From Minwuiaceae bacterium (GTDB lineage Bacteria > Pseudomonadota > Alphaproteobacteria > Minwuiales > Minwuiaceae): a stretch of DNA of 64,000 bases. Both the position numbers and the translations under genes were made by a program. The DNA is taken from the NCBI GenBank assembly GCA_028278525.1, contig JANQEE010000050.1, forward strand, positions 1-64,000. The letters are read 5' to 3'. Shown piece by piece: positions 1-64,000 of this stretch. Under the pieces are notes generated by a model that was given only the letters and a program-made list of their open reading frames with translations, had not been told where the DNA came from and searched no databases. Every line of letters starts with the position of its first letter. Positions within the stretch are counted from its first letter, which is position 1.

Positions 1-49
1 TGCCCTCCGAAGGCAGAGGTCACAGGTTCGAATCCTGTCGGGTGCGCCA
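1..49 (+). tRNA. tRNA-Arg (anticodon CCG), 3' part
   Basis: Only the 3' half lies in the window. The anticodon loop reads CTCCGAA, which puts CCG at positions 34-36. It is followed by the anticodon stem strand GGCAG, a five-base variable loop, a T arm ACAGG-TTCGAAT-CCTGT, the acceptor strand CGGGTGC, discriminator G and an encoded CCA at 47-49. The D arm and 5' acceptor strand lie upstream of the window. Confidence 0.9.
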
Positions 50-973
50 ATCTTTTCCTGAACGGCCGATCGTCTCGTTGCGAATCCAATCGCAGAACGC
101 GCGCACGCGTGGATCCCGGCGGCTGCTTTCCGGGTAGACCAGGTGATAGGCGAATTCACGCCCGACGCTGACGCCGATGTCGAATGGCCGCACGAGCCTG
201 CCGCGGGCAAGATCATCGGCGACCAGAGCCAGTTCCGCGAGACCAACCGCGCCGCCTTCGATGACCGACTGCACGACATGGGTCGAATCGGAGAACGCGA
301 CACATCGGCTGTCGTCGAAATCGTCAATACCGGCCGCGGCCATCCACATGCGCCAGTTCGGCCAGACCATGCCGTCGATTTCGCAGTCCACATAGCAAAG
401 CGTGTGGCGGAACAGGTCTTGCGGATTTTTCAGTCCGGGACCGGTTTCGATCAGTTTCGGACTGCAGACTGGAACGACGACCGTGTCGAACAATCGCTCC
501 GACCGCGTGCGTTCGTAGGTCCCGGCGCCAAACCGAATCGCGATATCGATATCGTCCGTGTCGAAATCACGAACCTGATCGGTAATATCGAAGGCCAATT
601 CCAGTTCCGGGTTCGCGGCCCTGAACTGCGGAAGTCTGGGGAGCAGCCAGTAAGTCGCAAATCTTGCGCCCAGTGATAGGCGCAATTGCCGAGATCCCCG
701 CGCCGCTTTGCGGGCGCGGTTCGCGGCGCGCTGTAAATTGTCCAGCGCGTCGGCGGTCGCCCGGTACAACACGAGGCCCGCCGGCGTGAGCCGGACCCGG
801 CGGCTGGTGCGCGTGAACAGCGCGACGCCCAATCGATCCTCGATATCCTTGATCTGGTAGCTGACCGCGGCCGGCGTCAGCCCCACTTCGTCGGCCGCAC
901 GCGTGAAGTTCAAATGCCGGCCGGCGGCTTCGAACGTCCTGAGCGCGCGCGTTCCCGGCAGCATGCGTCCCAT
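20..973 (-). CDS. LysR-family transcriptional regulator, GcvA-like
   Basis: 317 residues. The N-terminal winged helix-turn-helix (about residues 8-68) has the GcvA-type run FEAAGRHLNFTRAADEVGLT and then AAVSYQIKDIEDRLG. The rest is a substrate-binding domain that would sense a small effector (TLCYVDCE, IEGGAVGLAEL, FAYHLVYPE). It is transcribed divergently from the class IV aminotransferase at 1120, the usual layout for a LysR regulator and its target, so that gene is the first candidate target. The last nine residues (RTRQDSNL end) are antisense to the tRNA-Arg T arm, so the 3' end of the reading frame is probably not the ancestral one. ATG at 964 is an alternative start. Confidence 0.85.
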   Translation of the reverse strand: MGRMLPGTRALRTFEAAGRHLNFTRAADEVGLTPAAVSYQIKDIEDRLGVALFTRTSRRVRLTPAGLVLYRATADALDNLQRAANRARKAARGSRQLRLSLGARFATYWLLPRLPQFRAANPELELAFDITDQVRDFDTDDIDIAIRFGAGTYERTRSERLFDTVVVPVCSPKLIETGPGLKNPQDLFRHTLCYVDCEIDGMVWPNWRMWMAAAGIDDFDDSRCVAFSDSTHVVQSVIEGGAVGLAELALVADDLARGRLVRPFDIGVSVGREFAYHLVYPESSRRDPRVRAFCDWIRNETIGRSGKDWRTRQDSNL

Positions 974-1066
974 CGATCTTCAAATCCTACTTAATGATCC
1001 GTCGAGAACTACTCGTTTCCCACCCACCGGTCAAAGGCGGATAGTCGCACGCATCGTCAACCTTGC

Positions 1067-1100
1067 GGGTCGGGGCACGACAATTGCCGTGCCCCGACCC
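1067..1100. promoter_or_regulatory. perfect 13-bp hairpin in the aminotransferase leader
   Basis: GGGTCGGGGCACG at 1067-1079 pairs perfectly with 1088-1100 around the eight-base loop ACAATTGC. It ends 19 bases before the ATG at 1120, with the ribosome site GGAG between. No T-run follows and no gene on the plus strand precedes it, so it is not an ordinary terminator. It could be an RNA leader hairpin or a DNA operator for the divergent LysR protein. Confidence 0.5.
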
Positions 1101-1119
1101 GGATATTTGGAGTGAATGA

Positions 1120-1929
1120 ATGTCGACTGACACCTTTGTCGTTCAACGCAACGGTCGAGACGCGACCGCCGAAGAGTTGGCACCGCTGGCCTTTGCGGGC
1201 TATGCCCATTTCACGGCCATGCAGGTTCGTGGGCGGCAGGTTCGGGGTCTCGACCTCCATCTGGCGCGGCTGCGGTCCGCCTCGCTGGAGCTGTTCGGTC
1301 AGGCAATCCCTGACGATCGAATGCGGTGCTATCTGCGCGAGGCGCTGAGGGACGGTCCGGCCGATCTCTCGCTGATCGCCACGGTGTACTCACCGGCCGG
1401 CGAATTCACCGTGGCCGGCGCCGATATCGAGCCCGCGGTTCTGGTCCGTACCGGACCTGCCGCGTCCGGCCCGCCCGGCCCGCTGAAACTGGCGACGGTC
1501 GAATACGAGCGCTTCCTTCCGGCCGTGAAGCATGCCGGCGAGGTGGCTAAGACCTACTGCCTCCGTCAGGCGGTCAAACAAGGCTTCGACGACGCGGCGT
1601 TCGTCGACCGCCGAGGCCGGCTGAGCGAGGGGTCTATCTGGAACCTGGCTTTTTGGGACAGCGACGCGGTGGTGTGGCCCGAGGCCGAGATGCTGGGCGG
1701 CATCACGATGGGCATTGTCCGCCGCCAACTGGACAACTTGGGTGTTCCGCAACGCGCCCAAACGGTGACGCCCGATGACGTGGCGGCGTTCGCCGGGTGC
1801 GTGGTCATGAATTCCTTGACGCCGGGCGTGGCGGTCCACCGGATCGGCTCCGCGACCCTGCCTGAAGCGCCGTCCTTCCTAGAACTGCTGCACCGGGCCT
1901 ATCAAGCCGAACCGCTCACCGCGCCATGA
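1120..1929 (+). CDS. class IV aminotransferase-like protein
   Basis: 269 residues, the size of D-amino-acid transaminase and 4-amino-4-deoxychorismate lyase. This fold-type IV PLP family includes branched-chain aminotransferases and aminodeoxychorismate lyase. The probable PLP lysine is in HAGEVAKTYCLRQA (about residue 148). The family's glutamate and cofactor-binding region follows as GRLSEGSIWNLAFW, then GGITMGIVRRQL near 205. The exact substrate cannot be read from the sequence. The start ATG has GGAG eight bases upstream; the earlier ATG at 1116 is out of frame. It is divergent from the LysR gene and convergent with the TRAP permease. Confidence 0.75.
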   Translation: MSTDTFVVQRNGRDATAEELAPLAFAGYAHFTAMQVRGRQVRGLDLHLARLRSASLELFGQAIPDDRMRCYLREALRDGPADLSLIATVYSPAGEFTVAGADIEPAVLVRTGPAASGPPGPLKLATVEYERFLPAVKHAGEVAKTYCLRQAVKQGFDDAAFVDRRGRLSEGSIWNLAFWDSDAVVWPEAEMLGGITMGIVRRQLDNLGVPQRAQTVTPDDVAAFAGCVVMNSLTPGVAVHRIGSATLPEAPSFLELLHRAYQAEPLTAP

Positions 1930-1947
1930 GGCGGTCTGACCGAATCC

Positions 1948-3759
1948 TCAGGCCAGAAGCGGCCAGCCGATCAGCGCGAGCCCGAGGGTGAGCGCCAGGA
2001 AACGCGCGGAGGCGCCGAGCGGCCTGCCGGCATAGCCGATGATGGCGACCGATACGGCGAGCACGCCCGCCGCGGCGGTCGAGACCCCCAACAACGATGC
2101 CGTCGCCCCGCCACCCTGGAGGATCAATGCCGGATTAAGTGCGAAGGCGAAGGGCAGAACGTAGGCGGGCCAGCCGAACTTCATCGCTTCGAACCCGGTG
2201 CGCATGGGATCGGCGCCGCCAACGCTTGCCGCGGCAAAGGCGGCGATCGCGACCGGCGGCGTAATCATGCTCATCATGCCGAAATAGAGCACGAACAAAT
2301 GTGCGGCGATCGGTTCTATGCCGAGACGGACAAGTGCGGGAGCCACGAGTGCGGCAAGCAGCACGTAGACGGCAACGGTCGGCATACCCATGCCGAGCAC
2401 GATCGACACACCCGCCGCCAGAACCAGCAGGGCGAGCGTGCTCTCCCCGGCGAGACTCGTCAGCGAGATCGTCAAGCCGAAGCTTAAGCCCGTCTCGTTG
2501 AGCACGCCGATGACGATGCCGGCCGCAGCCGTCACCACCAGGATTTGCGCCAGCGCCCCGCCGGCTTTCGACAGCGCGTGCCAGAGCAACGCGGGCCTGA
2601 GGTACACGAGACCGTTCGGCAGCAGCGGCGCGACCACCAGCAAGACTCCGCCCGCAACCAGACCCGCCGTCGCCGGCTGATAGTTCAGAACAAACAAAGC
2701 CGCGACGAGTGCCACGAACGGCAAAAGAAATGGCCAACCGCGCCGCAGCGGTATCGGGTCAGAGCCGACTGTCGCCGAGACCCCGCCGATTGCGTCACGC
2801 GCGGCCGTCAAATCGGCGAGGAGGAACAGCGCGAGGTAATAAAGAAGCGCGGGCACGAGAGCCGCAACGACGACTTCCGCGTAAGGGATCTCCAGGAATT
2901 CGGCCATCAGGAAGGCGGACGCACCCATGACCGGCGGCATCAGTTGCCCGCCTGTGGAGGCAACGGCCTCTATGCCGGCGGACGTCTGCGGTTTGAACCC
3001 GGCACGGCGCATCAACGGAATTGTCACGACACCGGTCGTCGCAACATTGGAGACGGCGCTGCCCGAGATGGAACCGAACAGCGACGACGCCAGAATGGCG
3101 ATCTTCGCGGCGCCACCGCGAAAACGCCCCATGGCCAATGCCGCCGCATCCGTAAAGAAGGCGGCGCCGCCGAGATGTTCCAGAAGCCGCCCGAAGGCAA
3201 CGAACACCACGACCACGGTCGCCGCGATCATGAGCGGGGTGCCGAGCACGCCGTTGGTGTCCAGCGCAAGCTGAACCGCGAGCCGTTCCGGCGCGACCGA
3301 CAGGGCCTGAAAGTTTCCCGGCATCAGGTTGCCGAACAGACCGTAGGCGATGAACAGGAGAATAATCGCCGTAAGCGGCCAACCGGCGGTGCGCCTGAGC
3401 GCTTCGATCAGGGCAACAAGAAGCGGCACCGCGGCGGGAAGGCCGACGGCCGGGTCGATCGCGGCTTCGATCGACAAGGAAGGGTAGGCGACGGCAAGCC
3501 ACAGCCCGCCGACAAGAGCGAGCACGACCAGTACCCAATCAAGAATCGGGAATACGCGAACGCGGTTCGTGAGAAACGTCAGCGCCAAGGCGAGCGCCAG
3601 CGCCACGGCGAGGAACTGTTCGGTATACAGCGCGATGCGTAGCATGCGGTGCACACCCAACGCCCAGCCGATGGCAAGCGCGATGAGCGCTATCGCGATG
3701 GCGCCCGCAACGGCGCCGGCGGTCCCCTCGGCTTTGTCGCCGACCGGAGGCGGGGTCAA
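1948..3759 (-). CDS. TRAP transporter fused permease (DctQ-DctM type, TAXI system)
   Basis: 603 residues, nearly all hydrophobic. An N-terminal four-helix part corresponds to the small DctQ subunit and is followed by the large DctM-type permease. Family signatures visible in the permease are FGSISGSAVSNVATTGV (about 230-245), GIEAVASTGGQLMPPVMGASAF (about 265-285) and GMGMPTVAVYVL near 455. Fused permeases of this length serve tripartite ATP-independent periplasmic transporters whose binding protein is of the TAXI family, and that protein is encoded three bases upstream. It would import an organic acid using an ion gradient; the solute is unknown. It is last in an operon with the TAXI protein and an esterase. 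Confidence 0.9.
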   Translation of the reverse strand: MTPPPVGDKAEGTAGAVAGAIAIALIALAIGWALGVHRMLRIALYTEQFLAVALALALALTFLTNRVRVFPILDWVLVVLALVGGLWLAVAYPSLSIEAAIDPAVGLPAAVPLLVALIEALRRTAGWPLTAIILLFIAYGLFGNLMPGNFQALSVAPERLAVQLALDTNGVLGTPLMIAATVVVVFVAFGRLLEHLGGAAFFTDAAALAMGRFRGGAAKIAILASSLFGSISGSAVSNVATTGVVTIPLMRRAGFKPQTSAGIEAVASTGGQLMPPVMGASAFLMAEFLEIPYAEVVVAALVPALLYYLALFLLADLTAARDAIGGVSATVGSDPIPLRRGWPFLLPFVALVAALFVLNYQPATAGLVAGGVLLVVAPLLPNGLVYLRPALLWHALSKAGGALAQILVVTAAAGIVIGVLNETGLSFGLTISLTSLAGESTLALLVLAAGVSIVLGMGMPTVAVYVLLAALVAPALVRLGIEPIAAHLFVLYFGMMSMITPPVAIAAFAAASVGGADPMRTGFEAMKFGWPAYVLPFAFALNPALILQGGGATASLLGVSTAAAGVLAVSVAIIGYAGRPLGASARFLALTLGLALIGWPLLA

Positions 3760-3762
3760 GGC

Positions 3763-4716
3763 TTACTCCCAGATGCCGACCTCTTTGTAGAACCTGATCG
3801 CACCCGGGTGGAACGAGGCGCCGTCGGTCTTGGTCGCCATGTTGTCGGGGTTGAAGCCACGAAAGGAGCCGTGGGTCTCGATCAGCGCCGCCTTGTTTTC
3901 GTGCAGCGCTTTCACCACCGAATAGACGAGGTTTTCGTCGGCGCCGACATGGGTAAGAAGGGCGTATTGATAGCCGACCAGGTCCACGGCCTCCGCGATT
4001 TCCGGCAGGCGCTTGGAAGGTTCCACGCGACGGATATAGCTGCCGGGCAGCAGTTTCGCGATGGTCGCGGCCGCGGCATCACCCGTGGGTACGGATATGA
4101 AGCGGACGGCGCGCTGCGCGTTGGTCTTCTTCACGACGCCGGAGCCGGGTGCGAGCAGCACGCCCTCCACCGACCCCTGGGCCAACAGCCCCGCGCCCTC
4201 TACGAAGTTGGCCACGGGCACGCCTTCCACGTCCGCCTTTGACATTCCCGCCGCCGCGAAGATGGCGTCCTGGATCACACCCACCAGCTTCTGGCGTGCA
4301 TAGCCGACCGGGAACGGCCGCCCCTTCAGATCCTCCACCGTTTTGATATCGCCGTCCGCGGCGACCATGATGCCGACCGCAAAGGGCTGCAATAACGCCG
4401 CGACGCGGACATTGGGATTGGGACGCCCTTCGAAATTGCCGGTCCCCGAAACCGCGAAGACGGCCTCGGTCGCATTCGACGTGGAAAACGCGATCGCGCC
4501 TTTGTTGAGCGCCGGAATGAAAACCGACGAGCCACCCTGCCCGACCGCCCGCGCGTTGACACCGGCGGTGTTCGACACGACCTGGGCCACACCGCTGGCG
4601 ATGGAAAAGCCGAGCGACCCTTGCGGCAGCGTGCCGATGGCGACGGGCTCCGCCTGGGAGGCAGTGGCGGCGGTGAGGCCAAACGCAAACGCCAGACTGG
4701 CGTACAGATGTTTCAT
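3763..4716 (-). CDS. TAXI-family TRAP transporter solute-binding protein
   Basis: 317 residues from the ATG at 4716. A signal peptide (MKHLYASLAFAFGLTAATAS, cleavage near QA/EP) sends it to the periplasm. TAXI features are TLPQGSLGFSIASGVAQVV near the mature N-terminus, AVGQGGSSVFIPALNKG and DLKGRPFPVGY. An ATG 15 bases earlier (4731) forms an ATGA overlap with the esterase stop, but the site AAGGGA lies at the right distance from 4716 and the signal peptide begins there, so 4716 is preferred. It hands its ligand to the fused permease immediately downstream. Confidence 0.88.
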   Translation of the reverse strand: MKHLYASLAFAFGLTAATASQAEPVAIGTLPQGSLGFSIASGVAQVVSNTAGVNARAVGQGGSSVFIPALNKGAIAFSTSNATEAVFAVSGTGNFEGRPNPNVRVAALLQPFAVGIMVAADGDIKTVEDLKGRPFPVGYARQKLVGVIQDAIFAAAGMSKADVEGVPVANFVEGAGLLAQGSVEGVLLAPGSGVVKKTNAQRAVRFISVPTGDAAAATIAKLLPGSYIRRVEPSKRLPEIAEAVDLVGYQYALLTHVGADENLVYSVVKALHENKAALIETHGSFRGFNPDNMATKTDGASFHPGAIRFYKEVGIWE

Positions 4717-4727
4717 CGATAGTCCCT

Positions 4728-5618
4728 TCATAGGCTGGAATCAGGTTCAACGCGCATTTGCATCAGCGCGGCGCGGACGATTGCGGATTCGGGATCCCCG
4801 AAAGCGTCATACATGTCGAAATGGTTCATGTTCGGCAGCTCAACCGCACTGCCGGCACCCGCAACCGCCTGTGCAAGCGCCCGCGACTGACGCTTGAATT
4901 CCTCCAACTCGTTCCCGCCCCAATACACGTCGATGGGCGGGTATGGCGCGGCGAGGCGGCGGATGGGGCTCAGCAAATCGGCATCCTGCGGCGAGAGGTT
5001 CAGATAGCTGTTGCGGGCGCTAAGGCGAACGGGTTCCAGATCGTACGGCCCGCTGACCAGCACAAATCCGGCGAACGCATCGCGCGGAAGGCCGGCAGCT
5101 GTCCGCCATGCATCGTCCAGAAGGCAGGTGGAAAGATGCGCGCCCGAAGAGTGTCCGGATACGAAGAGGCGCTCCGCGCCTTCGACATGGCGGCGAACGA
5201 ACAGCGCGGCACGGCGCACCTGGTCGACGACCGTATGAAGCGTTACATCGGGCACGAGTGAAAAATTGAGGACGGCCACCGTCGCGCCTTCGGCGCCCAG
5301 GCCGCGTACGACGAAACCGACATCGTCCCGCGTCATCGCACGCCACGCACCGCCATGCACATGCATGTGAACCGGCGCGCCCGGCCGGCCGGCATAGAGA
5401 TAAAGCGTCTCTTCGGAGCCTTCCCCATACCGCAAAGCGGCCGGCTGAAGATCCGCGCGCGTCTCGGCACTCACTTCGGCCCAGCGGGCCGCGTACTCAG
5501 GGAGGTTCGGGACGAGCGTCGTCTGGTCGTACTGGGCGTCCAGTTCAGCCTGTGTGAGGCCGCGCCACACCGCCGGAGCTTCACCGGCTCTACTCTCGGG
5601 ACCATCTTTGTTCGGCAT
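4728..5618 (-). CDS. alpha/beta hydrolase (esterase / arylformamidase-like)
   Basis: 296 residues. An oxyanion-hole HGGAW-type motif (MHVHGGAWRAMT, about residue 88) precedes the nucleophile elbow GHSSGAH near 155; the acid and histidine are probably in the C-terminal part (VYWGGNELEEF and MNHFDMYDAFG). The N-terminal AELDAQYDQTTLVP resembles kynurenine formamidase-like hydrolases, but tryptophan-pathway genes are absent, so only a general esterase role is assigned. It is first in the TRAP operon, which suggests it hydrolyses an ester or amide of the transported acid. Its stop overlaps an upstream ATG of the TAXI gene by four bases. Confidence 0.82.
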   Translation of the reverse strand: MPNKDGPESRAGEAPAVWRGLTQAELDAQYDQTTLVPNLPEYAARWAEVSAETRADLQPAALRYGEGSEETLYLYAGRPGAPVHMHVHGGAWRAMTRDDVGFVVRGLGAEGATVAVLNFSLVPDVTLHTVVDQVRRAALFVRRHVEGAERLFVSGHSSGAHLSTCLLDDAWRTAAGLPRDAFAGFVLVSGPYDLEPVRLSARNSYLNLSPQDADLLSPIRRLAAPYPPIDVYWGGNELEEFKRQSRALAQAVAGAGSAVELPNMNHFDMYDAFGDPESAIVRAALMQMRVEPDSSL

Positions 5619-5700
5619 CGGGTTGGATTTCCGGGCGGTTTTGCGACCAGAGCAATTATTTTAAGTCTAAAGTAATTGTGTGCACGTTTCCCCGCCCGGG

Positions 5701-6099
5701 TCAAACCGGTGCTCCCGGAACGGCAGTCTGCGAGAGAGCGTCGCGGTAAGCGGCGGCGTGCATGCCGATCGCACGGTCGATTGCGAAGGTACCGACGACA
5801 TGGGCGTGTCCGTTCTCGCCGCGCGGGCGCCAGGTGTCGTCGCGCAGCAAGGTCTCCAGGCCGGCGGCGAAATCGTCCTCGGAAGCGTGATAACGGAACG
5901 CGGAGGCGAAACCGTCGGTGTCCACGTGGCTGAGCACAGCGCACCGGTGCGCGGCCACCTCCAGAAACGCATTGGGCAGGCCTTCGCGGCTGGCGGTGTT
6001 GACCATCACCCAGCTTTCGCCGAGCACATCCGCATGCCGTGTCGAAGCGAACTGGTCGACGAAACCGGCCATCTCGAGGTTCGGCAAATGCGCATAGCG
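5701..6099 (-). pseudogene. glycosyltransferase (GT4) C-terminal remnant
   Basis: The frame encodes only the C-terminal donor-binding half of a GT-B fold family 4 glycosyltransferase. It reads HLPNLEMAGFVDQ, then ESWVMVNTASREGLPNAFLE, the characteristic E-x7-E region that contacts the nucleotide sugar, and AAHRCAVLS. The acceptor-binding N-terminal domain of about 200 residues is absent. The frame is open back to the TAG stop of the flippase gene at 6100-6102, and the homologous-looking residues begin right after that stop (RYAHLPNLE). This marks a deletion junction that joined the flippase 3' end to the middle of the GT gene. The only start in frame is a TTG at 6087 with no clear ribosome site, so a functional product is unlikely. 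Confidence 0.7.
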
Positions 6100-7071
6100 C
6101 TAAACGGTATTGCGGCCCTGCATGGACAAAAACGTCCAGGCCTCCATCAGGCCACCGGTCACACCACCCAAAATGCCACGCACAAACATCAGCAGCGACA
6201 AAGCGACGGCCGGTCCGGCCGACACGCCAAATGGCGCCAGCAGCAATAGAAAGCTGCCTTCGCGAACCCCGAGACCGAGCCAGGAGATCGGCAGCATCAT
6301 CAACAACGTTGAGACGGACCGTATCCATCCAAGGGTGGCGACCGACAGGTCGAGGGAGAGCGCTCGGGCCAACAGCACCATCGAGAGAACGCTAAGAAGA
6401 TGGGATGCCAACGTCAGTCCGACGACCGCCGTAACGCGGGCGACCCCAATACCGCCGAAACGACTGGCCGATTGTAGCGCCTTGATCAGCTTGTCCCAGG
6501 GCGTCGCCAGTATGCCGCGGGGCTTGAACCGCGTGGCGACCCGCAGAGAGATCTTGCTTGTGCCGAAGAGCATGACGTAACCGACGATCAGGGCGAGTGA
6601 CAGGACGCCGAACAGCACGAGCACCCAGTCCTCGCCCCTTGCCAAGGGGTCGGCCAGCCAGAAAGCCAGGCCCAGACCAACGGCTACCGCAACCTCGACC
6701 AGGCGATTGAACAGAATGACGGCCAGGGACTCGGCGCGCTTACCTTCCGGTCGCGCCAACTTGTACCAACGGATCGCGCCGCCGGCTAAGGAACCGGGCA
6801 AGAAAAGTCCGTAGAACTGGGTCGCCAGGTTGACCGTGAGGATCTGCCGAACGCTTTGCGACATGCCCTGTGCCCTGGTGAGCACCCAGAACTGGACGGC
6901 ACCCAAATAAAGGACCGGCGGCATCGTCAGGTAGGCAACGAGTACAAGAAACGGGTCCGCGCGGCCGAGCGCCCCAATCAGATCCGAGAGGGGCAGCGCG
7001 TTGAAGACGAGCGCCAGAAGCGTTGCGGATACAGCAAGTTTGAACAGCCAGGAAATCAGCGATCTATTCAA
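6100..7071 (-). CDS. lysylphosphatidylglycerol synthase TM / flippase-like membrane protein
   Basis: 323 residues with about eight hydrophobic segments. It belongs to the family of integral membrane proteins (UPF0104, flippase-like domain) that often sit with glycosyltransferases and are thought to move or synthesise lipids. Family signatures are LATQFYGLFLPGSLAGGAIRWYK (about residues 67-89) and the C-terminal ISWLGLGVREGSFLLLL. The start is a TTG at 7071 that forms a TTGA overlap with the stop of the upstream GT2 gene, giving the protein start (M)NRSLISWLF. Longer frames reaching 7173 would run through the GT2 coding region. It is cotranscribed with the GT2. Confidence 0.78.
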   Translation of the reverse strand: MNRSLISWLFKLAVSATLLALVFNALPLSDLIGALGRADPFLVLVAYLTMPPVLYLGAVQFWVLTRAQGMSQSVRQILTVNLATQFYGLFLPGSLAGGAIRWYKLARPEGKRAESLAVILFNRLVEVAVAVGLGLAFWLADPLARGEDWVLVLFGVLSLALIVGYVMLFGTSKISLRVATRFKPRGILATPWDKLIKALQSASRFGGIGVARVTAVVGLTLASHLLSVLSMVLLARALSLDLSVATLGWIRSVSTLLMMLPISWLGLGVREGSFLLLLAPFGVSAGPAVALSLLMFVRGILGGVTGGLMEAWTFLSMQGRNTV

Positions 7072-7949
7072 GATTTGCCAACCAAAGCGTCGGTCGACGC
7101 CAAGCCGCTCGCAAATTTGATCTGGGCCCAAAAGTAACCCGCGCCCTGGAACTTCTCGCCTAACCAGAACCAACCGAAACGCGACGGCGAGCTGAAGGAA
7201 CCGATATCAAAAGGTCCAATCGCCTTATGCCATATTAGGTGCAACCATTTGACCCCGGGCGGGCTTTTGTCATTGCCCCAGAGTCTGCTCTTCTGCACCG
7301 CGAAGCCGGGTCCACGGCGACGGGCGGCCCTGGCGAGATAAGCAATGCCGATGCCGCGAACGAACTGGTGTTTGCAATGGTTCCACGGACTCGCCCGCCG
7401 CAAATGCTCCACATGGACCGGCACATAGACCATCGTCGCCCCCATTTGGCGAAGCCGGCCGGCCAGTTCCCAATCCTCGCCGCTGGTCGGAAAAGACCGA
7501 TGAAACAGGTATCCGTCGCCCTCGACAGCCCGCGACAACCAGTCCCGACGGTAAACGACATTGGCTGTGTTACCGACCAGCCCGCCCGGATCGATCTGGG
7601 TTCTGTCCGGCGGCGGCTGACGATTTCGAATTTCGGCCAACAAGGGGTCGATTTCGATTTGCGATCCCCCGGCGGCGACCGCATCGTGGCTGTCGATCGC
7701 TTCGACCAGCGAGCCCAGCCATTCGGGCGGCGGCACGCAGTCGTCGTCGGTAAAAACGACCAGATCGCCGCGCGAACGCCGAAACCCCTCGTTGCGGGCC
7801 CAGCTGGCGCCGCGCCGTTCTTCGTCGACGACAAGAACAATCTCATCGGCAGGGCGCGTTTGTCGTTCTAGCGCCTGCCGGCATTGATCCAGGGTACCCC
7901 GGCCGAGTGTCGGAACCACGACCGATACGAAATGCCCATCAGACGACAT
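7068..7949 (-). CDS. family 2 glycosyltransferase
   Basis: 293 residues of the GT-A fold. It starts with VSVVVPTLGRGTLDQCRQAL, where the nucleotide-sugar site begins. The DXD metal site is FTDDDCVPPPEWLGSL (about residue 90), and the acceptor/catalytic region is SFPTSGEDWELAGRLRQMGA. It would transfer a sugar from an NDP-sugar onto a lipid or saccharide at the inner face of the membrane. It is first in a minus-strand operon with the flippase-like protein and the GT4 remnant. The divergent UDP-glucuronate decarboxylase suggests a pentose-containing glycan. The start ATG has an AGGT-type site upstream. Confidence 0.85.
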   Translation of the reverse strand: MSSDGHFVSVVVPTLGRGTLDQCRQALERQTRPADEIVLVVDEERRGASWARNEGFRRSRGDLVVFTDDDCVPPPEWLGSLVEAIDSHDAVAAGGSQIEIDPLLAEIRNRQPPPDRTQIDPGGLVGNTANVVYRRDWLSRAVEGDGYLFHRSFPTSGEDWELAGRLRQMGATMVYVPVHVEHLRRASPWNHCKHQFVRGIGIAYLARAARRRGPGFAVQKSRLWGNDKSPPGVKWLHLIWHKAIGPFDIGSFSSPSRFGWFWLGEKFQGAGYFWAQIKFASGLASTDALVGKS

Positions 7950-8019
7950 CGAGACCTACCTGACTCACGCTCTACAATCCACGTTGATCCCGCACCGAAT
8001 ACCGGAACAGCGTGGCCAA

Positions 8020-8042
8020 TATCATTCACGAGGTTAATGATA
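8020..8042. promoter_or_regulatory. TATCATT-N9-AATGATA inverted repeat
   Basis: A perfect 7-bp inverted repeat with a nine-base spacer lies in the 255-base divergent region between the GT2 gene and the UXS gene. It is AT-rich against a high-GC background and has the spacing of a dimeric repressor site. No regulator gene is adjacent. Confidence 0.3.
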
Positions 8043-8204
8043 ACTTTAACCGGCCCAGGCTAGTCGGGGCGCAGCCGCACCGATGAGACTTTCACCACAG
8101 TATCGCGAAAGACACCATAGTTGAATGTTCGTTAAGCCATTGCGCCACCTGCCCGATCACGGCCAGGCCGCCGCCCAACCAGCCAGTCATTGGAGCATGA
8201 CCAT

Positions 8205-9164
8205 ATGAGCCGAGTGTCCATCACGAAACAGGTCATGGTGACCGGCGGCGCAGGTTTCCTCGGCTCCCATCTCTGCGACAGACTGATCGGCGACGGCTAC
8301 GAGGTCATCTGCGTCGACAACTTCTTTTCGACATCGAAAGACAACATCATTCACTTGATGAACAATCCGCGGTTCGAGCTCTATCGTCACGACATAACCT
8401 TCCCGCTATACATGGAAGTCGACGAGATCTTCAATCTCGCCTGCCCGGCATCGCCCGTTCACTATCAGTTCGACCCGGTACAGACCGTCAAGGTCAACGT
8501 TCACGGCGCGATCAACATGCTGGGACTGGCGAAACGGACCAAAGCCAAGATCCTGCAGGCGTCCACCAGCGAGGTGTACGGCGATCCCGCCCACCACCCA
8601 CAGACCGAAGACTACTGGGGCAATGTGAACCCGAATGGGCCGCGCGCCTGCTACGACGAAGGCAAAAGATGCGCCGAGACGCTGTTCTACGACTATCACC
8701 GCCAGCATGGCGTGAACATTCGCGTTGCGCGCCTGTTCAACACTTACGGCCCGCGGATGGCCATGAACGACGGCCGGGTGGTGTCGAACTTCGTGGTACA
8801 GGCGCTGCGCAACGAGCCGCTATCGGTCTATGGAAGCGGCGATCAAACCAGATCGTTTTGTTATGTCGAGGATATGATCGACGGCCTGGTCAGACTGATG
8901 CGGGCGCCCGACGACCTGTCCGGCCCCGTCAACCTGGGCAACCCGACCGAAATCACCATTCGGAACCTGGCCGAGGCGATTATCGAGCTGACCGGATCGC
9001 GGTCGACGGTCGAAGAGCATCCGCTGCCGCAGGACGACCCGGTCCGCCGCTGCCCGGACATCACCCGGGCGACAGACCTGCTGGACTGGAAGCCGACGGC
9101 AACCCTAGAACGGGGGCTGAAGCCGACGATCGCCTATTTCGACAAACTGTTGAAGGCTGGCTGA
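8205..9164 (+). CDS. UDP-glucuronate decarboxylase (UDP-xylose synthase)
   Basis: 319 residues, extended short-chain dehydrogenase family. The NAD site is [16 protein letters not shown] at residues 10-25. The catalytic tyrosine and lysine are in [12 protein letters not shown] near 150. UXS features are [16 protein letters not shown], the [11 protein letters not shown] segment, TSEVYGDP and [10 protein letters not shown]-like [10 protein letters not shown]. It converts UDP-glucuronate to UDP-xylose with internal NAD recycling in the cytoplasm, supplying pentose for surface polysaccharide. ATG at 8205 has TGGAGC about eight bases upstream and is preferred over the TTG at 8190. Confidence 0.92.
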
Positions 9165-9176
9165 CGTCCAACCGAC

Positions 9177-9596
9177 TCAGGCGCTGGGCGGTCCCGCGGG
9201 ATGGCCCGGAGGCAGCAGGATCTGAGCGCGGTTGTGGATGGCGTCGAGCGCTTTCGAGACCTCCGTCCGGCCGCGCGCGGCGACGATGCCGGCGGTGACT
9301 GAGATGCCGAAGGATACCGCCGAGACGGTGAAGAAGCCCAACTGGTGCAGGCCGAATTCGCCGAACCCGGTAAGGGCGTATTGCACGGTGTCCCAGGCCG
9401 GGTAAAGCGTGCCGAAGAAAACGCCGGCGAAAACCGCGGACACGGCCAGTGGGACCGGCCGCTGGAAGCGCCGGAAATGCTTCAGTTCCTCGTCGGCGAC
9501 CGCGTGAAAGGCGACGGGCTCCGCGGTCGACAGGGAGGCCGACGACGTGGCTTTCGCTTCGATGCTGCCGGTCTGGTTCTCCTGGATATCAGTCAT
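9177..9596 (-). CDS. hypothetical membrane protein with two hydrophobic segments
   Basis: 139 residues from the ATG at 9596. The N-terminal 40 residues are polar. Then PLAVSAVFAGVFFGTLYPAW and a second segment around QLGFFTVSAVSFGISVTAGI are long enough to cross the membrane. The tail is polar and proline-rich. No family is recognised. Its start overlaps the stop of the zinc-ribbon gene upstream by eight bases, so the two are translated together. A longer start at 9617 adds MSRSLRP only. Confidence 0.6.
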   Translation of the reverse strand: MTDIQENQTGSIEAKATSSASLSTAEPVAFHAVADEELKHFRRFQRPVPLAVSAVFAGVFFGTLYPAWDTVQYALTGFGEFGLHQLGFFTVSAVSFGISVTAGIVAARGRTEVSKALDAIHNRAQILLPPGHPAGPPSA

Positions 9597-9906
9597 CGGC
9601 CGCAAGCTCCTCGACACGCGCCTTGGTCATCATGCGCAGGTTGCCGCACTTCTTGCATTCGACCGCATAGGCGAGAAAGAACCGGGACATATCCACCAAT
9701 TCGGACCGCCTGAGCGGAAAGCCAAGGCCGTCGCAATCTTCCGACGAAACCAGGGACCAATCGGGATGGGCACACAGCTCGCAATTGATCGAGACGCCCG
9801 CGCGTTCCCATGCGGCAACGATCCGCTTTACGACCTCGACCCGGTTTTCCTGACGCTGGTCGACGACCGGTAGGTCGCCGGCAACGTTGTCCTCAAGAAG
9901 GGACAT
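9589..9906 (-). CDS. hypothetical small protein with two CxxC pairs
   Basis: 105 residues. Two CxxC knuckles, CELC near residue 42 and CKKC near 85, with CELCAHPDWS and VECKKCGNLRMM, suggest one structural zinc bound between them. The rest is acidic and otherwise unrecognised. It overlaps the start of the two-helix membrane protein downstream, so a joint role is likely. It is the first gene of the pair, with promoter sequence probably in the 379-base gap at 9907-10285. Confidence 0.6.
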   Translation of the reverse strand: MSLLEDNVAGDLPVVDQRQENRVEVVKRIVAAWERAGVSINCELCAHPDWSLVSSEDCDGLGFPLRRSELVDMSRFFLAYAVECKKCGNLRMMTKARVEELAADD

Positions 9907-10285
9907 CGCCTACACCCCGCCACTAATTCTTGCTTCGCAGATATCGACCAGTCGCACGCTGGCGCCCCGCAGCGGTTGACCCGCCGGTTTTATGCCTCGG
10001 GCATTTAATTTCGGTTAAGGGGCCGGCGGACCCGGCCGGTTCGGCCGGCCCGGCGGATGGCACCGCTATCCCCGGGCAATTGTTGGATTATCCCGGTTTG
10101 GTAACCGCCATATTAGCCAATCCCCGCAACGGTTTGTTCATGCGAAAACGCCAAACTCCTGGGGACAGGAGCGAGACGTTCGACGCGAGGGTCAATCGAC
10201 GCAATCCGGACCTCCTCTATGTCCGCCGGCTCCGGGCCCGCCGGCAACAAGCGCAGCGCAGAATAAGGCCCTAGGAGATACCGGG
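9907..10285. other. gap: divergent intergenic region
   Basis: This 379-base stretch separates the minus-strand zinc-ribbon gene from the plus-strand repeat protein, so it should hold both promoters. The only structures seen are a GC-rich run with a small hairpin (CCGGCC at 10032, loop GGTTC, GGCCGG to 10048) and the ribosome site AGGAG ten bases before the GTG at 10286. An open frame across 9930-10274 has no recognisable protein character and was not called. Confidence 0.5.
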
Positions 10286-13200
10286 GTGGCCAGAGAGCAC
10301 GCCGCCGTAAGCGCAATGCCGGAAAGCGAAGACGTGCCTTTCGACCAGGCCGATCCGCCCAACAACGGCGCCAGCCAGCAGGACAACAGCGGACCGCTGG
10401 ACGACGGCGGCGTATTAGCGCTGGATATCGCGGCTGTCTTGCAAACCATGGATACCGGCGACAGCCTGGTCCTTGTGATCGAGGGCGTGCCGGACGGCGC
10501 CCGGCTGACCGCCGGCCGCAACAACGGCGACCGGACCTGGTCGCTGGATCGGAACGACCTTCCCGCCATGAAATTCGTGCCGCCCGTGGCGCAGCGCGAA
10601 GACACCATGCTGACGGTGCGGGTGCTGATCGAGGACCGCGACGGCTACGAAGGCGCCTCGGTGGCGGCCATGTTCGATGTAACCGGCCGGGCCGTGCCCG
10701 ACCCCGAAACCGCCGCCCTGCTCCGCCGGGAATGCGCGGCGCGGCGGGCGCATGCACACGAACAGGAACAGGCCGGCAAGCCGGAAACCGCCGGTCCGGA
10801 AACCAACAGTCCCGATATCGAGGCCCAACTGGCCGACGCCGAGACGGCCTGGCGGCGCGACACGACCCAGCGTCTGGCCACGGCAGCGAACAAGCGGCTT
10901 GAACAGCAACAGCAGCGGCTGGAAGCGGCGGCGGCGAAATGGAAAGCCGAGGAAGCGCGCCTGATGGCCGAAGCGGCCGCCGAATGGCAGGCCGAGGAAG
11001 CCAAGCGCCTGGCCGACGCCGAGGCGGCGTGGAAAGCCGAACAGGAAGAGCGGTTCGCCAAGGCGCGCAGCGATTGGAAAGCCCGGGAAGAGAAGCGCCT
11101 GGCCGAAGCCGCGGGCGCCAGGCGCGCCGAGGCGCAAAAGCGTATTGCCGAGGCGGAGGCACGGCTTCGCGCGGAAGAGGAAAAGCGGCTGGCAAAGGCC
11201 GAGGCCGCGCTGGCCGCCGAAGAACAGCAACGGTTGGCGCAGATCGAGGCAGAGCGGCAGGCGGAGGAGAGCAAACGGTTAGCCGACTTCGCGGAAAAAT
11301 GGAAAGCGGAAGAGGCCAAGCGCTTCGCGGAGGCGGAAGCCCGCTGGAAAAAGGCAGAGGAAGAACGCCTTGCCACCGCGGCGGCCAAACGCCAGGCGGC
11401 CCTGGAAAAGAAGCTGGCCACCGTCGACCAAAACCAATCGACTGCCGAGCAGCAGCGACTGGCCGAAGCCGAAGCGGCCTGGCGGGCCGATGAAGAGAAA
11501 CGCTTGGCTGCCGCGCAGCAGAAGCGCCAGGCCGAGGAGGTCGAGCGGCTGAAGAACGCCGCCGCGCGCTGGAAAAAGCAGGAAACGCAGCGGCTGGCCG
11601 AAGTGGAAGCCGATTGGCGCCGGTCGGAGGAAGGCCGGCTGGCCGCACTGGCGGCGGAGCGCCGCGCCGCTGCCGAGACACGGCTGGCCGAAGCCGCCGC
11701 CAAACGCCGCGCCGAAGAGGAGAAACGGCTGGCCGAAGCCGAAGCGGACTGGGTGGCGGAGGAGCACCGCCGGTACGCCGAGGCCGCAGCGGAATGGCAG
11801 GCCAAGGAACAGGAACGCTTCGCCCAGGCCCAGGAAGACTGGAAGGCGAAGCAGCAGACGCGCATGGCGGCCGAGGCCGCTCAGCGCAAGGCGGAGGCGG
11901 AAAAACACCTGGCGGCGGCCGGCGCCAGTTGGCAGGACGCCGAAGGACAGCGCCTGGCCGCGTCCGAAACCGCCAAGCAGGCCGAAGAGCAAGAGAAGCT
12001 GGCCGCGACCGTGGCGCGGCGCCAGAAGATGCAGGACCGCCGAATGGAAGTCGCGGCGGCAAACTGGAAGGCCGAAGAGGAACGCCGCGTATCGACGATG
12101 CTGGCGACACGGCAGGCCGCCCAGGAACAAAGGCTGGCGGCGGCGGCAGCCAAGCGGCAAGCGGCCGAACACCGGCAAATCGCCGCCGCCGCGGTCCAGC
12201 GCAAAGCCAATGCGGCCGCCAAGACGGCGGCCGCGCAGGCGGCGGCGCGCGCCGCCGCGCGAGAGCGGAGAGCAGCCCGTCACGCCGAACAGCAGCAGTT
12301 GGAAGTGGAACGCCTCGGCGTGATGCGTACCCGGTGGCACGACGAAACCGACGCACCCGTGCCCGTCGACTATCAGATCCGGAGGGGCCCGGAGCAGGCG
12401 CCGGCGGTGGTGCGAGCCCGGTGGAAAACCGAAACCGACCGGCCGTTTCCCGAGGCGTACCGTCTGCGTAAACAGCGCAGGCGTAAACCGAACGAGATCA
12501 AAACGAGGTGGCGGAGCGAAGCGCGCAAGGCAAGGGATTCGCAAGGAGACGCGATCGCCGAAAGGCCCGATACCGAAGGACGCCGTGCGTCCGAAACCTG
12601 GGCGAAATGGCAAGGTCAGCCGGTCGACGCCGCGTCGGGTTACGACGACGGTATCGTCTGGCGCGCGACGAAGTACGGTACCGCGGGCGGCGACGCGGCC
12701 GGCGACCATGCGGCGTTCGGCGGCATCGCGTCCGACGGCAGCAGCTACGCCCTGGACGGCCTGACCGGCAGCGGGCTGTTGGCAGAAACGCCGGCGACGG
12801 GCAAAGCGGCGCCCGGAAAGCCGGAAGGCCCGGCCGAACGGGGCGCTGCAGACGGTCGACACGGCGGGGTCCGCAGGGTCCAGCCGACACCGGCGCAGCT
12901 TGCGGACTCCGACGTGAGGGCCGAAATCCTGGCATTTACCGAGTTTGTCCAGTCGCACGGCAAGCCGGGCGCAGACGCCGGAGACAGATTTACGTTCGAG
13001 ACGCTGGGTATCACCGTCAGCGTGTTCGAGGACATCGTCCTGGTTTTAGGCGACGAAGAAATTCCCGTTCGCTTCGAGAACGCCGCCAAAGCCCCGTCCG
13101 CGCCGGCGGCCGCCGTTCAAACGACACCGGACGCGCCGTCCGTCGCCGATGGGACCCATGGCCTGCTGGACGACGATGCGATGTTCTCGACCGCGGAGGA

Positions 13201-13627
13201 CGATGACGCGCCCGGTAACGCCGCACCGCCGCAGGCGAGAACCTACGACGTTACAATCCCGGAGGCAGACCCGGCTTGGACGGTCGCATTCGGCCAGAAC
13301 GGCGCGCGCCCGGACAGCGTCTTGCCGGCGGAAACCGACAACAGGGGAACCCTGCATATGCTGCCCGTTCGCCCGGCGACCGGCGGCCGGACGATACCGG
13401 TGCGATGCGGCAAGCAGACGGCGCGGGATGTGCCGATAGAGCCCGTCGGTTTCGACACCTTCACCGTAAAGACGTCGCAGACAGACGCCGCGATTGCGCC
13501 AGCGTCGGATCCGGCCGGCGATGTCATTCCGGTGCGGCGACCGTCCGACGACGGACGCGGCGCAGGAGACCAATGCATCGCGGTACACGGCCGACCCGGC
13601 ATTCGGACGAGGGGGATACGGCGTTGA
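10286..13627 (+). CDS. 1113-residue protein: cadherin-like domain plus 31 x 15-residue helical repeat
   Basis: No characterised family covers the whole protein. Residues about 42-137 look like one of the beta-sandwich repeats of large RTX/VCBS adhesins (VIEGVPDGARLTAGRNNGD then TWSLDRNDLPAM). Residues 181-645 are 31 consecutive units of exactly 15 residues, of the type RLAEAEAAWKAEEEK, with no insertion or deletion. Position 1-2 is usually RL/RF and the middle often carries W or R. This predicts a continuous helix about 70 nm long. After an Ala/Arg-rich stretch, residues about 678-770 contain a second, ~30-residue repeat around RTRW-x2-ETD-x-P. The last 340 residues are acidic and low in complexity. 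No signal peptide or membrane segment is visible. The GTG start has AGGAG upstream. It is followed by an unknown 168-residue gene. Confidence 0.8.
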   Translation: MAREHAAVSAMPESEDVPFDQADPPNNGASQQDNSGPLDDGGVLALDIAAVLQTMDTGDSLVLVIEGVPDGARLTAGRNNGDRTWSLDRNDLPAMKFVPPVAQREDTMLTVRVLIEDRDGYEGASVAAMFDVTGRAVPDPETAALLRRECAARRAHAHEQEQAGKPETAGPETNSPDIEAQLADAETAWRRDTTQRLATAANKRLEQQQQRLEAAAAKWKAEEARLMAEAAAEWQAEEAKRLADAEAAWKAEQEERFAKARSDWKAREEKRLAEAAGARRAEAQKRIAEAEARLRAEEEKRLAKAEAALAAEEQQRLAQIEAERQAEESKRLADFAEKWKAEEAKRFAEAEARWKKAEEERLATAAAKRQAALEKKLATVDQNQSTAEQQRLAEAEAAWRADEEKRLAAAQQKRQAEEVERLKNAAARWKKQETQRLAEVEADWRRSEEGRLAALAAERRAAAETRLAEAAAKRRAEEEKRLAEAEADWVAEEHRRYAEAAAEWQAKEQERFAQAQEDWKAKQQTRMAAEAAQRKAEAEKHLAAAGASWQDAEGQRLAASETAKQAEEQEKLAATVARRQKMQDRRMEVAAANWKAEEERRVSTMLATRQAAQEQRLAAAAAKRQAAEHRQIAAAAVQRKANAAAKTAAAQAAARAAARERRAARHAEQQQLEVERLGVMRTRWHDETDAPVPVDYQIRRGPEQAPAVVRARWKTETDRPFPEAYRLRKQRRRKPNEIKTRWRSEARKARDSQGDAIAERPDTEGRRASETWAKWQGQPVDAASGYDDGIVWRATKYGTAGGDAAGDHAAFGGIASDGSSYALDGLTGSGLLAETPATGKAAPGKPEGPAERGAADGRHGGVRRVQPTPAQLADSDVRAEILAFTEFVQSHGKPGADAGDRFTFETLGITVSVFEDIVLVLGDEEIPVRFENAAKAPSAPAAAVQTTPDAPSVADGTHGLLDDDAMFSTAEDDDAPGNAAPPQARTYDVTIPEADPAWTVAFGQNGARPDSVLPAETDNRGTLHMLPVRPATGGRTIPVRCGKQTARDVPIEPVGFDTFTVKTSQTDAAIAPASDPAGDVIPVRRPSDDGRGAGDQCIAVHGRPGIRTRGIRR
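10826..12220 (+). repeat. 45-bp tandem coding repeat, 31 units
   Basis: The region encodes 31 units of 15 residues in perfect register from QLADAETAW at 10826 to the unit starting QIAAAAVQ at 12176. Individual units differ at many positions, but the R-L/F-A start, the central alanines and the Glu/Lys tail recur. The DNA copies are diverged, so this is an old array kept in length register rather than a recent expansion. Confidence 0.85.
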
Positions 13628-13717
13628 CGCGAGAGCGACGCGATCAACGCGGCACAGGGCCCGCCACGCGGGCGGCGAAACGGAGGGGACCAACCGACAC
13701 GCTCAACCGGAGGCATC

Positions 13718-14224
13718 ATGGAAATCGTTCCGCGACCGAGTGTTGCAACCCTAACGTCGCTGGAAGCAGGATCTTTGTTCGAAGGCGAGGTCGACAACCA
13801 GATCCGCTTCTGCGTCCGCACACAATCAGCCGACGAACCCGACAACATCGGGTCCGCCGCCATTCTGGGGCCGTTTGAAAACGGCGACGGCAATCCCTGG
13901 CTTTGGAAGCCGGCGGAGGCCGGCCCCGTCTTGAATTACGGCAAGGCCTGGGGCTGCGAACCCGATATGGCGCCCGAGCATGTCAGCTTCGGGGCGGCCG
14001 AAACGACGGCCACGACCGGCAGCCTGCTGCTGGTCCGGGAAGCCAACTTCCTGCAGCTTGAGGACCGCGAGCACGATCGGCCGGTGTACCTGAACCTGTC
14101 GACCGGCATGCTGACCAGCGTCGCGCCAAGCGGCCCGACCGCGGCGATCGACCGCTGGGACATATTCCTGACCATGGACCTGCGGACCGAGCCGATACGC
14201 CTGCTGACCGTCAATGCCCGCTGA
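13718..14224 (+). CDS. hypothetical protein
   Basis: 168 residues, unrecognised. It is mainly beta-type in character and acidic, with no signal peptide or membrane segment. Segments such as GNPWLWKPAEAG and PVYLNLSTGMLTS suggest a compact globular domain rather than low-complexity filler. It follows the repeat protein by 91 bases on the same strand, so the two probably share a transcript. The ATG at 13718 follows the purine-rich CGGAGGCATC, a good ribosome site. Confidence 0.6.
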   Translation: MEIVPRPSVATLTSLEAGSLFEGEVDNQIRFCVRTQSADEPDNIGSAAILGPFENGDGNPWLWKPAEAGPVLNYGKAWGCEPDMAPEHVSFGAAETTATTGSLLLVREANFLQLEDREHDRPVYLNLSTGMLTSVAPSGPTAAIDRWDIFLTMDLRTEPIRLLTVNAR

Positions 14225-14257
14225 AAGCCGCTGATGCCGACAGTCCGCCGCCCGGAC

Positions 14258-14284
14258 AAAAAAAGGCCCGCACCTGTGCGGGCC
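14258..14284 (-). terminator. rho-independent terminator
   Basis: An 8-bp stem GGCCCGCA / TGCGGGCC with a four-base loop is preceded on the plus strand by seven As. Read on the minus strand it is a stem followed by seven Us, an intrinsic terminator for the 14342-14671 gene. The hairpin would also end transcripts from the plus-strand gene at 13718, though with no U tract in that direction. Confidence 0.8.
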
Positions 14285-14341
14285 GAGTCAACAGGGAGGC
14301 AACACTACAACCAGCAACTCCGGTCGTGACGGCGGAGCCGT

Positions 14342-14671
14342 CTAGCCGACCGAGAGAAAACCCAGACGGCCGGCGGAATTCCGCCATGCCTTCACCGACC
14401 CGCTTTCAATCAAGCGGGCCAAGCACACATCGACACGATCTTCGGTAAGTCCGGACCGGGACGCGATCTCCGTCCTGCCTACCGGCGCGCTGTCTGCCGC
14501 TGACGCGCGAATGACCTCGAAAACAGCCATTTCATCCCGGGTCGACGGCCCGGCCGTCGGTCCAACGTCCGACGACTGTTGCCGCTGGAACACGCTACTC
14601 TGGCGAGCACGCAACGGCGCGCTGGTGCGCCGCGGGAGCCTTGTTGCCAGAGGATTGTTCCAAACAGACAT
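14342..14671 (-). CDS. small protein with C-terminal winged-helix-like domain
   Basis: 109 residues. The N-terminal 45 residues are Arg/Ser/Pro-rich and look disordered. The C-terminal part has helix-turn-helix character (GRTEIASRSGLTEDRVDVCL, then ARLIESGSVKAW and a wing RLGFLSVG), typical of small winged-helix DNA-binding proteins. The start at 14671 is preferred over 14719 because AGAAGG sits upstream of it. A perfect dyad lies 64-82 bases upstream (14735-14753), a possible autoregulatory site. The family is not recognised. Confidence 0.6.
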   Translation of the reverse strand: MSVWNNPLATRLPRRTSAPLRARQSSVFQRQQSSDVGPTAGPSTRDEMAVFEVIRASAADSAPVGRTEIASRSGLTEDRVDVCLARLIESGSVKAWRNSAGRLGFLSVG

Positions 14672-14990
14672 CGGAAACCTTCTACGGAACGAATCACTTG
14701 TTAACCAATTTACGATCACTCCGAGGGTTCGTCAACAGAAAATTGTTTTCTGTCAACGGGCTACAAATAGTTATTCAGGCCTGGATTTAATATTGGCAAT
14801 GCGGGGTTGGGTCAAACATCGTAGATGCAACCAACCAATCCCGATCACCAAAGATCACAATCGCGGGAGACCGCCCCGTGACACAGTTTTGCCCCGTGTG
14901 AGTTGATTGACTATGGGAGACGAGTCCCGCACGCTCGCCCTTGCAACAAGATCTTTCGCCAACAAACAAAACCTCTGAGGAGACTCTGGA
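14672..14990. other. gap: AT-rich divergent promoter region
   Basis: These 319 bases separate the winged-helix gene (minus) from the Cys-rich peptide gene (plus). The part from 14690 to 14870 is much richer in A and T than its surroundings. It holds the dyad at 14731-14757. The ribosome site GAGGAG for the peptide lies at about 14977. No reading frame here is convincing. Confidence 0.5.
14731..14757. promoter_or_regulatory. 19-bp perfect dyad flanked by GTCAAC direct repeats
   Basis: ACAGAAAA at 14735-14742, spacer TTG, then TTTTCTGT at 14746-14753 form a perfect inverted repeat. GTCAAC occurs at both edges (14731 and 14752). It lies between the divergent winged-helix gene and the Cys-rich peptide gene and looks like an operator for a dimeric regulator. 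Confidence 0.45.
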
Positions 14991-15230
14991 ATGCTGAAAG
15001 AAGCGGTTACAGCAGCAGCCATCGCCACGATGTCCGCTACCGCTGCCCTGACCCCGGCCGTCGCCGCGTGTCAGCCCGCCAAAGCCGCCTGCAAGGCGTG
15101 CAACCCGTGCGCGGCGAAGAAAGCCTGCAACCCCTGCGCCGCGAAGAACCCGTGCGCGGCCGCGAAGGCCTGCAACCCCTGCGCGGCGGCCAAGGCCTGT
15201 AATCCTTGCAAGCCGAAGAAGTCCGACTAA
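14991..15230 (+). CDS. secreted Cys-rich ACNPC-repeat peptide
   Basis: 79 residues. A signal peptide (MLKEAVTAAAIATMSATAAL, cleavage near AVAA) is followed by about 53 residues made of Ala, Lys, Pro, Asn and 11 cysteines. The unit ACNPCAAxK is repeated about four times, so cysteines come in pairs as CNPC. Each pair could bind a soft metal or form disulfides in the periplasm; a copper or zinc buffer is a guess, not a known function. The ATG has a strong GAGGAG site. A strong terminator follows at 15271, making it a single-gene transcript, possibly a highly expressed one. No bufferin-type partner genes (DUF692) are present. Confidence 0.75.
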   Translation: MLKEAVTAAAIATMSATAALTPAVAACQPAKAACKACNPCAAKKACNPCAAKNPCAAAKACNPCAAAKACNPCKPKKSD

Positions 15231-15270
15231 GCAACTTTAGCGGGATTTACCGCTAGAGCGATATTCGACT

Positions 15271-15317
15271 ACGGCCGGCGGCGGGGCGCGAAAACCTGCC
15301 GCCGGCCGTAATATTTT
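15271..15317 (+). terminator. rho-independent terminator of the Cys-rich peptide gene
   Basis: A perfect 12-bp GC-rich stem, ACGGCCGGCGGC at 15271-15282 with its complement at 15298-15309, is followed by AATATTTT. It lies 41 bases after the stop codon. Confidence 0.85.
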
Positions 15318-15472
15318 GGCCGCACCCCCACCCTCAACCGAAACAGAATCGGGGAAAACAGCGGATTTCCGCCATTTCCCTTGCCACTGCATTGCCACAC
15401 TCCGTTAATAAGACCGCCCTACAATAGCGGGTATAAACGCTACCCAATCAACAAGCGCCTGAGGGGGTCGAC

Positions 15473-15565
15473 ATGGTAGACCAAGCTCGGATGATGTTGC
15501 AGTGGACGGGCGTTATGGCGGCGACAATCGCCGGACTCGTCCTGCTGGCCAGCTTCTTAGCGTAA
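15473..15565 (+). CDS. 30-residue single-helix membrane peptide
   Basis: An ATG at 15473 follows the strong ribosome site GAGGGGG by six bases and opens a 30-codon frame. The product has a short polar start (MVDQARMMLQW) and one hydrophobic helix (TGVMAATIAGLVLLASFLA), ending in TAA. This is the pattern of small inner-membrane proteins such as those attached to respiratory or transport complexes. No homolog is recognised and no partner gene is adjacent: the upstream peptide gene ends in a terminator and the downstream gene is a convergent pseudogene. Confidence 0.5.
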   Translation: MVDQARMMLQWTGVMAATIAGLVLLASFLA

Positions 15566-15606
15566 CACAGCTCCCTAACCAACCGACGCCAGATCCTGGC
15601 CGGACG

Positions 15607-15975
15607 CTATACGGCGCCCGGCAGCAGATAGATTGCGATCGCGTCGAAGTGGCACACGCTGCCCGCCATCACGAACAGATGCCAGACGGCGTGGTTGTAG
15701 CGGCGGCCTGCCAGTAGAAGAATACAACGCCCAGGGTGTAGGCGACGCCGCCTGCGAGAAGCAGGCCGGCGCCGCCCGCGCCAACCCGTCCGCCACCGGA
15801 ACGGCCCAGAAGAGTCCGACCCAGCCCGCGGCCAGATAGAGCAGCATGGAAACCCGCGCGAACAGCCTTGCGTTGCAGAACCGCAACACTATCCCGACCA
15901 ACGCCAGCACCCAGACGACCGCCAGCAGAGACCAGCCCGCCGGCAGGCCGCGCACCGTTGGGCCGGACACACCGG
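15607..15975 (-). pseudogene. TrhA / hemolysin III family membrane protein, truncated and frameshifted
   Basis: Three reading frames joined together give the C-terminal half of a hemolysin III (TrhA, PAQR-like) seven-helix protein. They read WSLLAVVWVLALVGIVLRF to FWAVPVADGLARAAP in one frame, then GLLLAGGVAYTLGVVFFYWQ in the second, then RRYNHAVWHLFVMAGSVCHF with a stop TAG at 15607 in the third. Two frameshifts near 15765 and 15705 are therefore needed. The N-terminal helices with the family's metal-binding residues are missing, replaced directly upstream by the stop of a small gene. The combination of truncation and two frameshifts argues for real decay rather than a reading error. Confidence 0.75.
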
Positions 15976-16170
15976 CTAGAGATCGTAAGACTGACGGAGC
16001 TCTGCGACTTGATTTGGGCTGACCCGATAGATCCGGGCGATCTGGGCATCGGATTTGCCGACCATTACCAAGGCGTGAAGGAGAACCTCGTTTACCGGCC
16101 ATGTGCGGGCGGCAGGGAACAGGCCGGGCACCGACGGATCGTTGGCTAACGCGGAGAAACGGTAGGTCAT
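15976..16170 (-). CDS. 64-residue protein with helix-turn-helix-like C-terminus
   Basis: A very strong ribosome site, AAGGAGGAG, lies seven bases before the ATG at 16170. The product starts MTYRFSALANDPSVPGLFPA and ends with VLLHALVMVGKSDAQIARIY and RVSPNQVAELRQSYDL, where SDAQIARIYRVSPNQVAEL has the helix-turn-helix pattern. No family is recognised. It ends where the TrhA remnant begins. The longer frame reaching 16281 has no better start. Confidence 0.6.
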   Translation of the reverse strand: MTYRFSALANDPSVPGLFPAARTWPVNEVLLHALVMVGKSDAQIARIYRVSPNQVAELRQSYDL

Positions 16171-16407
16171 GACACTCTCCTCCTTCTGAAGCGACTGGAA
16201 CCACGGCCTGCAAGAATCGAGCAAACCGGACGGATAATAAGGATTCCAAAGGCTTGCGGCGGACGCGGCGGTAAATGCCACACCGGTCTGTAAGAATCAT
16301 CGACAGCGCGGACGCCGACCATCCCGGTTAATCGGTTGTAAAGGTTACTTGGGCAGCCTGATCGAGGCCGCCTGCGATCCCGCGGGCGGCCGGTCGCGTG
16401 AGTTTCA

Positions 16408-17025
16408 ATGCCCGAAGAAGCCTCGGAATCGCTGGACCCAATCGTCGAGTTGCAGGCGCTGGAGCTGGCCCGCCTGCTGCGCGACAACAATCGTCTCAAT
16501 CAACGCATCGACTTCCTGATCGGCGAAATCAAGTGGCTGCGCGAGTTGCAGGAGCGTGAGCTGGTTTTGCGGGAATCCGAACAGGCGATGCATCGGGCCG
16601 CGCAAGACACGATCAAGGGCCTGACGGCCACGTCCGACGGCAAGGCGCCGGCGAGGACGGAAACCGGCGGTGCCCGAGACCTCCAGACCCATCGGGACCA
16701 AGCGGCGACCGACATGATCCTGGCAGAAAGCCTAGCCGGATTCGCGGCGCATCCCCCCGACCCGGACAGAGCGCCCGCCGCAACGCCAGAGGAGCCCGCC
16801 GACGAACCGGCGCTGCCCGCGTTTCTGACGGCCGGCGCCGACGCGACGGCCGCGCCAATGGCTGCGAGCGACCCGACAGTGCCCGAGACCGCGTGGGACG
16901 ATGGCGCTACAGCCCCGTCCGACCCGCCTGACGCCGCACCGGCTAAGCGATTCGGACTATGGAGTCGCCGGCCCGGCCGAAACCGGGCCGGTGCCCAAAA
17001 CCCCGCAGTTTCCGGGGGGGATTGA
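16408..17025 (+). CDS. hypothetical protein with N-terminal coiled coil
   Basis: 205 residues. Residues 10-70 form a heptad-like helix (VELQALELARLLRDNNRLNQ, then IDFLIGEIKWLRELQEREL). The rest is rich in Ala, Pro, Asp and Thr and probably disordered. There is no signal peptide or membrane segment. The start has no obvious ribosome site, so it could be at a different codon. It precedes the MlaC-like lipoprotein gene by 76 bases on the same strand. No family recognised. Confidence 0.5.
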   Translation: MPEEASESLDPIVELQALELARLLRDNNRLNQRIDFLIGEIKWLRELQERELVLRESEQAMHRAAQDTIKGLTATSDGKAPARTETGGARDLQTHRDQAATDMILAESLAGFAAHPPDPDRAPAATPEEPADEPALPAFLTAGADATAAPMAASDPTVPETAWDDGATAPSDPPDAAPAKRFGLWSRRPGRNRAGAQNPAVSGGD

Positions 17026-17101
17026 CCCCGTGAGCGCGCGGCTTAAGCAAGCCTTAAGGCGCGCCCGATATCCTTTCGTTCTAACAACAGGAGAGGCGGA
17101 G

Positions 17102-17851
17102 ATGGCGGGCTTCCACCGATTCCCAACCAAGATTGCGGTTCTCGCATGCTGCTGCGTGGCGGCGGGATGTGCCGGCACTGGCGATGGGTTCGCGGTCTCG
17201 GCCGGCAATCAGCCGATCGCTCTGTTCGGCGGCCTGACCGGCGCGAGCAACGCGGGCCTGACCGAGGACGACCTGCTGGCCGCGTCGCAAATCGGCCTCG
17301 ACACCACACCCGCGTCCCGCGACATCGAATTCGCCCATCCGGCAGCGCAGAGAATCGACCTGCTGGGTAAAAAGGCAATGGCCGTCATGGCCGACCCCGG
17401 CGTCGACAGTTCGAGGCGGGAAGCGTTCTTTCGCGAGTTGATGGCGGAAAACCTGGATGCCCGAACGATCGGCCGGTTCGTCATCGGCAAGCACTGGCGA
17501 CGCGCAAGCGCGGCCCAGCGCGATGCCTATATGGCCGCTTTCGAGCGCTTCATCGTCCGTATTTCGGCGCGCCAACTGAGTCTGGTGACATTCGACCGGT
17601 TCGAGGTCGTCGACGCAAAACCGGGCAGGAAGAAAACCATTCTGGTCAAATCCCGCACGGTGCGCCAAGGCAAGCCGTTCGGTATCGTCTGGAAATTACG
17701 GCCCCAGGGCGACCGGTTCCTGGTCGTCGACCTGGCGGTCGAGGGCGTCAGCATGGCGATGGCACGGCGCCAGGAGTTCAACAGCATCATCCAATCCAGC
17801 GGCGGCCAGATCGACAGCCTGATAAGCCGCCTGGAGAGCTTCCGGGGTTAG
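17102..17851 (+). CDS. MlaC/Ttg2D-family lipoprotein
   Basis: 249 residues. The N-terminus (MAGFHRFPTKIAVLACCCVA then AGC) is a lipoprotein signal with lipobox VAAGC, so the protein should be anchored to a membrane facing the periplasm. Residues about 85-240 match the MlaC fold. This comprises FFRELMAENLDARTIGRFVI, GKHWRRASAAQRDAYMAAFE, then a beta-rich part with RQGKPFGIVWKLRP and VDLAVEGVSMAMARRQEF. MlaC carries phospholipids between the outer and inner membrane; homologs with hopanoid genes are known as HpnM. Neither mla transporter genes nor hopanoid genes are nearby, so its partner is elsewhere. The ATG at 17102 follows AGGAGAGGCGG. Confidence 0.8.
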   Translation: MAGFHRFPTKIAVLACCCVAAGCAGTGDGFAVSAGNQPIALFGGLTGASNAGLTEDDLLAASQIGLDTTPASRDIEFAHPAAQRIDLLGKKAMAVMADPGVDSSRREAFFRELMAENLDARTIGRFVIGKHWRRASAAQRDAYMAAFERFIVRISARQLSLVTFDRFEVVDAKPGRKKTILVKSRTVRQGKPFGIVWKLRPQGDRFLVVDLAVEGVSMAMARRQEFNSIIQSSGGQIDSLISRLESFRG

Positions 17852-17875
17852 GAGGGATTCCTCTGTTGCAACCAA

Positions 17876-17949
17876 GCCGGCCCGCTCCCCCGTCCCAACC
17901 ACCCATACAGGGTACCCTATGGGTGGTTGGGACGGGGGAGCGGGCCGGC
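17876..17949. repeat. long intergenic hairpin, copy 1
   Basis: A perfect 32-bp stem (17876-17907 with 17918-17949) encloses a ten-base loop that itself contains GGGTACCC. The arm begins GCCGGCCCGCTCCCCCGTCC. A fragment of the right arm follows at 17970-17990. It lies between the convergent MlaC-like and subtilase genes. The same arm sequence recurs at 24923 and 53164. Confidence 0.9.
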
Positions 17950-17998
17950 CTGGACCCTGCCGTATAAGAGACGGGAGCGGGCCGGCTAGGCCTTCACC

Positions 17999-19282
17999 CT
18001 AATTCCGGCAGGACCGTGGCATCTCCACATATCCCCAGCCGTAGATCTCGTCGCGGCCGGGATCGCCCAGATCGACCGCGACCCGGCGCAGATTGGCGCG
18101 CAGCGCCGCGGAGCTGAGCATCGTTCCCCGCGCCACTTCCAAAGTCATCAACGCCGAGACGAAAGGCGCCGCGAAAGATGTGCCACTTTGGTAGCGGCCG
18201 CCGCCCGGCACCGCCGTCCAGACCCCGACCCCCGGGGCCGCGAAATCGATGTAGCTGCCCTGATTGGCGTGGCGATAGACCGAACGCCCGGCGCCGACCG
18301 CCGTGACGGCAACGACTTCCGAGTAAGCAGCGGGATAGGCGGGTTGCGCCTCTGCGCCCCAATTGCCGGCCGCCGCGACCATCACGATCCCCTTGGCGTG
18401 GCCGCGCCGGAACACCAGCCGCGTTACTCGGTTGTCGGACCCGGCGATCGATAGATTGAGCACCGAGACACCGCCGGCAACCATCCAGTCTATCGCCTTG
18501 AAAAGCGCGTTGGCGCTGCCGACGGTGGTGCCGCTTTCTTCCAGTTGGAAGATGTTCGCCGCCTTGAGTCGGGCGCCTGGCACCAGCCCGCCCCATCCTT
18601 CCGAGGTGCGGCCGACCAGCATCGCGGCGATCGCCGTGCCGTGGTTGGCCGGTCCCGGCTGCCGCCCCCGATCGTGGAACGACCGGTAGTCGACGCGCTG
18701 ACCGCGCAGCGCCGGATGACTGGTATCTACGGCCGCATCGATCATGCCGAGCGTCATCCCGGCGCCGCATGCCGCACGGTCGACCGCCGACCGACCGGTC
18801 GAGCGCGTCCGTCCGGCCGATCCGGCGGACGGCTCGAACAGCTGATTGACGTCGGCGACGATGCCTGGGAAACGCTGCCGAAGGCGGGATATGGCCTGGT
18901 ATTCAGCCATCCCGCTGGGAATTCGGAGCAAATAGAGATCGAGCTGCAGCGCCCGCAGTGGCGCATGTTCGATGACCGAAAATCCCAGGCGGCGCAGCGC
19001 CGGGACAAAGCCGCGCGGCGGGTCCAGTACGATCACCTCGCCCCGGCGATACAGGCCGCCCGGCGCGCCACCTTTGACGCCCCTGGACGGCGGGCGGGCC
19101 CGGACTTCGGACTGGCCACGGGCCTTGCTATCCAGGTCCGACCCGTGGATACCGATCACCCGCCCGCTGCTGTCGTAATCCAGAGCCTTTGATTGAGCAT
19201 GCAGAACATCGATCGGCGTGCCGGCAGCTACGCCCAAAGCCATTGAAAGAACAGCGAAAATCCAAGGGTACCGCATCGCCAC
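17999..19282 (-). CDS. S8 family (subtilisin-like) serine peptidase
   Basis: 427 residues with an N-terminal signal peptide (MAMRYPWIFAVLSMALGVAA), so exported. The catalytic triad is visible: Asp in GMIDAAVDTSHPALRGQ (about residue 182), His in NHGTAIAAMLVGRT (about 220) and Ser in GTSFAAPFVSAL (about 370). The oxyanion-hole Asn is in AAAGNWGAEAQP. The region before residue 150 replaces an inhibitor-type propeptide (VIEHAPLRALQLDLYLLRIP). It ends soon after the catalytic domain and has no sorting or membrane anchor. The gene is alone on its strand and converges on the MlaC-like gene across the long hairpin. Confidence 0.9.
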   Translation of the reverse strand: MAMRYPWIFAVLSMALGVAAGTPIDVLHAQSKALDYDSSGRVIGIHGSDLDSKARGQSEVRARPPSRGVKGGAPGGLYRRGEVIVLDPPRGFVPALRRLGFSVIEHAPLRALQLDLYLLRIPSGMAEYQAISRLRQRFPGIVADVNQLFEPSAGSAGRTRSTGRSAVDRAACGAGMTLGMIDAAVDTSHPALRGQRVDYRSFHDRGRQPGPANHGTAIAAMLVGRTSEGWGGLVPGARLKAANIFQLEESGTTVGSANALFKAIDWMVAGGVSVLNLSIAGSDNRVTRLVFRRGHAKGIVMVAAAGNWGAEAQPAYPAAYSEVVAVTAVGAGRSVYRHANQGSYIDFAAPGVGVWTAVPGGGRYQSGTSFAAPFVSALMTLEVARGTMLSSAALRANLRRVAVDLGDPGRDEIYGWGYVEMPRSCRN

Positions 19283-19468
19283 CCAGCTATCCGATCGACT
19301 TTCGAAATCGACCGTCTATTGAACCCGAGCGTTGTTAATACCCGGCTAACGGCGGTTCTTCGCGGATAGGCCGCGCGGCGTAATCGTTAAGCAAGTGATA
19401 AAGCTTTTTTGTCACTCTAAAGACCGTATTAAGCAATTGAGCCGAGTGCCGGAAAGGCCGCTCCCTCC

Positions 19469-21103
19469 ATGTCCAATTCCTTCGAACCCCTGTTCGGTCC
19501 CGCGCCCGACAGCTCGACCCTGGAAATAGACGACGCCGGTACGATCGTTTGCGCGGAGGGTGACTGCGCCAGCTTGATGGGTCTCGACGCCGACGCCCTG
19601 GTGGGACAGGTGTTCAGCGATTTCGTCGGCGACGCCGACCGCCCGATGTTGCACCAGTTGATCAGGATCATGCGCGCCGACGGGTACGCGAACCGGCAGG
19701 CCATTGCCCTGACCGCCAAAACCGGCGAGCCGGAAACGGCGCTGTTGAATTGCCGGCCCGCCGATCACACCGGGCGATATGTGCTGGAGCTTCGCCGCCC
19801 GCCGGCAAGCGAGCGCGACAAAGCCGGCGTGCCGACCGGATCCATGCAGTACATGATCGCCGCGCAGGGCCCGTTCCTGGACTATGTCAGCGACACGATG
19901 ACGGCGGGCACGCACGACAACCTGGACCTGACCTTGCTGGAGATGCGCGGCCTCGGCAGCGAAACGTTGGCGCACGCGGCCGGACCGAATGCGGTGCACG
20001 AGCTGCGCAAGAAGATCGAGGGTTCGCTGCGGGCCTATGCGGTCGACGGCAGGCCGGCCCTGCTGGATACCGACAGATACGGCGTGCTGCACCGCCCGAC
20101 CAACGCCGACGAAACGATCACGGCCCAGATCGAACATCTGGTCGAGGACGCCGGCATGGCTGACCACGGCCTGGCGCTGGACGCGACGACGCTGAACATG
20201 GACGACAATGGGCTGGCTGCCGACCAGATCAGCGACGCGCTGGAACACGCGCTCAACCAATTCATCGAACAAGGCGCAGGCGGGCTGACGTTCGACAGTC
20301 TGGCAGGGGCCCACCATGCGGCGCTGGAAGACGTCGCCAACCGCCTGGCGCAATTCCAGAGCGCCTTGGCATCGGACGGCATCCGGCTGCATTTCCGGCC
20401 CATCGTGAAACTGGCAGACCTGCAGCCGCATGTTCTTGAAGCGAAGGCAATGCTGCTGGTCGACGGCAAGCCGGTCGACCCGGCCACACTGGTCGATCTG
20501 CCGAGCGACCGGCTCAGGCGCAGCGAAATCGACCTGGCGCTGTTTCGACAGACGCTGCGGTTCGTGGCCGAGGCCAACGCGCGCGGCACGTTCTACCGCC
20601 TGGGCCTGCCGATCTCCGGCTACTCACTGACCGCGCCGGGGTTCATGGACAGTCTGGCGCAGCTTTGGCCGGGCCACGAGGATGCCCGCAAACAACTGGT
20701 CCTGCTGCTGGACGACTTTCCGGACGTGTCGAAACAGGAAGAGCTTCAGCGGGCGCTGAAACAGTTCCAGGCCCATGGGCATCCCCTCTGCCTGGACGAC
20801 TTCAGCGCGGCACTGATCTCACTGGACCAGATCCGCAGCATGAAGATCGAATTCGTGCGCCTGGGCCGCCGTTACTCCAGCGCCCTGGTCGCCAATTCCA
20901 GCAGCACGGAAACCGAGCAATTGATCGGCAATCTGCTGGATGCCTGGACCCGCATCGGCGTTACCGCTATTGCCGACGGCATCGACGACAGCGCCATCCT
21001 GCATGCGCTGCGGGCGCGCGGCCTTACCTACGGCTCCGGCGCCTATATCGGCGCCTGGTCGGACCAGGCCGACGCGTTCGGCAGCCTGGCAAGATCCGCC
21101 TGA
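19469..21103 (+). CDS. PAS domain plus degenerate EAL-domain protein
   Basis: 544 residues. A PAS-like domain (about 18-115: IDDAGTIVCAEGDCASLMGL, VGQVFSDFVGDADRPML) is followed by a linker and an EAL-type TIM barrel (about 300-540). The EAL motif position reads EAKAML, DDFG-T-G reads DDFSAA and the downstream AEGVE reads ADGIDD. Several metal- and substrate-binding residues of active cyclic-di-GMP phosphodiesterases are therefore lost. It is probably a sensor or scaffold rather than an enzyme. No signal peptide or membrane segment is seen, so it is cytoplasmic. It stands alone between divergent subtilase and convergent DUF1289 genes. Confidence 0.75.
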   Translation: MSNSFEPLFGPAPDSSTLEIDDAGTIVCAEGDCASLMGLDADALVGQVFSDFVGDADRPMLHQLIRIMRADGYANRQAIALTAKTGEPETALLNCRPADHTGRYVLELRRPPASERDKAGVPTGSMQYMIAAQGPFLDYVSDTMTAGTHDNLDLTLLEMRGLGSETLAHAAGPNAVHELRKKIEGSLRAYAVDGRPALLDTDRYGVLHRPTNADETITAQIEHLVEDAGMADHGLALDATTLNMDDNGLAADQISDALEHALNQFIEQGAGGLTFDSLAGAHHAALEDVANRLAQFQSALASDGIRLHFRPIVKLADLQPHVLEAKAMLLVDGKPVDPATLVDLPSDRLRRSEIDLALFRQTLRFVAEANARGTFYRLGLPISGYSLTAPGFMDSLAQLWPGHEDARKQLVLLLDDFPDVSKQEELQRALKQFQAHGHPLCLDDFSAALISLDQIRSMKIEFVRLGRRYSSALVANSSSTETEQLIGNLLDAWTRIGVTAIADGIDDSAILHALRARGLTYGSGAYIGAWSDQADAFGSLARSA

Positions 21104-21116
21104 GAACCCGTACCCT

Positions 21117-21344
21117 TTAGGATTTGGAACGGCGGCGCGGCCGGCTGTCCGCCGCACTGGTTCGGCCGGCGGCCCGGCGGCGCGCCTTCAGGTCCCGGAG
21201 AATACGCAGCCGCGTCTCGGTATCCGCCATTGGCCAGGTACCGATTTCGGCGGCGGTCCGCATGCATCCCTGACAAAAACCGGTATCCGGATCCAGCCGG
21301 CAGACGGCGATGCAGGGCGAAGGGATAATCAGGTCGTCGGACAT
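21117..21344 (-). CDS. DUF1289 family small protein
   Basis: 75 residues from the ATG at 21344. The family signature is PSPCIAVCRLDPDTGFCQGC, four cysteines in the pattern C-x3-C-x8-C-x2-C, followed by RTAAEIGTW. DUF1289 proteins are widespread in proteobacteria and are thought to bind a metal or Fe-S cluster; their role is unknown. The C-terminus is Arg-rich. Upstream frame to 21494 lacks family character. Confidence 0.8.
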   Translation of the reverse strand: MSDDLIIPSPCIAVCRLDPDTGFCQGCMRTAAEIGTWPMADTETRLRILRDLKARRRAAGRTSAADSRPRRRSKS

Positions 21345-21482
21345 CCAGACATTTACCTCGCGCGCTGGATAGCAGGTTATCCCGCCGCCGCGAAGCCCGT
21401 TCGTTCCTTTTGCACGGGCAATTGAAGACGCCCCGGACAAGAGCAATAATCCAGCACTGCGAAGCAGGCTGGCGAGGAAGGC

Positions 21483-22499
21483 ATGAACGAACAATTGGCG
21501 GCGGCGTTGTCCGCGGCGCTGGACCGCCGATTAGGACCCGGCCATCGGATCGAGGACCTGACGCGGCTGTCCGGCGGTGCGTCCCGCGAGACCTGGCGGG
21601 CGGTAGCCAGCGACGCGGCCGGCGCCCGCCAGGCGGTGATCCTGAAACGCGACCCGCCCGACGCGACCGGTCCGGCGGGCGGCGTCGACGCGTCGCTGGG
21701 TGTCGACCGCAAGACCGAACACGCCGCCTTCCGGGCGGCCGGCGGCGCCGGGGTGCCGGTGCCGCGTACGTTGTTCCTGGCCGAGCCGGCCGACGGGCTG
21801 GGCGACGGTTTCGTGATGGAGGCGATCGAAGGCGAGACGATCGCCCGAAAGATCCTGCGCGAGCCCGAGTTCGCGGAAGCCCGCCCCCTGCTGGCCCGGC
21901 AATGCGGCGCGGCGGCCGCCCGGATCCACGCCATCGATCCCGCAACGTTGCCCGGGCTGAGACGGCTGGACGCCGACGCCGAGCTTGCCATCTACCGCCG
22001 GCTGTTGGACCGCTTCGAGCCGCCACAGCCGGGATTCGAATTCGGACTGCGCTGGCTGCAACGGCACGCTCCCGAAGACCGGCCGGAGACGGTGGTGCAC
22101 GGCGACTTCCGCAACGGCAACATCATCGTCGGCCCGGACGGCCTACGCGCGGTGCTGGACTGGGAATTGGCGCATCTCGGCGACCCGATGTCCGACCTCG
22201 GCTGGATCTGCGTCAGGTCCTGGCGGTACGGGGCGGACCAACCGGTCGGCGGCTTCGGCACGCGCGAGGATCTGTTCGCCGCCTATGAAGAAGCCGGCGG
22301 CGCGCCGGTCGACCCGTCGATCGTGCATTACTGGGAAGTGTTCGGCACGCTGCGCTGGGGCGTGATGTGCATGATGATGGGTTTCGGGCATCTGGACGGC
22401 GCGCACCGGTCAGTGGAGATGGCCGCCATCGGCCGACGTTCGGCCGAAACCGAATACGACTTTCTGCGGCTGATAGAGGACAACGGGAACAAGCCATGA
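21483..22499 (+). CDS. phosphotransferase family protein (ACAD10/APH-like)
   Basis: 338 residues of the aminoglycoside phosphotransferase / choline kinase fold. The catalytic loop is VVHGDFRNGNIIV (about residue 205), and the metal-binding Asp is in AVLDWELAHLGDPMSDLGW. The N-terminal RLSGGASRETWRAV is the nucleotide loop. Homologs of this subtype usually sit with acyl-CoA dehydrogenases and act in 4-hydroxy acid catabolism. No dehydrogenase is adjacent here. It overlaps the DUF6285 gene by ATGA, so the two are coupled. GAGGAAGG precedes the start. Confidence 0.85.
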   Translation: MNEQLAAALSAALDRRLGPGHRIEDLTRLSGGASRETWRAVASDAAGARQAVILKRDPPDATGPAGGVDASLGVDRKTEHAAFRAAGGAGVPVPRTLFLAEPADGLGDGFVMEAIEGETIARKILREPEFAEARPLLARQCGAAAARIHAIDPATLPGLRRLDADAELAIYRRLLDRFEPPQPGFEFGLRWLQRHAPEDRPETVVHGDFRNGNIIVGPDGLRAVLDWELAHLGDPMSDLGWICVRSWRYGADQPVGGFGTREDLFAAYEEAGGAPVDPSIVHYWEVFGTLRWGVMCMMMGFGHLDGAHRSVEMAAIGRRSAETEYDFLRLIEDNGNKP

Positions 22500-22864
22500 G
22501 CCAGGACAGGCCGACTGCGGCCGAACTGATCGATGCCGTACGCGAGTTCATCGAAAAGGATGTGGCGCCCGAGCTGAGCGGGCAGAAAGCGTTTCACGCG
22601 CGGGTCGCGGCCAACGCCCTGACGCTGGCGATGCGCGAATTGCGGGACGGGCCCGCGACCGACGCGGCGGCCCGGGACCGCCTGCGCAACCTGCTGGGCG
22701 AGGAGGGCGACCTGGAAACGCTGAACCGTCGACTGGCGGAGCGGATTCGGGTCGGGGAAATGGACGACCGCGCGGACGCCACGCTGGACCATCTGCTAAA
22801 GACAGCCGAAGACAAACTTCGGATCGCCAATCCAAGGCATTTGCCAAGAGCGGGCTTGGAATAA
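22496..22864 (+). CDS. DUF6285 domain protein
   Basis: 122 residues. It begins MSQDRPTAAELIDAVREFIE and contains RVAANALTLAMREL and LLGEEGDLETLNRRLAERIR, the helical pattern of the small proteins that follow ACAD-linked phosphotransferases. The ATG at 22496 overlaps the stop of the phosphotransferase gene. Function unknown; an accessory or regulatory subunit for the kinase-like protein is the simplest idea. Confidence 0.8.
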   Translation: MSQDRPTAAELIDAVREFIEKDVAPELSGQKAFHARVAANALTLAMRELRDGPATDAAARDRLRNLLGEEGDLETLNRRLAERIRVGEMDDRADATLDHLLKTAEDKLRIANPRHLPRAGLE

Positions 22865-22891
22865 GCGCCGAGGCCGGGTTACGATAAATAA

Positions 22892-22906
22892 GAACAAACA
22901 GGGAAT
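22892..22906 (+). promoter_or_regulatory. candidate SOS (LexA) box before mmcB
   Basis: GAAC-AAACAGG-GAAT matches the alphaproteobacterial LexA half-site arrangement GAAC-N7-GAAC with one mismatch. It lies directly before the GTG at 22912, overlapping the ribosome site. Confidence 0.35.
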
Positions 22907-22911
22907 ATCGA

Positions 22912-23373
22912 GTGGCCGATTTCGCCGCAGAAACCGCCGGGTTACCCGAAACCCCGGACGTCGCCGCTGCCGTCGCACGCGGCGTAATCCGTCTGCTGGG
23001 CGATATGGGCATCAGCGCGATCACCGAGATGCCGCTCAACAACGGTCGGCGCGTCGACGTCATGGGTATCGGCCGCGACGGCCGCGTCACGGTGATCGAG
23101 ATCAAGAGCTGCGAGAACGATTTCCGCACCGACCGGAAATGGCCTGAATATCTGCCCTATTGCGACTTCTTCTATTTCGCCGTGCCGGAGGGCTTCCCCC
23201 AGGAAATTCTGCCGGAGGAACCGGGCCTGATGGTCGCCGACCGGTTCGACGCGGTTATCCTGCGGCCGGCACCGGAGACGGCAATGAACGCGACGCGCCG
23301 GCGCAACGTGACCCTGCGGTTCGCCCGCGCCGCCGCCGAGCGCCTGGTGCGAGCGACCGACCAACGGCTCTAG
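22912..23373 (+). CDS. mmcB: MmcB family DNA repair protein
   Basis: 153 residues. It has the PD-(D/E)xK nuclease-like core of this family: ITEMPLNNGRRVDVMGIGRD, VTVIEIKSCENDFRTDRKW (acid plus E-x-K) and YCDFFYFAVPEGFPQEILP. MmcB is an alphaproteobacterial SOS gene product named from mitomycin C sensitivity and is required for DNA repair. The start is GTG with CAGGGAA upstream. A possible LexA site overlaps that region. It is followed by a low-GC intergenic tract. Confidence 0.85.
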   Translation: MADFAAETAGLPETPDVAAAVARGVIRLLGDMGISAITEMPLNNGRRVDVMGIGRDGRVTVIEIKSCENDFRTDRKWPEYLPYCDFFYFAVPEGFPQEILPEEPGLMVADRFDAVILRPAPETAMNATRRRNVTLRFARAAAERLVRATDQRL

Positions 23374-23656
23374 CCATTCGTATCCTGGAATACCGCAAGA
23401 TGACGGCTTGCAGCCAACCGTATGGTATGGCGCCACATCTTTCTAGGAAAAATAGAATATTTAGATCAAATTATTTCAATAAATAAATGTATTCGACTTA
23501 GTTTGCTTTGTTCATTTATTCTTAATGACTTATTGACCGAAAACATGAAAACTTAATTGACTGTAAACGATGTATGATCTATTTGTGGCATAATCACAAT
23601 CGCGTCATTCTTATTGTTTATATAAGCGCCCCAGGCCGAGGGATATTGTTCGACCG

Positions 23657-24895
23657 ATGCAGCGAAAGCGACCACAATCGAGTAATCAGGAAGCGCTTCT
23701 CGCCGAATATGCGGAGCGCATAAAAAAGCAGCCGGCCGGATGCCGGGCCGTGCACCTGCACCTATCGCAGCTGTGTTCCCATAACCGCCGCGCGCATCAC
23801 ATTCGCATAGCGGCCAACAGCCTCGAGGGGCTGGTTCAGCGGTCCGGCGGGGCGCTCTTCGTGCTTCGCAACAACGACATCGTCGCCACTTTCAGAGACG
23901 TCTCCGTCAGTGAGATCGACGAGACGGTCGTCAAATTGAGGTTCCTGTTCGGTGACGATCCGCTGGCCAAAGGAAAACCCCGCGACGGCCACGCGGGCTT
24001 CTGCACATGGTACGACTTGGCCTGGCAACACGGCGCCTTCGTGCGCCTGTCGCAGGAGCTGCTGCACCGGGCGTCGATTGCCGATGGCGCCATGCCGAGC
24101 GAAACGCCGACGCGCGGCGCCGCCAACGAGATTACCGAGCCGCTGACGGTCGAACATCTATGCCGCCTTGAGACCCAGCTTAGATCCGCCGACCTGGCCC
24201 CGCTGATCCGCCGCCAGCCGGTCTGCGCGCTGCCCCAGGCATCGGCACCGACGCCCGTGTTCTGCGAGCTGTTCGTGTCGATCAATGAGCTGCGCCGGAT
24301 GCTGATGCCGACGGTCGACCTCGGCGCCAGCCGCTGGCTGTTTCAGCACCTGACGGAGATGCTGGACAGGCGCCTGCTGCGCGTTTTGCCTGAAATCGCG
24401 TGCGAATCGTCAATGGCGACAAGCATCAACATCAATGTCGGCACGCTTCTGTCGCCCGCCTTTCTGCAGTTCGACCGGAAGCTGCGGTCGATGACCAAGA
24501 AGACCTTCGTGCTGGAATTGCAGCCGATCGATATCTTCGGCGATATGGGCACCTATCTGTTCGCCCGCGATTTCGTTCGCAATCGCGGATACCGGGTGTG
24601 CATGGATTCGCTAAGCCACCTTACCTTCCCGCTGGTCGACCGGCGCCATTTCGGCTTCGATTTCGAGAAGGTGTTCTGGTCGCCCGACATCGACAGCGAT
24701 TTCAACGACGAACGCCGCAGCAAGCTGGCGGAGGCGGTGCAAGCCGCCGGCGCCACGCGGGTAATCCTGGCCCATTGCGACAGCCCCCGCGCCGTCGAAT
24801 TCGGCCAGTCGATCGGGATCACCCTGTTCCAGGGCTGGCATATCGATAACATGGTCACGCAATCGCCGACCATTGCGGAGACATCCGCCGCCTAG
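23657..24895 (+). CDS. degenerate GGDEF/EAL-like protein, tandem paralog 1
   Basis: 412 residues. The N-terminal part (GGALFVLRNNDIVATFRDVS, then ETVVKLRFLFGDDPL and FCTWYDL) has the layout of a degenerate GGDEF domain. The C-terminal part follows the EAL barrel without the metal ligands: FVLELQPIDIFGDM, RNRGYRVCMDSLSHLTFPL where DDFG is expected, and GQSIGITLFQGWHID at the C-terminal helix. It is unlikely to make or break cyclic-di-GMP. The neighbour at 25156 is a clear paralog with the same domain order. Upstream lies an unusually AT-rich tract; the ribosome site is weak. Confidence 0.7.
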   Translation: MQRKRPQSSNQEALLAEYAERIKKQPAGCRAVHLHLSQLCSHNRRAHHIRIAANSLEGLVQRSGGALFVLRNNDIVATFRDVSVSEIDETVVKLRFLFGDDPLAKGKPRDGHAGFCTWYDLAWQHGAFVRLSQELLHRASIADGAMPSETPTRGAANEITEPLTVEHLCRLETQLRSADLAPLIRRQPVCALPQASAPTPVFCELFVSINELRRMLMPTVDLGASRWLFQHLTEMLDRRLLRVLPEIACESSMATSININVGTLLSPAFLQFDRKLRSMTKKTFVLELQPIDIFGDMGTYLFARDFVRNRGYRVCMDSLSHLTFPLVDRRHFGFDFEKVFWSPDIDSDFNDERRSKLAEAVQAAGATRVILAHCDSPRAVEFGQSIGITLFQGWHIDNMVTQSPTIAETSAA

Positions 24896-24922
24896 ACGCA
24901 TGATTGGTTCTCTATGGCACCG

Positions 24923-24995
24923 CCAAGCCGGCCCGCTCCCCCCCCCCAGCCACATCCGGTGCGGACGGCTGGGACGGGGGAGCGGGCCGGCTTGG
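24923..24995. repeat. long intergenic hairpin, copy 2
   Basis: A 29-bp stem with two mismatches (24923-24951 with 24967-24995) shares the arm CCAAGCCGGCCCGCTCCCCC with the hairpins at 17876 and 53164. Near the tip the arms change together (CCCAGCC/GGCTGGG in place of CCCAACC/GGTTGGG), so pairing is kept. The loop has no GGGTACCC. It lies between the two paralogous genes. Confidence 0.85.
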
Positions 24996-25155
24996 CCTAC
25001 AATCATCATCGCGCCCTAAAGATACATCCGAAGAGAACGATCAAAACGCCAGCCGAAATTAACAAAGTATATACCCGGGACATTCTATTTAGGTTCATCA
25101 AGGTGACCCTGAATTAAAGGCGTGTCGGTACTTGCCGACTAAATCCTTTCGATCG

Positions 25156-26382
25156 ATGCAGCAGACCGGGCCGGTAGACCAAGAAGCGCTTCTGGCGGAA
25201 TTCGCCGGGCAGGTTTGTAAGAACCCCGAAGGCTATCACGCGGTGCATCTGCCGCTATCCCGGCTGAAGGCGCAAAACCGCCGGGATCATCATATTCGGA
25301 TTGCGGCCAACAGCCTGGAGCCGCTGGTCGACCGGACCGACGGCGCCCTGTTCGTCCTGAGCAACAAAGACATCGTCGCCGCCTTCAGGGACGTCACGGT
25401 TAGCGAGGTCGACGAGGTCGTCGTAAAACTGCGGTACCTGTTCAGCGACGATCCGCTGGCAAACGAAGCCGACGGCGAAGGCGACACCGGATTCTGCACC
25501 TGGTACGACCTGTCCTGGCAGCACGGCGCGTTCAGCCGGCTGGCGAGCGACCTGCGCAAACACGCAAATGCGCGGCCCGACGGCTTGCCGGGCGATCTGC
25601 CGAGACAGGGGCACCGCGCGGAAGCCAACGAGCCGCTGACGCCCGAGCGCCTGAGCCGCCTGGAAGCCCATATACAGTCGGCCGACCTGAGCCCATTGAT
25701 CCGACGGCAATCGGTCTGCGCGATATCGAAGGACGGATCGCCGACACCGGTGTTCCGCGAGCTGTTCGTTTCGATCAACGAACTGCGCCGGACCATGCTG
25801 CCGACGGTCGACCTGGCGTCCGACCGATGGCTGTTTCAACGCCTGACGAAAGTGCTGGATCAGCGCCTGATGCGGGTGCTGCCGGAAATGGACATCGAGC
25901 TGTCGATCGCGACCAGCATAAACGTCAATATCAGCACCCTGCTGTCGCCGGCATTTTTGCAGTTCGACCGCAAACTGCGGGCGATTACCGAGAAGACCTT
26001 CGTGCTGGAGCTGCAGCCGATCGACGTCTTCGGCGACATGGGCGCCTATATGTTCGCGCGCGATTTCGTTCGCAACCGCGGCTATCGGGTCTGCATGGAC
26101 TCCCTGAACCACCTGACCTTCCCGCTGGTCGACAGGCGCCAATTCGGTTTCGATTTCGAGAAAGTGCTCTGGTCGCCGGACGGCGATTTCAACGAAAGGC
26201 GCCGGGACGCCCTGGCGACGACCGTTAAAGCGGCGGGCACCGCACGGGTGATCATGGCCCATTGCGATAGCCAGAACGCCCTGGAATTCGGCCAATCCAT
26301 CGGCATCACGCTGTTCCAGGGCTGGCATATCGACAACATGATCGGGCAGCCGATCAACGGCGGGACCCCGACGACCCACTAA
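25156..26382 (+). CDS. degenerate GGDEF/EAL-like protein, tandem paralog 2
   Basis: 408 residues, colinear with the gene at 23657 across its length. Shared stretches include HHIRIAANSLE, GALFVLSNKDIVAAFRDV, ELFVSINELRR and VRNRGYRVCMDSL. Again the position of the EAL metal ligands is not conserved (CMDSLNHLTFPLVDRR), and GQSIGITLFQGWHIDNM closes the barrel. The ATG at 25156 lines up with the start of paralog 1, so it is preferred to the TTG at 25132. The variable segment around residues 140-160 is where the two differ most. It is separated from paralog 1 by 260 bases, the long hairpin and AT-rich sequence, so it probably has its own promoter. Confidence 0.7.
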   Translation: MQQTGPVDQEALLAEFAGQVCKNPEGYHAVHLPLSRLKAQNRRDHHIRIAANSLEPLVDRTDGALFVLSNKDIVAAFRDVTVSEVDEVVVKLRYLFSDDPLANEADGEGDTGFCTWYDLSWQHGAFSRLASDLRKHANARPDGLPGDLPRQGHRAEANEPLTPERLSRLEAHIQSADLSPLIRRQSVCAISKDGSPTPVFRELFVSINELRRTMLPTVDLASDRWLFQRLTKVLDQRLMRVLPEMDIELSIATSINVNISTLLSPAFLQFDRKLRAITEKTFVLELQPIDVFGDMGAYMFARDFVRNRGYRVCMDSLNHLTFPLVDRRQFGFDFEKVLWSPDGDFNERRRDALATTVKAAGTARVIMAHCDSQNALEFGQSIGITLFQGWHIDNMIGQPINGGTPTTH

Positions 26383-26443
26383 AGCATGATGGTTTCAGGC
26401 CGGGCTGCCGAAACACATCGTGCTTTAATCGGCGGCGTCGAAC

Positions 26444-27265
26444 TCAGATATCCAATTCCGCCTGGCCGTTGCCGCCCCCCGGCAGGTCCCTGGGCGCCCG
26501 GCCGACCCGCGGATCAGCGCTGTCGAAGCCGTCGAACGGTTCCGCCAGCCGCCGCTCCGCCATGGCGATGTAGTCCGGATTGATGTCGATGCCGACCGCA
26601 CGCCGGCCGAGCACCGTTGCGACCCGCGCCGTCGTGCCGCTGCCGACGAAGGGATCGAGCACCAGATCGCCGGGATCGGAGCTCGCCCGGACCACCCGTT
26701 CGATCAGGCCTTCCGGCTTCTGCGTCGGATGGTCGACCCGTTCGGCGCTGCAATAATGCACATGGGAGAACTGCCAGACATCGCCGGGATTGGCGCCGGC
26801 CATGTTGTTGCGTTTGCGGTAGTACTTCTGCGGAACCCGCACGTCGTCGAGATTGAACGTGATGTCCGACCCGTTGGAAAAGAACAGGATATCCTCGTGC
26901 CGCGGCGAGAACCCGCGCGTCCGGCCCATGCCCTGGGTGTAATGCCAGGTGATCCAGCCCTGAAAGGTCAGGCCGATATCTTCCTCGGCCATGACGAACA
27001 GGCGGGAGATAAAGCGCACCCCCATGAACATGTAAATCGAACCGCCGGGCCGCAGCAGGCGCACGGCGTGGCCAAGCCAGTCACGGGTGAAGGCTTCGTA
27101 GTCGGACCAGGCCCGAAGGTCGCGGTTGTTGCCGTAATTCTTGCCGAGATTGTAAGGCGGGTCGGCGACGATCAGGTCGACGGAGCCGTCGGCCAGGCCG
27201 GCCATCCGTTCGATCGCATCGCCGCAGATCAGCGTCGCCGCCGGCGGCGAGGCTTCGTCGCTCAT
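26444..27265 (-). CDS. beta-class site-specific DNA methyltransferase
   Basis: 273 residues. The catalytic motif DPPYNLGKNYGNN (about residues 35-47) comes before the S-adenosylmethionine motif LVLDPFVGSGTTARVA (about 215-230), the order of beta-class N6-adenine / N4-cytosine methyltransferases such as CcrM. HPTQKPEGLIERVV is also typical. The C-terminal RAMA domain of CcrM is absent, so it is not the cell-cycle enzyme itself. No restriction enzyme is adjacent, so it appears solitary. Its ATG forms an ATGA overlap with the stop of the RegA-like regulator, an unusual coupling to a redox system. Confidence 0.85.
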   Translation of the reverse strand: MSDEASPPAATLICGDAIERMAGLADGSVDLIVADPPYNLGKNYGNNRDLRAWSDYEAFTRDWLGHAVRLLRPGGSIYMFMGVRFISRLFVMAEEDIGLTFQGWITWHYTQGMGRTRGFSPRHEDILFFSNGSDITFNLDDVRVPQKYYRKRNNMAGANPGDVWQFSHVHYCSAERVDHPTQKPEGLIERVVRASSDPGDLVLDPFVGSGTTARVATVLGRRAVGIDINPDYIAMAERRLAEPFDGFDSADPRVGRAPRDLPGGGNGQAELDI

Positions 27266-27834
27266 CGCGGCGACCGCTTGGCCAGAATCCGCTGCAGGGT
27301 TCGGCGGTGCATGTTGAGCCGGCGCGCCGTCTCCGACACGTTGCGGCCGCAGAGTTCGTAGACCCGCTGAATATGCTCCCACCGGACACGGTCCGCCGAC
27401 ATGGGATTCTCCGGCGGCGGCGGCTTGGCATCGGCCGTGGCCATCAGGGCATCCACCACCGCGTCGGCGTCGGCCGGTTTGGCAAGGTAGTCGATCGCCC
27501 CCGCCTTGACCGCCGCGACCGCGGTGGCGATGTTGCCGTAGCCGGTCAAGACCACGATGCGGCAATCCGGCCGGGCCTTGAGCAGGGTGTCGACCACGTC
27601 CAGGCCGCTGCCGTCCTCCAGCCGCAGGTCGACCACGGCGAACGACGGCGGCATCGCCTGCACCGATGCGATGCCCGCCTCCACGCTGGCCGCCGTTGCG
27701 ACCTCGAAACCGCGGTTTTCCATGGCACGCGCCAGGCGATTCAGAAACGGGCCGTCGTCGTCCAACAGCAACAGGGACCGATCCTGTAGAGCGGCGATGT
27801 CCTCGCGCATGGCGCTCATGCTTGCAATTCCCAT
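27262..27834 (-). CDS. regA: RegA/PrrA/ActR-type redox response regulator
   Basis: 190 residues. The receiver domain has LLLLDDDGPFLNRLARAMEN, the phosphoacceptor Asp in FAVVDLRLEDGSG (about residue 62), the Thr of VLTGYGNIATAV and the Lys of DYLAKPADAD. After a proline hinge the C-terminal Fis-type helix-turn-helix reads CGRNVSETARRLNMHRRTLQ, the near-invariant DNA-binding end of this family. It controls photosynthesis, respiration, carbon and nitrogen fixation genes in relatives. It overlaps the end of regB and is followed by the coupled methyltransferase. The start is between 27843 (TTG) and 27810; the ATG at 27834 is chosen. Confidence 0.9.
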   Translation of the reverse strand: MGIASMSAMREDIAALQDRSLLLLDDDGPFLNRLARAMENRGFEVATAASVEAGIASVQAMPPSFAVVDLRLEDGSGLDVVDTLLKARPDCRIVVLTGYGNIATAVAAVKAGAIDYLAKPADADAVVDALMATADAKPPPPENPMSADRVRWEHIQRVYELCGRNVSETARRLNMHRRTLQRILAKRSPR

Positions 27835-27835
27835 T

Positions 27836-29173
27836 TCAGCCAACTTTCGCCTCTAATACGTCACGCTGCCAGATCACCGCAACCGTCGCGCCTTCGATCC
27901 GGCCGCCACGGCCGAGCCGATTCTCGAACCGAACCAGCGCGCCGGTCCGCTCCAGCAGGGTTTTGGCGATGAATACGCCAAGGCCCATGCCGCCGCTGCG
28001 CGGCCGGGTTGTGACATAAGGGTCGCCCAGAGCGCCGAGGATGTCGGACGGAATGCCCGGCCCGTCGTCGGCCACTTCGACGCGGACCTGCCTCTGGTCC
28101 CAATCGAGCTTTACCTGGATCTCGGACTGGGCGAAATCCGCGGCGTTCTCGATCAGATTGCTTAGTCCCTGCATGATCTCCGGACTGCGGGCCACGCGCG
28201 GCTGCGCACCCCGCAGCGCCGCGTCCGCCACATCGATGGTCAAATTTATGTCATCAATCAAATAGGGCTGTGCGGCCGCCTCGACAATCCCGGAAAGCGT
28301 TGTGGCGGCGAACGCCGAATCGTCCTCCTGCGGATCGCGGCTGATGCGCGCCAGAATCTCGCGGCAACGCTCGGTCTGGCTGGTCAGCAGCGCCACATCC
28401 TCGGCAAGCGGGCTGCCCTGCGGCAATTCGCGCGCCAGCTCCTTGACCACCAGCGTAATGGTGCCGAGCGGCGTGCCCAGTTCGTGCGCCGCGGCGGCGG
28501 CCAGACCGTCCAGCGCGGACAGGCGTTGTTCCCGCGACAGAGCCGCCTGCGCGGCGCCCAGCGCTTCCGACATGCGGCGGTTCTCCTCCGCCACGCGCCA
28601 AGCGTAGGCGCAGGTGAAGCCCATGCCGAGCAACAAAGCCGCCCAAATGCCGAAGATATAGGTCATCGGCAGAACCAGTCCGCCGCTGCTCCAGGGCAGG
28701 GGCTGGTGGAACAGGGCCAGCAGGCTGATGCACACCGCCGCCAGCGCCCCCAGCATGACGGTGCTGGTGAGCGACAGGATGGTCGCGGAGATGGTGACGG
28801 GCACCAGGAACAAAACGCAGAACGGGTTGGTCAGCCCACCGGTCAGATACAGCAGAACCGCCAGTTGGGCGATGTCGTAGCCGAGATACGCCGTCGCGCC
28901 GACATCGCCGAGCCGCGTCGAGGTGGGATGGCGGAGCGAGGCGACGATGTTCAACAGGGCCGAAAACGCCACCGCGACGGCCGCCGGCACGAACGGAAAC
29001 TCGAATTCCAGGCCGAACCGGACGAGCAACAGGGCCATCGCCTGCCCGGCGATTGCGACCCAGCGGATCAGCACCAGGGTCCTGAGCCTGACCCGGCCTT
29101 CGCCCGGCGACGCCGCCGCGACGCCTGCAAAAGTATCGGTTCGGAACGGTCCGGTTTCCGCGGAACTGCTCAT
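27836..29173 (-). CDS. regB: RegB/PrrB/ActS-type redox sensor histidine kinase
   Basis: 445 residues. Six hydrophobic segments fill the first 200 residues, with the quinone-sensing GGLTNPF loop in YLTGGLTNPFCVLFLVP. The H box is AAAAHELGTPLGTI. A Cys 40 residues after that His, in QTERCREILARI, matches the position of the redox-active Cys265 of Rhodobacter capsulatus RegB (His225). The kinase domain has N box NLIENAADFA and G boxes DDGPGIP and GGMGLGVFIAKTL. It phosphorylates RegA according to the redox state of the respiratory chain. The start at 29173 is chosen because the upstream extension would overlap the divergent gene. Confidence 0.92.
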   Translation of the reverse strand: MSSSAETGPFRTDTFAGVAAASPGEGRVRLRTLVLIRWVAIAGQAMALLLVRFGLEFEFPFVPAAVAVAFSALLNIVASLRHPTSTRLGDVGATAYLGYDIAQLAVLLYLTGGLTNPFCVLFLVPVTISATILSLTSTVMLGALAAVCISLLALFHQPLPWSSGGLVLPMTYIFGIWAALLLGMGFTCAYAWRVAEENRRMSEALGAAQAALSREQRLSALDGLAAAAAHELGTPLGTITLVVKELARELPQGSPLAEDVALLTSQTERCREILARISRDPQEDDSAFAATTLSGIVEAAAQPYLIDDINLTIDVADAALRGAQPRVARSPEIMQGLSNLIENAADFAQSEIQVKLDWDQRQVRVEVADDGPGIPSDILGALGDPYVTTRPRSGGMGLGVFIAKTLLERTGALVRFENRLGRGGRIEGATVAVIWQRDVLEAKVG

Positions 29174-29266
29174 GCGGCGACCATATTCTTCGCCCCGCCG
29201 CCGCGCAATTGCGGAGACGGCGCGAAACCCCTTTGTCGGCGCCGTCCGGGCCGCTATACAGGCCGG

Positions 29267-29899
29267 ATGTTTACGGTGACGCGTTGGTGGCTGGTGCGGC
29301 ACGCCCCGGTCCCGGGTTACGAAGGACGGCTCTATCCGCATGAAGAGGTCGACGCCGACGTCTCGAACCGGGCCGCCTTCCAGTCGTTAGCGGATCGGTT
29401 GCCCAGGGATGCCGTTTGGATAACCAGCGGGATCAGGCGCGCCGAACAGACCGCCGCCGCGGTCCGCGCCGCTGGCCTGGCGCCTGCCTCCCACATCGCG
29501 GAACCGGCTTTCGCCGAACAGTCTTTCGGCGACTGGGCAGGCCAGAGCTACGACCAGTTGATGGCCCAGTCGGGCGAGACCGGCAGCGGCCTGCGCGAGC
29601 AGTTCTGGGAGGCGCCCGGGGACGTGCGGCCGCCTGCCGGCGAGAGCTTCGGCGACCTGATCGGTCGGGTAAGCGACGCGTTCAGCGCGCTGACCGAGGC
29701 GCACCGGGGCAAGGACATCGTCGCAGTCGCGCATGGCGGCTCCATCCGCGCCATGCTGTGCCACGTGCTGGACCTGCATCCGAACAAGGGGTTCGGGATT
29801 TCCATCGACAATCTGTCGACCACCCGGGTCGATCATTTTGCCCGCGCCGACGGCGCGGAATCGTGGCGTGTCGCCTTCGTAAACCTGCGCCCGACTTGA
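29267..29899 (+). CDS. histidine phosphatase family protein (CobC-like)
   Basis: 210 residues. The catalytic RHG-type motif is LVRHAPVPGYEGRLYP (His near residue 11). A phosphate-binding Arg is in TSGIRRAEQTAAAV. EQSFGDWAGQSYDQL contains the acid, and the second His is in VAVAHGGSIRAML. The pattern resembles alpha-ribazole-phosphate phosphatase, but no cobalamin genes are near, so the substrate is open. It is divergent from regB. Confidence 0.85.
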   Translation: MFTVTRWWLVRHAPVPGYEGRLYPHEEVDADVSNRAAFQSLADRLPRDAVWITSGIRRAEQTAAAVRAAGLAPASHIAEPAFAEQSFGDWAGQSYDQLMAQSGETGSGLREQFWEAPGDVRPPAGESFGDLIGRVSDAFSALTEAHRGKDIVAVAHGGSIRAMLCHVLDLHPNKGFGISIDNLSTTRVDHFARADGAESWRVAFVNLRPT

Positions 29900-30031
29900 C
29901 CGCAGTCACGGAACCGTCGATTGCGGCATCGCAGGACAATGCCTATCTAGAGAGCCGTGCAGGGTCGGGCGGCCACCATCAGCGCGGCGCGACAAGCGTC
30001 GCCAAAAAGGACCGACAGGAGCATTAAGCCA

Positions 30032-30727
30032 ATGATTGGATTGAGGAAAACCGCAGCAACACTGGCAATGGCGGCCGTATTCGGCCTGGGCGCCGCGGCG
30101 CAAGCGAGCGCCGCCGAGGAACAAGCCCTGGTCGACAAATCGCGGATCACCGTCGAGGCGTTCACCACCGACAAGGAAATGGTGAACATGCGTGCCCTGC
30201 TGCGCGACGCGCGGGGCGTGATCGTGGTGCCGCAGTTGTTGAAAGGCGGCTTTATCGTCGGCGGATCCGGCGGCAGCGGTGTGCTGATGGCCCGGGACCG
30301 GGACCGCAACGCCTGGAGTTCGCCGTCCTTCATCACCATGGGGTCCGGCAGCATCGGCATGCAGTTCGGTGCTGAAGCGCAGCAGCTGGTGCTGCTGATC
30401 ATGACCGACAAAGGCATGGATGCCGTGCTGCGCCACAAGGTCACCCTGGGCGGCGAGGCGAGCATCGCCGTCGGCCCGGTCGGCGCCGGCGCCGAAGCCG
30501 CGACGACCACCGGCCTTGGCGCCGATATCTATGCCTTCGGCCGATCCAAGGGATTGTTCGCCGGCGTCGCGGTGGAGGGAGCCGTGATCGAGAGCCGCAA
30601 GGATTACAACGAGAACTATTACGGCCGACCGGTCAGCGCGAAAGACGTGCTGTTCGACTGGTCGGTGGTGAAACCCGACGCCGACGGCCTGAAGAAAGCC
30701 CTGATTGCGGCCGGCGCGGCGGGTTAA
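30032..30727 (+). CDS. SYLF/YSC84 domain lipid-binding protein
   Basis: 231 residues with a signal peptide (MIGLRKTAATLAMAAVFGLG, cleavage near ASA/AEE), so exported. The SYLF core is visible: ARGVIVVPQLLKGGFIVGGS, GGSGVLMARD, SSPSFITMGSGSIGMQFGAE and LVLLIMTDKGMD. Then come GPVGAGAEAATT and DIYAFGRSKGLFAGVAVEGA. Eukaryotic relatives bind phosphoinositides; the bacterial role is unknown, perhaps envelope lipid binding. AGGAG lies ten bases before the ATG. It stands alone between a phosphatase gene and phaZ. Confidence 0.88.
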   Translation: MIGLRKTAATLAMAAVFGLGAAAQASAAEEQALVDKSRITVEAFTTDKEMVNMRALLRDARGVIVVPQLLKGGFIVGGSGGSGVLMARDRDRNAWSSPSFITMGSGSIGMQFGAEAQQLVLLIMTDKGMDAVLRHKVTLGGEASIAVGPVGAGAEAATTTGLGADIYAFGRSKGLFAGVAVEGAVIESRKDYNENYYGRPVSAKDVLFDWSVVKPDADGLKKALIAAGAAG

Positions 30728-30952
30728 GTGCCCATTAACCATAACGAACCGCGGTCATCCATGCAGTTGCATGTATCGGCCGGTAATGTAAGAATCGGCG
30801 GATTCAGGCCCTAATGCCGCGGTTCAAGCGGCAAAGGGTCCGAATCGGCCAGCGGTTAATCTTTGTCAATCGGCCGGCCGTAGACTCGGGAGGTGGGCCC
30901 CACAGGCGGGGCAAGCGACCAGGAAGTTAAGCGTAACGGAGATCGCAAGCCC

Positions 30953-32251
30953 ATGCTGTACCAGCTGCACGAACTACACCGCGCCGCCCTGACGCCCGTT
31001 CGTCTGGCCGCGGAAGCCAACCAGCACTGGCTGCGAAGCCCGTTCAACCCGCTGTCCTATACCCATGCCGGCCGCACCGTCGCGGCGGCGTTCGATGTGT
31101 TCGAGCAGACCACGCGGGACTACGGCAAGCCGGCTTTCGGCTTCAAGAGCACCAAGATCGACGGCCGCAAGGTCGCGGTCACCGAGCAGATCGTGCACCG
31201 CAAGCCGTTCTGTCAATTGAAGCGGTTCGTCCGCGACGTCACGATGGAAGACCCCAAGCTGCTGATCGTGGCGCCGCTGTCCGGCCACTACGCGACGCTG
31301 CTGCGCGGCACGGTGGAAGCCATGCTGCCGCACCACGACGTCTACATCACCGACTGGCGCGACGCCCGTATGGTGCCGATGTACCAGGGCAGCTTCGACC
31401 TGGACGATTACATCGACTACGTGATCGAGTTCCTGCACCACCTGGGTCCCAACGCCCATGTCATGGCGGTCTGCCAGCCCTCGGTGCCGGTGCTGGCGGC
31501 GGTGGCTTTAATGAACGCGATGGGCGATCCCTATTCGCCGGCGACCATGACCCTGATGGGCGGGCCGATCGACACCAGGCGCAACCCGACGGTGCCGAAC
31601 AAGCTGGCGACCGAGCGCAGCATCGAATGGTTCGAGACGTCGGTGATCGCACGGGTGCCGGTGCTCTATCCCGGCTTCATGCGCAAGGTCTATCCGGGCT
31701 TCATGCAACTGACCGGGTTCATGTCGATGAATCTGGACCGCCATGTCGGCGCCCATATCGACCACTTCTTCAACCTGATCAAGGGCGACGGCGACAGCAC
31801 CCAGGCGCACGAGAAGTTCTACGACGAATACCGGTCCGTCATGGACCTGCCGGCCGAATACTACCTGCAGACGGTCAAGACGGTGTTCCAGGACCACGCG
31901 CTGCCGAAAGGCAACATGTGGCACCGGGGTGTCCAGGTCGACCTCGGCACGGTCGAACATACCGCGTTGATGACGGTGGAAGGGTCGCTGGACGATATCT
32001 CCGGCGTCGGACAGACCAAGGCCGCGCACGACCTCTGCATCAACCTGCCCGACAGCATGCGCGCCCATTACGAGCAGGACGGTGTCGGCCATTACGGCGT
32101 GTTCAACGGCCGCCGCTGGCGCGACAAGATCGCGCCGCGGGTGCGCGACTTCATTCGCGAGCAGACCCCGGCACCGGGCGTTGCGACGCCGAAAAAACGG
32201 CGCGCCGGGGCGAAGGCCAAAAATGGCCGGAAAACCGTTCTGGCAAAATAA
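30953..32251 (+). CDS. phaZ: intracellular polyhydroxyalkanoate depolymerase
   Basis: 432 residues, alpha/beta hydrolase fold. The lipase-box position holds Cys in [13 protein letters not shown] (about residue 175), as in cytoplasmic PhaZ enzymes that use a Cys nucleophile. Other family marks are [51 protein letters not shown] and the C-terminal His in [14 protein letters not shown]. It mobilises stored PHA granules to hydroxy acids. The last 25 residues are Lys-rich and extend beyond the enzyme core. The YcgN gene starts inside its 3' end (29-base overlap). Confidence 0.92.
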
Positions 32252-32663
32252 AACACTCTCCGAGATGAGCCGCGCGGAGTGGGAATCGCTCTGCGACGGG
32301 TGCGGCAAGTGCTGTCTGCACAAGCTGGAAGACATCGATACCGGCGAAATCCACTACACCAACATCGCCTGCCGGCTGCTCGACCTGGGTTCGTGCCGCT
32401 GTAGCGACTACCCGAACAGAAAGCGAAAAGTGCCGGACTGCGTCGTCCTGTCGCCGGAACTGGTCGGCGATCTGAGCTGGCTGCCGGCGACCTGCGCCTA
32501 CCGCCTGGTCTGGGAAGGCAAGGACTTGGCCTGGTGGCACCCGCTGATCTCCGGCGATCCCGACACCGTGCACGAGGCCGGCATATCGGTGCGCGGCCGC
32601 TCGATCAGCGAGCGAAAAGCCGGCGACATGGAAGGCCATCTGGTGAACTGGGACGATCTCTGA
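32223..32663 (+). CDS. YcgN/UPF0260 family cysteine-cluster protein
   Basis: 146 residues. The cluster [18 protein letters not shown] (C-x2-C-x3-CC type) is followed by [18 protein letters not shown] and [10 protein letters not shown], the pattern of the YkgJ/YcgN family that probably binds zinc or an Fe-S cluster. Function unknown. The ATG at 32223 lies within the end of phaZ in another frame, so translation is likely coupled to it. Confidence 0.88.
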
Positions 32664-32724
32664 AGCAGCGCCATTCCCGGCCAAAACCGTCGCGCCGCCG
32701 GCGCATTTCCCAATGCTTTATTTT

Positions 32725-32738
32725 GTGCTAATTAGCAC
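32725..32738. promoter_or_regulatory. 14-bp perfect palindrome GTGCTAATTAGCAC
   Basis: This uninterrupted palindrome lies in the 285-base gap between the YcgN gene and the YgjP-like gene, 62 bases after the former and 211 bases before the latter. It is flanked by AT-rich sequence (TTTATTTT before it) and resembles an operator. It is not a CIRCE element, which needs a nine-base spacer and the opposite arm order. Confidence 0.35.
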
Positions 32739-32948
32739 CCTGATAGCGAGATATTGTGGCCGGCAAAGAGTATCGGTAGAAAGATACGCCGAGTTACAAA
32801 ATCATCGCGCGATCTCGCTGTCGGCAAAATTATCGGCTACGCCGGGTAGCCAGCGGTAAAATCTGGTATCATGGGGCTTCGCCCGAACCGGCCCTCAACC
32901 GGCATCGGGCGGTTCCGACAAAAACCGCAGAAACGCAAAAGGGTGGCG

Positions 32949-33671
32949 ATGGGCAACGCAACTCGACAAGGGAAAGACCGCGACAGAACGGTAATCGAGG
33001 TCGACGGCCGCGACGTCGCGATGGCGGTGCGGCGGAGCGGACGTGCGCGGCGGGTATCGTTGAAGGTCGACGTTCGGATCGGCGGCGTCGAACTGGTGCT
33101 GCCGAAACGCGCCAGCATGAAAAGCGGCATGGCCTTCGTCCGCGAACAGCGGGAATGGATCGCCGCCCGGCTGTCGGAAATGCCGCCGGTCATCCAATTG
33201 GCGGACGGCGCCGTCCTGCCGCTGCGCGGCGTGACCCACCGCGTCCGACACCGGCCGGACCGGCGTGGCACCGTCTGGATCGAGGGCGGCGAGATCCATG
33301 TCGCGGGCGCGCCGGAGCATCTGCCGCGCCGGCTGACCGACTGGCTGAAGGCTGAGGCGCGCCACGATCTCCGCGCCCGTGCCAACGACTACGCGGCGCA
33401 ATTGGACGTCAGGGTCGGCGGCGTCACCATTCGCGACACCCGGTCCCGGTGGGGCAGTTGCTCCAGTTCCGGGCGGTTGTCCTTTTCCTGGCGGTTGGTG
33501 ATGGCGCCCAACTGGATCCTGGATTACGTCGCCGCCCACGAGGTCTCGCACCTGAAGGAAATGAGCCACAATACCCGGTTCTGGCGCATGGTCGACCAGC
33601 TCTATCCGAACCGGCATCGCGCCGAAGCCTGGCTTCGGGAGCACGGCAACAGATTACAGTCTATCGCTTAA
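32949..33671 (+). CDS. YgjP-like zinc metallopeptidase domain protein (DUF45)
   Basis: 240 residues. The zinc motif is DYVAAHEVSHLKEMSHNTRF (HExxH then a third His), preceded by the family's TRSRWGSCSSSGRLSFSWRL. The N-terminal half (AMAVRRSGRARRVSLKVD) is typical of the SprT-like YgjP group; one member has UTP pyrophosphatase activity, but the substrate here is not known. The ATG at 32949 is chosen; an upstream frame reaches 32871. It converges on the PBP1A gene with a four-base overlap of the ends. Confidence 0.85.
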   Translation: MGNATRQGKDRDRTVIEVDGRDVAMAVRRSGRARRVSLKVDVRIGGVELVLPKRASMKSGMAFVREQREWIAARLSEMPPVIQLADGAVLPLRGVTHRVRHRPDRRGTVWIEGGEIHVAGAPEHLPRRLTDWLKAEARHDLRARANDYAAQLDVRVGGVTIRDTRSRWGSCSSSGRLSFSWRLVMAPNWILDYVAAHEVSHLKEMSHNTRFWRMVDQLYPNRHRAEAWLREHGNRLQSIA

Positions 33672-35671
33672 TTCCCGGCTTCTTCTTCCTCGAATAGCGA
33701 CTCCTGCTCCCGCCTGCGGGTCGCCGGGGTAACCTTGTTCTGGTTGGCGGCGCCGAACCGGTCGACGATACGTTGCCACGCCTCCGACAGGCCGCTGGCG
33801 ATGGCGGGTCCCTGGACGAGCGGCTTGGCGGGACGGCCTTTCAATGCGTCCAGCATGAAGCCACGCCACACCTGCGCCGGCAGGCCGCCGCCGGTGACCC
33901 GCTTCATCGGGCTGCCGTCGTCGTTGCCGACCCAGACGCCGGTCACCAGGTCCGGCGTGTAGCCGACGAACCAGGCGTCGCGGAAATCCTGCGACGTGCC
34001 GGTCTTGCCCGCCGCCGGACGGTCCAGCCGGGCGGTCTTGCCGGTGCCGCTATCCATGACGGCGGTCAACATGCGGTTCATCTCGCGCACCGAGACAGGC
34101 TCGATCACCCGGCCGAGGCCGGAGCCCGAGCGCTTGTACAGAACGTCGCCGGTGCGGTCGCGGATCTCGACCACCGCATAAGGAAACACGCCGCGCCCGC
34201 CATTGGCGAAATGGGCATAGGCCGCCGTCAGTTCGATCAACGAGACTTCCGACGTGCCGAGCGCGATGGAGGGGTGGCTGCGCAGTTGCGACACGATGCC
34301 GAGGCGGTGCGCCGTGTCGATGACCCGGCCGCGGCCGGCCCGTTCCGATACCTGGACCGCGACCGTGTTGATCGACCGCGCCAGCGCGTCCTGCAGGCTG
34401 ACCGGGCCGACATGGCGCTTCGAATAGTTGCGCGGCCGCCAGCCGGCGATATCGACCGGGCGGTCGACCATCATGTCTTCGGGCCGGAGCCCGGCTTCGA
34501 GACCGGCCAGGTAGACGAACGGCTTGAACGCCGAGCCCGGCTGGCGGCGCGCCTGGGTCGCCCGGTTGAACTGCGATTGCCGGTAGTCGCGGCCGCCGAC
34601 CATGGCCTTGACCGCGCCTTCCGGCGACAGCGCGATCAGCGCGCCCTGGGTGGCGCGCACCGTCTTGCCGTCCGTCGCCAGCGCTGTCGACAGGACACGT
34701 TCGCCCAGCCGCTGCAGTCCCGGATCGAGCGTCGTGACGACGATGACGTCGCGGTTGATGTGGCCGAGGAACGCGGTCACTTCCTCCAGCGCCCAATCGG
34801 CGAAATAGCGGACCGAGCGGGCCTTTGGCGCCGTTCGGGCGAGGGCGGCCGGATCGTTTTGCGCCGCCGCCGCCTTCGTGGCGCTGAGCAGCCCGGCATC
34901 GGCCATGTTGGCCAGGACCTGGGTGGCGCGGCGCTGAGCGGCAGCCAGATCGTTGGTGGGCGCGTAACGCGACGGCGCCTTCAAGAGGCCCGCGAGCAGC
35001 GCCGCCTGCTGTAAGGTGACGTCCGCCGCCGGCCGGTTGAAGTAGCGGAGCGCCGCTGCCTCCACCCCGTAGGCGCCGGCGCCCAGATAGACCCGGTTGA
35101 GGTAGAGCGAGAGGATCTGGTCCTTGGTGAAACGGGATTCGAGGTAGAGCGCGAGCAGCAGTTCCTGCACCTTGCGCTTGATCGTCCGCTCCGGCGTCAG
35201 GAACAGGTTTTTCGCCAACTGCTGGGTAATCGTGCTGCCGCCCTGGACGATCCGGCCCGAACGGTAGTTAGCCCACATCGCCCGCACCAGCCCGAGCACA
35301 TCGATCCCGAAATGGCTGTAGAAGCGCCGGTCCTCGGTGGCCAGTACGGCATCGATCAGGTGGTCCGGCAAATCGTTGAGTTGCACGGCCTGACCGTAGA
35401 GGTCGCCGAAATTGGCGATCACGGCGCCGTCGGTGGACATCAGGGTGACCGACGGCGCACGGTCGACCTGACCGACGCTGGAGACATCCGGCAGATCGTA
35501 GGCGTAATAGCCGATGACGACGGCCAGTCCGATGCCGCCCCAGATCAGCAGCGTGCCGCCCCAGTTCACCAGGGTCCCGTAGAACGACCGGCGGCGTGCC
35601 GGCTTCGCCGCCTTGCGTCCGCGCCGCGGCTTGCCCGGCTTCTTACCTCGCTTGGCTTTGCCCGCAGCCAT
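33668..35671 (-). CDS. PBP1A-family bifunctional penicillin-binding protein
   Basis: 667 residues. A basic N-terminus and one membrane helix (LLIWGGIGLAVVIGYYAYDL) precede the glycosyltransferase domain. That domain has its catalytic Glu in AVLATEDRRFYSHFGID and the second motif in GGSTITQQLAKNLFL. The transpeptidase domain has the SxxK serine in RQPGSAFKPFVYLAG (about residue 370), SxN in ARSINTVAVQ and KTG in AGKTGTSQDFRDAWFVG. It polymerises and cross-links peptidoglycan in the periplasm. It is shorter than enteric PBP1A, as is usual in this class. It is the last gene after gyrB on the minus strand. Confidence 0.92.
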   Translation of the reverse strand: MAAGKAKRGKKPGKPRRGRKAAKPARRRSFYGTLVNWGGTLLIWGGIGLAVVIGYYAYDLPDVSSVGQVDRAPSVTLMSTDGAVIANFGDLYGQAVQLNDLPDHLIDAVLATEDRRFYSHFGIDVLGLVRAMWANYRSGRIVQGGSTITQQLAKNLFLTPERTIKRKVQELLLALYLESRFTKDQILSLYLNRVYLGAGAYGVEAAALRYFNRPAADVTLQQAALLAGLLKAPSRYAPTNDLAAAQRRATQVLANMADAGLLSATKAAAAQNDPAALARTAPKARSVRYFADWALEEVTAFLGHINRDVIVVTTLDPGLQRLGERVLSTALATDGKTVRATQGALIALSPEGAVKAMVGGRDYRQSQFNRATQARRQPGSAFKPFVYLAGLEAGLRPEDMMVDRPVDIAGWRPRNYSKRHVGPVSLQDALARSINTVAVQVSERAGRGRVIDTAHRLGIVSQLRSHPSIALGTSEVSLIELTAAYAHFANGGRGVFPYAVVEIRDRTGDVLYKRSGSGLGRVIEPVSVREMNRMLTAVMDSGTGKTARLDRPAAGKTGTSQDFRDAWFVGYTPDLVTGVWVGNDDGSPMKRVTGGGLPAQVWRGFMLDALKGRPAKPLVQGPAIASGLSEAWQRIVDRFGAANQNKVTPATRRREQESLFEEEEAGN

Positions 35672-35683
35672 GGTGCTGTCCGC

Positions 35684-38152
<2,469 letters not shown>

Positions 38153-39286
38153 TTACGCGGCGGACAACGTGCCGTCCTTGACCGCAAAAAACTGCGCCCG
38201 CCCATCCAGGCCGTCGAACAGCATCCGGTCGGTGCCGGTCAGCCAGGCCTGGGCGCCGAGAGCGCAGATCTCGTCGTACAGGGCTGCCCGGCGTTCCGCA
38301 TCCAGATGGGCGGATACTTCGTCCAGCAGCAAAAGCGGGGCGGCGCCGCGTTCCGCCGCGCCCAAGCGGGCCGTCGCCAGCACCAGGGCGATCAGCAGCG
38401 CCTTCTGCTCGCCCGTCGAGCACTGCGCCGCCGGCACGTCCTTGTCGCGATGACGGACCTTAAGGTCCGACCGGTGCGGCCCGACGCCCGTGCCGCCGGC
38501 TTCCGCATCCCGGCCGCGCCCCGCTTCCAACGCTTCGCGAAAGCGGTCTTCGGCGGCGAGCGCCGGCATGTCGTCCAACCAGGCCTCGACGGCGCCGTCG
38601 ATCGCGACGGCAGGCACCGGGAAGGGACCGAAGGATTGGCCGACCGCGCTGCTTAGGCGGCCGACCCAGTGCCGCCGCGCCGCCGCCAGGGCGACGCCGT
38701 GGCCCGCCAATTCGTCCTCCAGGGCACCGAGCCAGCTTGGGTCCCGGCGGCCTTCCTTGAGTAGGCGATTACGCTCCCGCATGGCCTTTTCGTAGGCCGA
38801 GACGCGGCGCGCATGTTCCGGCTCGAACCCGAACACGATGCGGTCGAGAAACCGTCGCCGGCCGGACGCGCCTTCCATGAACAGCCGGTCCATCTGCGGC
38901 GTCAGCCAGGTCATGGTCAAGAGGCCGGCCAGCGCGGCGGGGCCCGCCGCGGTCCGCCCATCGACCCGGACGACGCGCCGCTCCGACACGGCGTCCGCCG
39001 GTCCGGTGCCGGCCGATAGCGTCAGCCCCGTCCCGACCTCCACCTCGCCTGCCGGATTGCAGATCCGCGCCGCGACGGCCCACGGGGCGTTCCCACCCTG
39101 CCGCGTCGCCTCGCCCAAACGGGCCTGGCGTAAACCGCGCCCGGGGCTTAGGAAGGACACCGCTTCCAGCAGGTTGGTCTTGCCGGCGCCGTTCGGCCCG
39201 GTCAGTACGACGGGTCCGCCGTCGACATCGAGCCTGAGGCGCGGATAGCTGCGGAACTCGGTCAGCATCAGCCGCGTAACCGCCAT
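38153..39286 (-). CDS. recF: DNA replication and repair protein RecF
   Basis: 377 residues. Walker A is GPNGAGKTNLLEAVSFLSPG (from about residue 31). The ABC signature region is QCSTGEQKALLIALVLA and Walker B is LLLLDEVSAHLDAERR. Near the start is LTEFRSYPRLRLDV. It loads RecA at gaps through RecOR. It lies 62 bases after dnaN. Confidence 0.95.
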   Translation of the reverse strand: MAVTRLMLTEFRSYPRLRLDVDGGPVVLTGPNGAGKTNLLEAVSFLSPGRGLRQARLGEATRQGGNAPWAVAARICNPAGEVEVGTGLTLSAGTGPADAVSERRVVRVDGRTAAGPAALAGLLTMTWLTPQMDRLFMEGASGRRRFLDRIVFGFEPEHARRVSAYEKAMRERNRLLKEGRRDPSWLGALEDELAGHGVALAAARRHWVGRLSSAVGQSFGPFPVPAVAIDGAVEAWLDDMPALAAEDRFREALEAGRGRDAEAGGTGVGPHRSDLKVRHRDKDVPAAQCSTGEQKALLIALVLATARLGAAERGAAPLLLLDEVSAHLDAERRAALYDEICALGAQAWLTGTDRMLFDGLDGRAQFFAVKDGTLSAA

Positions 39287-39348
39287 CGTCCGGCGAAGAG
39301 TGCTGGCGCTGACGGCTGCCTGCGCGCAGGAATTCAGAACGGTTCTCC

Positions 39349-40467
39349 TTACACCCGCATCGGCATCAGAACGTAGAGCGCGCCGTCGTCGCTGCCGTCG
39401 CGCACCAGCGTCGGCGACGCGGCGTCGGCCAGCACGAACAGAGCGTTGTCGCCGGCAACCTGCTGGGTGATGTCCAGCAGGTAACGGGAGTTGAAGCCGA
39501 TTTCCATCTTCTCCGAGTCGTAGGTAACGCTCAGCTCTTCGGTGGCGGTGCCGTTTTCCGGGCTGTTCGCCGACAGGACCGCGCGGTCCTTGTCGAGCGA
39601 CAGTTTCACGGCGCGGGATTTTTCGGTGGAGATTGTCGAAACGCGGTCGACCGCATCGGAGAACACCTTGGCATCGACTTCCAGTTGCTTGTCGTTGCCA
39701 ACCGGTACCACGCGCTCGTAATCGGGGAATGTGCCGTCGATTAGCTTCGACGTCAGCACCGTTTCGCCGAACGAAAAGCGGATCTTTGTATCGCTCAGCG
39801 CGACCGTCACGTTGCCGTCCAGATCCTCGATCAGCTTCCTCAACTCCGCCACCGCCTTGCGCGGCACGATGATACCGGGCATGCCGGCGGCGCCGTCAGG
39901 CAGCGCCATTTCCACCCGGGCCAGACGGTGGCCGTCGGTCGCCACGCCGCGCAGCTTTGGCGCGTTGTCGGTCTCCGCGGCATGCAGGTAGATGCCGTTC
40001 AGGTAATAGCGGGTCTCTTCGGTCGAAATCGCAAACCGGGTCTTGTCGATCAGGCGGCAGAGGTCCGCCGCCGAAAGTTCGAACCGGTGCGGCAGGTCGC
40101 CTTCCGCCATCACCGGGAAATCTTCCCTGGGCAGGCAGGACAAGGCGAATTCGGACCGGCCGGCGCGCAAGGTGAGACGGCTGTCTTCGCCGGTGAAGGT
40201 CAACTCCACCTGGGCACCGTCGGGCAACTTGCGAACGATATCGTAGAGGGTGTGCGCCGGCGCCGTGGTGGCCCCGGGGGTCGCCACATCCGCGCCGATC
40301 CCTTCGACGATGGCAATGTCCAGGTCCGTCGCCGTCAGGGCGACGCCGGTGGCCGACGCATCGATTTGTACGTTCGACAGAATCGGAATCGTATTTCGCC
40401 GCTCCACCACGCTTTGGACGTGATTCAACGACGCCAAAAGGGCGGCTCTTTCAATGGTAAATTTCAT
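39349..40467 (-). CDS. dnaN: DNA polymerase III subunit beta (sliding clamp)
   Basis: 372 residues, normal length for the family. It starts MKFTIERAALLASLNHVQSV and contains the three repeated clamp domains: ILSNVQIDASATGVALTATD, ATDGHRLARVEMALP and the C-terminal SPTLVRDGSDDGALYVLMPM. It forms the ring that tethers polymerase III. The gene lies 289 bases downstream of dnaA and probably has its own promoter there. Confidence 0.97.
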   Translation of the reverse strand: MKFTIERAALLASLNHVQSVVERRNTIPILSNVQIDASATGVALTATDLDIAIVEGIGADVATPGATTAPAHTLYDIVRKLPDGAQVELTFTGEDSRLTLRAGRSEFALSCLPREDFPVMAEGDLPHRFELSAADLCRLIDKTRFAISTEETRYYLNGIYLHAAETDNAPKLRGVATDGHRLARVEMALPDGAAGMPGIIVPRKAVAELRKLIEDLDGNVTVALSDTKIRFSFGETVLTSKLIDGTFPDYERVVPVGNDKQLEVDAKVFSDAVDRVSTISTEKSRAVKLSLDKDRAVLSANSPENGTATEELSVTYDSEKMEIGFNSRYLLDITQQVAGDNALFVLADAASPTLVRDGSDDGALYVLMPMRV

Positions 40468-40756
40468 TGGTGCATTCTGGTCGCAATGGCAAAATCATCA
40501 GAGTTTACACGGGCCGATTTGCGAGCGTGCGAGGTACCGTGAAGCACCCGATGTTGCGGCACACGACCGTTCGATCCGCCCTTCCCGCGCCGGGTTCGAA
40601 GCCAAGCCCCGAAACGTGCGTAAAAGGGCGTTTCTTATAGCACGAATTGTTTGAATCTACGAGTTTTTCCGGCTTCCGCGCGGAACCGCCGAGGGCCCCG
40701 GCCAGCCTGGCCGGCCGGGACCTCTCCAGGGCCGATTCCCGCCTGCCGGAGGGGCG

Positions 40757-42184
40757 TCAGCTTTCCAGCAGACGCCGCAGCAGATCGATGTCTTCGGCGA
40801 AGCCGGAGTCTGTTTCGCGCAACTCCTCGACCCGCTTGACCGCGTGCATGACGGTGGTGTGGTCGCGGCCACCGAACTTGCGGCCGATCTCCGGCAGGCT
40901 GCGCGAGGTGAGCTGCTTGGCCAGATACATCGCCACCTGGCGGGGCCGGGCAACGGCCCGGGCGCGGCGCGCCGAGTGCATGTCCGACAGGCGAATGTTG
41001 TAGTGCGCCGCCACCCGCTTCTGGATCTCTTCGATGGTCACGCGCCGGTCGTTGGCGCGCAAGAGATCCTGCAAGACCTCCTGCGTGGTCTCCAGCGTGA
41101 TCGGGCGGCCGACCAGGTTGTGGTAGGCCAGCACCCGATTGAGCGCGCCTTCCAGCTCCCGCACGTTGGACGTGATGCGGTGCGCCAGGAATTCGAGCAC
41201 CCGCCGTGGCACCCGGTCCGCGCCCGAGGTTTCCGCCTTGGTCTGCAAAATGCCGAGGCGCAGTTCGTAATCGGTCGGGTGCAGGTCAGCGACCAGGCCC
41301 CAGCCGAGTCGCGAACGAATCCGCTCTTCTATGCCATCGAGGTCGGACGGTGACCGATCGGCGGAGATCACGATCTGGCGGTTCTGATCGACCAGGGCGT
41401 TGAAGGTGTGGAAAAATTCCTCCTGCGTGGAGTCTTTTCCGGCAATGAACTGAACGTCGTCGATCAACAGCACGTCGACCGAGCGGAAGCGCTGCTTGAA
41501 CGCCATGGTGTCCTTGAAGCGGACCGCGCGGACGAACTGATACATAAATTTCTCGGCCGACATGTAGACGACCTTGCGGTCCGGGTTGCGGCCGCGCAGG
41601 TGCCAGGCGATGGCGTGCATCAGGTGCGTTTTACCGAGTCCGACTCCGCCGTAGAGGAACAGCGGGTTGAACGACACCCGGTCGGATTCCGCCACCCGGC
41701 GGGCCGCGGCGTAGGCCAGTTCGTTCGGCTTGCCGACAACGAAGTCGTCGAACGTGAAGCGGGAGTCGAGCGGCGCGGAGATATCGAGCAGCGGCTCGTC
41801 GTCCTCCTGACGTCGGTCTTTCGGCTCGGCCGGTTTCGCCTTGGCGTCCTCGGCCGGCGGCTCACGACGGCCGGCGTCGGCTCCGGGCCGCATGCCGGCG
41901 AGTGGCCGGTCGGTCGCGCGCACCACGATATCGACACGGCGCGCCTTCGGGCATTCGGCCAGCCAGAGCTCGCGAATACGGTCGTAGTAGTGGTTGACCA
42001 CCCAGTCGCGCATGAAGCGCGTCGGCACGGTGATCAGCGTGCGCTCGCCACTTACCGATGCCAGGTTGAGCGGCTTGAGCCAGGAGTTGAACGTCGCGTC
42101 GCCGAATTCGGCCCGCAGACGCCCCCTGACACGGCTCCAGTTATCCATGAATTCAGCCTGCTCAGGCTGCGCGCCGATGCTCAT
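40757..42184 (-). CDS. dnaA: chromosomal replication initiator DnaA
   Basis: 475 residues. Domain I (about 10-90) binds helicase and DiaA-type partners. A Pro/Glu/Arg-rich linker spans about 95-130. Domain III has Walker [16 protein letters not shown] and Walker [16 protein letters not shown]. The DNA-binding domain IV ends in [20 protein letters not shown] and [17 protein letters not shown]. It melts oriC. The upstream 596 bases hold no clear DnaA boxes, so oriC may not be here. Confidence 0.98.
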
Positions 42185-42780
42185 CCGCCGCGCCTCCTCC
42201 GGGCCGCCGGAGGCGCCCCTTCGACTGAAATGTCCTGCGATCCGTCCGCGCCCTCAACCCCACGTACGACGATCAATTCTTTTTGGTTCGAGCCAAAATA
42301 ATCTGGCCGGAAACCGACGTCTGCCGCGTCGGCTTCGAAATCCTGCATTTCAACAAGCCCCCAGCTTGATTCTGCTTTTAGTCGGCAACCAAAGAGTCAG
42401 GGCAACGTTTTCCCGACTCTTTTAAGTAAAACAGTCAGTATTCAACCCACGCTACAGCGTCGCTTCCAACCAATCCGCAAGCAGGCAAAGACTTCCCCAC
42501 GCGATTTTATATAAATCGCCCCTGAACTCGTCTGGATTGCTGTATGAGGACTTAAATGAAGCCCCGCCGGTCACGCGAGATGTAAGACTACCGTCACGGC
42601 AGGTTCATGACAATAGGATCGAATGAAGAACACTTAAATATTTTCGATTTCGGCTCTGTGACGCGGAATTTTGCAAGCGCCCGAACGCTGTCGTTGGTAC
42701 GTCCAGCGTATCAATATGCACTCAGTGCGGCGCCGAAACACAGACGCGCGAACACTGGAAAAGTCCCAAAAAAACTTAAA
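42185..42780. other. gap: dnaA upstream region
   Basis: This 596-base, relatively AT-rich region lies between dnaA and the 3' end of rpsT, both minus. It should contain the dnaA promoter and leader. I found no good match to the DnaA box TTATCCACA on either strand; the nearest sequences are poor (TTCCCCACG near 42493). One hairpin at 42391-42423 is described separately. Plus-strand open frames here have no protein character. Confidence 0.5.
42391..42423. promoter_or_regulatory. AAAGAGTC hairpin in the dnaA leader
   Basis: AAAGAGTC-A-GGG at 42391-42402 pairs with CCCGACTCTTT at 42412-42422, with one bulged A and a short AT-rich loop. Both ends carry A/T runs, so it can act as a terminator in either direction: for rpsT transcripts on the minus strand, or as an attenuator 200 bases upstream of dnaA. 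Confidence 0.5.
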
Positions 42781-43056
42781 TCAGGCCGACGGGGCGGCAA
42801 CCGCCTTGACGCGCGCATTCAACCGCGAGACGGTCCGCGACGCGGTATTGCGCTTGATCACGCCCTTGACGACGCCCCGGTCGATTTCGGCCTGCGCGTC
42901 CCGCAAGGCAGCACGCGCTGCGGTGGCATCGCCGCCGGCAACCGCCTCGTCGATTTTCTTGATAAAGGTCCGAATGCGGCTGCGCCGGGCCTTGTTCAGC
43001 TCCGTCCGGACTTCGGTCTGCCGGATCCGCTTCTGTGCCGATTTCGAGTGTGCCAT
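42781..43056 (-). CDS. rpsT: 30S ribosomal protein S20
   Basis: 91 residues, very basic and helical. It begins [20 protein letters not shown] and has [19 protein letters not shown] and [20 protein letters not shown], the usual S20 order. It binds 16S rRNA early in 30S assembly. Placement next to dnaA is common in alphaproteobacteria. Confidence 0.97.
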
Positions 43057-43101
43057 AGTGGTTAGCCGATCTGCCTAAATACAAGCAACCGCGGGCTTAT
43101 A

Positions 43102-43121
43102 ACGGGGCGCCTCCGCCCCGT
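43102..43121 (-). terminator. hairpin between enoyl-CoA hydratase and rpsT
   Basis: A perfect 8-bp stem ACGGGGCG / CGCCCCGT with loop CCTC lies 29 bases after the stop of the enoyl-CoA hydratase gene and 45 bases before rpsT. On the minus strand TTATAA follows, a weak U tract, so it may be a terminator that insulates rpsT. Confidence 0.5.
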
Positions 43122-43150
43122 CAAGCTTGGCGGACGCCCTTAATCCGCCA

Positions 43151-43927
43151 TTACCGGTTGCCGAATTGCGGCTTCCGCTTCTCAACGAAGGCGGCCATGC
43201 CTTCCTGCTTGTCCTCGGTGGCGAAATTGGCATGGAAAATGCGCCGCTCAAACATCACGCCCTCACGGAGCGTGGTCTCGTAGGCCTTGTTGACGGCCTC
43301 TTTGGCCATCATTACCGACGGACGCGACAGCTCGGCGATACGGTCGGCAACCTTAACCGCCTCGTCGACCAGCTCATCGGCCGGCACGACACGGCTGACC
43401 AGACCCGACCGTTCGGCTTCCTCCGCATCCATCATCCGCGCGGTCAGGACCATTTCCATCGCCTTCGACTTGCCGACGAACCGGGTCAGGCGCTGGGTGC
43501 CGCCGGCCCCCGGCATGACGCCCAGATTGATCTCCGGCTGGCCGAATTTGGCGTTGTCGCCGGCCAGGATGAAATCGCACATCATCGCCAGTTCGCAGCC
43601 CCCGCCGAGGGCATAGCCGGCCACCGCCGCGATCACCGGCTTGCGGCAGGTGGTCACCCGCTCCCAGTTGCGGGTGATGAAATCCTCCATATAGACGTCG
43701 ATGAAGGATTTGGACTGCATCTCCTTGATGTCGGCGCCGGCGGCGAACGCCTTGTTGCTGCCGGTAATGACCATGGCGCCGATCGCCGGATCGGCTTCAA
43801 AGGTGTCCAGGGCATGGGACAGTTCGTCGACCAGGGTCGAATTCAGGGCGTTCAGCGCGTCCGGCCGATTGAGCGTAATCAACCCAACGCCGCCGCGGGT
43901 TTCCACGATGATGCATTCGTAGGCCAT
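43151..43927 (-). CDS. enoyl-CoA hydratase
   Basis: 258 residues, crotonase fold. Oxyanion-hole segments are [15 protein letters not shown] and [16 protein letters not shown]. The catalytic glutamates are in [20 protein letters not shown], with the second Glu of short-chain hydratases before [10 protein letters not shown]. It hydrates trans-2-enoyl-CoA in fatty acid beta-oxidation. Its position between rpsT and mutM is conserved in many alphaproteobacteria. Confidence 0.93.
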
Positions 43928-44024
43928 AGATCTCTCCTGTAAAGGGCGATGGGCTCAACCGGCGGCCCGACTGTTTACGCGAACGCTTAATCCAAAACAA
44001 CCGGCCGGAAACAACAGGCAGCCG

Positions 44025-44855
44025 TCACCGCTGACAGGCCGGGCAATAGAAGGTGGACCGGCCGGACTGCACAAGGCGGCGCACCGTGCCGCCGCAGCCA
44101 TCGGTCAGGCAGGGCTCCCCCTCGCGGTCGTAAACAGCGAAGCGGTGCTGGAAATAGCCGAGTTCGCCATCCGCCTGAACATAGTCGCGCAGGCTGGACC
44201 CGCCGGACTCGATCGCCTCGGTCAGGACGTCGCGGATCGCCGGCGCCAGACGCTCGGCGCGTTTGCCGGCGACGCTGCGCGCCAGACGCCGGGGCGAGAT
44301 ATGCGCCCGCCACAACGCCTCGCAGACGTAGATGTTGCCGAGCCCGGCGACCAGACGCTGATCCAGCAAGGCTGCTTTGATCGGCGTTGCCTTGCCGGCC
44401 AGCATTTTCGACAGCATCGGACCGTTGAACTGGTTGCCAAGCGGTTCCGGGCCCAGGTCTTTGAGGCGCGGGTGGCCGTCAAGGCCACCGGGTTCGATCA
44501 GATCCATGAAACCGAAGCGGCGCGGGTCGCAGAACGTCACTACCGTGCCGTCGTCGGTTTCGAAAATCACGTGGTCGTGCGGACCGGGTTCCGGCGCCGG
44601 CGCCGTTTGCACGAACATCCGGCCGGACATGCCGAGATGGCCGAGCAGGACGTTGCCGTCGTCCAGATCGAACAGCATGTATTTGGCGCGGCGGTGCAGA
44701 CGGTCGACGCGGCGGCCCGACAGACGCTCCGCGAAATTCGGCGGAAACGGAAACCTGAGGTCCGGCCGACGCTGATCGACCCGGCTGAGCACGCGGCCTT
44801 CGAGCTTGGCGGCGAGGCCGCGGCAAACGGTTTCGACTTCGGGGAGTTCGGGCAT
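44025..44855 (-). CDS. mutM: formamidopyrimidine-DNA glycosylase
   Basis: 276 residues. It starts [20 protein letters not shown], with Pro2 as catalytic nucleophile and Glu3. The zinc finger closes the protein: [20 protein letters not shown] then YCPACQR. Other marks are [12 protein letters not shown] and [16 protein letters not shown]. It removes 8-oxoguanine and cuts the strand. It is divergent from ubiE with 65 bases between. Confidence 0.97.
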
Positions 44856-44920
44856 GGGTTACTGGTCCGTCCGGGCAGCGCACTGTAGCGTGGTTTGGGG
44901 GCTTAGGCTATGGTCCCGCC

Positions 44921-45691
44921 ATGATCGAAAAGCCGCCCGGCGACACCCCCGAAGACACCGTGGATTTCGGTTTTAGGGAGGTTCCAACGCACGAAAAAGC
45001 GCCGCTGGTGCGCGGCATTTTCGACAGCGTGGCCAGCCGTTACGACCTGATGAACGACCTGATGTCGCTGGGCGTCCACCGCCTGTGGAAGGCGGCGATG
45101 GTCGACTGGCTGAGACCGCGCGCCGGCCAGAATATCCTGGACGTGGCGGGCGGCACCGGCGACATCGCAATGCGCATCGTCGAACGGACCGACAGGGCGG
45201 CGCGCGTTACCGTCTGCGATATCAACCAATCGATGCTGGAGGTCGGACGCGGCCGGCTGATCGACCGCGGCGTCCTGACCGGCGTGGAATGGCTGGCCGG
45301 CGACGCCGAAAAGCTGCCGGTCGGCGACATGACGATGGATGCCTACACCATCGCTTTCGGGATTCGCAATGTAACGGACATCGCGGTCGCTTTGCGGGAG
45401 GCGCGGCGCGTGCTGAAACCGGGCGGGCGGTTCCTCTGCCTGGAATTCAGCCATATTGCGCTTCCCGGCCTGGCGGACCTGTACGACGCCTATTCCTTCA
45501 AGGTGCTGCCGGAGATCGGCGCGCGGGTGGCCGGCGACCGCGCGGCCTACGAATACCTTGCCGAGAGCATTCGCCGGTTCCCGGACCAGCAGACCTTTGC
45601 CGGCATGATCGCCGATGCCGGACTCGGCCAGGTCAAGGTGCGCGACCTGTCCGGCGGCGTCGCGGCATTGCATTCCGCCTGGCGCATCTGA
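44921..45691 (+). CDS. ubiE: demethylmenaquinone/ubiquinone methyltransferase
   Basis: 256 residues. Family motifs are [17 protein letters not shown], the S-adenosylmethionine site [16 protein letters not shown], and [19 protein letters not shown]. It methylates the ubiquinone (and menaquinone) ring at the cytoplasmic side of the membrane. It is first in the plus-strand run ubiE-ubiB-coaBC-dut. Confidence 0.97.
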
Positions 45692-45703
45692 GCCGCCCGT
45701 TCC

Positions 45704-47266
45704 GTGCTGCGGGCCGTCCGACATATCCGCCGCCTGATCGGCATCGCCCGCACGCTGGCGCGGCACGACGCGCTGTTCCCGTTGGCGATGCTGGAAGCGC
45801 CGTCGCCCGTGATCGTGCTGGTCAAACTGTTCGCCGGGCGGGTTCAGCCGCAGCCGGGCAAGCGCCCGGGCCAACGCCTGGCCGCAGCCTTGCACGAACT
45901 CGGGCCCAGCTTCATCAAGCTTGGCCAGGCGCTTTCCGTACGCGCCGACCTGGTCGGCGACGAGATGGCCAACGACCTGGGCGAATTGCGCGACAAGCTG
46001 CCGGCTTTTCCCGGCGCGGCGGCGCGGTCGACCATTGCCGCCGAGCTTGGCAAATCGATGGACGCGCTGTTCGACAGTTTCGAGGACAACCCGGTCGCGG
46101 CGGCATCCATCGCACAGGTGCATTTCGCCGTGACCGCGGGCGACGAAGAGCCGGGCGAGACCGTCGCCGTCAAAGTCCTGCGGCCCGGCATCGAAGCGGC
46201 ATTCCAGCGGGACCTGGATCTTTTTTTCTGGCTGGCGCGCTTGGCCGAACGGGCTGAGCCGAAGCTGCGCCGGCTGCGCCCGGTCGACGTGGTGGCGACC
46301 TTGCAGGAGTCCGTTTCGGTCGAGATGGATCTGCGGCTGGAGGCGGCGGCCGCCTCCGAACTGGCCGAGCATTTCGCCGAGGACGAGAGCTTCCATGTGC
46401 CGGCAGTGGATTGGACGCGGACCGCCAAGCGGGTGCTGACCCTGGAGCGGGTGTCCGGCATCCCGATCGGCGACAAAGACGCATTGATAGAGGCCGGGCA
46501 CGATCCGAAAGTCGTCGGCGCCAGCGTCATCGAGACCTTCCTGAAGCAGGCGCTGCGGGACGGCTTTTTCCATGCCGACATGCATCAGGGCAACCTGTTC
46601 ATCGGCGAGGACGGCAAACTGATCGCGGTCGATTTCGGCATCATGGGGCGGCTCGACCAGCAGACGCGGCTGTTCCTGGCCGAAATGCTGATGGCGTTCC
46701 TGACCGGCGACTACAAGCGCGCGGCCGAAGTCCATTTCGAGGCCGGCTACGTGCCGGCCGACAAATCGGTCGACGCCTTCGCCCAGGCCTGCCGGTCGAT
46801 CGGCGAGCCGATCCTGGACAGGCCGGTCAGCGAAATCTCCATCGGCCGCCTGCTGGCCCAGCTATTCCAGGTGACCGAGACCTTCGCCATGCAGACCCAA
46901 CCGCAATTGCTGCTGTTACAGAAGACCATGGTGACGGCGGAGGGCGTGGCCCGCGGCCTGGACCCGGAGATCAATTTCTGGTCCGTGGCCAGACCCACCA
47001 TCGAAGCCTGGATGAAGGACAACCTCGGTCCCGAGGCCCGGTTGCGCGACGCGGCGGGCGAGGCGTCGGGACTTGTCAGGCGCCTGCCGGGCCTGGTGGC
47101 CCGGGCCGAGAGCGCCGCGCGGGCCATCGTCGAGGACGGCGTCAAGCTGAGCCCGGAATCCACCCGCCTGCTGGAAAACGACCGGAGCCGGTCGGTGCGC
47201 GGCTGGCAGGTGGCGTTCGGCCTTGCGATTAGTTTGCTGATTGTTGTCCTGTTGTTCAGCGACTGA
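45704..47266 (+). CDS. ubiB: ubiquinone biosynthesis regulatory protein kinase UbiB
   Basis: 520 residues. The atypical kinase (ADCK/ABC1) motifs are all present: FIKLGQALSVRADLVGDEMA (KxGQ), AAASIAQVHFAV (A-rich loop), FFHADMHQGNLF (catalytic loop) and LIAVDFGIMGRLDQQT. Two helices lie at the C-terminus (VAFGLAISLLIVVLLFSD). UbiB supports aerobic ubiquinone synthesis as an ATPase. GTG start, 12 bases after ubiE. Confidence 0.96.
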   Translation: MLRAVRHIRRLIGIARTLARHDALFPLAMLEAPSPVIVLVKLFAGRVQPQPGKRPGQRLAAALHELGPSFIKLGQALSVRADLVGDEMANDLGELRDKLPAFPGAAARSTIAAELGKSMDALFDSFEDNPVAAASIAQVHFAVTAGDEEPGETVAVKVLRPGIEAAFQRDLDLFFWLARLAERAEPKLRRLRPVDVVATLQESVSVEMDLRLEAAAASELAEHFAEDESFHVPAVDWTRTAKRVLTLERVSGIPIGDKDALIEAGHDPKVVGASVIETFLKQALRDGFFHADMHQGNLFIGEDGKLIAVDFGIMGRLDQQTRLFLAEMLMAFLTGDYKRAAEVHFEAGYVPADKSVDAFAQACRSIGEPILDRPVSEISIGRLLAQLFQVTETFAMQTQPQLLLLQKTMVTAEGVARGLDPEINFWSVARPTIEAWMKDNLGPEARLRDAAGEASGLVRRLPGLVARAESAARAIVEDGVKLSPESTRLLENDRSRSVRGWQVAFGLAISLLIVVLLFSD

Positions 47267-47323
47267 GGCCCGATTTTTGGAAACCAGCCATGCGGGACCC
47301 CGCCTTGTTCGGCTGGGAATAAT

Positions 47324-47356
47324 GCTATATTCACACTATTGAGGAGTGAATACAGC
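47324..47356. promoter_or_regulatory. GCTATATTCAC inverted repeat before coaBC
   Basis: GCTATATTCAC at 47324-47334 and GTGAATACAGC at 47346-47356 form an 11-bp inverted repeat with one mismatch and an 11-base spacer. It sits in the 119-base gap between ubiB and coaBC. It could be an operator overlapping the coaBC promoter or a leader hairpin. Confidence 0.35.
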
Positions 47357-47385
47357 TCCTTACCACGGAGCCGCGGGACATCGCC

Positions 47386-48606
47386 ATGTCGTTGGCCGGA
47401 AAGCGTATTTTGCTAATCGTTGGCGGCGGTATCGCCGCCTACAAATGCCTGGAGCTTATCCGACGCCTGCGCGAGCGGGGCGCGGCGGTGCGTTGCATCC
47501 TGACCAAGGCCGGCGCCGAGTTCGTGACGCCGCTGTCGCTGTCGGCGCTGAGCGAGGACAAGGTCTACCAGGACCTGTTCGACCTGACCGCCGAAGCCGA
47601 AATGGGCCACATTCAGCTGTCGCGCGACGCCGACCTGCTGGTCGTGGCGCCGGCAACCGCCGACCTGATGGCCAGGATGGCCGGCGGGCAGGCCAACGAT
47701 TTGGCCAGCACCACGCTGCTGGCGACGGACAAGCCGGTGATGATCGCGCCGGCCATGAACGTCCGCATGTGGGAGCACCCGGCGACGCAACGCAATCTGG
47801 GGCAGTTGCTGGCCGACGGCGTGCTTCAGGTGGGGCCGAACGAGGGCAACATGGCCTGCAACGAGTTCGGCTTCGGACGGATGGCGGAACCGGACGAGAT
47901 TCTGAGCGCCATCGAGAAGCACTTCGACGGCCATGCCGCCACGCGCCCGCTGGACGGGCTGACCGCCCTGGTCACCTCCGGCCCGACGCATGAGGCGATC
48001 GACCCGGTCCGCTACATCGCCAACCGGTCGTCCGGCAAACAGGGCCACGCCATTGCCGCCGCCCTGGCCGATCTGGGCGCCGAAACCGTTCTGGTATCCG
48101 GGCCAAGCAGCGAACCGGACCCCACCGGGGTGCGCCTGGTGCGGGTGGAGAGCGCCCGGGACATGCTCGCCGCCTGCCGCGCCGCCCTGCCGGCGGATAT
48201 CGCGGTTTGCGCGGCGGCGGTCGCCGACTGGCGGGTCGACGGCGCGGCCGGCCAGAAGATCAAAAAGCGGAACGGCGCGCCGCCGGCGCTGAGCTTCGCG
48301 GAGAACCCGGACATCCTGAAAACCATGTCGCGCCTGCGCAAAGACCGCCCGAAGCTGGTGGTCGGCTTCGCGGCGGAGACCGAGGACCTGATCGAGAACG
48401 CCCGCGCCAAACGCGACCGCAAGGGCTGCGACTGGATCGTGGCCAACGATGTGTCGCCGGATACCGGCACGTTCGGCGGCGACAACAACCGGGTCCACCT
48501 GGTGACCGGCGACACGGTCGAAGACTGGCCGAAAATGAGCAAAAACGAGGTCGCGGACCGGTTGGCGAACCGGATCGCCGGCCATTTCGCCGACGCCGCC
48601 GAATAG
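47386..48606 (+). CDS. coaBC: bifunctional phosphopantothenoylcysteine decarboxylase / synthetase
   Basis: 406 residues. The CoaC half has [20 protein letters not shown], the PxMNxxMW motif [15 protein letters not shown] and the Cys lid [13 protein letters not shown]. The CoaB half begins [20 protein letters not shown] and [20 protein letters not shown]. It makes phosphopantothenoylcysteine and decarboxylates it to phosphopantetheine for coenzyme A. It is followed 17 bases later by dut, as in many bacteria. Confidence 0.96.
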
Positions 48607-48623
48607 GGAGTGCAACAAGAGGC

Positions 48624-49094
48624 ATGGTGACAGTCGAGATCAAGCGTTTAGCCCATGGCGAAGGTTTACCGCTGCCGTCCTACGAGACGCCACTGAGCGC
48701 CGGCATGGATATTCCGGCCGCAGTATCGGAAGACGTGGTGGTCAAGCCGGGCGAGCGGGTGCTGATCCCCTCCGGCTTCGCCATCGCCCTGCCGAGCGGC
48801 TACGAGGCGCAAATACGCCCGCGGTCCGGCCTGGCGCTGAAGCAGGGCGTCACGCTGCTGAACACGCCCGGCACCATCGACGCTGATTATCGCGGCGAAG
48901 TCGGCGTGATCATGATCAATCTGGGCCAGAACGACTTCACCGTCACGCGCGGCCTTCGCATCGCGCAGATGGTTATCGCGCCCGTCTCCCAGGCCCAGTT
49001 GAACGAGGTTGCCGAGCTGCCGAAGACGGTGCGTGGCGACGGCGGGTTCGGGTCGACCGGGCTGAACGCCGACAGCCGCGAGACGCGGGCCTGA
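48624..49094 (+). CDS. dut: dUTP diphosphatase
   Basis: 156 residues. All dUTPase motifs are present: [39 protein letters not shown], and the C-terminal [10 protein letters not shown] that closes over the substrate. It hydrolyses dUTP to dUMP as a trimer. The ATG at 48624 is the first with the family N-terminus ([17 protein letters not shown]). Confidence 0.97.
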
Positions 49095-49097
49095 GCC

Positions 49098-49547
49098 GTG
49101 CTGCAACTGCCGCGGAAAATGCTGTTCGCGCTTGAGGCGGTCGTCGATATCGCCTTCAACGCCCGGCCCGACCCGGTGCAATCCAAGGAAATCAGCGAGC
49201 GGCAGGGCATCCCGCCGCGCTATCTGGAACAGGTGATGCAGCACCTGGTGCGGGCCGGCATCCTGAAAGGCGTGCGCGGCCCGCGCGGCGGCTACACCCT
49301 GGCGCGGGAGCGGCGGCGGATCAGCGCGGGCGAGGTGATCCGCATCATCGCGGCAATAGACGAGCACGACGACGACGATGCGCGGGGATCCTATCTCGGC
49401 CGCAACGTGGTACAGCCGCTTTGGCAGGATGCCCAGGCGGCGGCCATGGCCGAGCTTGACGCGGTAACGCTGGAAGAACTCTGCCGACGCGCCAATCGGC
49501 AGGGCGCCGACAACAATGCGGACAACAGAACCGACTTCAACATCTAG
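49098..49547 (+). CDS. Rrf2-family transcriptional regulator (CymR-like)
   Basis: 149 residues. The winged helix has [20 protein letters not shown] then [20 protein letters not shown], the Rrf2 signature. The three cysteines that hold the Fe-S cluster in IscR/NsrR are absent, so it is of the CymR type that works with cysteine synthase. cysK begins 26 bases downstream, which supports regulation of cysteine metabolism. GTG start three bases after dut. Confidence 0.85.
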
Positions 49548-49573
49548 CAGTAACCAAGAGTGAGCCGGACGCC

Positions 49574-50566
49574 ATGACAGCAAGCGTATCCTCTTCAGCC
49601 GCCGCGGATCCGGCCCATCGGGCGGAGCCGCGCGGCCGCATTTACGACTCGATCGTCGATACCATCGGCGGCACCCCGCTGGTGCGGCTGAAACGGATCG
49701 CGGCCGAACACGGCGTCGAGGCGGAGATCCTGGCGAAACTGGAATTCTTCAACCCGCTTGCGAGCGTGAAAGACCGGATCGGCGTCGCGATGATCGAGGC
49801 GATGGAGGAGAACGGCGCGGTCGGCCCGGACAGCGTGATCGTGGAGCCGACATCCGGCAATACCGGCATCGCGCTGGCGTTCGTCTGCGCCGCCAAGGGC
49901 TACCGGCTGATCCTGGTGATGCCGGAAAGCATGTCGATCGAACGCCGCAAGATGCTGAAACTGTTGGGCGCCGAACTGGTCCTCACCCCGGCCGATAAAG
50001 GCATGAAAGGCGCGCTGGCGCGGGCTGATCAGCTGTTAAGCGAAGTGCCCGGCGCGGTCATGCCGCAACAGTTCGAGAATCCGGCCAATCCCGCCATTCA
50101 CCGCGTCACGACGGCGGAGGAGATCTGGGCCGACACCGACGGCCGGGTGGACGCCGTCATCTCTGGCGTCGGCACCGGCGGCACTATAACCGGGCTGGGT
50201 CAGGTGCTGAAGGCGCGCAACGCGGAAATCAAGATCATCGCCGTCGAACCGGAAGACAGTCCCGTGCTGTCCGGCGGTACGCCGGGGCCGCATAAGATCC
50301 AGGGGATCGGCGCGGGGTTCGTGCCCGGTATCCTGGACCGGGAGGTGATCGACGAAGTGCTGACGATCGGCAACGAGACCGCCTTCGAAACGGCGCGGCA
50401 GGTCGCCAAGACCGACGGCTTCCCGGTCGGCATATCCTCCGGCGCCGCGGTGGCCGCGGCCCTGGAAGTCGCCGACCGACCGGCCATGAAAGGCAAGCGG
50501 ATCGTGGTCATCGTGCCGTCCTTCGCCGAGCGGTACCTGACCACCGCCTTGTTCGAAGGTCTTTGA
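49574..50566 (+). CDS. cysK: cysteine synthase A
   Basis: 330 residues. The PLP lysine is in [15 protein letters not shown] (about residue 64). The substrate loop is [13 protein letters not shown], the phosphate loop [13 protein letters not shown] and the C-terminal region [15 protein letters not shown]. It makes cysteine from O-acetylserine and sulfide. It follows the Rrf2 gene and precedes the MoeB-like gene. Confidence 0.95.
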
Positions 50567-50582
50567 GCGTTAAGTCCCGATC

Positions 50583-51377
50583 ATGGAACTCACGGACGAG
50601 CAGATCGACCGCTACGCCCGCCACATCGTCCTGAAAGAAGTCGGTGGCGCCGGCCAACAGCGGCTGTTGAAATCCAAGGTTCTGGTGATCGGCGCCGGCG
50701 GCCTGGGCTCGCCGATGTTGATGTATCTGGCCGCCGCCGGCGTGGGCACCATCGGCGTCGTCGACGACGACGTGGTGTCGCTTTCCAACCTGCAGCGTCA
50801 GATCGCCCATGTCAGCGAGCGGGTCGGCCAGCACAAGACGGAGAGCGCCGCCGCGACCGTAGCCGCGCTAAACCCGGACGTGCAGGTGATCGCCCATCCG
50901 GTCCGGCTTGATGCCGACAACGCGATGGAATTAATCGCGGGCTACGACCTTGTCGCCGACGGCAGCGACAATTTCGCAACCCGCTTCCTGGTCAACGACG
51001 CCTGCTACCTGTCGGGCACGACCTTGGTGTCCGGCGCGATTCTGCGTTTCGACGGCCAGCTTGCGACCTACAAGGCGCATCTGCCCGGCGACAATCCCTG
51101 CTATCGCTGCCTGTTCGGCAAACCGCCGCCGGAAGAGGTCGGCGGCACCTGTTCCCAGGACGGCGTGCTCGGCGCGCTGGCCGGCACCATGGGATCGATG
51201 CAGGCGGTCGAGGTGCTGAAGGAGTTGATGGACATCGGCGAATCCATGTCCGGCAAACTGCTGATCTACGATGCGCTGGACGCGACCTTCCGCAAGGTCC
51301 GCGTCCGCCGCGATCCCGGCTGCCCCCTCTGCGGCCCGCAGGCGACGATCAAAGACCTGTCCGGACACCCGCGTTAG
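50583..51377 (+). CDS. moeB: HesA/MoeB/ThiF family adenylyltransferase
   Basis: 264 residues. The nucleotide site is VLVIGAGGLGSPMLMYLAAA, followed by DDDVVSLSNLQRQIAH, the Arg/Asp motif of E1-like enzymes. Zinc cysteines are in CYRCLFGK and CPLCGP, and the family Cys is in GGTCSQDGVLGALAG. It activates a ubiquitin-like sulfur carrier such as MoaD or ThiS; MoaD genes are not nearby. It is 16 bases after cysK. Confidence 0.88.
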   Translation: MELTDEQIDRYARHIVLKEVGGAGQQRLLKSKVLVIGAGGLGSPMLMYLAAAGVGTIGVVDDDVVSLSNLQRQIAHVSERVGQHKTESAAATVAALNPDVQVIAHPVRLDADNAMELIAGYDLVADGSDNFATRFLVNDACYLSGTTLVSGAILRFDGQLATYKAHLPGDNPCYRCLFGKPPPEEVGGTCSQDGVLGALAGTMGSMQAVEVLKELMDIGESMSGKLLIYDALDATFRKVRVRRDPGCPLCGPQATIKDLSGHPR

Positions 51378-51414
51378 CGCGGGATTCCTTAATCTGCAGC
51401 CGGGCCGGCCGGGC

Positions 51415-51436
51415 CGGTTTCGCGGAGGCGAAACCG
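51415..51436. terminator. hairpin between convergent moeB and dehydrogenase genes
   Basis: A perfect 9-bp stem CGGTTTCGC / GCGAAACCG with loop GGAG lies between the two convergent genes. No U tract follows in either direction, so termination activity is uncertain. Confidence 0.4.
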
Positions 51437-51443
51437 AAACCGC

Positions 51444-52430
51444 TTAAAAAGAATCCGGCAGAATGCGGTCCGGCGGGGTGTGGCCGTCGACGAAGGTCTT
51501 GATGTTGATCAGCACCTTTTCGCCCATGTCGATCCGGCCTTCGATGGTCGACGAGCCCATATGCGGCAGCAACACGACGTTCTGCTGTTCCATCAGCTTC
51601 GGGTTTACCGCCGGCTCGTGCTCGAATACGTCCAGGCCGCAGCCGGCGAGTTCGCCGTTCGCGATCATGCGGGTCAGCGCGTTCTCGTCGATCACCTCGC
51701 CGCGCGACGTGTTGACGATGTAGGAATGCGGCTGCAGCAGCTTCAGCCGCCGCGCCGAGAGCAGGTGGTAGGTCGCCGGCGTATGCGGGCAGTTGACCGA
51801 AATGATGTCCATCCGCGCCAGCATCTGGTCGAGGCTTTCCCAATAGGTCGCCTCCAACTCGTCCTCCAGCGCCTGGGCGACGCGGCGGCGGTTGTGGTAA
51901 TGGATCGACAGGCCGAACGCCCGGGCCCGGCTGGCCACCGCGCTGCCGATGCGGCCCATGCCGATGATGCCGAGCCGCTTGCCCCAGATTCTGTGACCCA
52001 GCATGTGGGTCGGCGACCAGCCCTTCCATTCGCCGCTGCGCAACAGATGCTCGCCTTCGGTCAGCCGCCGCGGCACCGCCAGGATCAGCGCCATGGTCAT
52101 ATCGGCGGTGTCCTCGGTCAGTACGCCCGGCGTGTTGGTCGCGGTGATGCCGCGCTGCCGCGCCGCCGCAAGGTCGATATGGTCGACACCGGTGCCGAAA
52201 CTGGCGATCAGACGCAGATTCGGATTGGCGTGGGACAGAATTCCCGCATCGATTCGGTCCGTCACCGTCGGCACAAGCACGTCGGCGACCTTCACGGCCT
52301 CGATCAGCTCCGCCTTCGTCATCGGTTTATCGTCGACATTCAGGCGGGTGTCGAACAGCTCCATCATCCGGGTCTCTATGACGTCCGGCAGCTTGCGCGT
52401 GACGATAACGAGCGGCTTTTTCTGCGGCAT
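51444..52430 (-). CDS. D-isomer-specific 2-hydroxyacid dehydrogenase
   Basis: 328 residues from the ATG at 52430. The NAD(P) fold is LGIIGMGRIGSAVASRARAF. The catalytic Arg is in SFGTGVDHIDLAAAR with the cofactor region, or more exactly the Arg of NTSRGEVIDENAL; the catalytic His is in LLPHMGSSTIEGR and the Glu in DVFEHEPAVNP. Likely a glyoxylate/hydroxypyruvate reductase (GyaR type). It ends 67 bases after moeB, converging on it. Confidence 0.9.
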   Translation of the reverse strand: MPQKKPLVIVTRKLPDVIETRMMELFDTRLNVDDKPMTKAELIEAVKVADVLVPTVTDRIDAGILSHANPNLRLIASFGTGVDHIDLAAARQRGITATNTPGVLTEDTADMTMALILAVPRRLTEGEHLLRSGEWKGWSPTHMLGHRIWGKRLGIIGMGRIGSAVASRARAFGLSIHYHNRRRVAQALEDELEATYWESLDQMLARMDIISVNCPHTPATYHLLSARRLKLLQPHSYIVNTSRGEVIDENALTRMIANGELAGCGLDVFEHEPAVNPKLMEQQNVVLLPHMGSSTIEGRIDMGEKVLINIKTFVDGHTPPDRILPDSF

Positions 52431-52612
52431 TCTGCTTGGACCCTGCACCGGACGGTTATGGATTTCGGCTGTTTAAGGCCGTTCACGGCATGTCTAGCAG
52501 ATCGCGTTTGGCGAGACAAATAGCGGCTTTGACGCATGCGAGCAGCCTTGACCCGCCCGGCCGCGGCTTGGCATAACCGAACGGTTGAGCCGGCCCGGTC
52601 GCCGGCGCGGCA

Positions 52613-53143
52613 ATGCTCTCGCAGGCGTTTAAAGCAGGTTCTCCAACCTTGATCTGGCGCGGATTGATAGGGACGACCCTGGCCCTTGCCATTGCGGCGG
52701 CCGCCGGGCCGGCGGTGGCGCAGGCCAAGAAATCCGGCCTGCCGATCCCCCGCTTCGTGTCGCTCGGCTCCGGAGAGGTCAATGTCAGAACCGGTCCTGG
52801 CAAGCGCTATCCCGTGAGCTGGACGTTCGTCCGCAAAGGCCTGCCGGTCATGGTGGTCGACGAGTTCGAGCACTGGCGGCGGGTCGTCGATTCCGACGGC
52901 GCCGTCGGATGGGTGCACAAGGCGCTGCTGTCCGGGCGCCGCACGGCCCTGGTCAGCGGCGCGACCAGGCCTTTGTTTCGCGAACCCAACCCGGCCTCCA
53001 GCGCCCTTCTGCTGGCCGAGGAAAACGTGCAGGGCCGGCTGTTACGCTGCGAGCCCAATTGGTGCGAGATCGAGATCGACGACCGGCGCGGCTGGATGCA
53101 GCGCGACCACTTCTTCGGCGTGCTGAAGGACGAGGTTTTTTAG
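52613..53143 (+). CDS. SH3-domain periplasmic protein
   Basis: 176 residues with an N-terminal signal peptide (about 36 residues, ALAIAAAAGPAVAQA). Two bacterial SH3 modules follow: SLGSGEVNVRTGPGKRYPVS to DGAVGWVHKALLSG and RPLFREPNPASSALLLAEE to RRGWMQRDHFFGVL. The pair WVHK/WMQR ends each module. It probably binds peptidoglycan or a periplasmic partner. The gene stands alone and converges on the DUF3501 gene across the third long hairpin. Confidence 0.8.
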   Translation: MLSQAFKAGSPTLIWRGLIGTTLALAIAAAAGPAVAQAKKSGLPIPRFVSLGSGEVNVRTGPGKRYPVSWTFVRKGLPVMVVDEFEHWRRVVDSDGAVGWVHKALLSGRRTALVSGATRPLFREPNPASSALLLAEENVQGRLLRCEPNWCEIEIDDRRGWMQRDHFFGVLKDEVF

Positions 53144-53163
53144 AGATATCAGGCCAAGGCGAA

Positions 53164-53238
53164 GCCGGCCCGCTCCCCCGTCCCAACCACCCATGAGGGT
53201 ACCCTGTACGGGTGGTTGGGACGGGGGAGCGGGCCGGC
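53164..53238. repeat. long intergenic hairpin, copy 3
   Basis: A perfect 29-bp stem (53164-53192 with 53210-53238) shares its arms, GCCGGCCCGCTCCCCCGTCC and the following bases, with copy 1. The 17-base loop again contains GGGTACCC-like sequence (GGGTACCCT). It lies between convergent genes. Confidence 0.9.
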
Positions 53239-53260
53239 CTGGCGGCCATACGGAATCCCC

Positions 53261-53854
53261 TCAATCCAGATCTTCTGCCAACGCAGCCCGCACTTCCTCC
53301 GGCAGAATCGCGATATGTCGGTACTCCGGATGGTCGACCCTTAGCTGGACGTCCGCACCCGCCGTCTTGAACGCCGCCGCCTGCGCGTCGGTCATCGGGA
53401 AGTGCAGGAAGTGCACGCTGGACGTTTTGCCGTCGGCGGTGGTCCGCTCCACGTCCTGTTCAGGCACGGCCGCGATGGAGTCGCCCGCCACCGTGATCGA
53501 GATCTTGTCCTCGATATGGCCGAGCCTGGCCAGTTCGCGGTGGCGGCGCACCTCGTCCGGAATCTCGATCATGAAGGTCGCCACCAATTCGCGGCCCTTC
53601 GGGACCAGCGGATTGTAGGCCTCCAGCTCGTCGGCAACCTGCGCATCGCCGCCGCCCTCGGCCCGCAGCATCTCGTGTACCTGCCACCACATCGTCTCGT
53701 AGTTCTCGAAGTAAAACGTGGTGAACGGCCCGACCGATACGCGGCGGTTGCTTTTCACCGCGCGGATTTCGACGGATTTCGCCGCACGGACGGATTCGAA
53801 TTCCGCCATCGGCATGATGTCGTCGGGGCTGATCTCACGCTTTGCTACGGACAT
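53261..53854 (-). CDS. DUF3501 family protein
   Basis: 197 residues. It begins MSVAKREISPDDIMPMAEFE and has VGPFTTFYFENYETMWWQVH, then ELEAYNPLVPKGRELVATFM, the hallmark of DUF3501. The family co-occurs with a rubrerythrin and a heterodisulfide-reductase-like Fe-S protein; both are the next genes upstream. Function unknown; a role in electron delivery for peroxide reduction is inferred from context. No membrane segment. Confidence 0.85.
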   Translation of the reverse strand: MSVAKREISPDDIMPMAEFESVRAAKSVEIRAVKSNRRVSVGPFTTFYFENYETMWWQVHEMLRAEGGGDAQVADELEAYNPLVPKGRELVATFMIEIPDEVRRHRELARLGHIEDKISITVAGDSIAAVPEQDVERTTADGKTSSVHFLHFPMTDAQAAAFKTAGADVQLRVDHPEYRHIAILPEEVRAALAEDLD

Positions 53855-53883
53855 CGTTCCATTTCCTCGTCTTAGTCGGACCG

Positions 53884-55227
53884 CTATGCCAGGCCGCAGG
53901 CCTTGGCGAACAGCTCGATCGGATGATAGGCGCGGTCGGGCACCTTCGCGTCCTCGCCGGCCAACCGCTCCATGCCCTGCAGAATGTGCATCCCGGCCAG
54001 TGGGCATTCGGAAGCGACATAGGCGTTGCCCGCTTCCATCGCTTTGCGCGCCGGCGGGCGGCCGACTTTGATGGCCACCTCGAAGAACTCTTTCTTCACG
54101 CCCCAGGACCCGCCATGGCCGGAACAACGCTCGATCACGTCCAAGTCGGTATCGGGGATCAGGCGCAGCATTTCCGCCGCCTTCTGGCCGACATTCTGGG
54201 CCCGTGCGTGGCAGGCGAGGTGCAGGCTGACACCGCCGGAAAGGGCGCCGACGCCGTCCGGCAGTCCATGCTTCTGGCCGATCTCGACGACATATTCTGT
54301 AACGTCGTAGGTCGCTTCGGCCAGCCGCTTGACCACCGCGTCGTCCGGCAGCAGCAAAGGCCATTCGAACTTCAGCATCAGCGCGCAGGACGGCGTCAGG
54401 GCGACGACGTCGTAGCCCCGGTCGATCCAGCTTTGCATGTCGGCCGCAACCTTGCGGGCCCGGCCGGCGACGTCTTCCAAATCGCCCTGCTCCAGCTGCG
54501 GCATCCCGCAACAGGTCGGATAGGTGACTTCCGTCTCGACGCCGAGATGGGCGAGGACCCGGCGCGAGGCATCGCCGATCTGGGGATTGTTGTAGTTGAC
54601 GAAGCAGGTGGCGTAGAGCACCGCTTTGCGGCCATGGCCCGGCGCCGCCTGATTGGCCGTGACGCCGTCCGTTTCGGCCTGCTTCTCGAACGTCCTGCTA
54701 TGGAATTCCGGCAATGCGGCTTCATGGTGGATCCCGCATACCTTTTCCATCGCCGGACGGGTGAGGCCGTTGCCGGTTTTCGTGGCCCAGTTCGCCAAGC
54801 CCGAAACCGCACCGGCCAGTTTGCCGTTACGGTCCGTCTCCGCAATCTGCCGGTCGAAGAACCTGGTGCCGTCGCGCTTCGCTTCCGCCGCGCGATGGCG
54901 CAGCATCAGGTGTGGAAAGTCGACCATAAACTCGTGCGGCGGCGTGTAGGGGCAGGTCGCCATGAAGCACATGTCGCAGAGGGTGCAGGCATCCACGACC
55001 GGTTTGAAACCGGCGCTGTCGACCGAATCCAGTTCGCCGGTTTCGGATTCGTCGATCAGGTCGAACAGGCGCGGAAACGAGTCGCAGAGATTGAAGCACA
55101 GCCGGCAGCCGTGACAGACGTCGAAGACGCGCCTGAGCTCTTCGTCGATCTTTTCCGGATCGTAGAAATCCGGATCGTTCCAATTCAATGCATGCCGCAC
55201 CGGCGCGGCAAGGCCCCCTTCGCGCAT
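53884..55227 (-). CDS. heterodisulfide reductase-related Fe-S oxidoreductase
   Basis: 447 residues. Two ferredoxin-type motifs, CHGCRLCFNLCDSFP and CTLCDMCFMATCPYTPP, hold two [4Fe-4S] clusters. Two CCG-type domains follow: YATCFVNYNNPQIGDAS to YPTCCGMPQLEQGD, and HLACHARAQNVGQKA to ERCSGHGGSWG, where CCG is CSG. The layout is that of GlpC/HdrD-like electron carriers. It lies 29 bases before the DUF3501 gene and after the rubrerythrin gene on the same strand, a known triad proposed to pass electrons to rubrerythrin. Confidence 0.88.
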   Translation of the reverse strand: MREGGLAAPVRHALNWNDPDFYDPEKIDEELRRVFDVCHGCRLCFNLCDSFPRLFDLIDESETGELDSVDSAGFKPVVDACTLCDMCFMATCPYTPPHEFMVDFPHLMLRHRAAEAKRDGTRFFDRQIAETDRNGKLAGAVSGLANWATKTGNGLTRPAMEKVCGIHHEAALPEFHSRTFEKQAETDGVTANQAAPGHGRKAVLYATCFVNYNNPQIGDASRRVLAHLGVETEVTYPTCCGMPQLEQGDLEDVAGRARKVAADMQSWIDRGYDVVALTPSCALMLKFEWPLLLPDDAVVKRLAEATYDVTEYVVEIGQKHGLPDGVGALSGGVSLHLACHARAQNVGQKAAEMLRLIPDTDLDVIERCSGHGGSWGVKKEFFEVAIKVGRPPARKAMEAGNAYVASECPLAGMHILQGMERLAGEDAKVPDRAYHPIELFAKACGLA

Positions 55228-55297
55228 TACTCAACCCCTCAACGTGGTCACGCACAAAACGCGCGCAAGTGTTGCAAATTGTCGCGATAAACCAGCG

Positions 55298-55323
55298 CGT
55301 GGGCCGGGCGAACCCGGCCCACG
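55298..55323 (-). terminator. hairpin after the rubrerythrin gene
   Basis: A perfect 11-bp GC-rich stem CGTGGGCCGGG / CCCGGCCCACG closed by a CGAA tetraloop lies 32 bases after the rubrerythrin stop and 71 bases before the Fe-S gene start. No U tract follows, so it could slow or process the transcript to give rubrerythrin more mRNA than the downstream genes. Confidence 0.5.
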
Positions 55324-55354
55324 ACCAACGACTGCCTGTGCCGGCGAAAACCGG

Positions 55355-55774
55355 TCAGCCGAGCGTTTCGAGCGCCTTTTGAAAACGGCCGGCGTGGCTT
55401 TTTTCGGCTTTGGCCAGGGTTTCGAACCAGTCGGCGATCTCGTCGAAGCCCTCTTCCCGGGCGGTCCGCGCCATGCCGGGATACATGTCGGTGTATTCGT
55501 GGGTCTCGCCCGCGATCGCGGCCTTCAGGTTCAGGTCGGTGGTGCCGATCGGTTCCCCGGTCGCCGGATCGCCGGTCTCTTCCAGGAACTTCAGATGGCC
55601 GTGCGCGTGGCCCGTTTCGCCTTCCGCTGTGGAACGGAAAACCGAGCTCACGTCGTTGAAACCTTCCACATCCGCCTTCTGGGCGAAGTAGAGATAGCGG
55701 CGGTTCGCCTGGGATTCGCCAGCAAACGCGTCCTTTAAATTCTGTTCGGTGTTGGTGCCTTTCAAAGCCGGCAT
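55355..55774 (-). CDS. rubrerythrin family protein
   Basis: 139 residues of four-helix ferritin-like fold without a rubredoxin domain. The di-iron ligands are in [42 protein letters not shown] and [14 protein letters not shown]. It reduces hydrogen peroxide with electrons from a partner, here probably the downstream Fe-S protein. The neighbouring irr gene and a TTAGAA half-site at 55882 suggest iron or heme control. Confidence 0.92.
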
Positions 55775-55959
55775 CGCGTCCTCCTCAATGTCAGCGCTTT
55801 GTCAGAATGACGGTATAGGTCCTCCAGCGGCGAACGCCGCATAACCGTCAATATACGCCGCCCGTCGCATTCGTCAACGGATTAGAATCCTTCCAGGGTG
55901 ATTTTTAACCTATCGGATTGTATGAAGAAAAATACGGCAGCCGAGACGGCTCCGTCGGA

Positions 55960-56376
55960 TCAGGTCGATTTCAGCCTGATAACCACGTCAACCCGGCTGA
56001 TCGCGCTGCCCTCCGGCGTCTCCGGCATCTTCGCCATCGCCACGGCATCGCCGGGAATATCGTCCAGCACGCCGGAGTCTTCGTGGAAAAAGTGGTGGTG
56101 ATCGTTGGTATTGGTATCGAAGTACGACTTGCCGGGATCGACCACGACTTCCCGCAGCAGGCCGGCCTCGGTAAACTGATGCAGGGCGTTGTAGACCGTC
56201 GCCAGCGAAACCCTGACGCCGGCCTCGACAGCCTCGCCATGCAGCTTCTCGGCCGTGACGTGACGGTCGCCGCCGTCGAACAACAGCCGGCCAAGCGCCA
56301 ACCGCTGACGGGTGGGCCGCAGCCCGACCGCGCGAAGCCGTTGAATGGTTCCAGTGTAGGGTCTAACAGTACTCAT
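55960..56376 (-). CDS. irr: Irr-type Fur family iron/heme regulator
   Basis: 138 residues. The Irr signature LRAVGLRPTRQRLALGRLLF opens the DNA-binding domain, followed by SLATVYNALHQFTEAGLL. The metal/heme region holds FDTNTNDHHHFFHEDSG. Unlike Fur it lacks the C-terminal CxxC pair. Irr represses heme and iron-storage genes under iron limitation and is degraded or inactivated by heme. It is divergent from fabA, an arrangement conserved in many alphaproteobacteria. Confidence 0.9.
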   Translation of the reverse strand: MSTVRPYTGTIQRLRAVGLRPTRQRLALGRLLFDGGDRHVTAEKLHGEAVEAGVRVSLATVYNALHQFTEAGLLREVVVDPGKSYFDTNTNDHHHFFHEDSGVLDDIPGDAVAMAKMPETPEGSAISRVDVVIRLKST

Positions 56377-56623
56377 GCCATACCAATATAGAACGTCAGT
56401 ATCCCGAATTTAACCCCTGCGGCCATCTTCTACAAAGTTTTTTTGAATCATTCAAAAGCAATGAAATTTCGTTGTAACCATCGAAATTGGTTAAGAAATG
56501 TTTCAGGGATTCATGCAATTTGATTATAGTGAGCGCCAAATGGACGCCATGCGGCCACCAGTAATCAAACCTCCCAACAGGGACAGACGGCGGCGTATTT
56601 CGGGCGGGAAAGGGTAACAAGAC

Positions 56624-57142
56624 GTGGTCGAACAGAAATCCAGTTACAGTTATGAAGACCTGTTGAAATGCGCCCGAGGTGAGCTTTTCGGTCCCGGCAA
56701 CGCACGGCTGCCGCTGCCGCCGATGCTGATGCTGGACCGGATCGTGAAAATCTCCAAAACCGGCGGCGCGTACGACAAAGGCGAGGTCGAGGCCGAGTTC
56801 GACATCAAGCCCGACCTTTGGTTCTTCAAGTGCCATTTCGAGTCCGACCCCGTGATGCCCGGTTGCCTGGGCCTGGACGCGATGTGGCAGTTGCTCGGGT
56901 TTTTCCTCGGCTGGCTGGGCCTGCCGGGCAAGGGCAGGGCGATCAGCGTCGGCGAGGTCAAACTGTCGGGCGAGGTGCTGACGGTGGCGAAAAAGGCCAG
57001 CTTCCACCTCAGCGTCAAGCGGACCATCGCGCGCAAGCTGATTCTCGGCATCGCCGACGGAATTATGAAAGTCGACGGCGAACAGGTTTACGAGGTGAAA
57101 GACCTCCGGGCCGGCCTGTTCGTGCCGTCCAGTTCTGCGTGA
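56624..57142 (+). CDS. fabA: 3-hydroxydecanoyl-ACP dehydratase/isomerase
   Basis: 172 residues, hot-dog fold. The active-site His is in [20 protein letters not shown] (about residue 70) and the Asp in [14 protein letters not shown]. It dehydrates and isomerises the C10 intermediate to start unsaturated fatty acid synthesis. GTG start with GAAAGGG upstream. First gene of the fabA-fabB-fabI operon, ten bases before fabB. Confidence 0.97.
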
Positions 57143-57152
57143 CAAGACCGCT

Positions 57153-58373
57153 ATGAAACGGGTCGCCGTCACCGGTATGGGGATCGTCTCCCCGATCGGC
57201 AACAACAAAGCGGAAGTGGTCGACTCGCTGCGGGCCGGCCGGTCCGGCATCGAACTCTGCGAGGAATATCGCGACCGCGGATTCCGCAGCCATATTCACG
57301 GATCGATCAATATCGACCTGAACGAGCAGATCGACCGCAAGCTGCGTCGCTTCATGGGCGACGGCGCGGCCTACAACTACGTCGCCATGTCCGAGGCTAT
57401 CGAGCATGCCGGCCTGGAAGAAAGCGACATCTCGAACGAAAGGACCGGTCTGGTCATGGGGTCCGGCGGTCCGTCGACATCCAACCAGATCGAAGCCGCC
57501 GATATCGCGCGGGAGAAGGGCGTCAAGCGGATCGGGCCGTACATGGTGCCGCGCTGCATGTCGAGCACCAACTCCGCCAACCTGTCGACCGCGTTCAAGA
57601 TCAAGGGCCTCAGCTATTCCATCAGTTCGGCCTGTTCGACCAGCGCGCATTGCATCGGCAACGGCGGCGAACTGATTCAGCTCGGCAAGCAGGACATTGT
57701 CTTCGCCGGCGGCGGCGAAGAGCTGCACTGGACTCTGACCATGCTGTTCGACGCCATGGGCGCGCTGTCCAGCAAGTACAACGATACGCCGGAACGCGCG
57801 TCGCGCGCCTACGACGCCAACCGTGACGGTTTCGTCATTGCCGGCGGCGGCGGGGTTGTCGTTCTGGAAGAAATGGAGCACGCCAAAGCCCGGGGCGCCA
57901 CGATCTACGCGGAACTGATCGGCTACGGCGCGACATCGGACGGCGCCGACATGGTCGCGCCGTCGGGCGAAGGCGGCGTCCGCTGCATGAAGATGGCACG
58001 GCAAAGCATCGGCGACACCAGGGTCGATTACGTCAATGCGCACGGCACCTCGACCCCGGTCGGCGACATCATCGAACTGGAATCGGTGCAGGAAGTATTC
58101 GGCAACGACATGCCATGGGTAAACTCCACCAAGTCGCTGACCGGCCACAGCCAGGGCGCGGCCGGCGTGCACGAGTGCATCTATTCCCTGTTGATGCTGG
58201 AAAACGACTTCCTCTGCGAATCGGTCAACATTGAGGATCTTGACCCGGGCGCGGAGGGCATGCCTTTGGTGCGCGAGCGTATCGACAATGCCGGTCTTAA
58301 TTGCGTGATGTCCAACTCGTTCGGGTTCGGCGGCACCAACGCCAGCCTGATCTTCAAGAAACACCAGCCTTAA
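57153..58373 (+). CDS. fabB: beta-ketoacyl-ACP synthase I
   Basis: 406 residues. The nucleophile Cys is in [14 protein letters not shown] (about residue 163), with His in [14 protein letters not shown] and the second His in [27 protein letters not shown] opens the protein. It elongates the cis-unsaturated acyl chain made by FabA. Confidence 0.97.
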
Positions 58374-58452
58374 CCGCTTCGGCGGCGGGTCGCGACATGT
58401 CACTCCAGGGACTTCGACCGCCACCGGTCAAAGCGGCGAGAGAACAAAAAAT

Positions 58453-59268
58453 ATGACGTCAAATCAAGGCCTTATGGCCGGCAAGAAAGGTTTGGTCATG
58501 GGCATCGCCAATGACCACTCGATTGCCTGGGGTATCGCCAAAACCCTGCATCAGCACGGCGCCGACATGGCGTTCACCTATCAGGGCGAGGCATTCGGAA
58601 AACGGGTCCGTCCGCTGGCCGAACAGGTCGGCTCCGACATGGTGCTGTCCTGCGAGGTGGAGGACCCGGCCAGCGTGCAACAGGTCTTCGACACGATCGC
58701 CAAAGACTGGGGCCGGCTCGACTTCGTGGTCCACGCCATCGCCTATTCCGACAAAGCGGAACTGAAGGGCCGCTATGTCGACACCACCAAGGATAATTTC
58801 CAGCGCACCATGCGCATCTCCTGTTTCTCCTTCACTGAAGTGGCGCGCCGCGCCGCGCCGTTGATGGACCGGGGCGGCAGCCTGCTGACGCTGACGTTCT
58901 CGGGCTCCAGCCGGGTGATGCCGAGCTATAACGTCATGGGTGTCGCCAAGGCGGCGTTGGAGGCGAGCGTCCGGTACCTTGCGGTCGACCTGGGCGGCGA
59001 CGGCATCCGGGTGAACGCGCTGTCGGCCGGACCGATGCGGACACTCGCCGGCGCGGCCATCGGCGACGGCCGCTACGTCTATAACTACACCCGGGATCAT
59101 TCGCCGCTACAGCGCAACATCACCCAGGACGATGTTGGTGGCGCCAGCCTGTATCTGTTGAGCGACCTGTCGCGCGGGGTCACCGGCGAGGTGCACCACG
59201 TCGACAGCGGCTACAACGTGATCGGCATGATCAATCCCAACGCCGTAGGCAAGGACAGCGACGCCTGA
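58453..59268 (+). CDS. fabI: enoyl-ACP reductase (NADH)
   Basis: 271 residues, short-chain dehydrogenase fold. The NADH site is GLVMGIANDHSIAWGIAKTL, the triclosan-type enoyl reductase N-terminus. The catalytic Tyr and Lys are in SYNVMGVAKAALEASVRYLA, with SSRVMP before them. It completes each elongation cycle. Third in the fab operon, ended by the terminator at 59297. Confidence 0.97.
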   Translation: MTSNQGLMAGKKGLVMGIANDHSIAWGIAKTLHQHGADMAFTYQGEAFGKRVRPLAEQVGSDMVLSCEVEDPASVQQVFDTIAKDWGRLDFVVHAIAYSDKAELKGRYVDTTKDNFQRTMRISCFSFTEVARRAAPLMDRGGSLLTLTFSGSSRVMPSYNVMGVAKAALEASVRYLAVDLGGDGIRVNALSAGPMRTLAGAAIGDGRYVYNYTRDHSPLQRNITQDDVGGASLYLLSDLSRGVTGEVHHVDSGYNVIGMINPNAVGKDSDA

Positions 59269-59296
59269 TCGCCGCACGGACTTAAGCATCAGCGCA

Positions 59297-59332
59297 TAAA
59301 AAAGGCGGCCCCGAAGGGCCGCCTTGATTTTA
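59297..59332. terminator. bidirectional terminator between fabI and pnp
   Basis: A 10-bp stem AAGGCGGCCC / GGGCCGCCTT with a CGAA loop is flanked by an A-run on the left and GATTTTA on the right. It should stop both fabI (plus) and pnp (minus) transcripts. Confidence 0.88.
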
Positions 59333-59347
59333 GAACCGGCTCCGTCG

Positions 59348-61465
59348 TCAGGCGCTGGCTTCGTCGCGGACGATCTCCTCGCCCGTCTCCTGGTTCACGG
59401 CGCGCATCGACAGGCGGACCTTGCCGCGGTCGTCGATGCCCAGAACCTTGACCGAGACCTGATCGCCCTCGTTGACGACATCGCTCACCTGCTTGGTGCG
59501 CTGCGCCGCCAGTTCCGAGATATGGACCAGACCGTCACGGGCGCCGAAGAAGTTCACGAAAGCGCCGAAGTCGACCACTTTCACGACCTTGCCCTTGTAG
59601 ATCTCGCCGACCTCCGGTTCGGCGACGATCGACTTGATCCAGTTGACCGCGGCGTCCGAGGCTTCGGTCGAGGTCGCGGCCACCTTGACGGTGCCGTCGT
59701 CCTCGATATCGATCTTGGTGCCGGTCTCCTCGCAGATTTCCCGGATGACCTTGCCGCCGGTGCCGATGATGTCGCGGATCTTGTCCTTCGGTATCGTCAG
59801 CGTGACGATCCGCGGCGCGGTATCCTTCACATCCTCGCGGCTGTGGTCGAGCGCCTTGGCCATTTCGCCCAGGATATGCATGCGGCCGTCACGCGCCTGG
59901 GTGAGCGCGACCTGCATGATCTCCTCGGTGATCCCGGTGATCTTGATGTCCATCTGCAACGACGTGATGCCCTGGTCGCTGCCGGCGACCTTGAAGTCCA
60001 TGTCGCCCAGATGATCCTCGTCACCCAGGATATCGGATAGTACCGCGAAGCGGTCGCCTTCCTTGATCAGGCCCATGGCAATGCCCGCCACCGGCCGCGC
60101 CAGAGGCACGCCGGCGTCCATCAGCGAGAGCGACGAACCGCAGACCGTCGCCATCGAGGACGAGCCGTTCGACTCGGTGATCTCCGAGACGATGCGGATC
60201 GTGTACGGGAATTCCTCTTTCGACGGCATCAGCGGATGGATCGCCCGCCAGGCGAGCTTGCCATGGCCGATTTCGCGCCGTCCCGGGCCAAGCCGGAAGC
60301 TGGTCTCGCCGACCGAATAGGGCGGGAAGTTATAGTGCAGCAGAAAGTGCTCGCGGTACTCGCCTTCCAGCGCGTCGATGATCTGTTCGTCGGAGCCGGT
60401 GCCGAGCGTGGTCACCACCATGGCCTGGGTCTCACCGCGGGTGAACAGGGCCGCGCCGTGGGCGAGCGGCAGTGCGCCGACTTCGCATTCGATCTGACGA
60501 ACCGTCTTGGTATCGCGGCCGTCGATCCGCATGCCGGTATCCAGGATCGCGGACCGGACGATGTCTTTCTCGAGCGACTTGAGCAGCCCCGCGGCGGCGC
60601 CGGAATCCAGCTCCTCCTCGGCGATGGTCGCCAGGGCCTGGTCCTTGACGGCATTGACCTTGTTCTGCCGCTCCTGCTTGACCTGTTCCTTGTAGGCCTC
60701 GCGCAGGCCGCTTTCCGCCAGGGCGGCGACGCGCCCCTGCAGCGCCTCGTCCACCGCATCTTCCGGCAGCTCCCACGGGTCCTTGGCGGCTTCCTCGGCC
60801 AGTTCGATGATCGCGTCGATCACCTTCTGCATTTCCCGGTGGCCGAACATCACGGCGCCGAGCATCACGTCTTCGCTGAGCTCTTCGGCCTCGGATTCCA
60901 CCATCAGCACGGCATCGGCCGTACCGGCAACCACCAGGTCCAGCTTGCTGTTCGGCAGTTCGTCCATGCGCGGGTTGAGAACGTATTCGCCGTCCACGTA
61001 CCCGACTCGGCAACCGCCGATCGGCCCCAGGAAGGGCAGGCCGGAAATGGTCAGCGCCGCCGACGCGCCGACCATGGAAACGATATCCGGATCGTTTTCC
61101 ATGTCATGCGCCAGCACGGTGCAGATAACCTGGGTTTCGTTGCGGAAGTTCTTCGCGAACAGCGGCCGGATCGGCCGGTCGATCAGGCGCGAGGTCAGCG
61201 TTTCCTTGTCGCTTGGCCGGCCTTCGCGCTTGAAAAAGCCGCCTGGGATTTTCCCGGCGGCGAAGGTCTTTTCCTGATAGTTGACGGTCAGTGGGAAGAA
61301 ATCGACGCCTTCCCGTGCATTTTTCTCGGCAACCGCCGTGCATAACACCGTCGTGTCGCCGTACTTCGCAATCACGGAGCCGTTGGCCTGACGGGCCACT
61401 TTTCCGGTCTCGAGAGTGAGCGTACGGCCGCCCCACTCTATTTCCTTCCGATGAATCTTAAACAT
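59348..61465 (-). CDS. pnp: polynucleotide phosphorylase
   Basis: 705 residues from [11 protein letters not shown]. Two RNase PH domains ([37 protein letters not shown] and [20 protein letters not shown]) flank a helical linker. Then come KH ([20 protein letters not shown]) and S1 ([20 protein letters not shown]) domains. It degrades RNA by phosphorolysis and is part of the degradosome. It is downstream of rpsO; the intervening hairpin may be an RNase III site. Confidence 0.97.
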
Positions 61466-61550
61466 ATAGTCGCCTTTCACATCCTTACGGGCCTGCCGCG
61501 CACCGTTTTGGCGCGCCTTCCTACCGGCCTTTGCCGTTCGCGGCAGCGCG

Positions 61551-61571
61551 GGCACGACTCACCGTCGTGCC
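61551..61571 (-). promoter_or_regulatory. hairpin between rpsO and pnp
   Basis: An 8-bp stem GGCACGAC / GTCGTGCC with loop TCACC lies 86 bases upstream of the pnp start. In Escherichia coli the pnp leader is cut by RNase III for autoregulation; this hairpin is at a similar place but is short, and the function here is inferred. Confidence 0.4.
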
Positions 61572-61625
61572 GGACCCACAACCAGGGCCCGGGCGCGCAA
61601 CCTCGGCCGGCTTCAGCCATCTGCT

Positions 61626-61895
61626 TTACCTGCGCAGGCCCAACCGCTTGATGAGCGCTTCGTAGCGCCCGCTGTCGTTGGTTTTGAGATAATCCAACAA
61701 ACGACGCCGCTGGCTGACCATCTTCAGCAAGCCGCGGCGCGAGTGATTGTCCTTCTTGTGGGTTTGAAAATGCTCGGTCAGATTGGTGATCCGTTCGGTC
61801 AGGATCGCCACCTGCACTTCCGGGGAACCCGTATCGCCTTTGGTCTTGGCGAATTCGCCGATAAGTTCGGCCTTCCGCTCAGCAGTTATCGACAT
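61626..61895 (-). CDS. rpsO: 30S ribosomal protein S15
   Basis: 89 residues, exact family length. It has [40 protein letters not shown] and [20 protein letters not shown]. It binds the 16S rRNA central domain and often represses its own mRNA. Placed truB-rpsO-pnp as in other proteobacteria. Confidence 0.98.
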
Positions 61896-61910
61896 CTCTA
61901 CATCCTAGTA

Positions 61911-62807
61911 TCAGAGATTGAACACACGTACCGGCTGAACGTCCTCGCCACACACCCTTGCGAGGGCGACGGGAACATTCCCGCTCATGGCGCAGACCAG
62001 TCCGTCTCCGGCGTCGAGCACTCTCACTGCCTGGCCACATCGAAGTCGATGGGCTTGAACTCCGGTCACGGTCAGAGCCGGGATGTCGGCCAGCGCGGCC
62101 TCGACCGGTAGGAGAGGCTCAATTGGGGCCGTTGTATTGCACACCTCCGCCAGTTTATCCAGCGAAATTGCGGCGGCCTCCGGGAACGGCCCGACCCGGG
62201 TTCGACGCAGTTCCTCGATATGGCCGAGGCAGCCCAACGCCCGGCCCAGGTCGCGGGCCAGGCTGCGCATATAGGTGCCTTTGCCGCAATCGACCTCGAA
62301 CACCGCCAGATCGGCATCGATGACCTCGACCAGCGCGAACCGGTCGACATGGACCGTTCGCACCGGCAGGTCCGGGGTTTCGCCCGCCCGCGCCAGATCG
62401 TAGGCCCGCTGCCCATCCACCTTGATGGCGGAATAGCTGGGCGGCAGTTGGTCGATATCGCCGACGAAATCGGCCAAAGCCTCGGTAATCGCGGCCTCGG
62501 TCGGACGGCCCGGCGCGGTTTCGATCACAGCGCCGGCGCGGTCGTCGGTATCGGTTTCCGCACCCCAGCGCACCGTGAAACGGTAGGATTTCGACGTATC
62601 GACCACGAAATTCATGCATTTGGTCGCCTCGCCCAGCGCCAGCGGCAGCACCCCGGTGGCGATCGGGTCCAGCGTTCCGGCATGGCCGGCCTTGGCCGCG
62701 CCGGTTATACGGCGCACCCGCGTGACAACATCGTTGGAGGTCATATCGGGAGATTTATCGATGATCAGCCAGCCGTTTATCGGCCGGCCGCGGCGCTTAC
62801 GCCCCAT
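61911..62807 (-). CDS. truB: tRNA pseudouridine-55 synthase
   Basis: 298 residues from MGRKRRGRPINGWLIIDK. The catalytic Asp is in GHAGTLDPIATGVLPLALGE. Other motifs are RGRPINGWLIIDKSPDMTSN, LPPSYSAIKVDGQRAYDLAR and CGKGTYMRSLARDLG. It forms pseudouridine 55 in tRNA. The start overlaps the end of rbfA by 11 bases. Confidence 0.97.
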   Translation of the reverse strand: MGRKRRGRPINGWLIIDKSPDMTSNDVVTRVRRITGAAKAGHAGTLDPIATGVLPLALGEATKCMNFVVDTSKSYRFTVRWGAETDTDDRAGAVIETAPGRPTEAAITEALADFVGDIDQLPPSYSAIKVDGQRAYDLARAGETPDLPVRTVHVDRFALVEVIDADLAVFEVDCGKGTYMRSLARDLGRALGCLGHIEELRRTRVGPFPEAAAISLDKLAEVCNTTAPIEPLLPVEAALADIPALTVTGVQAHRLRCGQAVRVLDAGDGLVCAMSGNVPVALARVCGEDVQPVRVFNL

Positions 62808-63234
62808 CTTCGTTGGTCCGGTCGGTGTCGGGCCCGTCGGCCTGCTGCGCCAGGTCGTGGGCCACCGTCGGCGCGCGAAGCAGGCTGTCGATATGGCTCG
62901 CATGATCGAATGACTGATCGAGCCGAAAGCCGATGATCGGCGCGTATTTTAAGCGGATCGCCTTGGCAACCTGGCCGCGCAGCCATTTGGCCGAGCGGTT
63001 GAGGCCGGCGATGACCGCTTCCTGATCGCCGCCGCCAAGCGGGGTGACGAACGCGGTGGCCTTGCGCAGGTCCGGGCTGATCTCGACTTCGGTGACCGTG
63101 ACGGACACGCCGTCCAGCGCCGGGTCGTGCACCGCCCCGCGGCCGAGGATTTCGGCCAGAGCATGGCGCAGCGCCTCGCCGACGCGCAACTGGCGCTTGC
63201 TGGCCGCCCGGCCTTCACGCCGTCGATCGCTCAT
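62797..63234 (-). CDS. rbfA: 30S ribosome-binding factor A
   Basis: 145 residues. RVGEALRHALAEILGRG opens the KH-like fold, with VSVTVTEVEISPDLRKATAF and IRLKYAPIIGFRLDQSFDHA. It matures the 30S subunit at the 5' end of 16S rRNA and supports growth in the cold. The last 20 residues are an acidic extension. 25 bases after infB. Confidence 0.95.
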   Translation of the reverse strand: MSDRRREGRAASKRQLRVGEALRHALAEILGRGAVHDPALDGVSVTVTEVEISPDLRKATAFVTPLGGGDQEAVIAGLNRSAKWLRGQVAKAIRLKYAPIIGFRLDQSFDHASHIDSLLRAPTVAHDLAQQADGPDTDRTNEDGA

Positions 63235-63259
63235 GAAATCCTCCCACCCGCAGCCGGCG

Positions 63260-64000
63260 TCAAAGCGTGCGGGCGATCTCCTCAAGCTCGAAGGTCTCAA
63301 GCACGTCGCCGACCTGGATATCCTGGTAGTTCTCCAGCGCGATACCGCACTCGTTGCCTTCCTTGACCTCGCGGACATCGTCCTTGAACCGCCGGAGCGT
63401 GGCCAGCTTGCCTTCGTGGACAATGACATTGTCGCGCAGCAGGCGGAATCTGGCGCCGCGGCGGACCATGCCTTCCGTCACCATGCAACCGGCGACCTTG
63501 CCGACCTTGGTGATGTTGAAGACTTCGCGGATCTCCAGCGCCCCGAGGGTGTTCTCCTTGACCTCCGGCGCCAGCATGCCGGACAGCAATTTCTTGAAGT
63601 CCTCGGTCAGGTCGTAGATGACGGTGTAGTACCGAATATCCACGCCTTCCTGCTGGGCCAAGTCGCGGGCCTGTTTGTTGGCCCGAACGTTGAAGCCGAA
63701 AATGATCGCGTTGGAGGCCTTGGCCAGCGATACGTCGGATTCGGCGATGCCGCCGACCGCGCTGTGCAGCACCCTGGCCTTGACCTCGTCGGTCGCCATC
63801 TTGTTGACCGACCCGATGATGGCTTCCAGCGAACCCTGCACGTCGGCCTTGATCACGACCGGCAGTTCGTCCGCCTTGCCTTCCTGGATCGCCGACAGCA
63901 TCTGCTCCAAGGTGCCGCGCGCCGCCACCGAGGTGCGCGCATCGCGGTTACGCCGGGTACGGAACTCGGCGACCTCGCGGGCGCGCGCTTCCGAATCGAC
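63260..64000 (-). CDS. infB: translation initiation factor IF-2, C-terminal part
   Basis: 247 codons are in the window and the gene continues beyond 64000; the 3' end is complete. Visible are the domain II-IV segments: [60 protein letters not shown] and the C-terminal [22 protein letters not shown]-2 carries initiator tRNA to the 30S subunit. The frame is open to the window edge, so the apparent ATG at 63928 is internal. Confidence 0.97.

Follow-up and report, generated by a model that had tools for sequence, protein, structure and literature searches.

Three long hairpins lie between genes in the window analysed here, a stretch of 64,000 nucleotides (contig C71; the draft genome comprises 5.95 Mb in 71 contigs). 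They raise the question of whether such structures serve the gene ends at which they stand, or are copies of an element dispersed over the chromosome; the preliminary description had put forward both a REP/MITE-type element and a lineage-specific bidirectional terminator. From the evidence set out below, we consider it likely that the hairpins belong to a non-autonomous mobile palindromic repeat of the broad REP/MITE class.

Coordinates of the three hairpins and adjoining features in the window
Feature	Position	Strand	Details
Hairpin copy 1 with outer stem	17872..17953	.	arms 17872-17907/17918-17953, 97% complementary
Copy 1, perfect arms	17876-17907/17918-17949		32 bp; loop CAGGGTACCC
Hairpin copy 2 (variant, altered loop)	24922..24996	.	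arms 24922-24951/24967-24996, 93% complementary
Hairpin copy 3	53159..53243	.	arms 53159-53192/53210-53243, 94% complementary
Copy 3, perfect stem	53164-53192/53210-53238		29 bp; AGGGTACCCT within loop
TAG stop of gene upstream of copy 1	17849..17851	+	arm 24 nt further on
Copy 1, B-type T-rich flank GAGGGATTCCTCTGTTGCAA with GATTC (GANTC)	17852..17871	+	many copies have the same flank type
Tandem half-unit (GACGGGAGCGGGCCGGC TA GGCC), right of copy 1	17970..17992	-	1 mismatch in 15
Stop codon adjoining the 17970 half-unit	17999-18001	-	
Stop codon preceding copy 2	ends 24895		copy 2 starts 27 nt later
Flank between TAG stop (53141-53143) and copy 3	53144..53158	+	
Copy 3, right flank, read on this strand as TGA-GGGGATTCCGTATGGCCGCCAG; B-like with GATTC	53239..53260	-	reaches the stop of the - strand gene at 53261

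The three hairpins are real and far beyond chance. They are the three longest inverted repeats in the window (arms at most 60 nt apart), with DNA folding energies of -51.1, -42.9 and -47.0 kcal/mol for copies 1, 2 and 3 and z-scores of -13.5, -8.9 and -10.3, and none of 200 shuffles folded equally well. The stem lengths given earlier (32, 29 and 29 bp) are correct, the third measuring about 29-30 bp, as is the common arm; the reported right-arm fragment behind copy 1 is also present. Two of the hairpins had been described as lying between convergent genes, which holds for copies 1 and 3; copy 2 stands between tandem genes. The compensatory change ascribed to copy 2 holds in part: one A to G exchange altered both arms (AACC/GGTT to AGCC/GGCT), but the GT to CC change is confined to a single arm, and the loop is different and shorter. 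In an Rfam search of the window at the gathering threshold only a tRNA fragment was matched, and there was no match for the hairpin. Elsewhere in the window (1066-1101), an 18-bp near-perfect spacerless palindrome, CGGGTCGGGGCACGACAA/TTGCCGTGCCCCGACCCG, lies between divergent open reading frames; it is unrelated to the hairpin family.

Genome-wide, there are far more than three copies. The 20-nt arm matched exactly 93 times compared to 0 for the reversed control, and 212 times compared to 9 when up to three mismatches were allowed. A covariance model built from 23 hairpins gave at least 150 matches in the genome, counting both strands of the palindrome, and 75 complete hairpins of ~75 nt plus 32 half arms were recovered from the 730 kb of genome loci examined. 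A hand count places a hairpin within 200 bp of about 35 of the 142 contig ends, and one contig end, C22:110508, is a fold-back inverted copy (C22:110435-110597). The assembly is thus interrupted at the hairpins, so that more copies exist than were recovered; we infer a number near 100. This is also a practical warning, in that the hairpin element causes artefacts in this draft assembly.

The copies share a defined architecture. Each element runs from a T-rich end of about 15-20 nt through GCC-NN, a 29-nt GC arm, the loop, the complementary arm and NN-GGC to an A-rich mirror end. The core consists of a GCC-NN-GCCGGCCCGCTCCCCCGTCCCAACCACCC arm, a loop of 15-17 nt built on AGGGTACCCT, and the complementary arm closing in NN-GGC; the GC stem measures 34 bp and the whole element about 115-150 bp. 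The flanks fall into type A (GAGTCTGTTCAAGAATGCC), a variant A' that adds a small side hairpin (AAAATGCGTC..GACGCATTTT), type B (GGGATTCCTCTGTTGCAGCC) and type C (GAGCGTGATGTGTTTTGG). Each of the types A, B and C is found at loci that are otherwise unrelated, with left and right sides combining independently. In an A-type subset, with elements of about 140-150 bp, the end is longer and bears the small side hairpin and termini resembling terminal inverted repeats (TIRs), GAGTCTGTTCAAGA / GTGTCTGTCCAAAA. Half-units are sometimes arranged in tandem, as with the fragment at 17970, and similar units occur at C13, C41, C46, C52, C55, C57, C59 and C63.

The hairpins lie mostly behind the ends of genes. 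None of the 75 full hairpins overlaps a predicted gene. With gene calls from a simple codon-usage script, so that individual contexts may be wrong, hairpin junctions comprised 31 tandem, 19 convergent and 10 divergent pairs (15 further hairpins lie at contig or locus ends), compared to 240, 47 and 106, respectively, for junctions without a hairpin. Convergent junctions are thus enriched (19/60 versus 47/393). The stem usually lies ~15-25 nt behind a stop codon: stop-to-stem distances fall off sharply below about 14 nt and are 28 nt or less in 54 of 77 cases, while start-codon-to-stem distances spread over 20-250 nt. The adjoining stop is enriched for TAG, both in the window genome (44/82 versus 175/566 elsewhere) and in G003, a closed genome of the same family (22/55 versus 80/630).

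Such placement is what a bidirectional terminator would show, or a 3′-end barrier protecting mRNA after Rho-dependent termination, with each copy kept for its function; it also fits sphingomonad plasmids that carry the hairpin, which lies between convergent genes in both annotated ones. The details of sequence, position and pairing nevertheless make this explanation unlikely. A U-tract follows the transcribed stem in 0/63 cases in the window genome and 0/55 in G003 (0/118 together), the polarity is the reverse of that of a terminator (T-rich before the stem, A-rich after it), and terminator prediction called none at copy 1. T content at positions -14 to -8 beside the stem is 44% on stop-facing and 45% on start-facing sides, falling to background by about -32; because it is equal on both sides, the T-rich stretch belongs to the element. 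Ten copies stand between divergent genes, and hairpin positions are not conserved with respect to G003 (see below). Moreover, GTAG and CGTC REPs have a similar placement near gene 3′ ends (PMC3733652), and GTAG REPs often supply a TAG stop (PMC3733652), so placement does not discriminate between the two readings. Intrinsic terminator function, and with it this half of the earlier proposal, is not supported.

The stem itself was compared between copies for signs of selection on RNA. Pairing is about 94% whether or not a gene ends upstream of the copy, and in the sense RNA G-U pairs are not favoured over A-C (8 versus 17 in the window genome, 16 versus 23 in G003). The equal integrity of the stems, also away from gene ends, and the lack of a G-U excess argue against selection at the RNA level, and a transcript-level function is not supported. 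Both arms nonetheless change together. The two variable nucleotides of the foot pair with their partners in 45 of 72 copies, in ten dinucleotide combinations, and elsewhere in the stem both arms had changed at 39 positions, where shuffles gave 3.8 and, in 2000 of them, never more than 15. Upkeep of the palindrome at the level of DNA, through folding-dependent movement or arm-templated repair, fits these observations better than a role in the transcript.

Relatives were searched with a covariance model (R1), which, among 385 alphaproteobacterial genomes, placed the hairpin in at least 26, the window genome included; copy numbers are lower bounds outside the window genome and G003. The arms are genus-specific, others including CCAGCCCTCTCCCCCTCCCGACCACCC and CCGGCCCGCTCCCCCGCCCGGCCACCC. 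The term lineage-specific in the preliminary description accordingly applies to the arm sequence but not to the hairpin family. The exact arm of the window genome occurs in other families (a Sneathiellales MAG, JANQPL and CATOSZ), and near-identical arms are found in two other-family genomes (G009 and G130). None of the eight same-family genomes (G001-G008) has the exact arm, and the hairpin carriers among them (G002-G004) have a different one. This distribution of arm sequences suggests horizontal spread. Further afield, read by eye, the S. sanguinis plasmid pNP2-R2 has the same end, TGA-GTGTCCGTTTAAAAA followed by a small hairpin. One hairpin of G009, the Sneathiellales MAG, has an IS5-like element of ~0.9 kb inserted in its loop at CTAG (L050:2325-3264); with its CTAG ends it is of an ordinary kind, and its presence was read as incidental.

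The hairpins do not stand at the same gene ends in G003. Of 15 hairpin-bearing 3′ ends in the window genome that have a G003 orthologue, none has a hairpin there, and the reverse comparison gave 0/6. The element thus moves or turns over, and the non-shared positions support dispersal within each lineage, although they could also arise by rapid loss. No truncation of a host protein by insertion was seen in the 12 homologue pairs compared. Taken together, the many intergenic copies, the shared flank modules and the absence of positions in common with G003 support the proposal that a REP/MITE-type element has become dispersed over the chromosome. We infer active mobility and a model in which a trans-acting enzyme would recognise the element ends or the folded stem and paste copies, these surviving chiefly downstream of stop codons, where they presumably do no harm. 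In this model, DNA-level processes would preserve the palindrome, either a need to fold in order to move or templated repair in which one arm is rewritten from the other, rather than selection for an RNA hairpin at each gene.

A mobilising enzyme was not found among the Y1 transposase, DDE_Tnp_1 and TIR-like matches in the window genome. The single PF01797 (Y1, RAYT-like) match lies at C57:385-726 and adjoins an AT-rich palindrome, AAAAAAGGGGAGATTCATCTTTTTGC; the nearest hairpin copy is at C57:21551, and the GC arm is absent from the 1.3 kb examined beside the transposase. At the start of that contig (L031:1-70) the AT-rich palindrome reads CTAACAAAAAAGGGGAGATTCATC..GTTAG, and it is probably the repeat of this Y1 transposase. 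Membership of a RAYT/REP system was rejected, since the only Y1 transposase stands beside an unrelated palindrome and a RAYT with the arms of the family is absent; the RAYT link that had been suggested as a check thus came out negative. Candidate loci for a parent insertion sequence of the A-type ends (C17:74510, C12:88043, C66:7937 and C3:27621) contained nothing but solo or degraded elements, and DDE_Tnp_1, of which the window genome has one fragment, was rejected as a parent because the ends do not match. No autonomous parent with the same ends was therefore present among the element's own TIR-like matches or the DDE_Tnp_1 loci of this draft, whose breaks at repeats could hide one. A 3-bp target duplication, convincing by eye at first, was not significant when counted (4 of 16 A-type copies, compared to a shuffled mean of 1.9).

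The distribution of copies along the chromosome was examined in G003, G036 and G305. In G003, 49 of the 57 copies found lie in the origin-proximal half (p 1e-8), as do 26 of 34 clusters after merging copies within 20 kb (p 0.003); its parS sites lie at 1.774-1.783 Mb, and the sampled GC skew switches sign in the same region. In G036, 10 of 13 copies are origin-proximal, a weaker case that assumes a genome length of 4.64 Mb. Such clustering in G003 and G036 is not expected for a random mobile repeat, and could point to a chromosome-scale role as a folding, segregation or replication-timing site near the origin, kept by selection. This we regard as extremely unlikely: the six copies in G305 split into three near the origin and three near the terminus, loop orientation shows no bias with respect to replichore or gene strand, and positions are not conserved. 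In the window genome, a further inverted repeat (CATCCTTCGACAGGCTCAGGATGAGG..CCTCATCCTGAGCCTGTCGAAGGATG; L209:15-110, C40) was noted near the parS-bearing region.

The element ends are also enriched for GANTC, the CcrM-type site. Its density 15-30 nt outside the stem is 21.3 per kb compared to 3.1 in other intergenic DNA of the window genome, and in G003 it is 11.1 per kb at 0-15 nt compared to 2.9; the enrichment arises partly because flank types A and B share descent. Dam hemimethylation gates IS10. By analogy, the hairpin could be a class-wide alphaproteobacterial mobile element whose movement is gated by putative GANTC (CcrM) methylation, an idea that we hold to be improbable. If true, GANTC sites in the ends would stay hemimethylated longest near the origin, where copies would be most active and would accumulate, which would explain both the enrichment and the origin clustering.

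The GANTC sites, together with the alphaproteobacterial hosts, strictly intergenic position and length of about 110 bp, invite comparison with the CcrM-associated intergenic repeats (CIRs) of Caulobacter and Brucella. However, CIR elements are described as a pair of arms connected through a linker, with GANTC at a terminal loop (PMC2229807), unlike the one giant hairpin with GANTC in its ends seen here. Compared on that description, membership of the hairpin family in the CIRs is very unlikely.

The mobile palindromic repeat that we favour has the general features of REPs, being of high copy number, intergenic, palindromic and close to gene 3′ ends. CGTC REPs are likewise palindromic, multicopy and mainly alphaproteobacterial, with no dedicated transposase known, but measure 20-40 bp, with a loop of 4-5 nt, an unpaired CGTC tag and a CCA-type tail (Di Nocera 2013, PMC3733652). 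In the present family, CGTC occurs only within the paired arm, and the untagged 34-bp stem has a loop of 15-17 nt. A CGTC-type REP (CGTCATTGCCGGACTTGATCCGGCAATCCAG) stands directly left of one hairpin copy (C35:232271, L080). GTAG REPs and REPINs with their RAYTs are similar in forming intergenic palindromes near stops, often giving TAG, and mosaic arrays; the hairpin family has neither the GTAG foot, its own being GCC-NN after a variable T-rich flank, nor an arm-flanked RAYT. MITEs such as Correia/NEMIS and RUP are comparable in their length of 100-200 bp, intergenic position and strong structure, and TIR-like ends, here confined to the A-type subset; they differ in that no secure target duplication or parent insertion sequence was found here. 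A search of a paper on intrastrand triplexes (PIT/TMECO) yielded no alphaproteobacterial or sequence match. BIMEs of enterobacteria are palindrome mosaics with interchangeable flank modules built on alternating REPs; they resemble the family in joining a palindrome to swappable flanks, but are unrelated in sequence and lack its one giant hairpin. The hairpins represent a palindrome family that is widespread in Alphaproteobacteria and apparently undescribed, one that carries neither of the tags by which the two known REP superfamilies are defined and whose strong both-arm change does not resemble RNA selection. This makes a case for asking how palindromes without a transposase spread, why their distance from the preceding stop codon varies so little, and what makes them gather near the origin.

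Follow-up and report, generated by a model that had tools for sequence, protein, structure and literature searches.

The closest described counterparts of the methyltransferase analysed here are solitary beta-class enzymes and one type II restriction-modification system. M.BceJIV of Burkholderia cenocepacia, which we take to be the same protein as BCAM0992, is a solitary beta-class N6-adenine methyltransferase that resembles the enzymes of type II restriction-modification systems and is encoded inside a host operon. In the accessible part of its description, BCAM0992 is presented as a GTWWAC methyltransferase whose gene lies between trpB and trpA (PMC7364216). The yhdJ gene of E. coli, which encodes another solitary beta-class enzyme of similar length, lies directly after fis, the gene of a Fis-type DNA-binding protein, and the CcrM enzyme of the alphaproteobacteria, a solitary beta-class methyltransferase as well, has GANTC as its site. 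The remaining point of reference is the HpaI-like system, in which a restriction gene of ~254 aa presumably lies upstream of the methyltransferase gene and the target is presumably GTTAAC. Capture of a solitary methyltransferase by a host operon is therefore already known (trp, fis), and a redox two-component operon is a new case. A 2026 review, in its accessible text, describes the way in which orphan methyltransferases arise as unresolved (PMC13076061), and the locus described here offers a clear case of such an origin: the same enzyme is found with a restriction partner in many phyla and behind regA without that partner in one lineage, with empty sites at hand for comparison.

In the window, by which we mean the whole stretch of 64,000 nucleotides that was analysed, regB (27836–29173), regA (27262–27834), and a gene for a 273-aa solitary beta-class (N6-adenine) methyltransferase with predicted target GTTAAC (26444–27265) lie head to tail, all on the minus strand. 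The regB product matches the curated model of the ActS/PrrB/RegB redox-sensitive histidine kinase with 543.3 bits (NF033792, cut-off 350) and the regA product that of the ActR/PrrA/RegA redox response regulator with 316.7 bits (NCBIfam NF033791, cut-off 250); with the two genes adjacent, they form a RegB/RegA two-component system that is predicted, from sequence, to sense redox state. Translation of regA starts at 27834 or at a later ATG, the match to the RegA model beginning at residue 18, and the gap between regB and regA is 1 nt with the first of these starts and wider with a later one. The stop codon of regA and the start codon of the methyltransferase share an ATGA that can be read directly at minus-strand bases 27262–27265, as the earlier note had stated. 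Its further claim, that regB, regA, and the methyltransferase make up a single translational unit, stands for the tight head-to-tail arrangement and the overlap between regA and the methyltransferase, and fails at the first junction, where regB and regA do not overlap. Downstream, the methyltransferase faces a convergent gene for a degenerate EAL-like protein (25132–26382, plus strand), and no restriction endonuclease gene is adjacent to it on either flank. The EAL-like protein belongs to a tandem pair on the plus strand (23657–24895 and 25132–26382), the members of which are 68% identical over 402 aa and match the EAL model below its cut-off; an MmcB-like DNA repair protein is encoded at 22912–23373 on the same strand (PF06319, 162.8 bits).

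We propose, with a probability of about 0.77, that the methyltransferase derives from the modification enzyme of an HpaI-like system, that it was inserted behind regA and is co-translated with it, and that it methylates GTTAAC as a second core methyltransferase. It would thus share with M.BceJIV its solitary state and its place inside a host operon, and differ from it in that the operon concerned is a redox two-component operon rather than a tryptophan operon. The HpaI-like system differs in turn by its restriction gene, which is missing here, with RegA in its place.

Descent from a restriction-modification system

The methyltransferase matches the N6/N4 DNA methylase family PF01555 with 207 bits (cut-off 26.7), and the order of its motifs, seen directly, is that of the beta class: the catalytic DPPY (residues 35–38; 27152–27163, minus strand), which all 23 aligned sequences share, comes before the AdoMet motif DPFVGSGTT (residues 204–212), whose DPFVGSG portion (residues 204–210 in the same 23-sequence alignment) corresponds to 26636–26656 on the minus strand. 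The DPPY motif and the nearest relatives suggest that adenine is the base methylated. The match to the CcrM model reaches 131.9 bits against a cut-off of 830 and is confined to model positions 4–249 of 350; the protein ends at the point where the C-terminal part of CcrM would begin and has no RAMA-like C-terminus. The YhdJ model is likewise matched below its cut-off (169.7 bits, cut-off 292). The one other PF01555 gene in the window's genome (G000; 5.95 Mb, 71 contigs) is of CcrM size, lies on contig C15, and encodes a protein 32.8% identical to the methyltransferase. The nearest solved enzyme and top structural match is M.BceJIV (PDB 8urk, 9c3s, 9c3u), which is 42% identical, whereas 14 aligned restriction-linked enzymes are 58–71% identical. 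The best conserved part is a putative target-recognition region (residues 104–184; 26714–26956, minus strand), which is common to the restriction-linked relatives, shows an identity of 0.70–0.86 to all 14 of those in the alignment, and is more conserved than the N and C parts in 22 of 22 comparisons. The structure model has a mean pLDDT of 68.8 in this region, and for that reason no residue-level claim is drawn from it.

Among the best 80 of 144 confirmed relatives found by sequence, the gene has a conserved restriction gene upstream in 53 loci, RegA directly upstream in 18, and neither in nine; RegA and the restriction gene never occur together at one of these 80 loci. Two of the nine, L013 and L003, are cut by contig edges at which a RegA tail is visible, namely the last 37 residues of the protein in L013 and five codons plus a stop, fitting the end of RegA, in L003. 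The others are L006, L046, L060, L063, L066, L080, and L028, the last of which (4989–5765, in a bin labelled Gracilibacteria) carries the methyltransferase directly after a gene that we took by eye to be argS-like, without restriction enzyme and without RegA. We read L028 as a second solitary capture of the same methyltransferase family. A truncated methyltransferase in G398 (L130) was considered and rejected, the stretch being full of N.

The conserved upstream gene of the restriction-linked relatives encodes a protein of ~255 aa that scores 303 bits against PDLC03492, a type II restriction enzyme model with a profile length of 254. A Pfam search with it gave no match; a D...DVK pattern is seen directly in its sequence and resembles, in our assessment, that of PD-(D/E)XK nucleases. 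Beyond the Sneathiella lineage, in many phyla, the methyltransferase family provides the modification half of type II restriction-modification systems, a relationship that the earlier note does not mention; the gene behind regA, judged by its sequence relationships, descends from such a modification gene. We take the parent system to be HpaI-like, with the gene sizes and the GTTAAC specificity of that system. A homology search detected no member of the partner restriction enzyme family in the window's genome, in G001, or in any of the 25 Sneathiella-family genomes, and the same query found its match in the positive control G117, which has the intact pair. The methyltransferase is in this sense solitary, its cognate restriction enzyme family being missing from the genome in a search limited to that family as distinct from unrelated endonucleases.

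The methyltransferase is present in all 25 Sneathiella-family genomes. In 24 of the 25 loci the gene immediately upstream, in the same orientation, is regA; the 25th, which we equate with the contig of L003, breaks off at a contig edge with a RegA-like tail still visible. With 25 of 25 genomes of one family concerned, the adjacency is not due to chance. The nine genomes of the window's own taxonomic order divide into the window's genome and G001, which have the methyltransferase, and seven genomes of one genus, belonging to the window's own family, which have regA and lack the methyltransferase, so that RegBA can do without it. In G001, the nearest relative of the window to carry the methyltransferase, the two genes, regA and the methyltransferase, fall on two contigs with overlapping ends and overlap as GTGA. 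Across the whole class, a close relative was found in seven of 385 genomes (the window's, G001, four of Sneathiella, and G117 with its intact pair), and no methyltransferase match came from another 28 loci of the class, examined over a distance of up to 1.5 kb behind regA; several of the loci and genomes counted here are the same genomes, and the counts overlap. The earlier note had described the enzyme as beta-class, without the RAMA domain of CcrM and without a restriction partner, and all of this holds, the last point now for the entire genome of the window; the survey of gene order that it had proposed finds the regA–methyltransferase order conserved in the lineage. The arrangement is a lineage trait, and as such more general than is visible from the window alone. 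Two PF01555 genes occur in G049, this methyltransferase and one of CcrM size; G347 has nine PF01555 matches, some of them fragments, where the remaining 24 genomes of the Sneathiella family have between two and five.

In a tree of 89 methyltransferase sequences, all 25 RegA-linked rows fall, together with the solitary L028, in one clade (98/93) placed among restriction-linked rows. The gene was probably captured behind regA on one or a few occasions. A tree of RegA and RegB (quick method, 48 rows) scatters the methyltransferase-bearing rows over three positions within a single supported clade, so that one capture requires losses in g3 and other lineages. A single capture with later losses fits these trees, and transfers between relatives into the same place behind regA may have contributed. 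Empty and filled sites can be compared directly: in L157 and L158, which lack the methyltransferase, a homologue of the convergent EAL-like gene follows regA with nothing between, whereas the methyltransferase stands between the two in Oceanibacterium (L027), as in the window. An HpaI-like M gene would accordingly have been inserted directly downstream of regA, without its restriction enzyme, in an ancestor of Sneathiella and its relatives, and would have been kept there under purifying selection, the dN/dS of the methyltransferase being 0.04–0.10 in five of six pairs, with dS saturated in the sixth.

Depletion of the predicted target GTTAAC

GTTAAC was fixed as the candidate target ahead of testing, from the HpaI-like sizes of the R and M genes. 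Depletion was assessed in three genomes of Sneathiella (G175, G394, and G049), sampled at 400 kb each, for 6-mers with at least 30 expected occurrences and, for GTTAAC, against a Markov expectation derived from GTTAA and TTAAC. GTTAAC is the most depleted 6-mer in all three (rank 1 of 4028, 4068, and 4082; ratios 0.39, 0.43, and 0.43), with 61 occurrences seen vs. 147 expected, in genomes that share ancestry and do not amount to three independent cases. The GANTC words of the CcrM site are the four most depleted of 1024 5-mers in the same genomes, and in Sneathiella coding DNA the ratio is 0.39 for both GTTAAC and GANTC, a parallel which suggests that stray methylated GTTAAC sites may be costly. 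Word depletion can in this way help to identify what an uncharacterised methyltransferase recognizes, the CcrM site serving as internal control. The depletion of GANTC in these three genomes is far stronger than in G000 or G003.

No depletion of GTTAAC is seen in 300 kb of E. coli K-12 (95 seen vs. 99.4 expected), in G003, which lacks the methyltransferase (8 vs. 4.7), or in the 28 class loci without it (5 vs. 5.9), controls that include no GC-matched alphaproteobacterium without the methyltransferase. In the window's own genome the signal is weak and not significant (10 vs. 15.8, rank 14 of 3822), and in G117, with its intact pair, 24 occurrences are seen vs. 51.2 expected (rank 31 of 3955) and other words are far more depleted. 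Pooled restriction-linked loci gave 33 vs. 50.2 (rank 24 of 4096), so that with the enzyme's restriction partner present the word is depleted without ranking first. A comparison among palindromes in pooled restriction-linked loci (33 vs. 57.6, rank 33 of 64) was discarded as a test of the target; it does not single out GTTAAC because palindromes are generally avoided there, and single genomes are cleaner, with the exception of G117. The site of YhdJ, ATGCAT, is hardly depleted (ratio 0.89 in G175 and 0.85 in G000). In the small genome of G117 (L160–L179), GGCGCC, GTGCAC, GGGCAC, and others are strongly depleted (ratios 0.02–0.1), which suggests further restriction systems there.

GTTAAC is on this evidence the likely target, and it is probably the same as that of the restriction pairs, since residues 104–184 are the best conserved part of the protein. 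It would fit the specificity of the HpaI-like system and is one case of the GTWWAC recognized by M.BceJIV. The enzyme would then methylate adenine in GTTAAC sites throughout the genome and be a second core methyltransferase in addition to CcrM, which it resembles in being solitary and of the beta class, conserved through a lineage, and accompanied by depletion of its predicted site, and from which it differs in its predicted target, its operon, and its lack of a C-terminal extension, in a genome that has a CcrM-size gene of its own.

Probable coupling to regA and its possible meaning

In the window and G001 alike, the methyltransferase start lies at −4 nt from the regA stop; Sneathiella-family loci range from −1 to +19 nt, and L029 has +10. 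What relatives have in common is the tight head-to-tail spacing, the ATGA itself varying among them. The Shine-Dalgarno energy before the methyltransferase is −3.0 kcal/mol or weaker at all 13 starts examined, those of the window and of 12 relatives, against a random background median of −2.5, and reaches −5.8 before regA, a moderate signal. A stop and start that overlap or are separated by a very short gap, with no ribosome-binding signal of the second gene's own, mark a coupled pair on sequence criteria, and co-translation of the methyltransferase with RegA is likely. The regBA transcript would extend through the methyltransferase gene, whose translation would probably depend on ribosomes finishing regA. 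A search of the operon for sigma-70-type promoters returned no match, which means little in this group.

The regBA operons are reported, in the accessible text of two studies, to be autoregulated (PMC5506826; PMC5435760), and on that basis redox-dependent levels of the methyltransferase are plausible at best. A redox-linked epigenetic switch, in line with the earlier note's proposal that genome methylation is tied to the redox state of the respiratory chain, would go further, with RegB/RegA activity shifting the expression of regBA and the methyltransferase, GTTAAC methylation following the respiratory chain, and methylation feeding back on expression; if methylation did follow RegBA, a direct line would run from the quinone pool to the methylome. 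The conserved placement behind regA in all 25 genomes of one family, the missing ribosome-binding signal, and the published autoregulation are in line with such a switch, as are the effects of other solitary methyltransferases on hypoxia survival or denitrification mentioned in the accessible part of a review (PMC13076061). We nonetheless consider it rather unlikely: autoregulation may merely hold RegBA constant, methyltransferases are often in excess, so that a change in amount may leave site occupancy unchanged, and regA persists in the seven same-family genomes that lack the methyltransferase. Among the matches listed in our literature search, no paper ties a methyltransferase to regA or regB. 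The operon may instead do no more than provide steady expression for an enzyme whose job is constant and unrelated to redox state, be it protection from GTTAAC cutters or a fixed genome mark, a tentative reading to which we would give not quite even odds. The gene's relatives argue for it, with the same family parked behind the argS-like gene in L028, the Burkholderia enzyme between trpB and trpA, and yhdJ after fis, in host operons that have no common physiology; on its own, however, steady expression leaves unexplained a clearance of GTTAAC in Sneathiella as strong as that of the CcrM site. Continued service to a restriction enzyme with a gene at some other locus, with which a recognition region as conserved as in the restriction-linked relatives would agree, is very improbable given that the partner family, the one searched for, has no homologue in G000, G001, or the 25 Sneathiella-family genomes.

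GTTAAC sites in promoters

The half-site of CtrA, a regulator of the cell cycle and of flagella, is TTAAC and is present within every GTTAAC; the word might be rare in Sneathiella for a reason of this kind, the true target of the methyltransferase being another sequence. A CtrA-like partner is found at four of 14 intergenic and two of 47 coding GTTAAC sites, a weak association that is exploratory and one of several tests made, and G003 and G004, both without the methyltransferase, likewise have GTTAAC ahead of a flagellin gene. The depletion, however, affects the whole palindrome when measured against GTTAA and TTAAC, which would not be expected from a TTAAC-binding protein, and it is absent from G003, though just 4.7 sites are expected there. 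We judge this explanation improbable and retain GTTAAC as the likely target.

A reservation of GTTAAC for promoters was tried and rejected. Fourteen of the 61 Sneathiella sites are intergenic, as compared with 11.6% for permuted words, and GTTAAC ranks 13 of 180 in this respect, other words being more intergenic; with genes called by a simple longest-ORF rule and each compartment given its own expectation, it is depleted in both (ratio 0.39 in coding and 0.58 in intergenic DNA). Two flagellin genes among the intergenic sites led to a post hoc count of flagellin loci, in which GTTAAC occurs within 400 nt upstream in nine of 30 (28 of the 30 with the full 400 nt available). The proportions are two of four loci in G003 and G004 and two of six in G000 and G001, and attribution of these upstream sites to the methyltransferase was rejected in view of the sites in genomes that lack it; these may be binding sites of another factor. 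A broader scheme, in which the captured enzyme acts as a second CcrM in Sneathiella and its relatives, with a GTTAAC mark set by the redox operon and the respiratory state acting via CtrA half-sites on cell-cycle and motility promoters, including those of flagellin, is speculative, and we would give it long odds.

GTTAAC lies 77–331 nt upstream of flagellin genes in L285–L293, L309, L310, L315, L317, L320, and L322, and in four Sneathiella genomes the distance is 174–177 nt.
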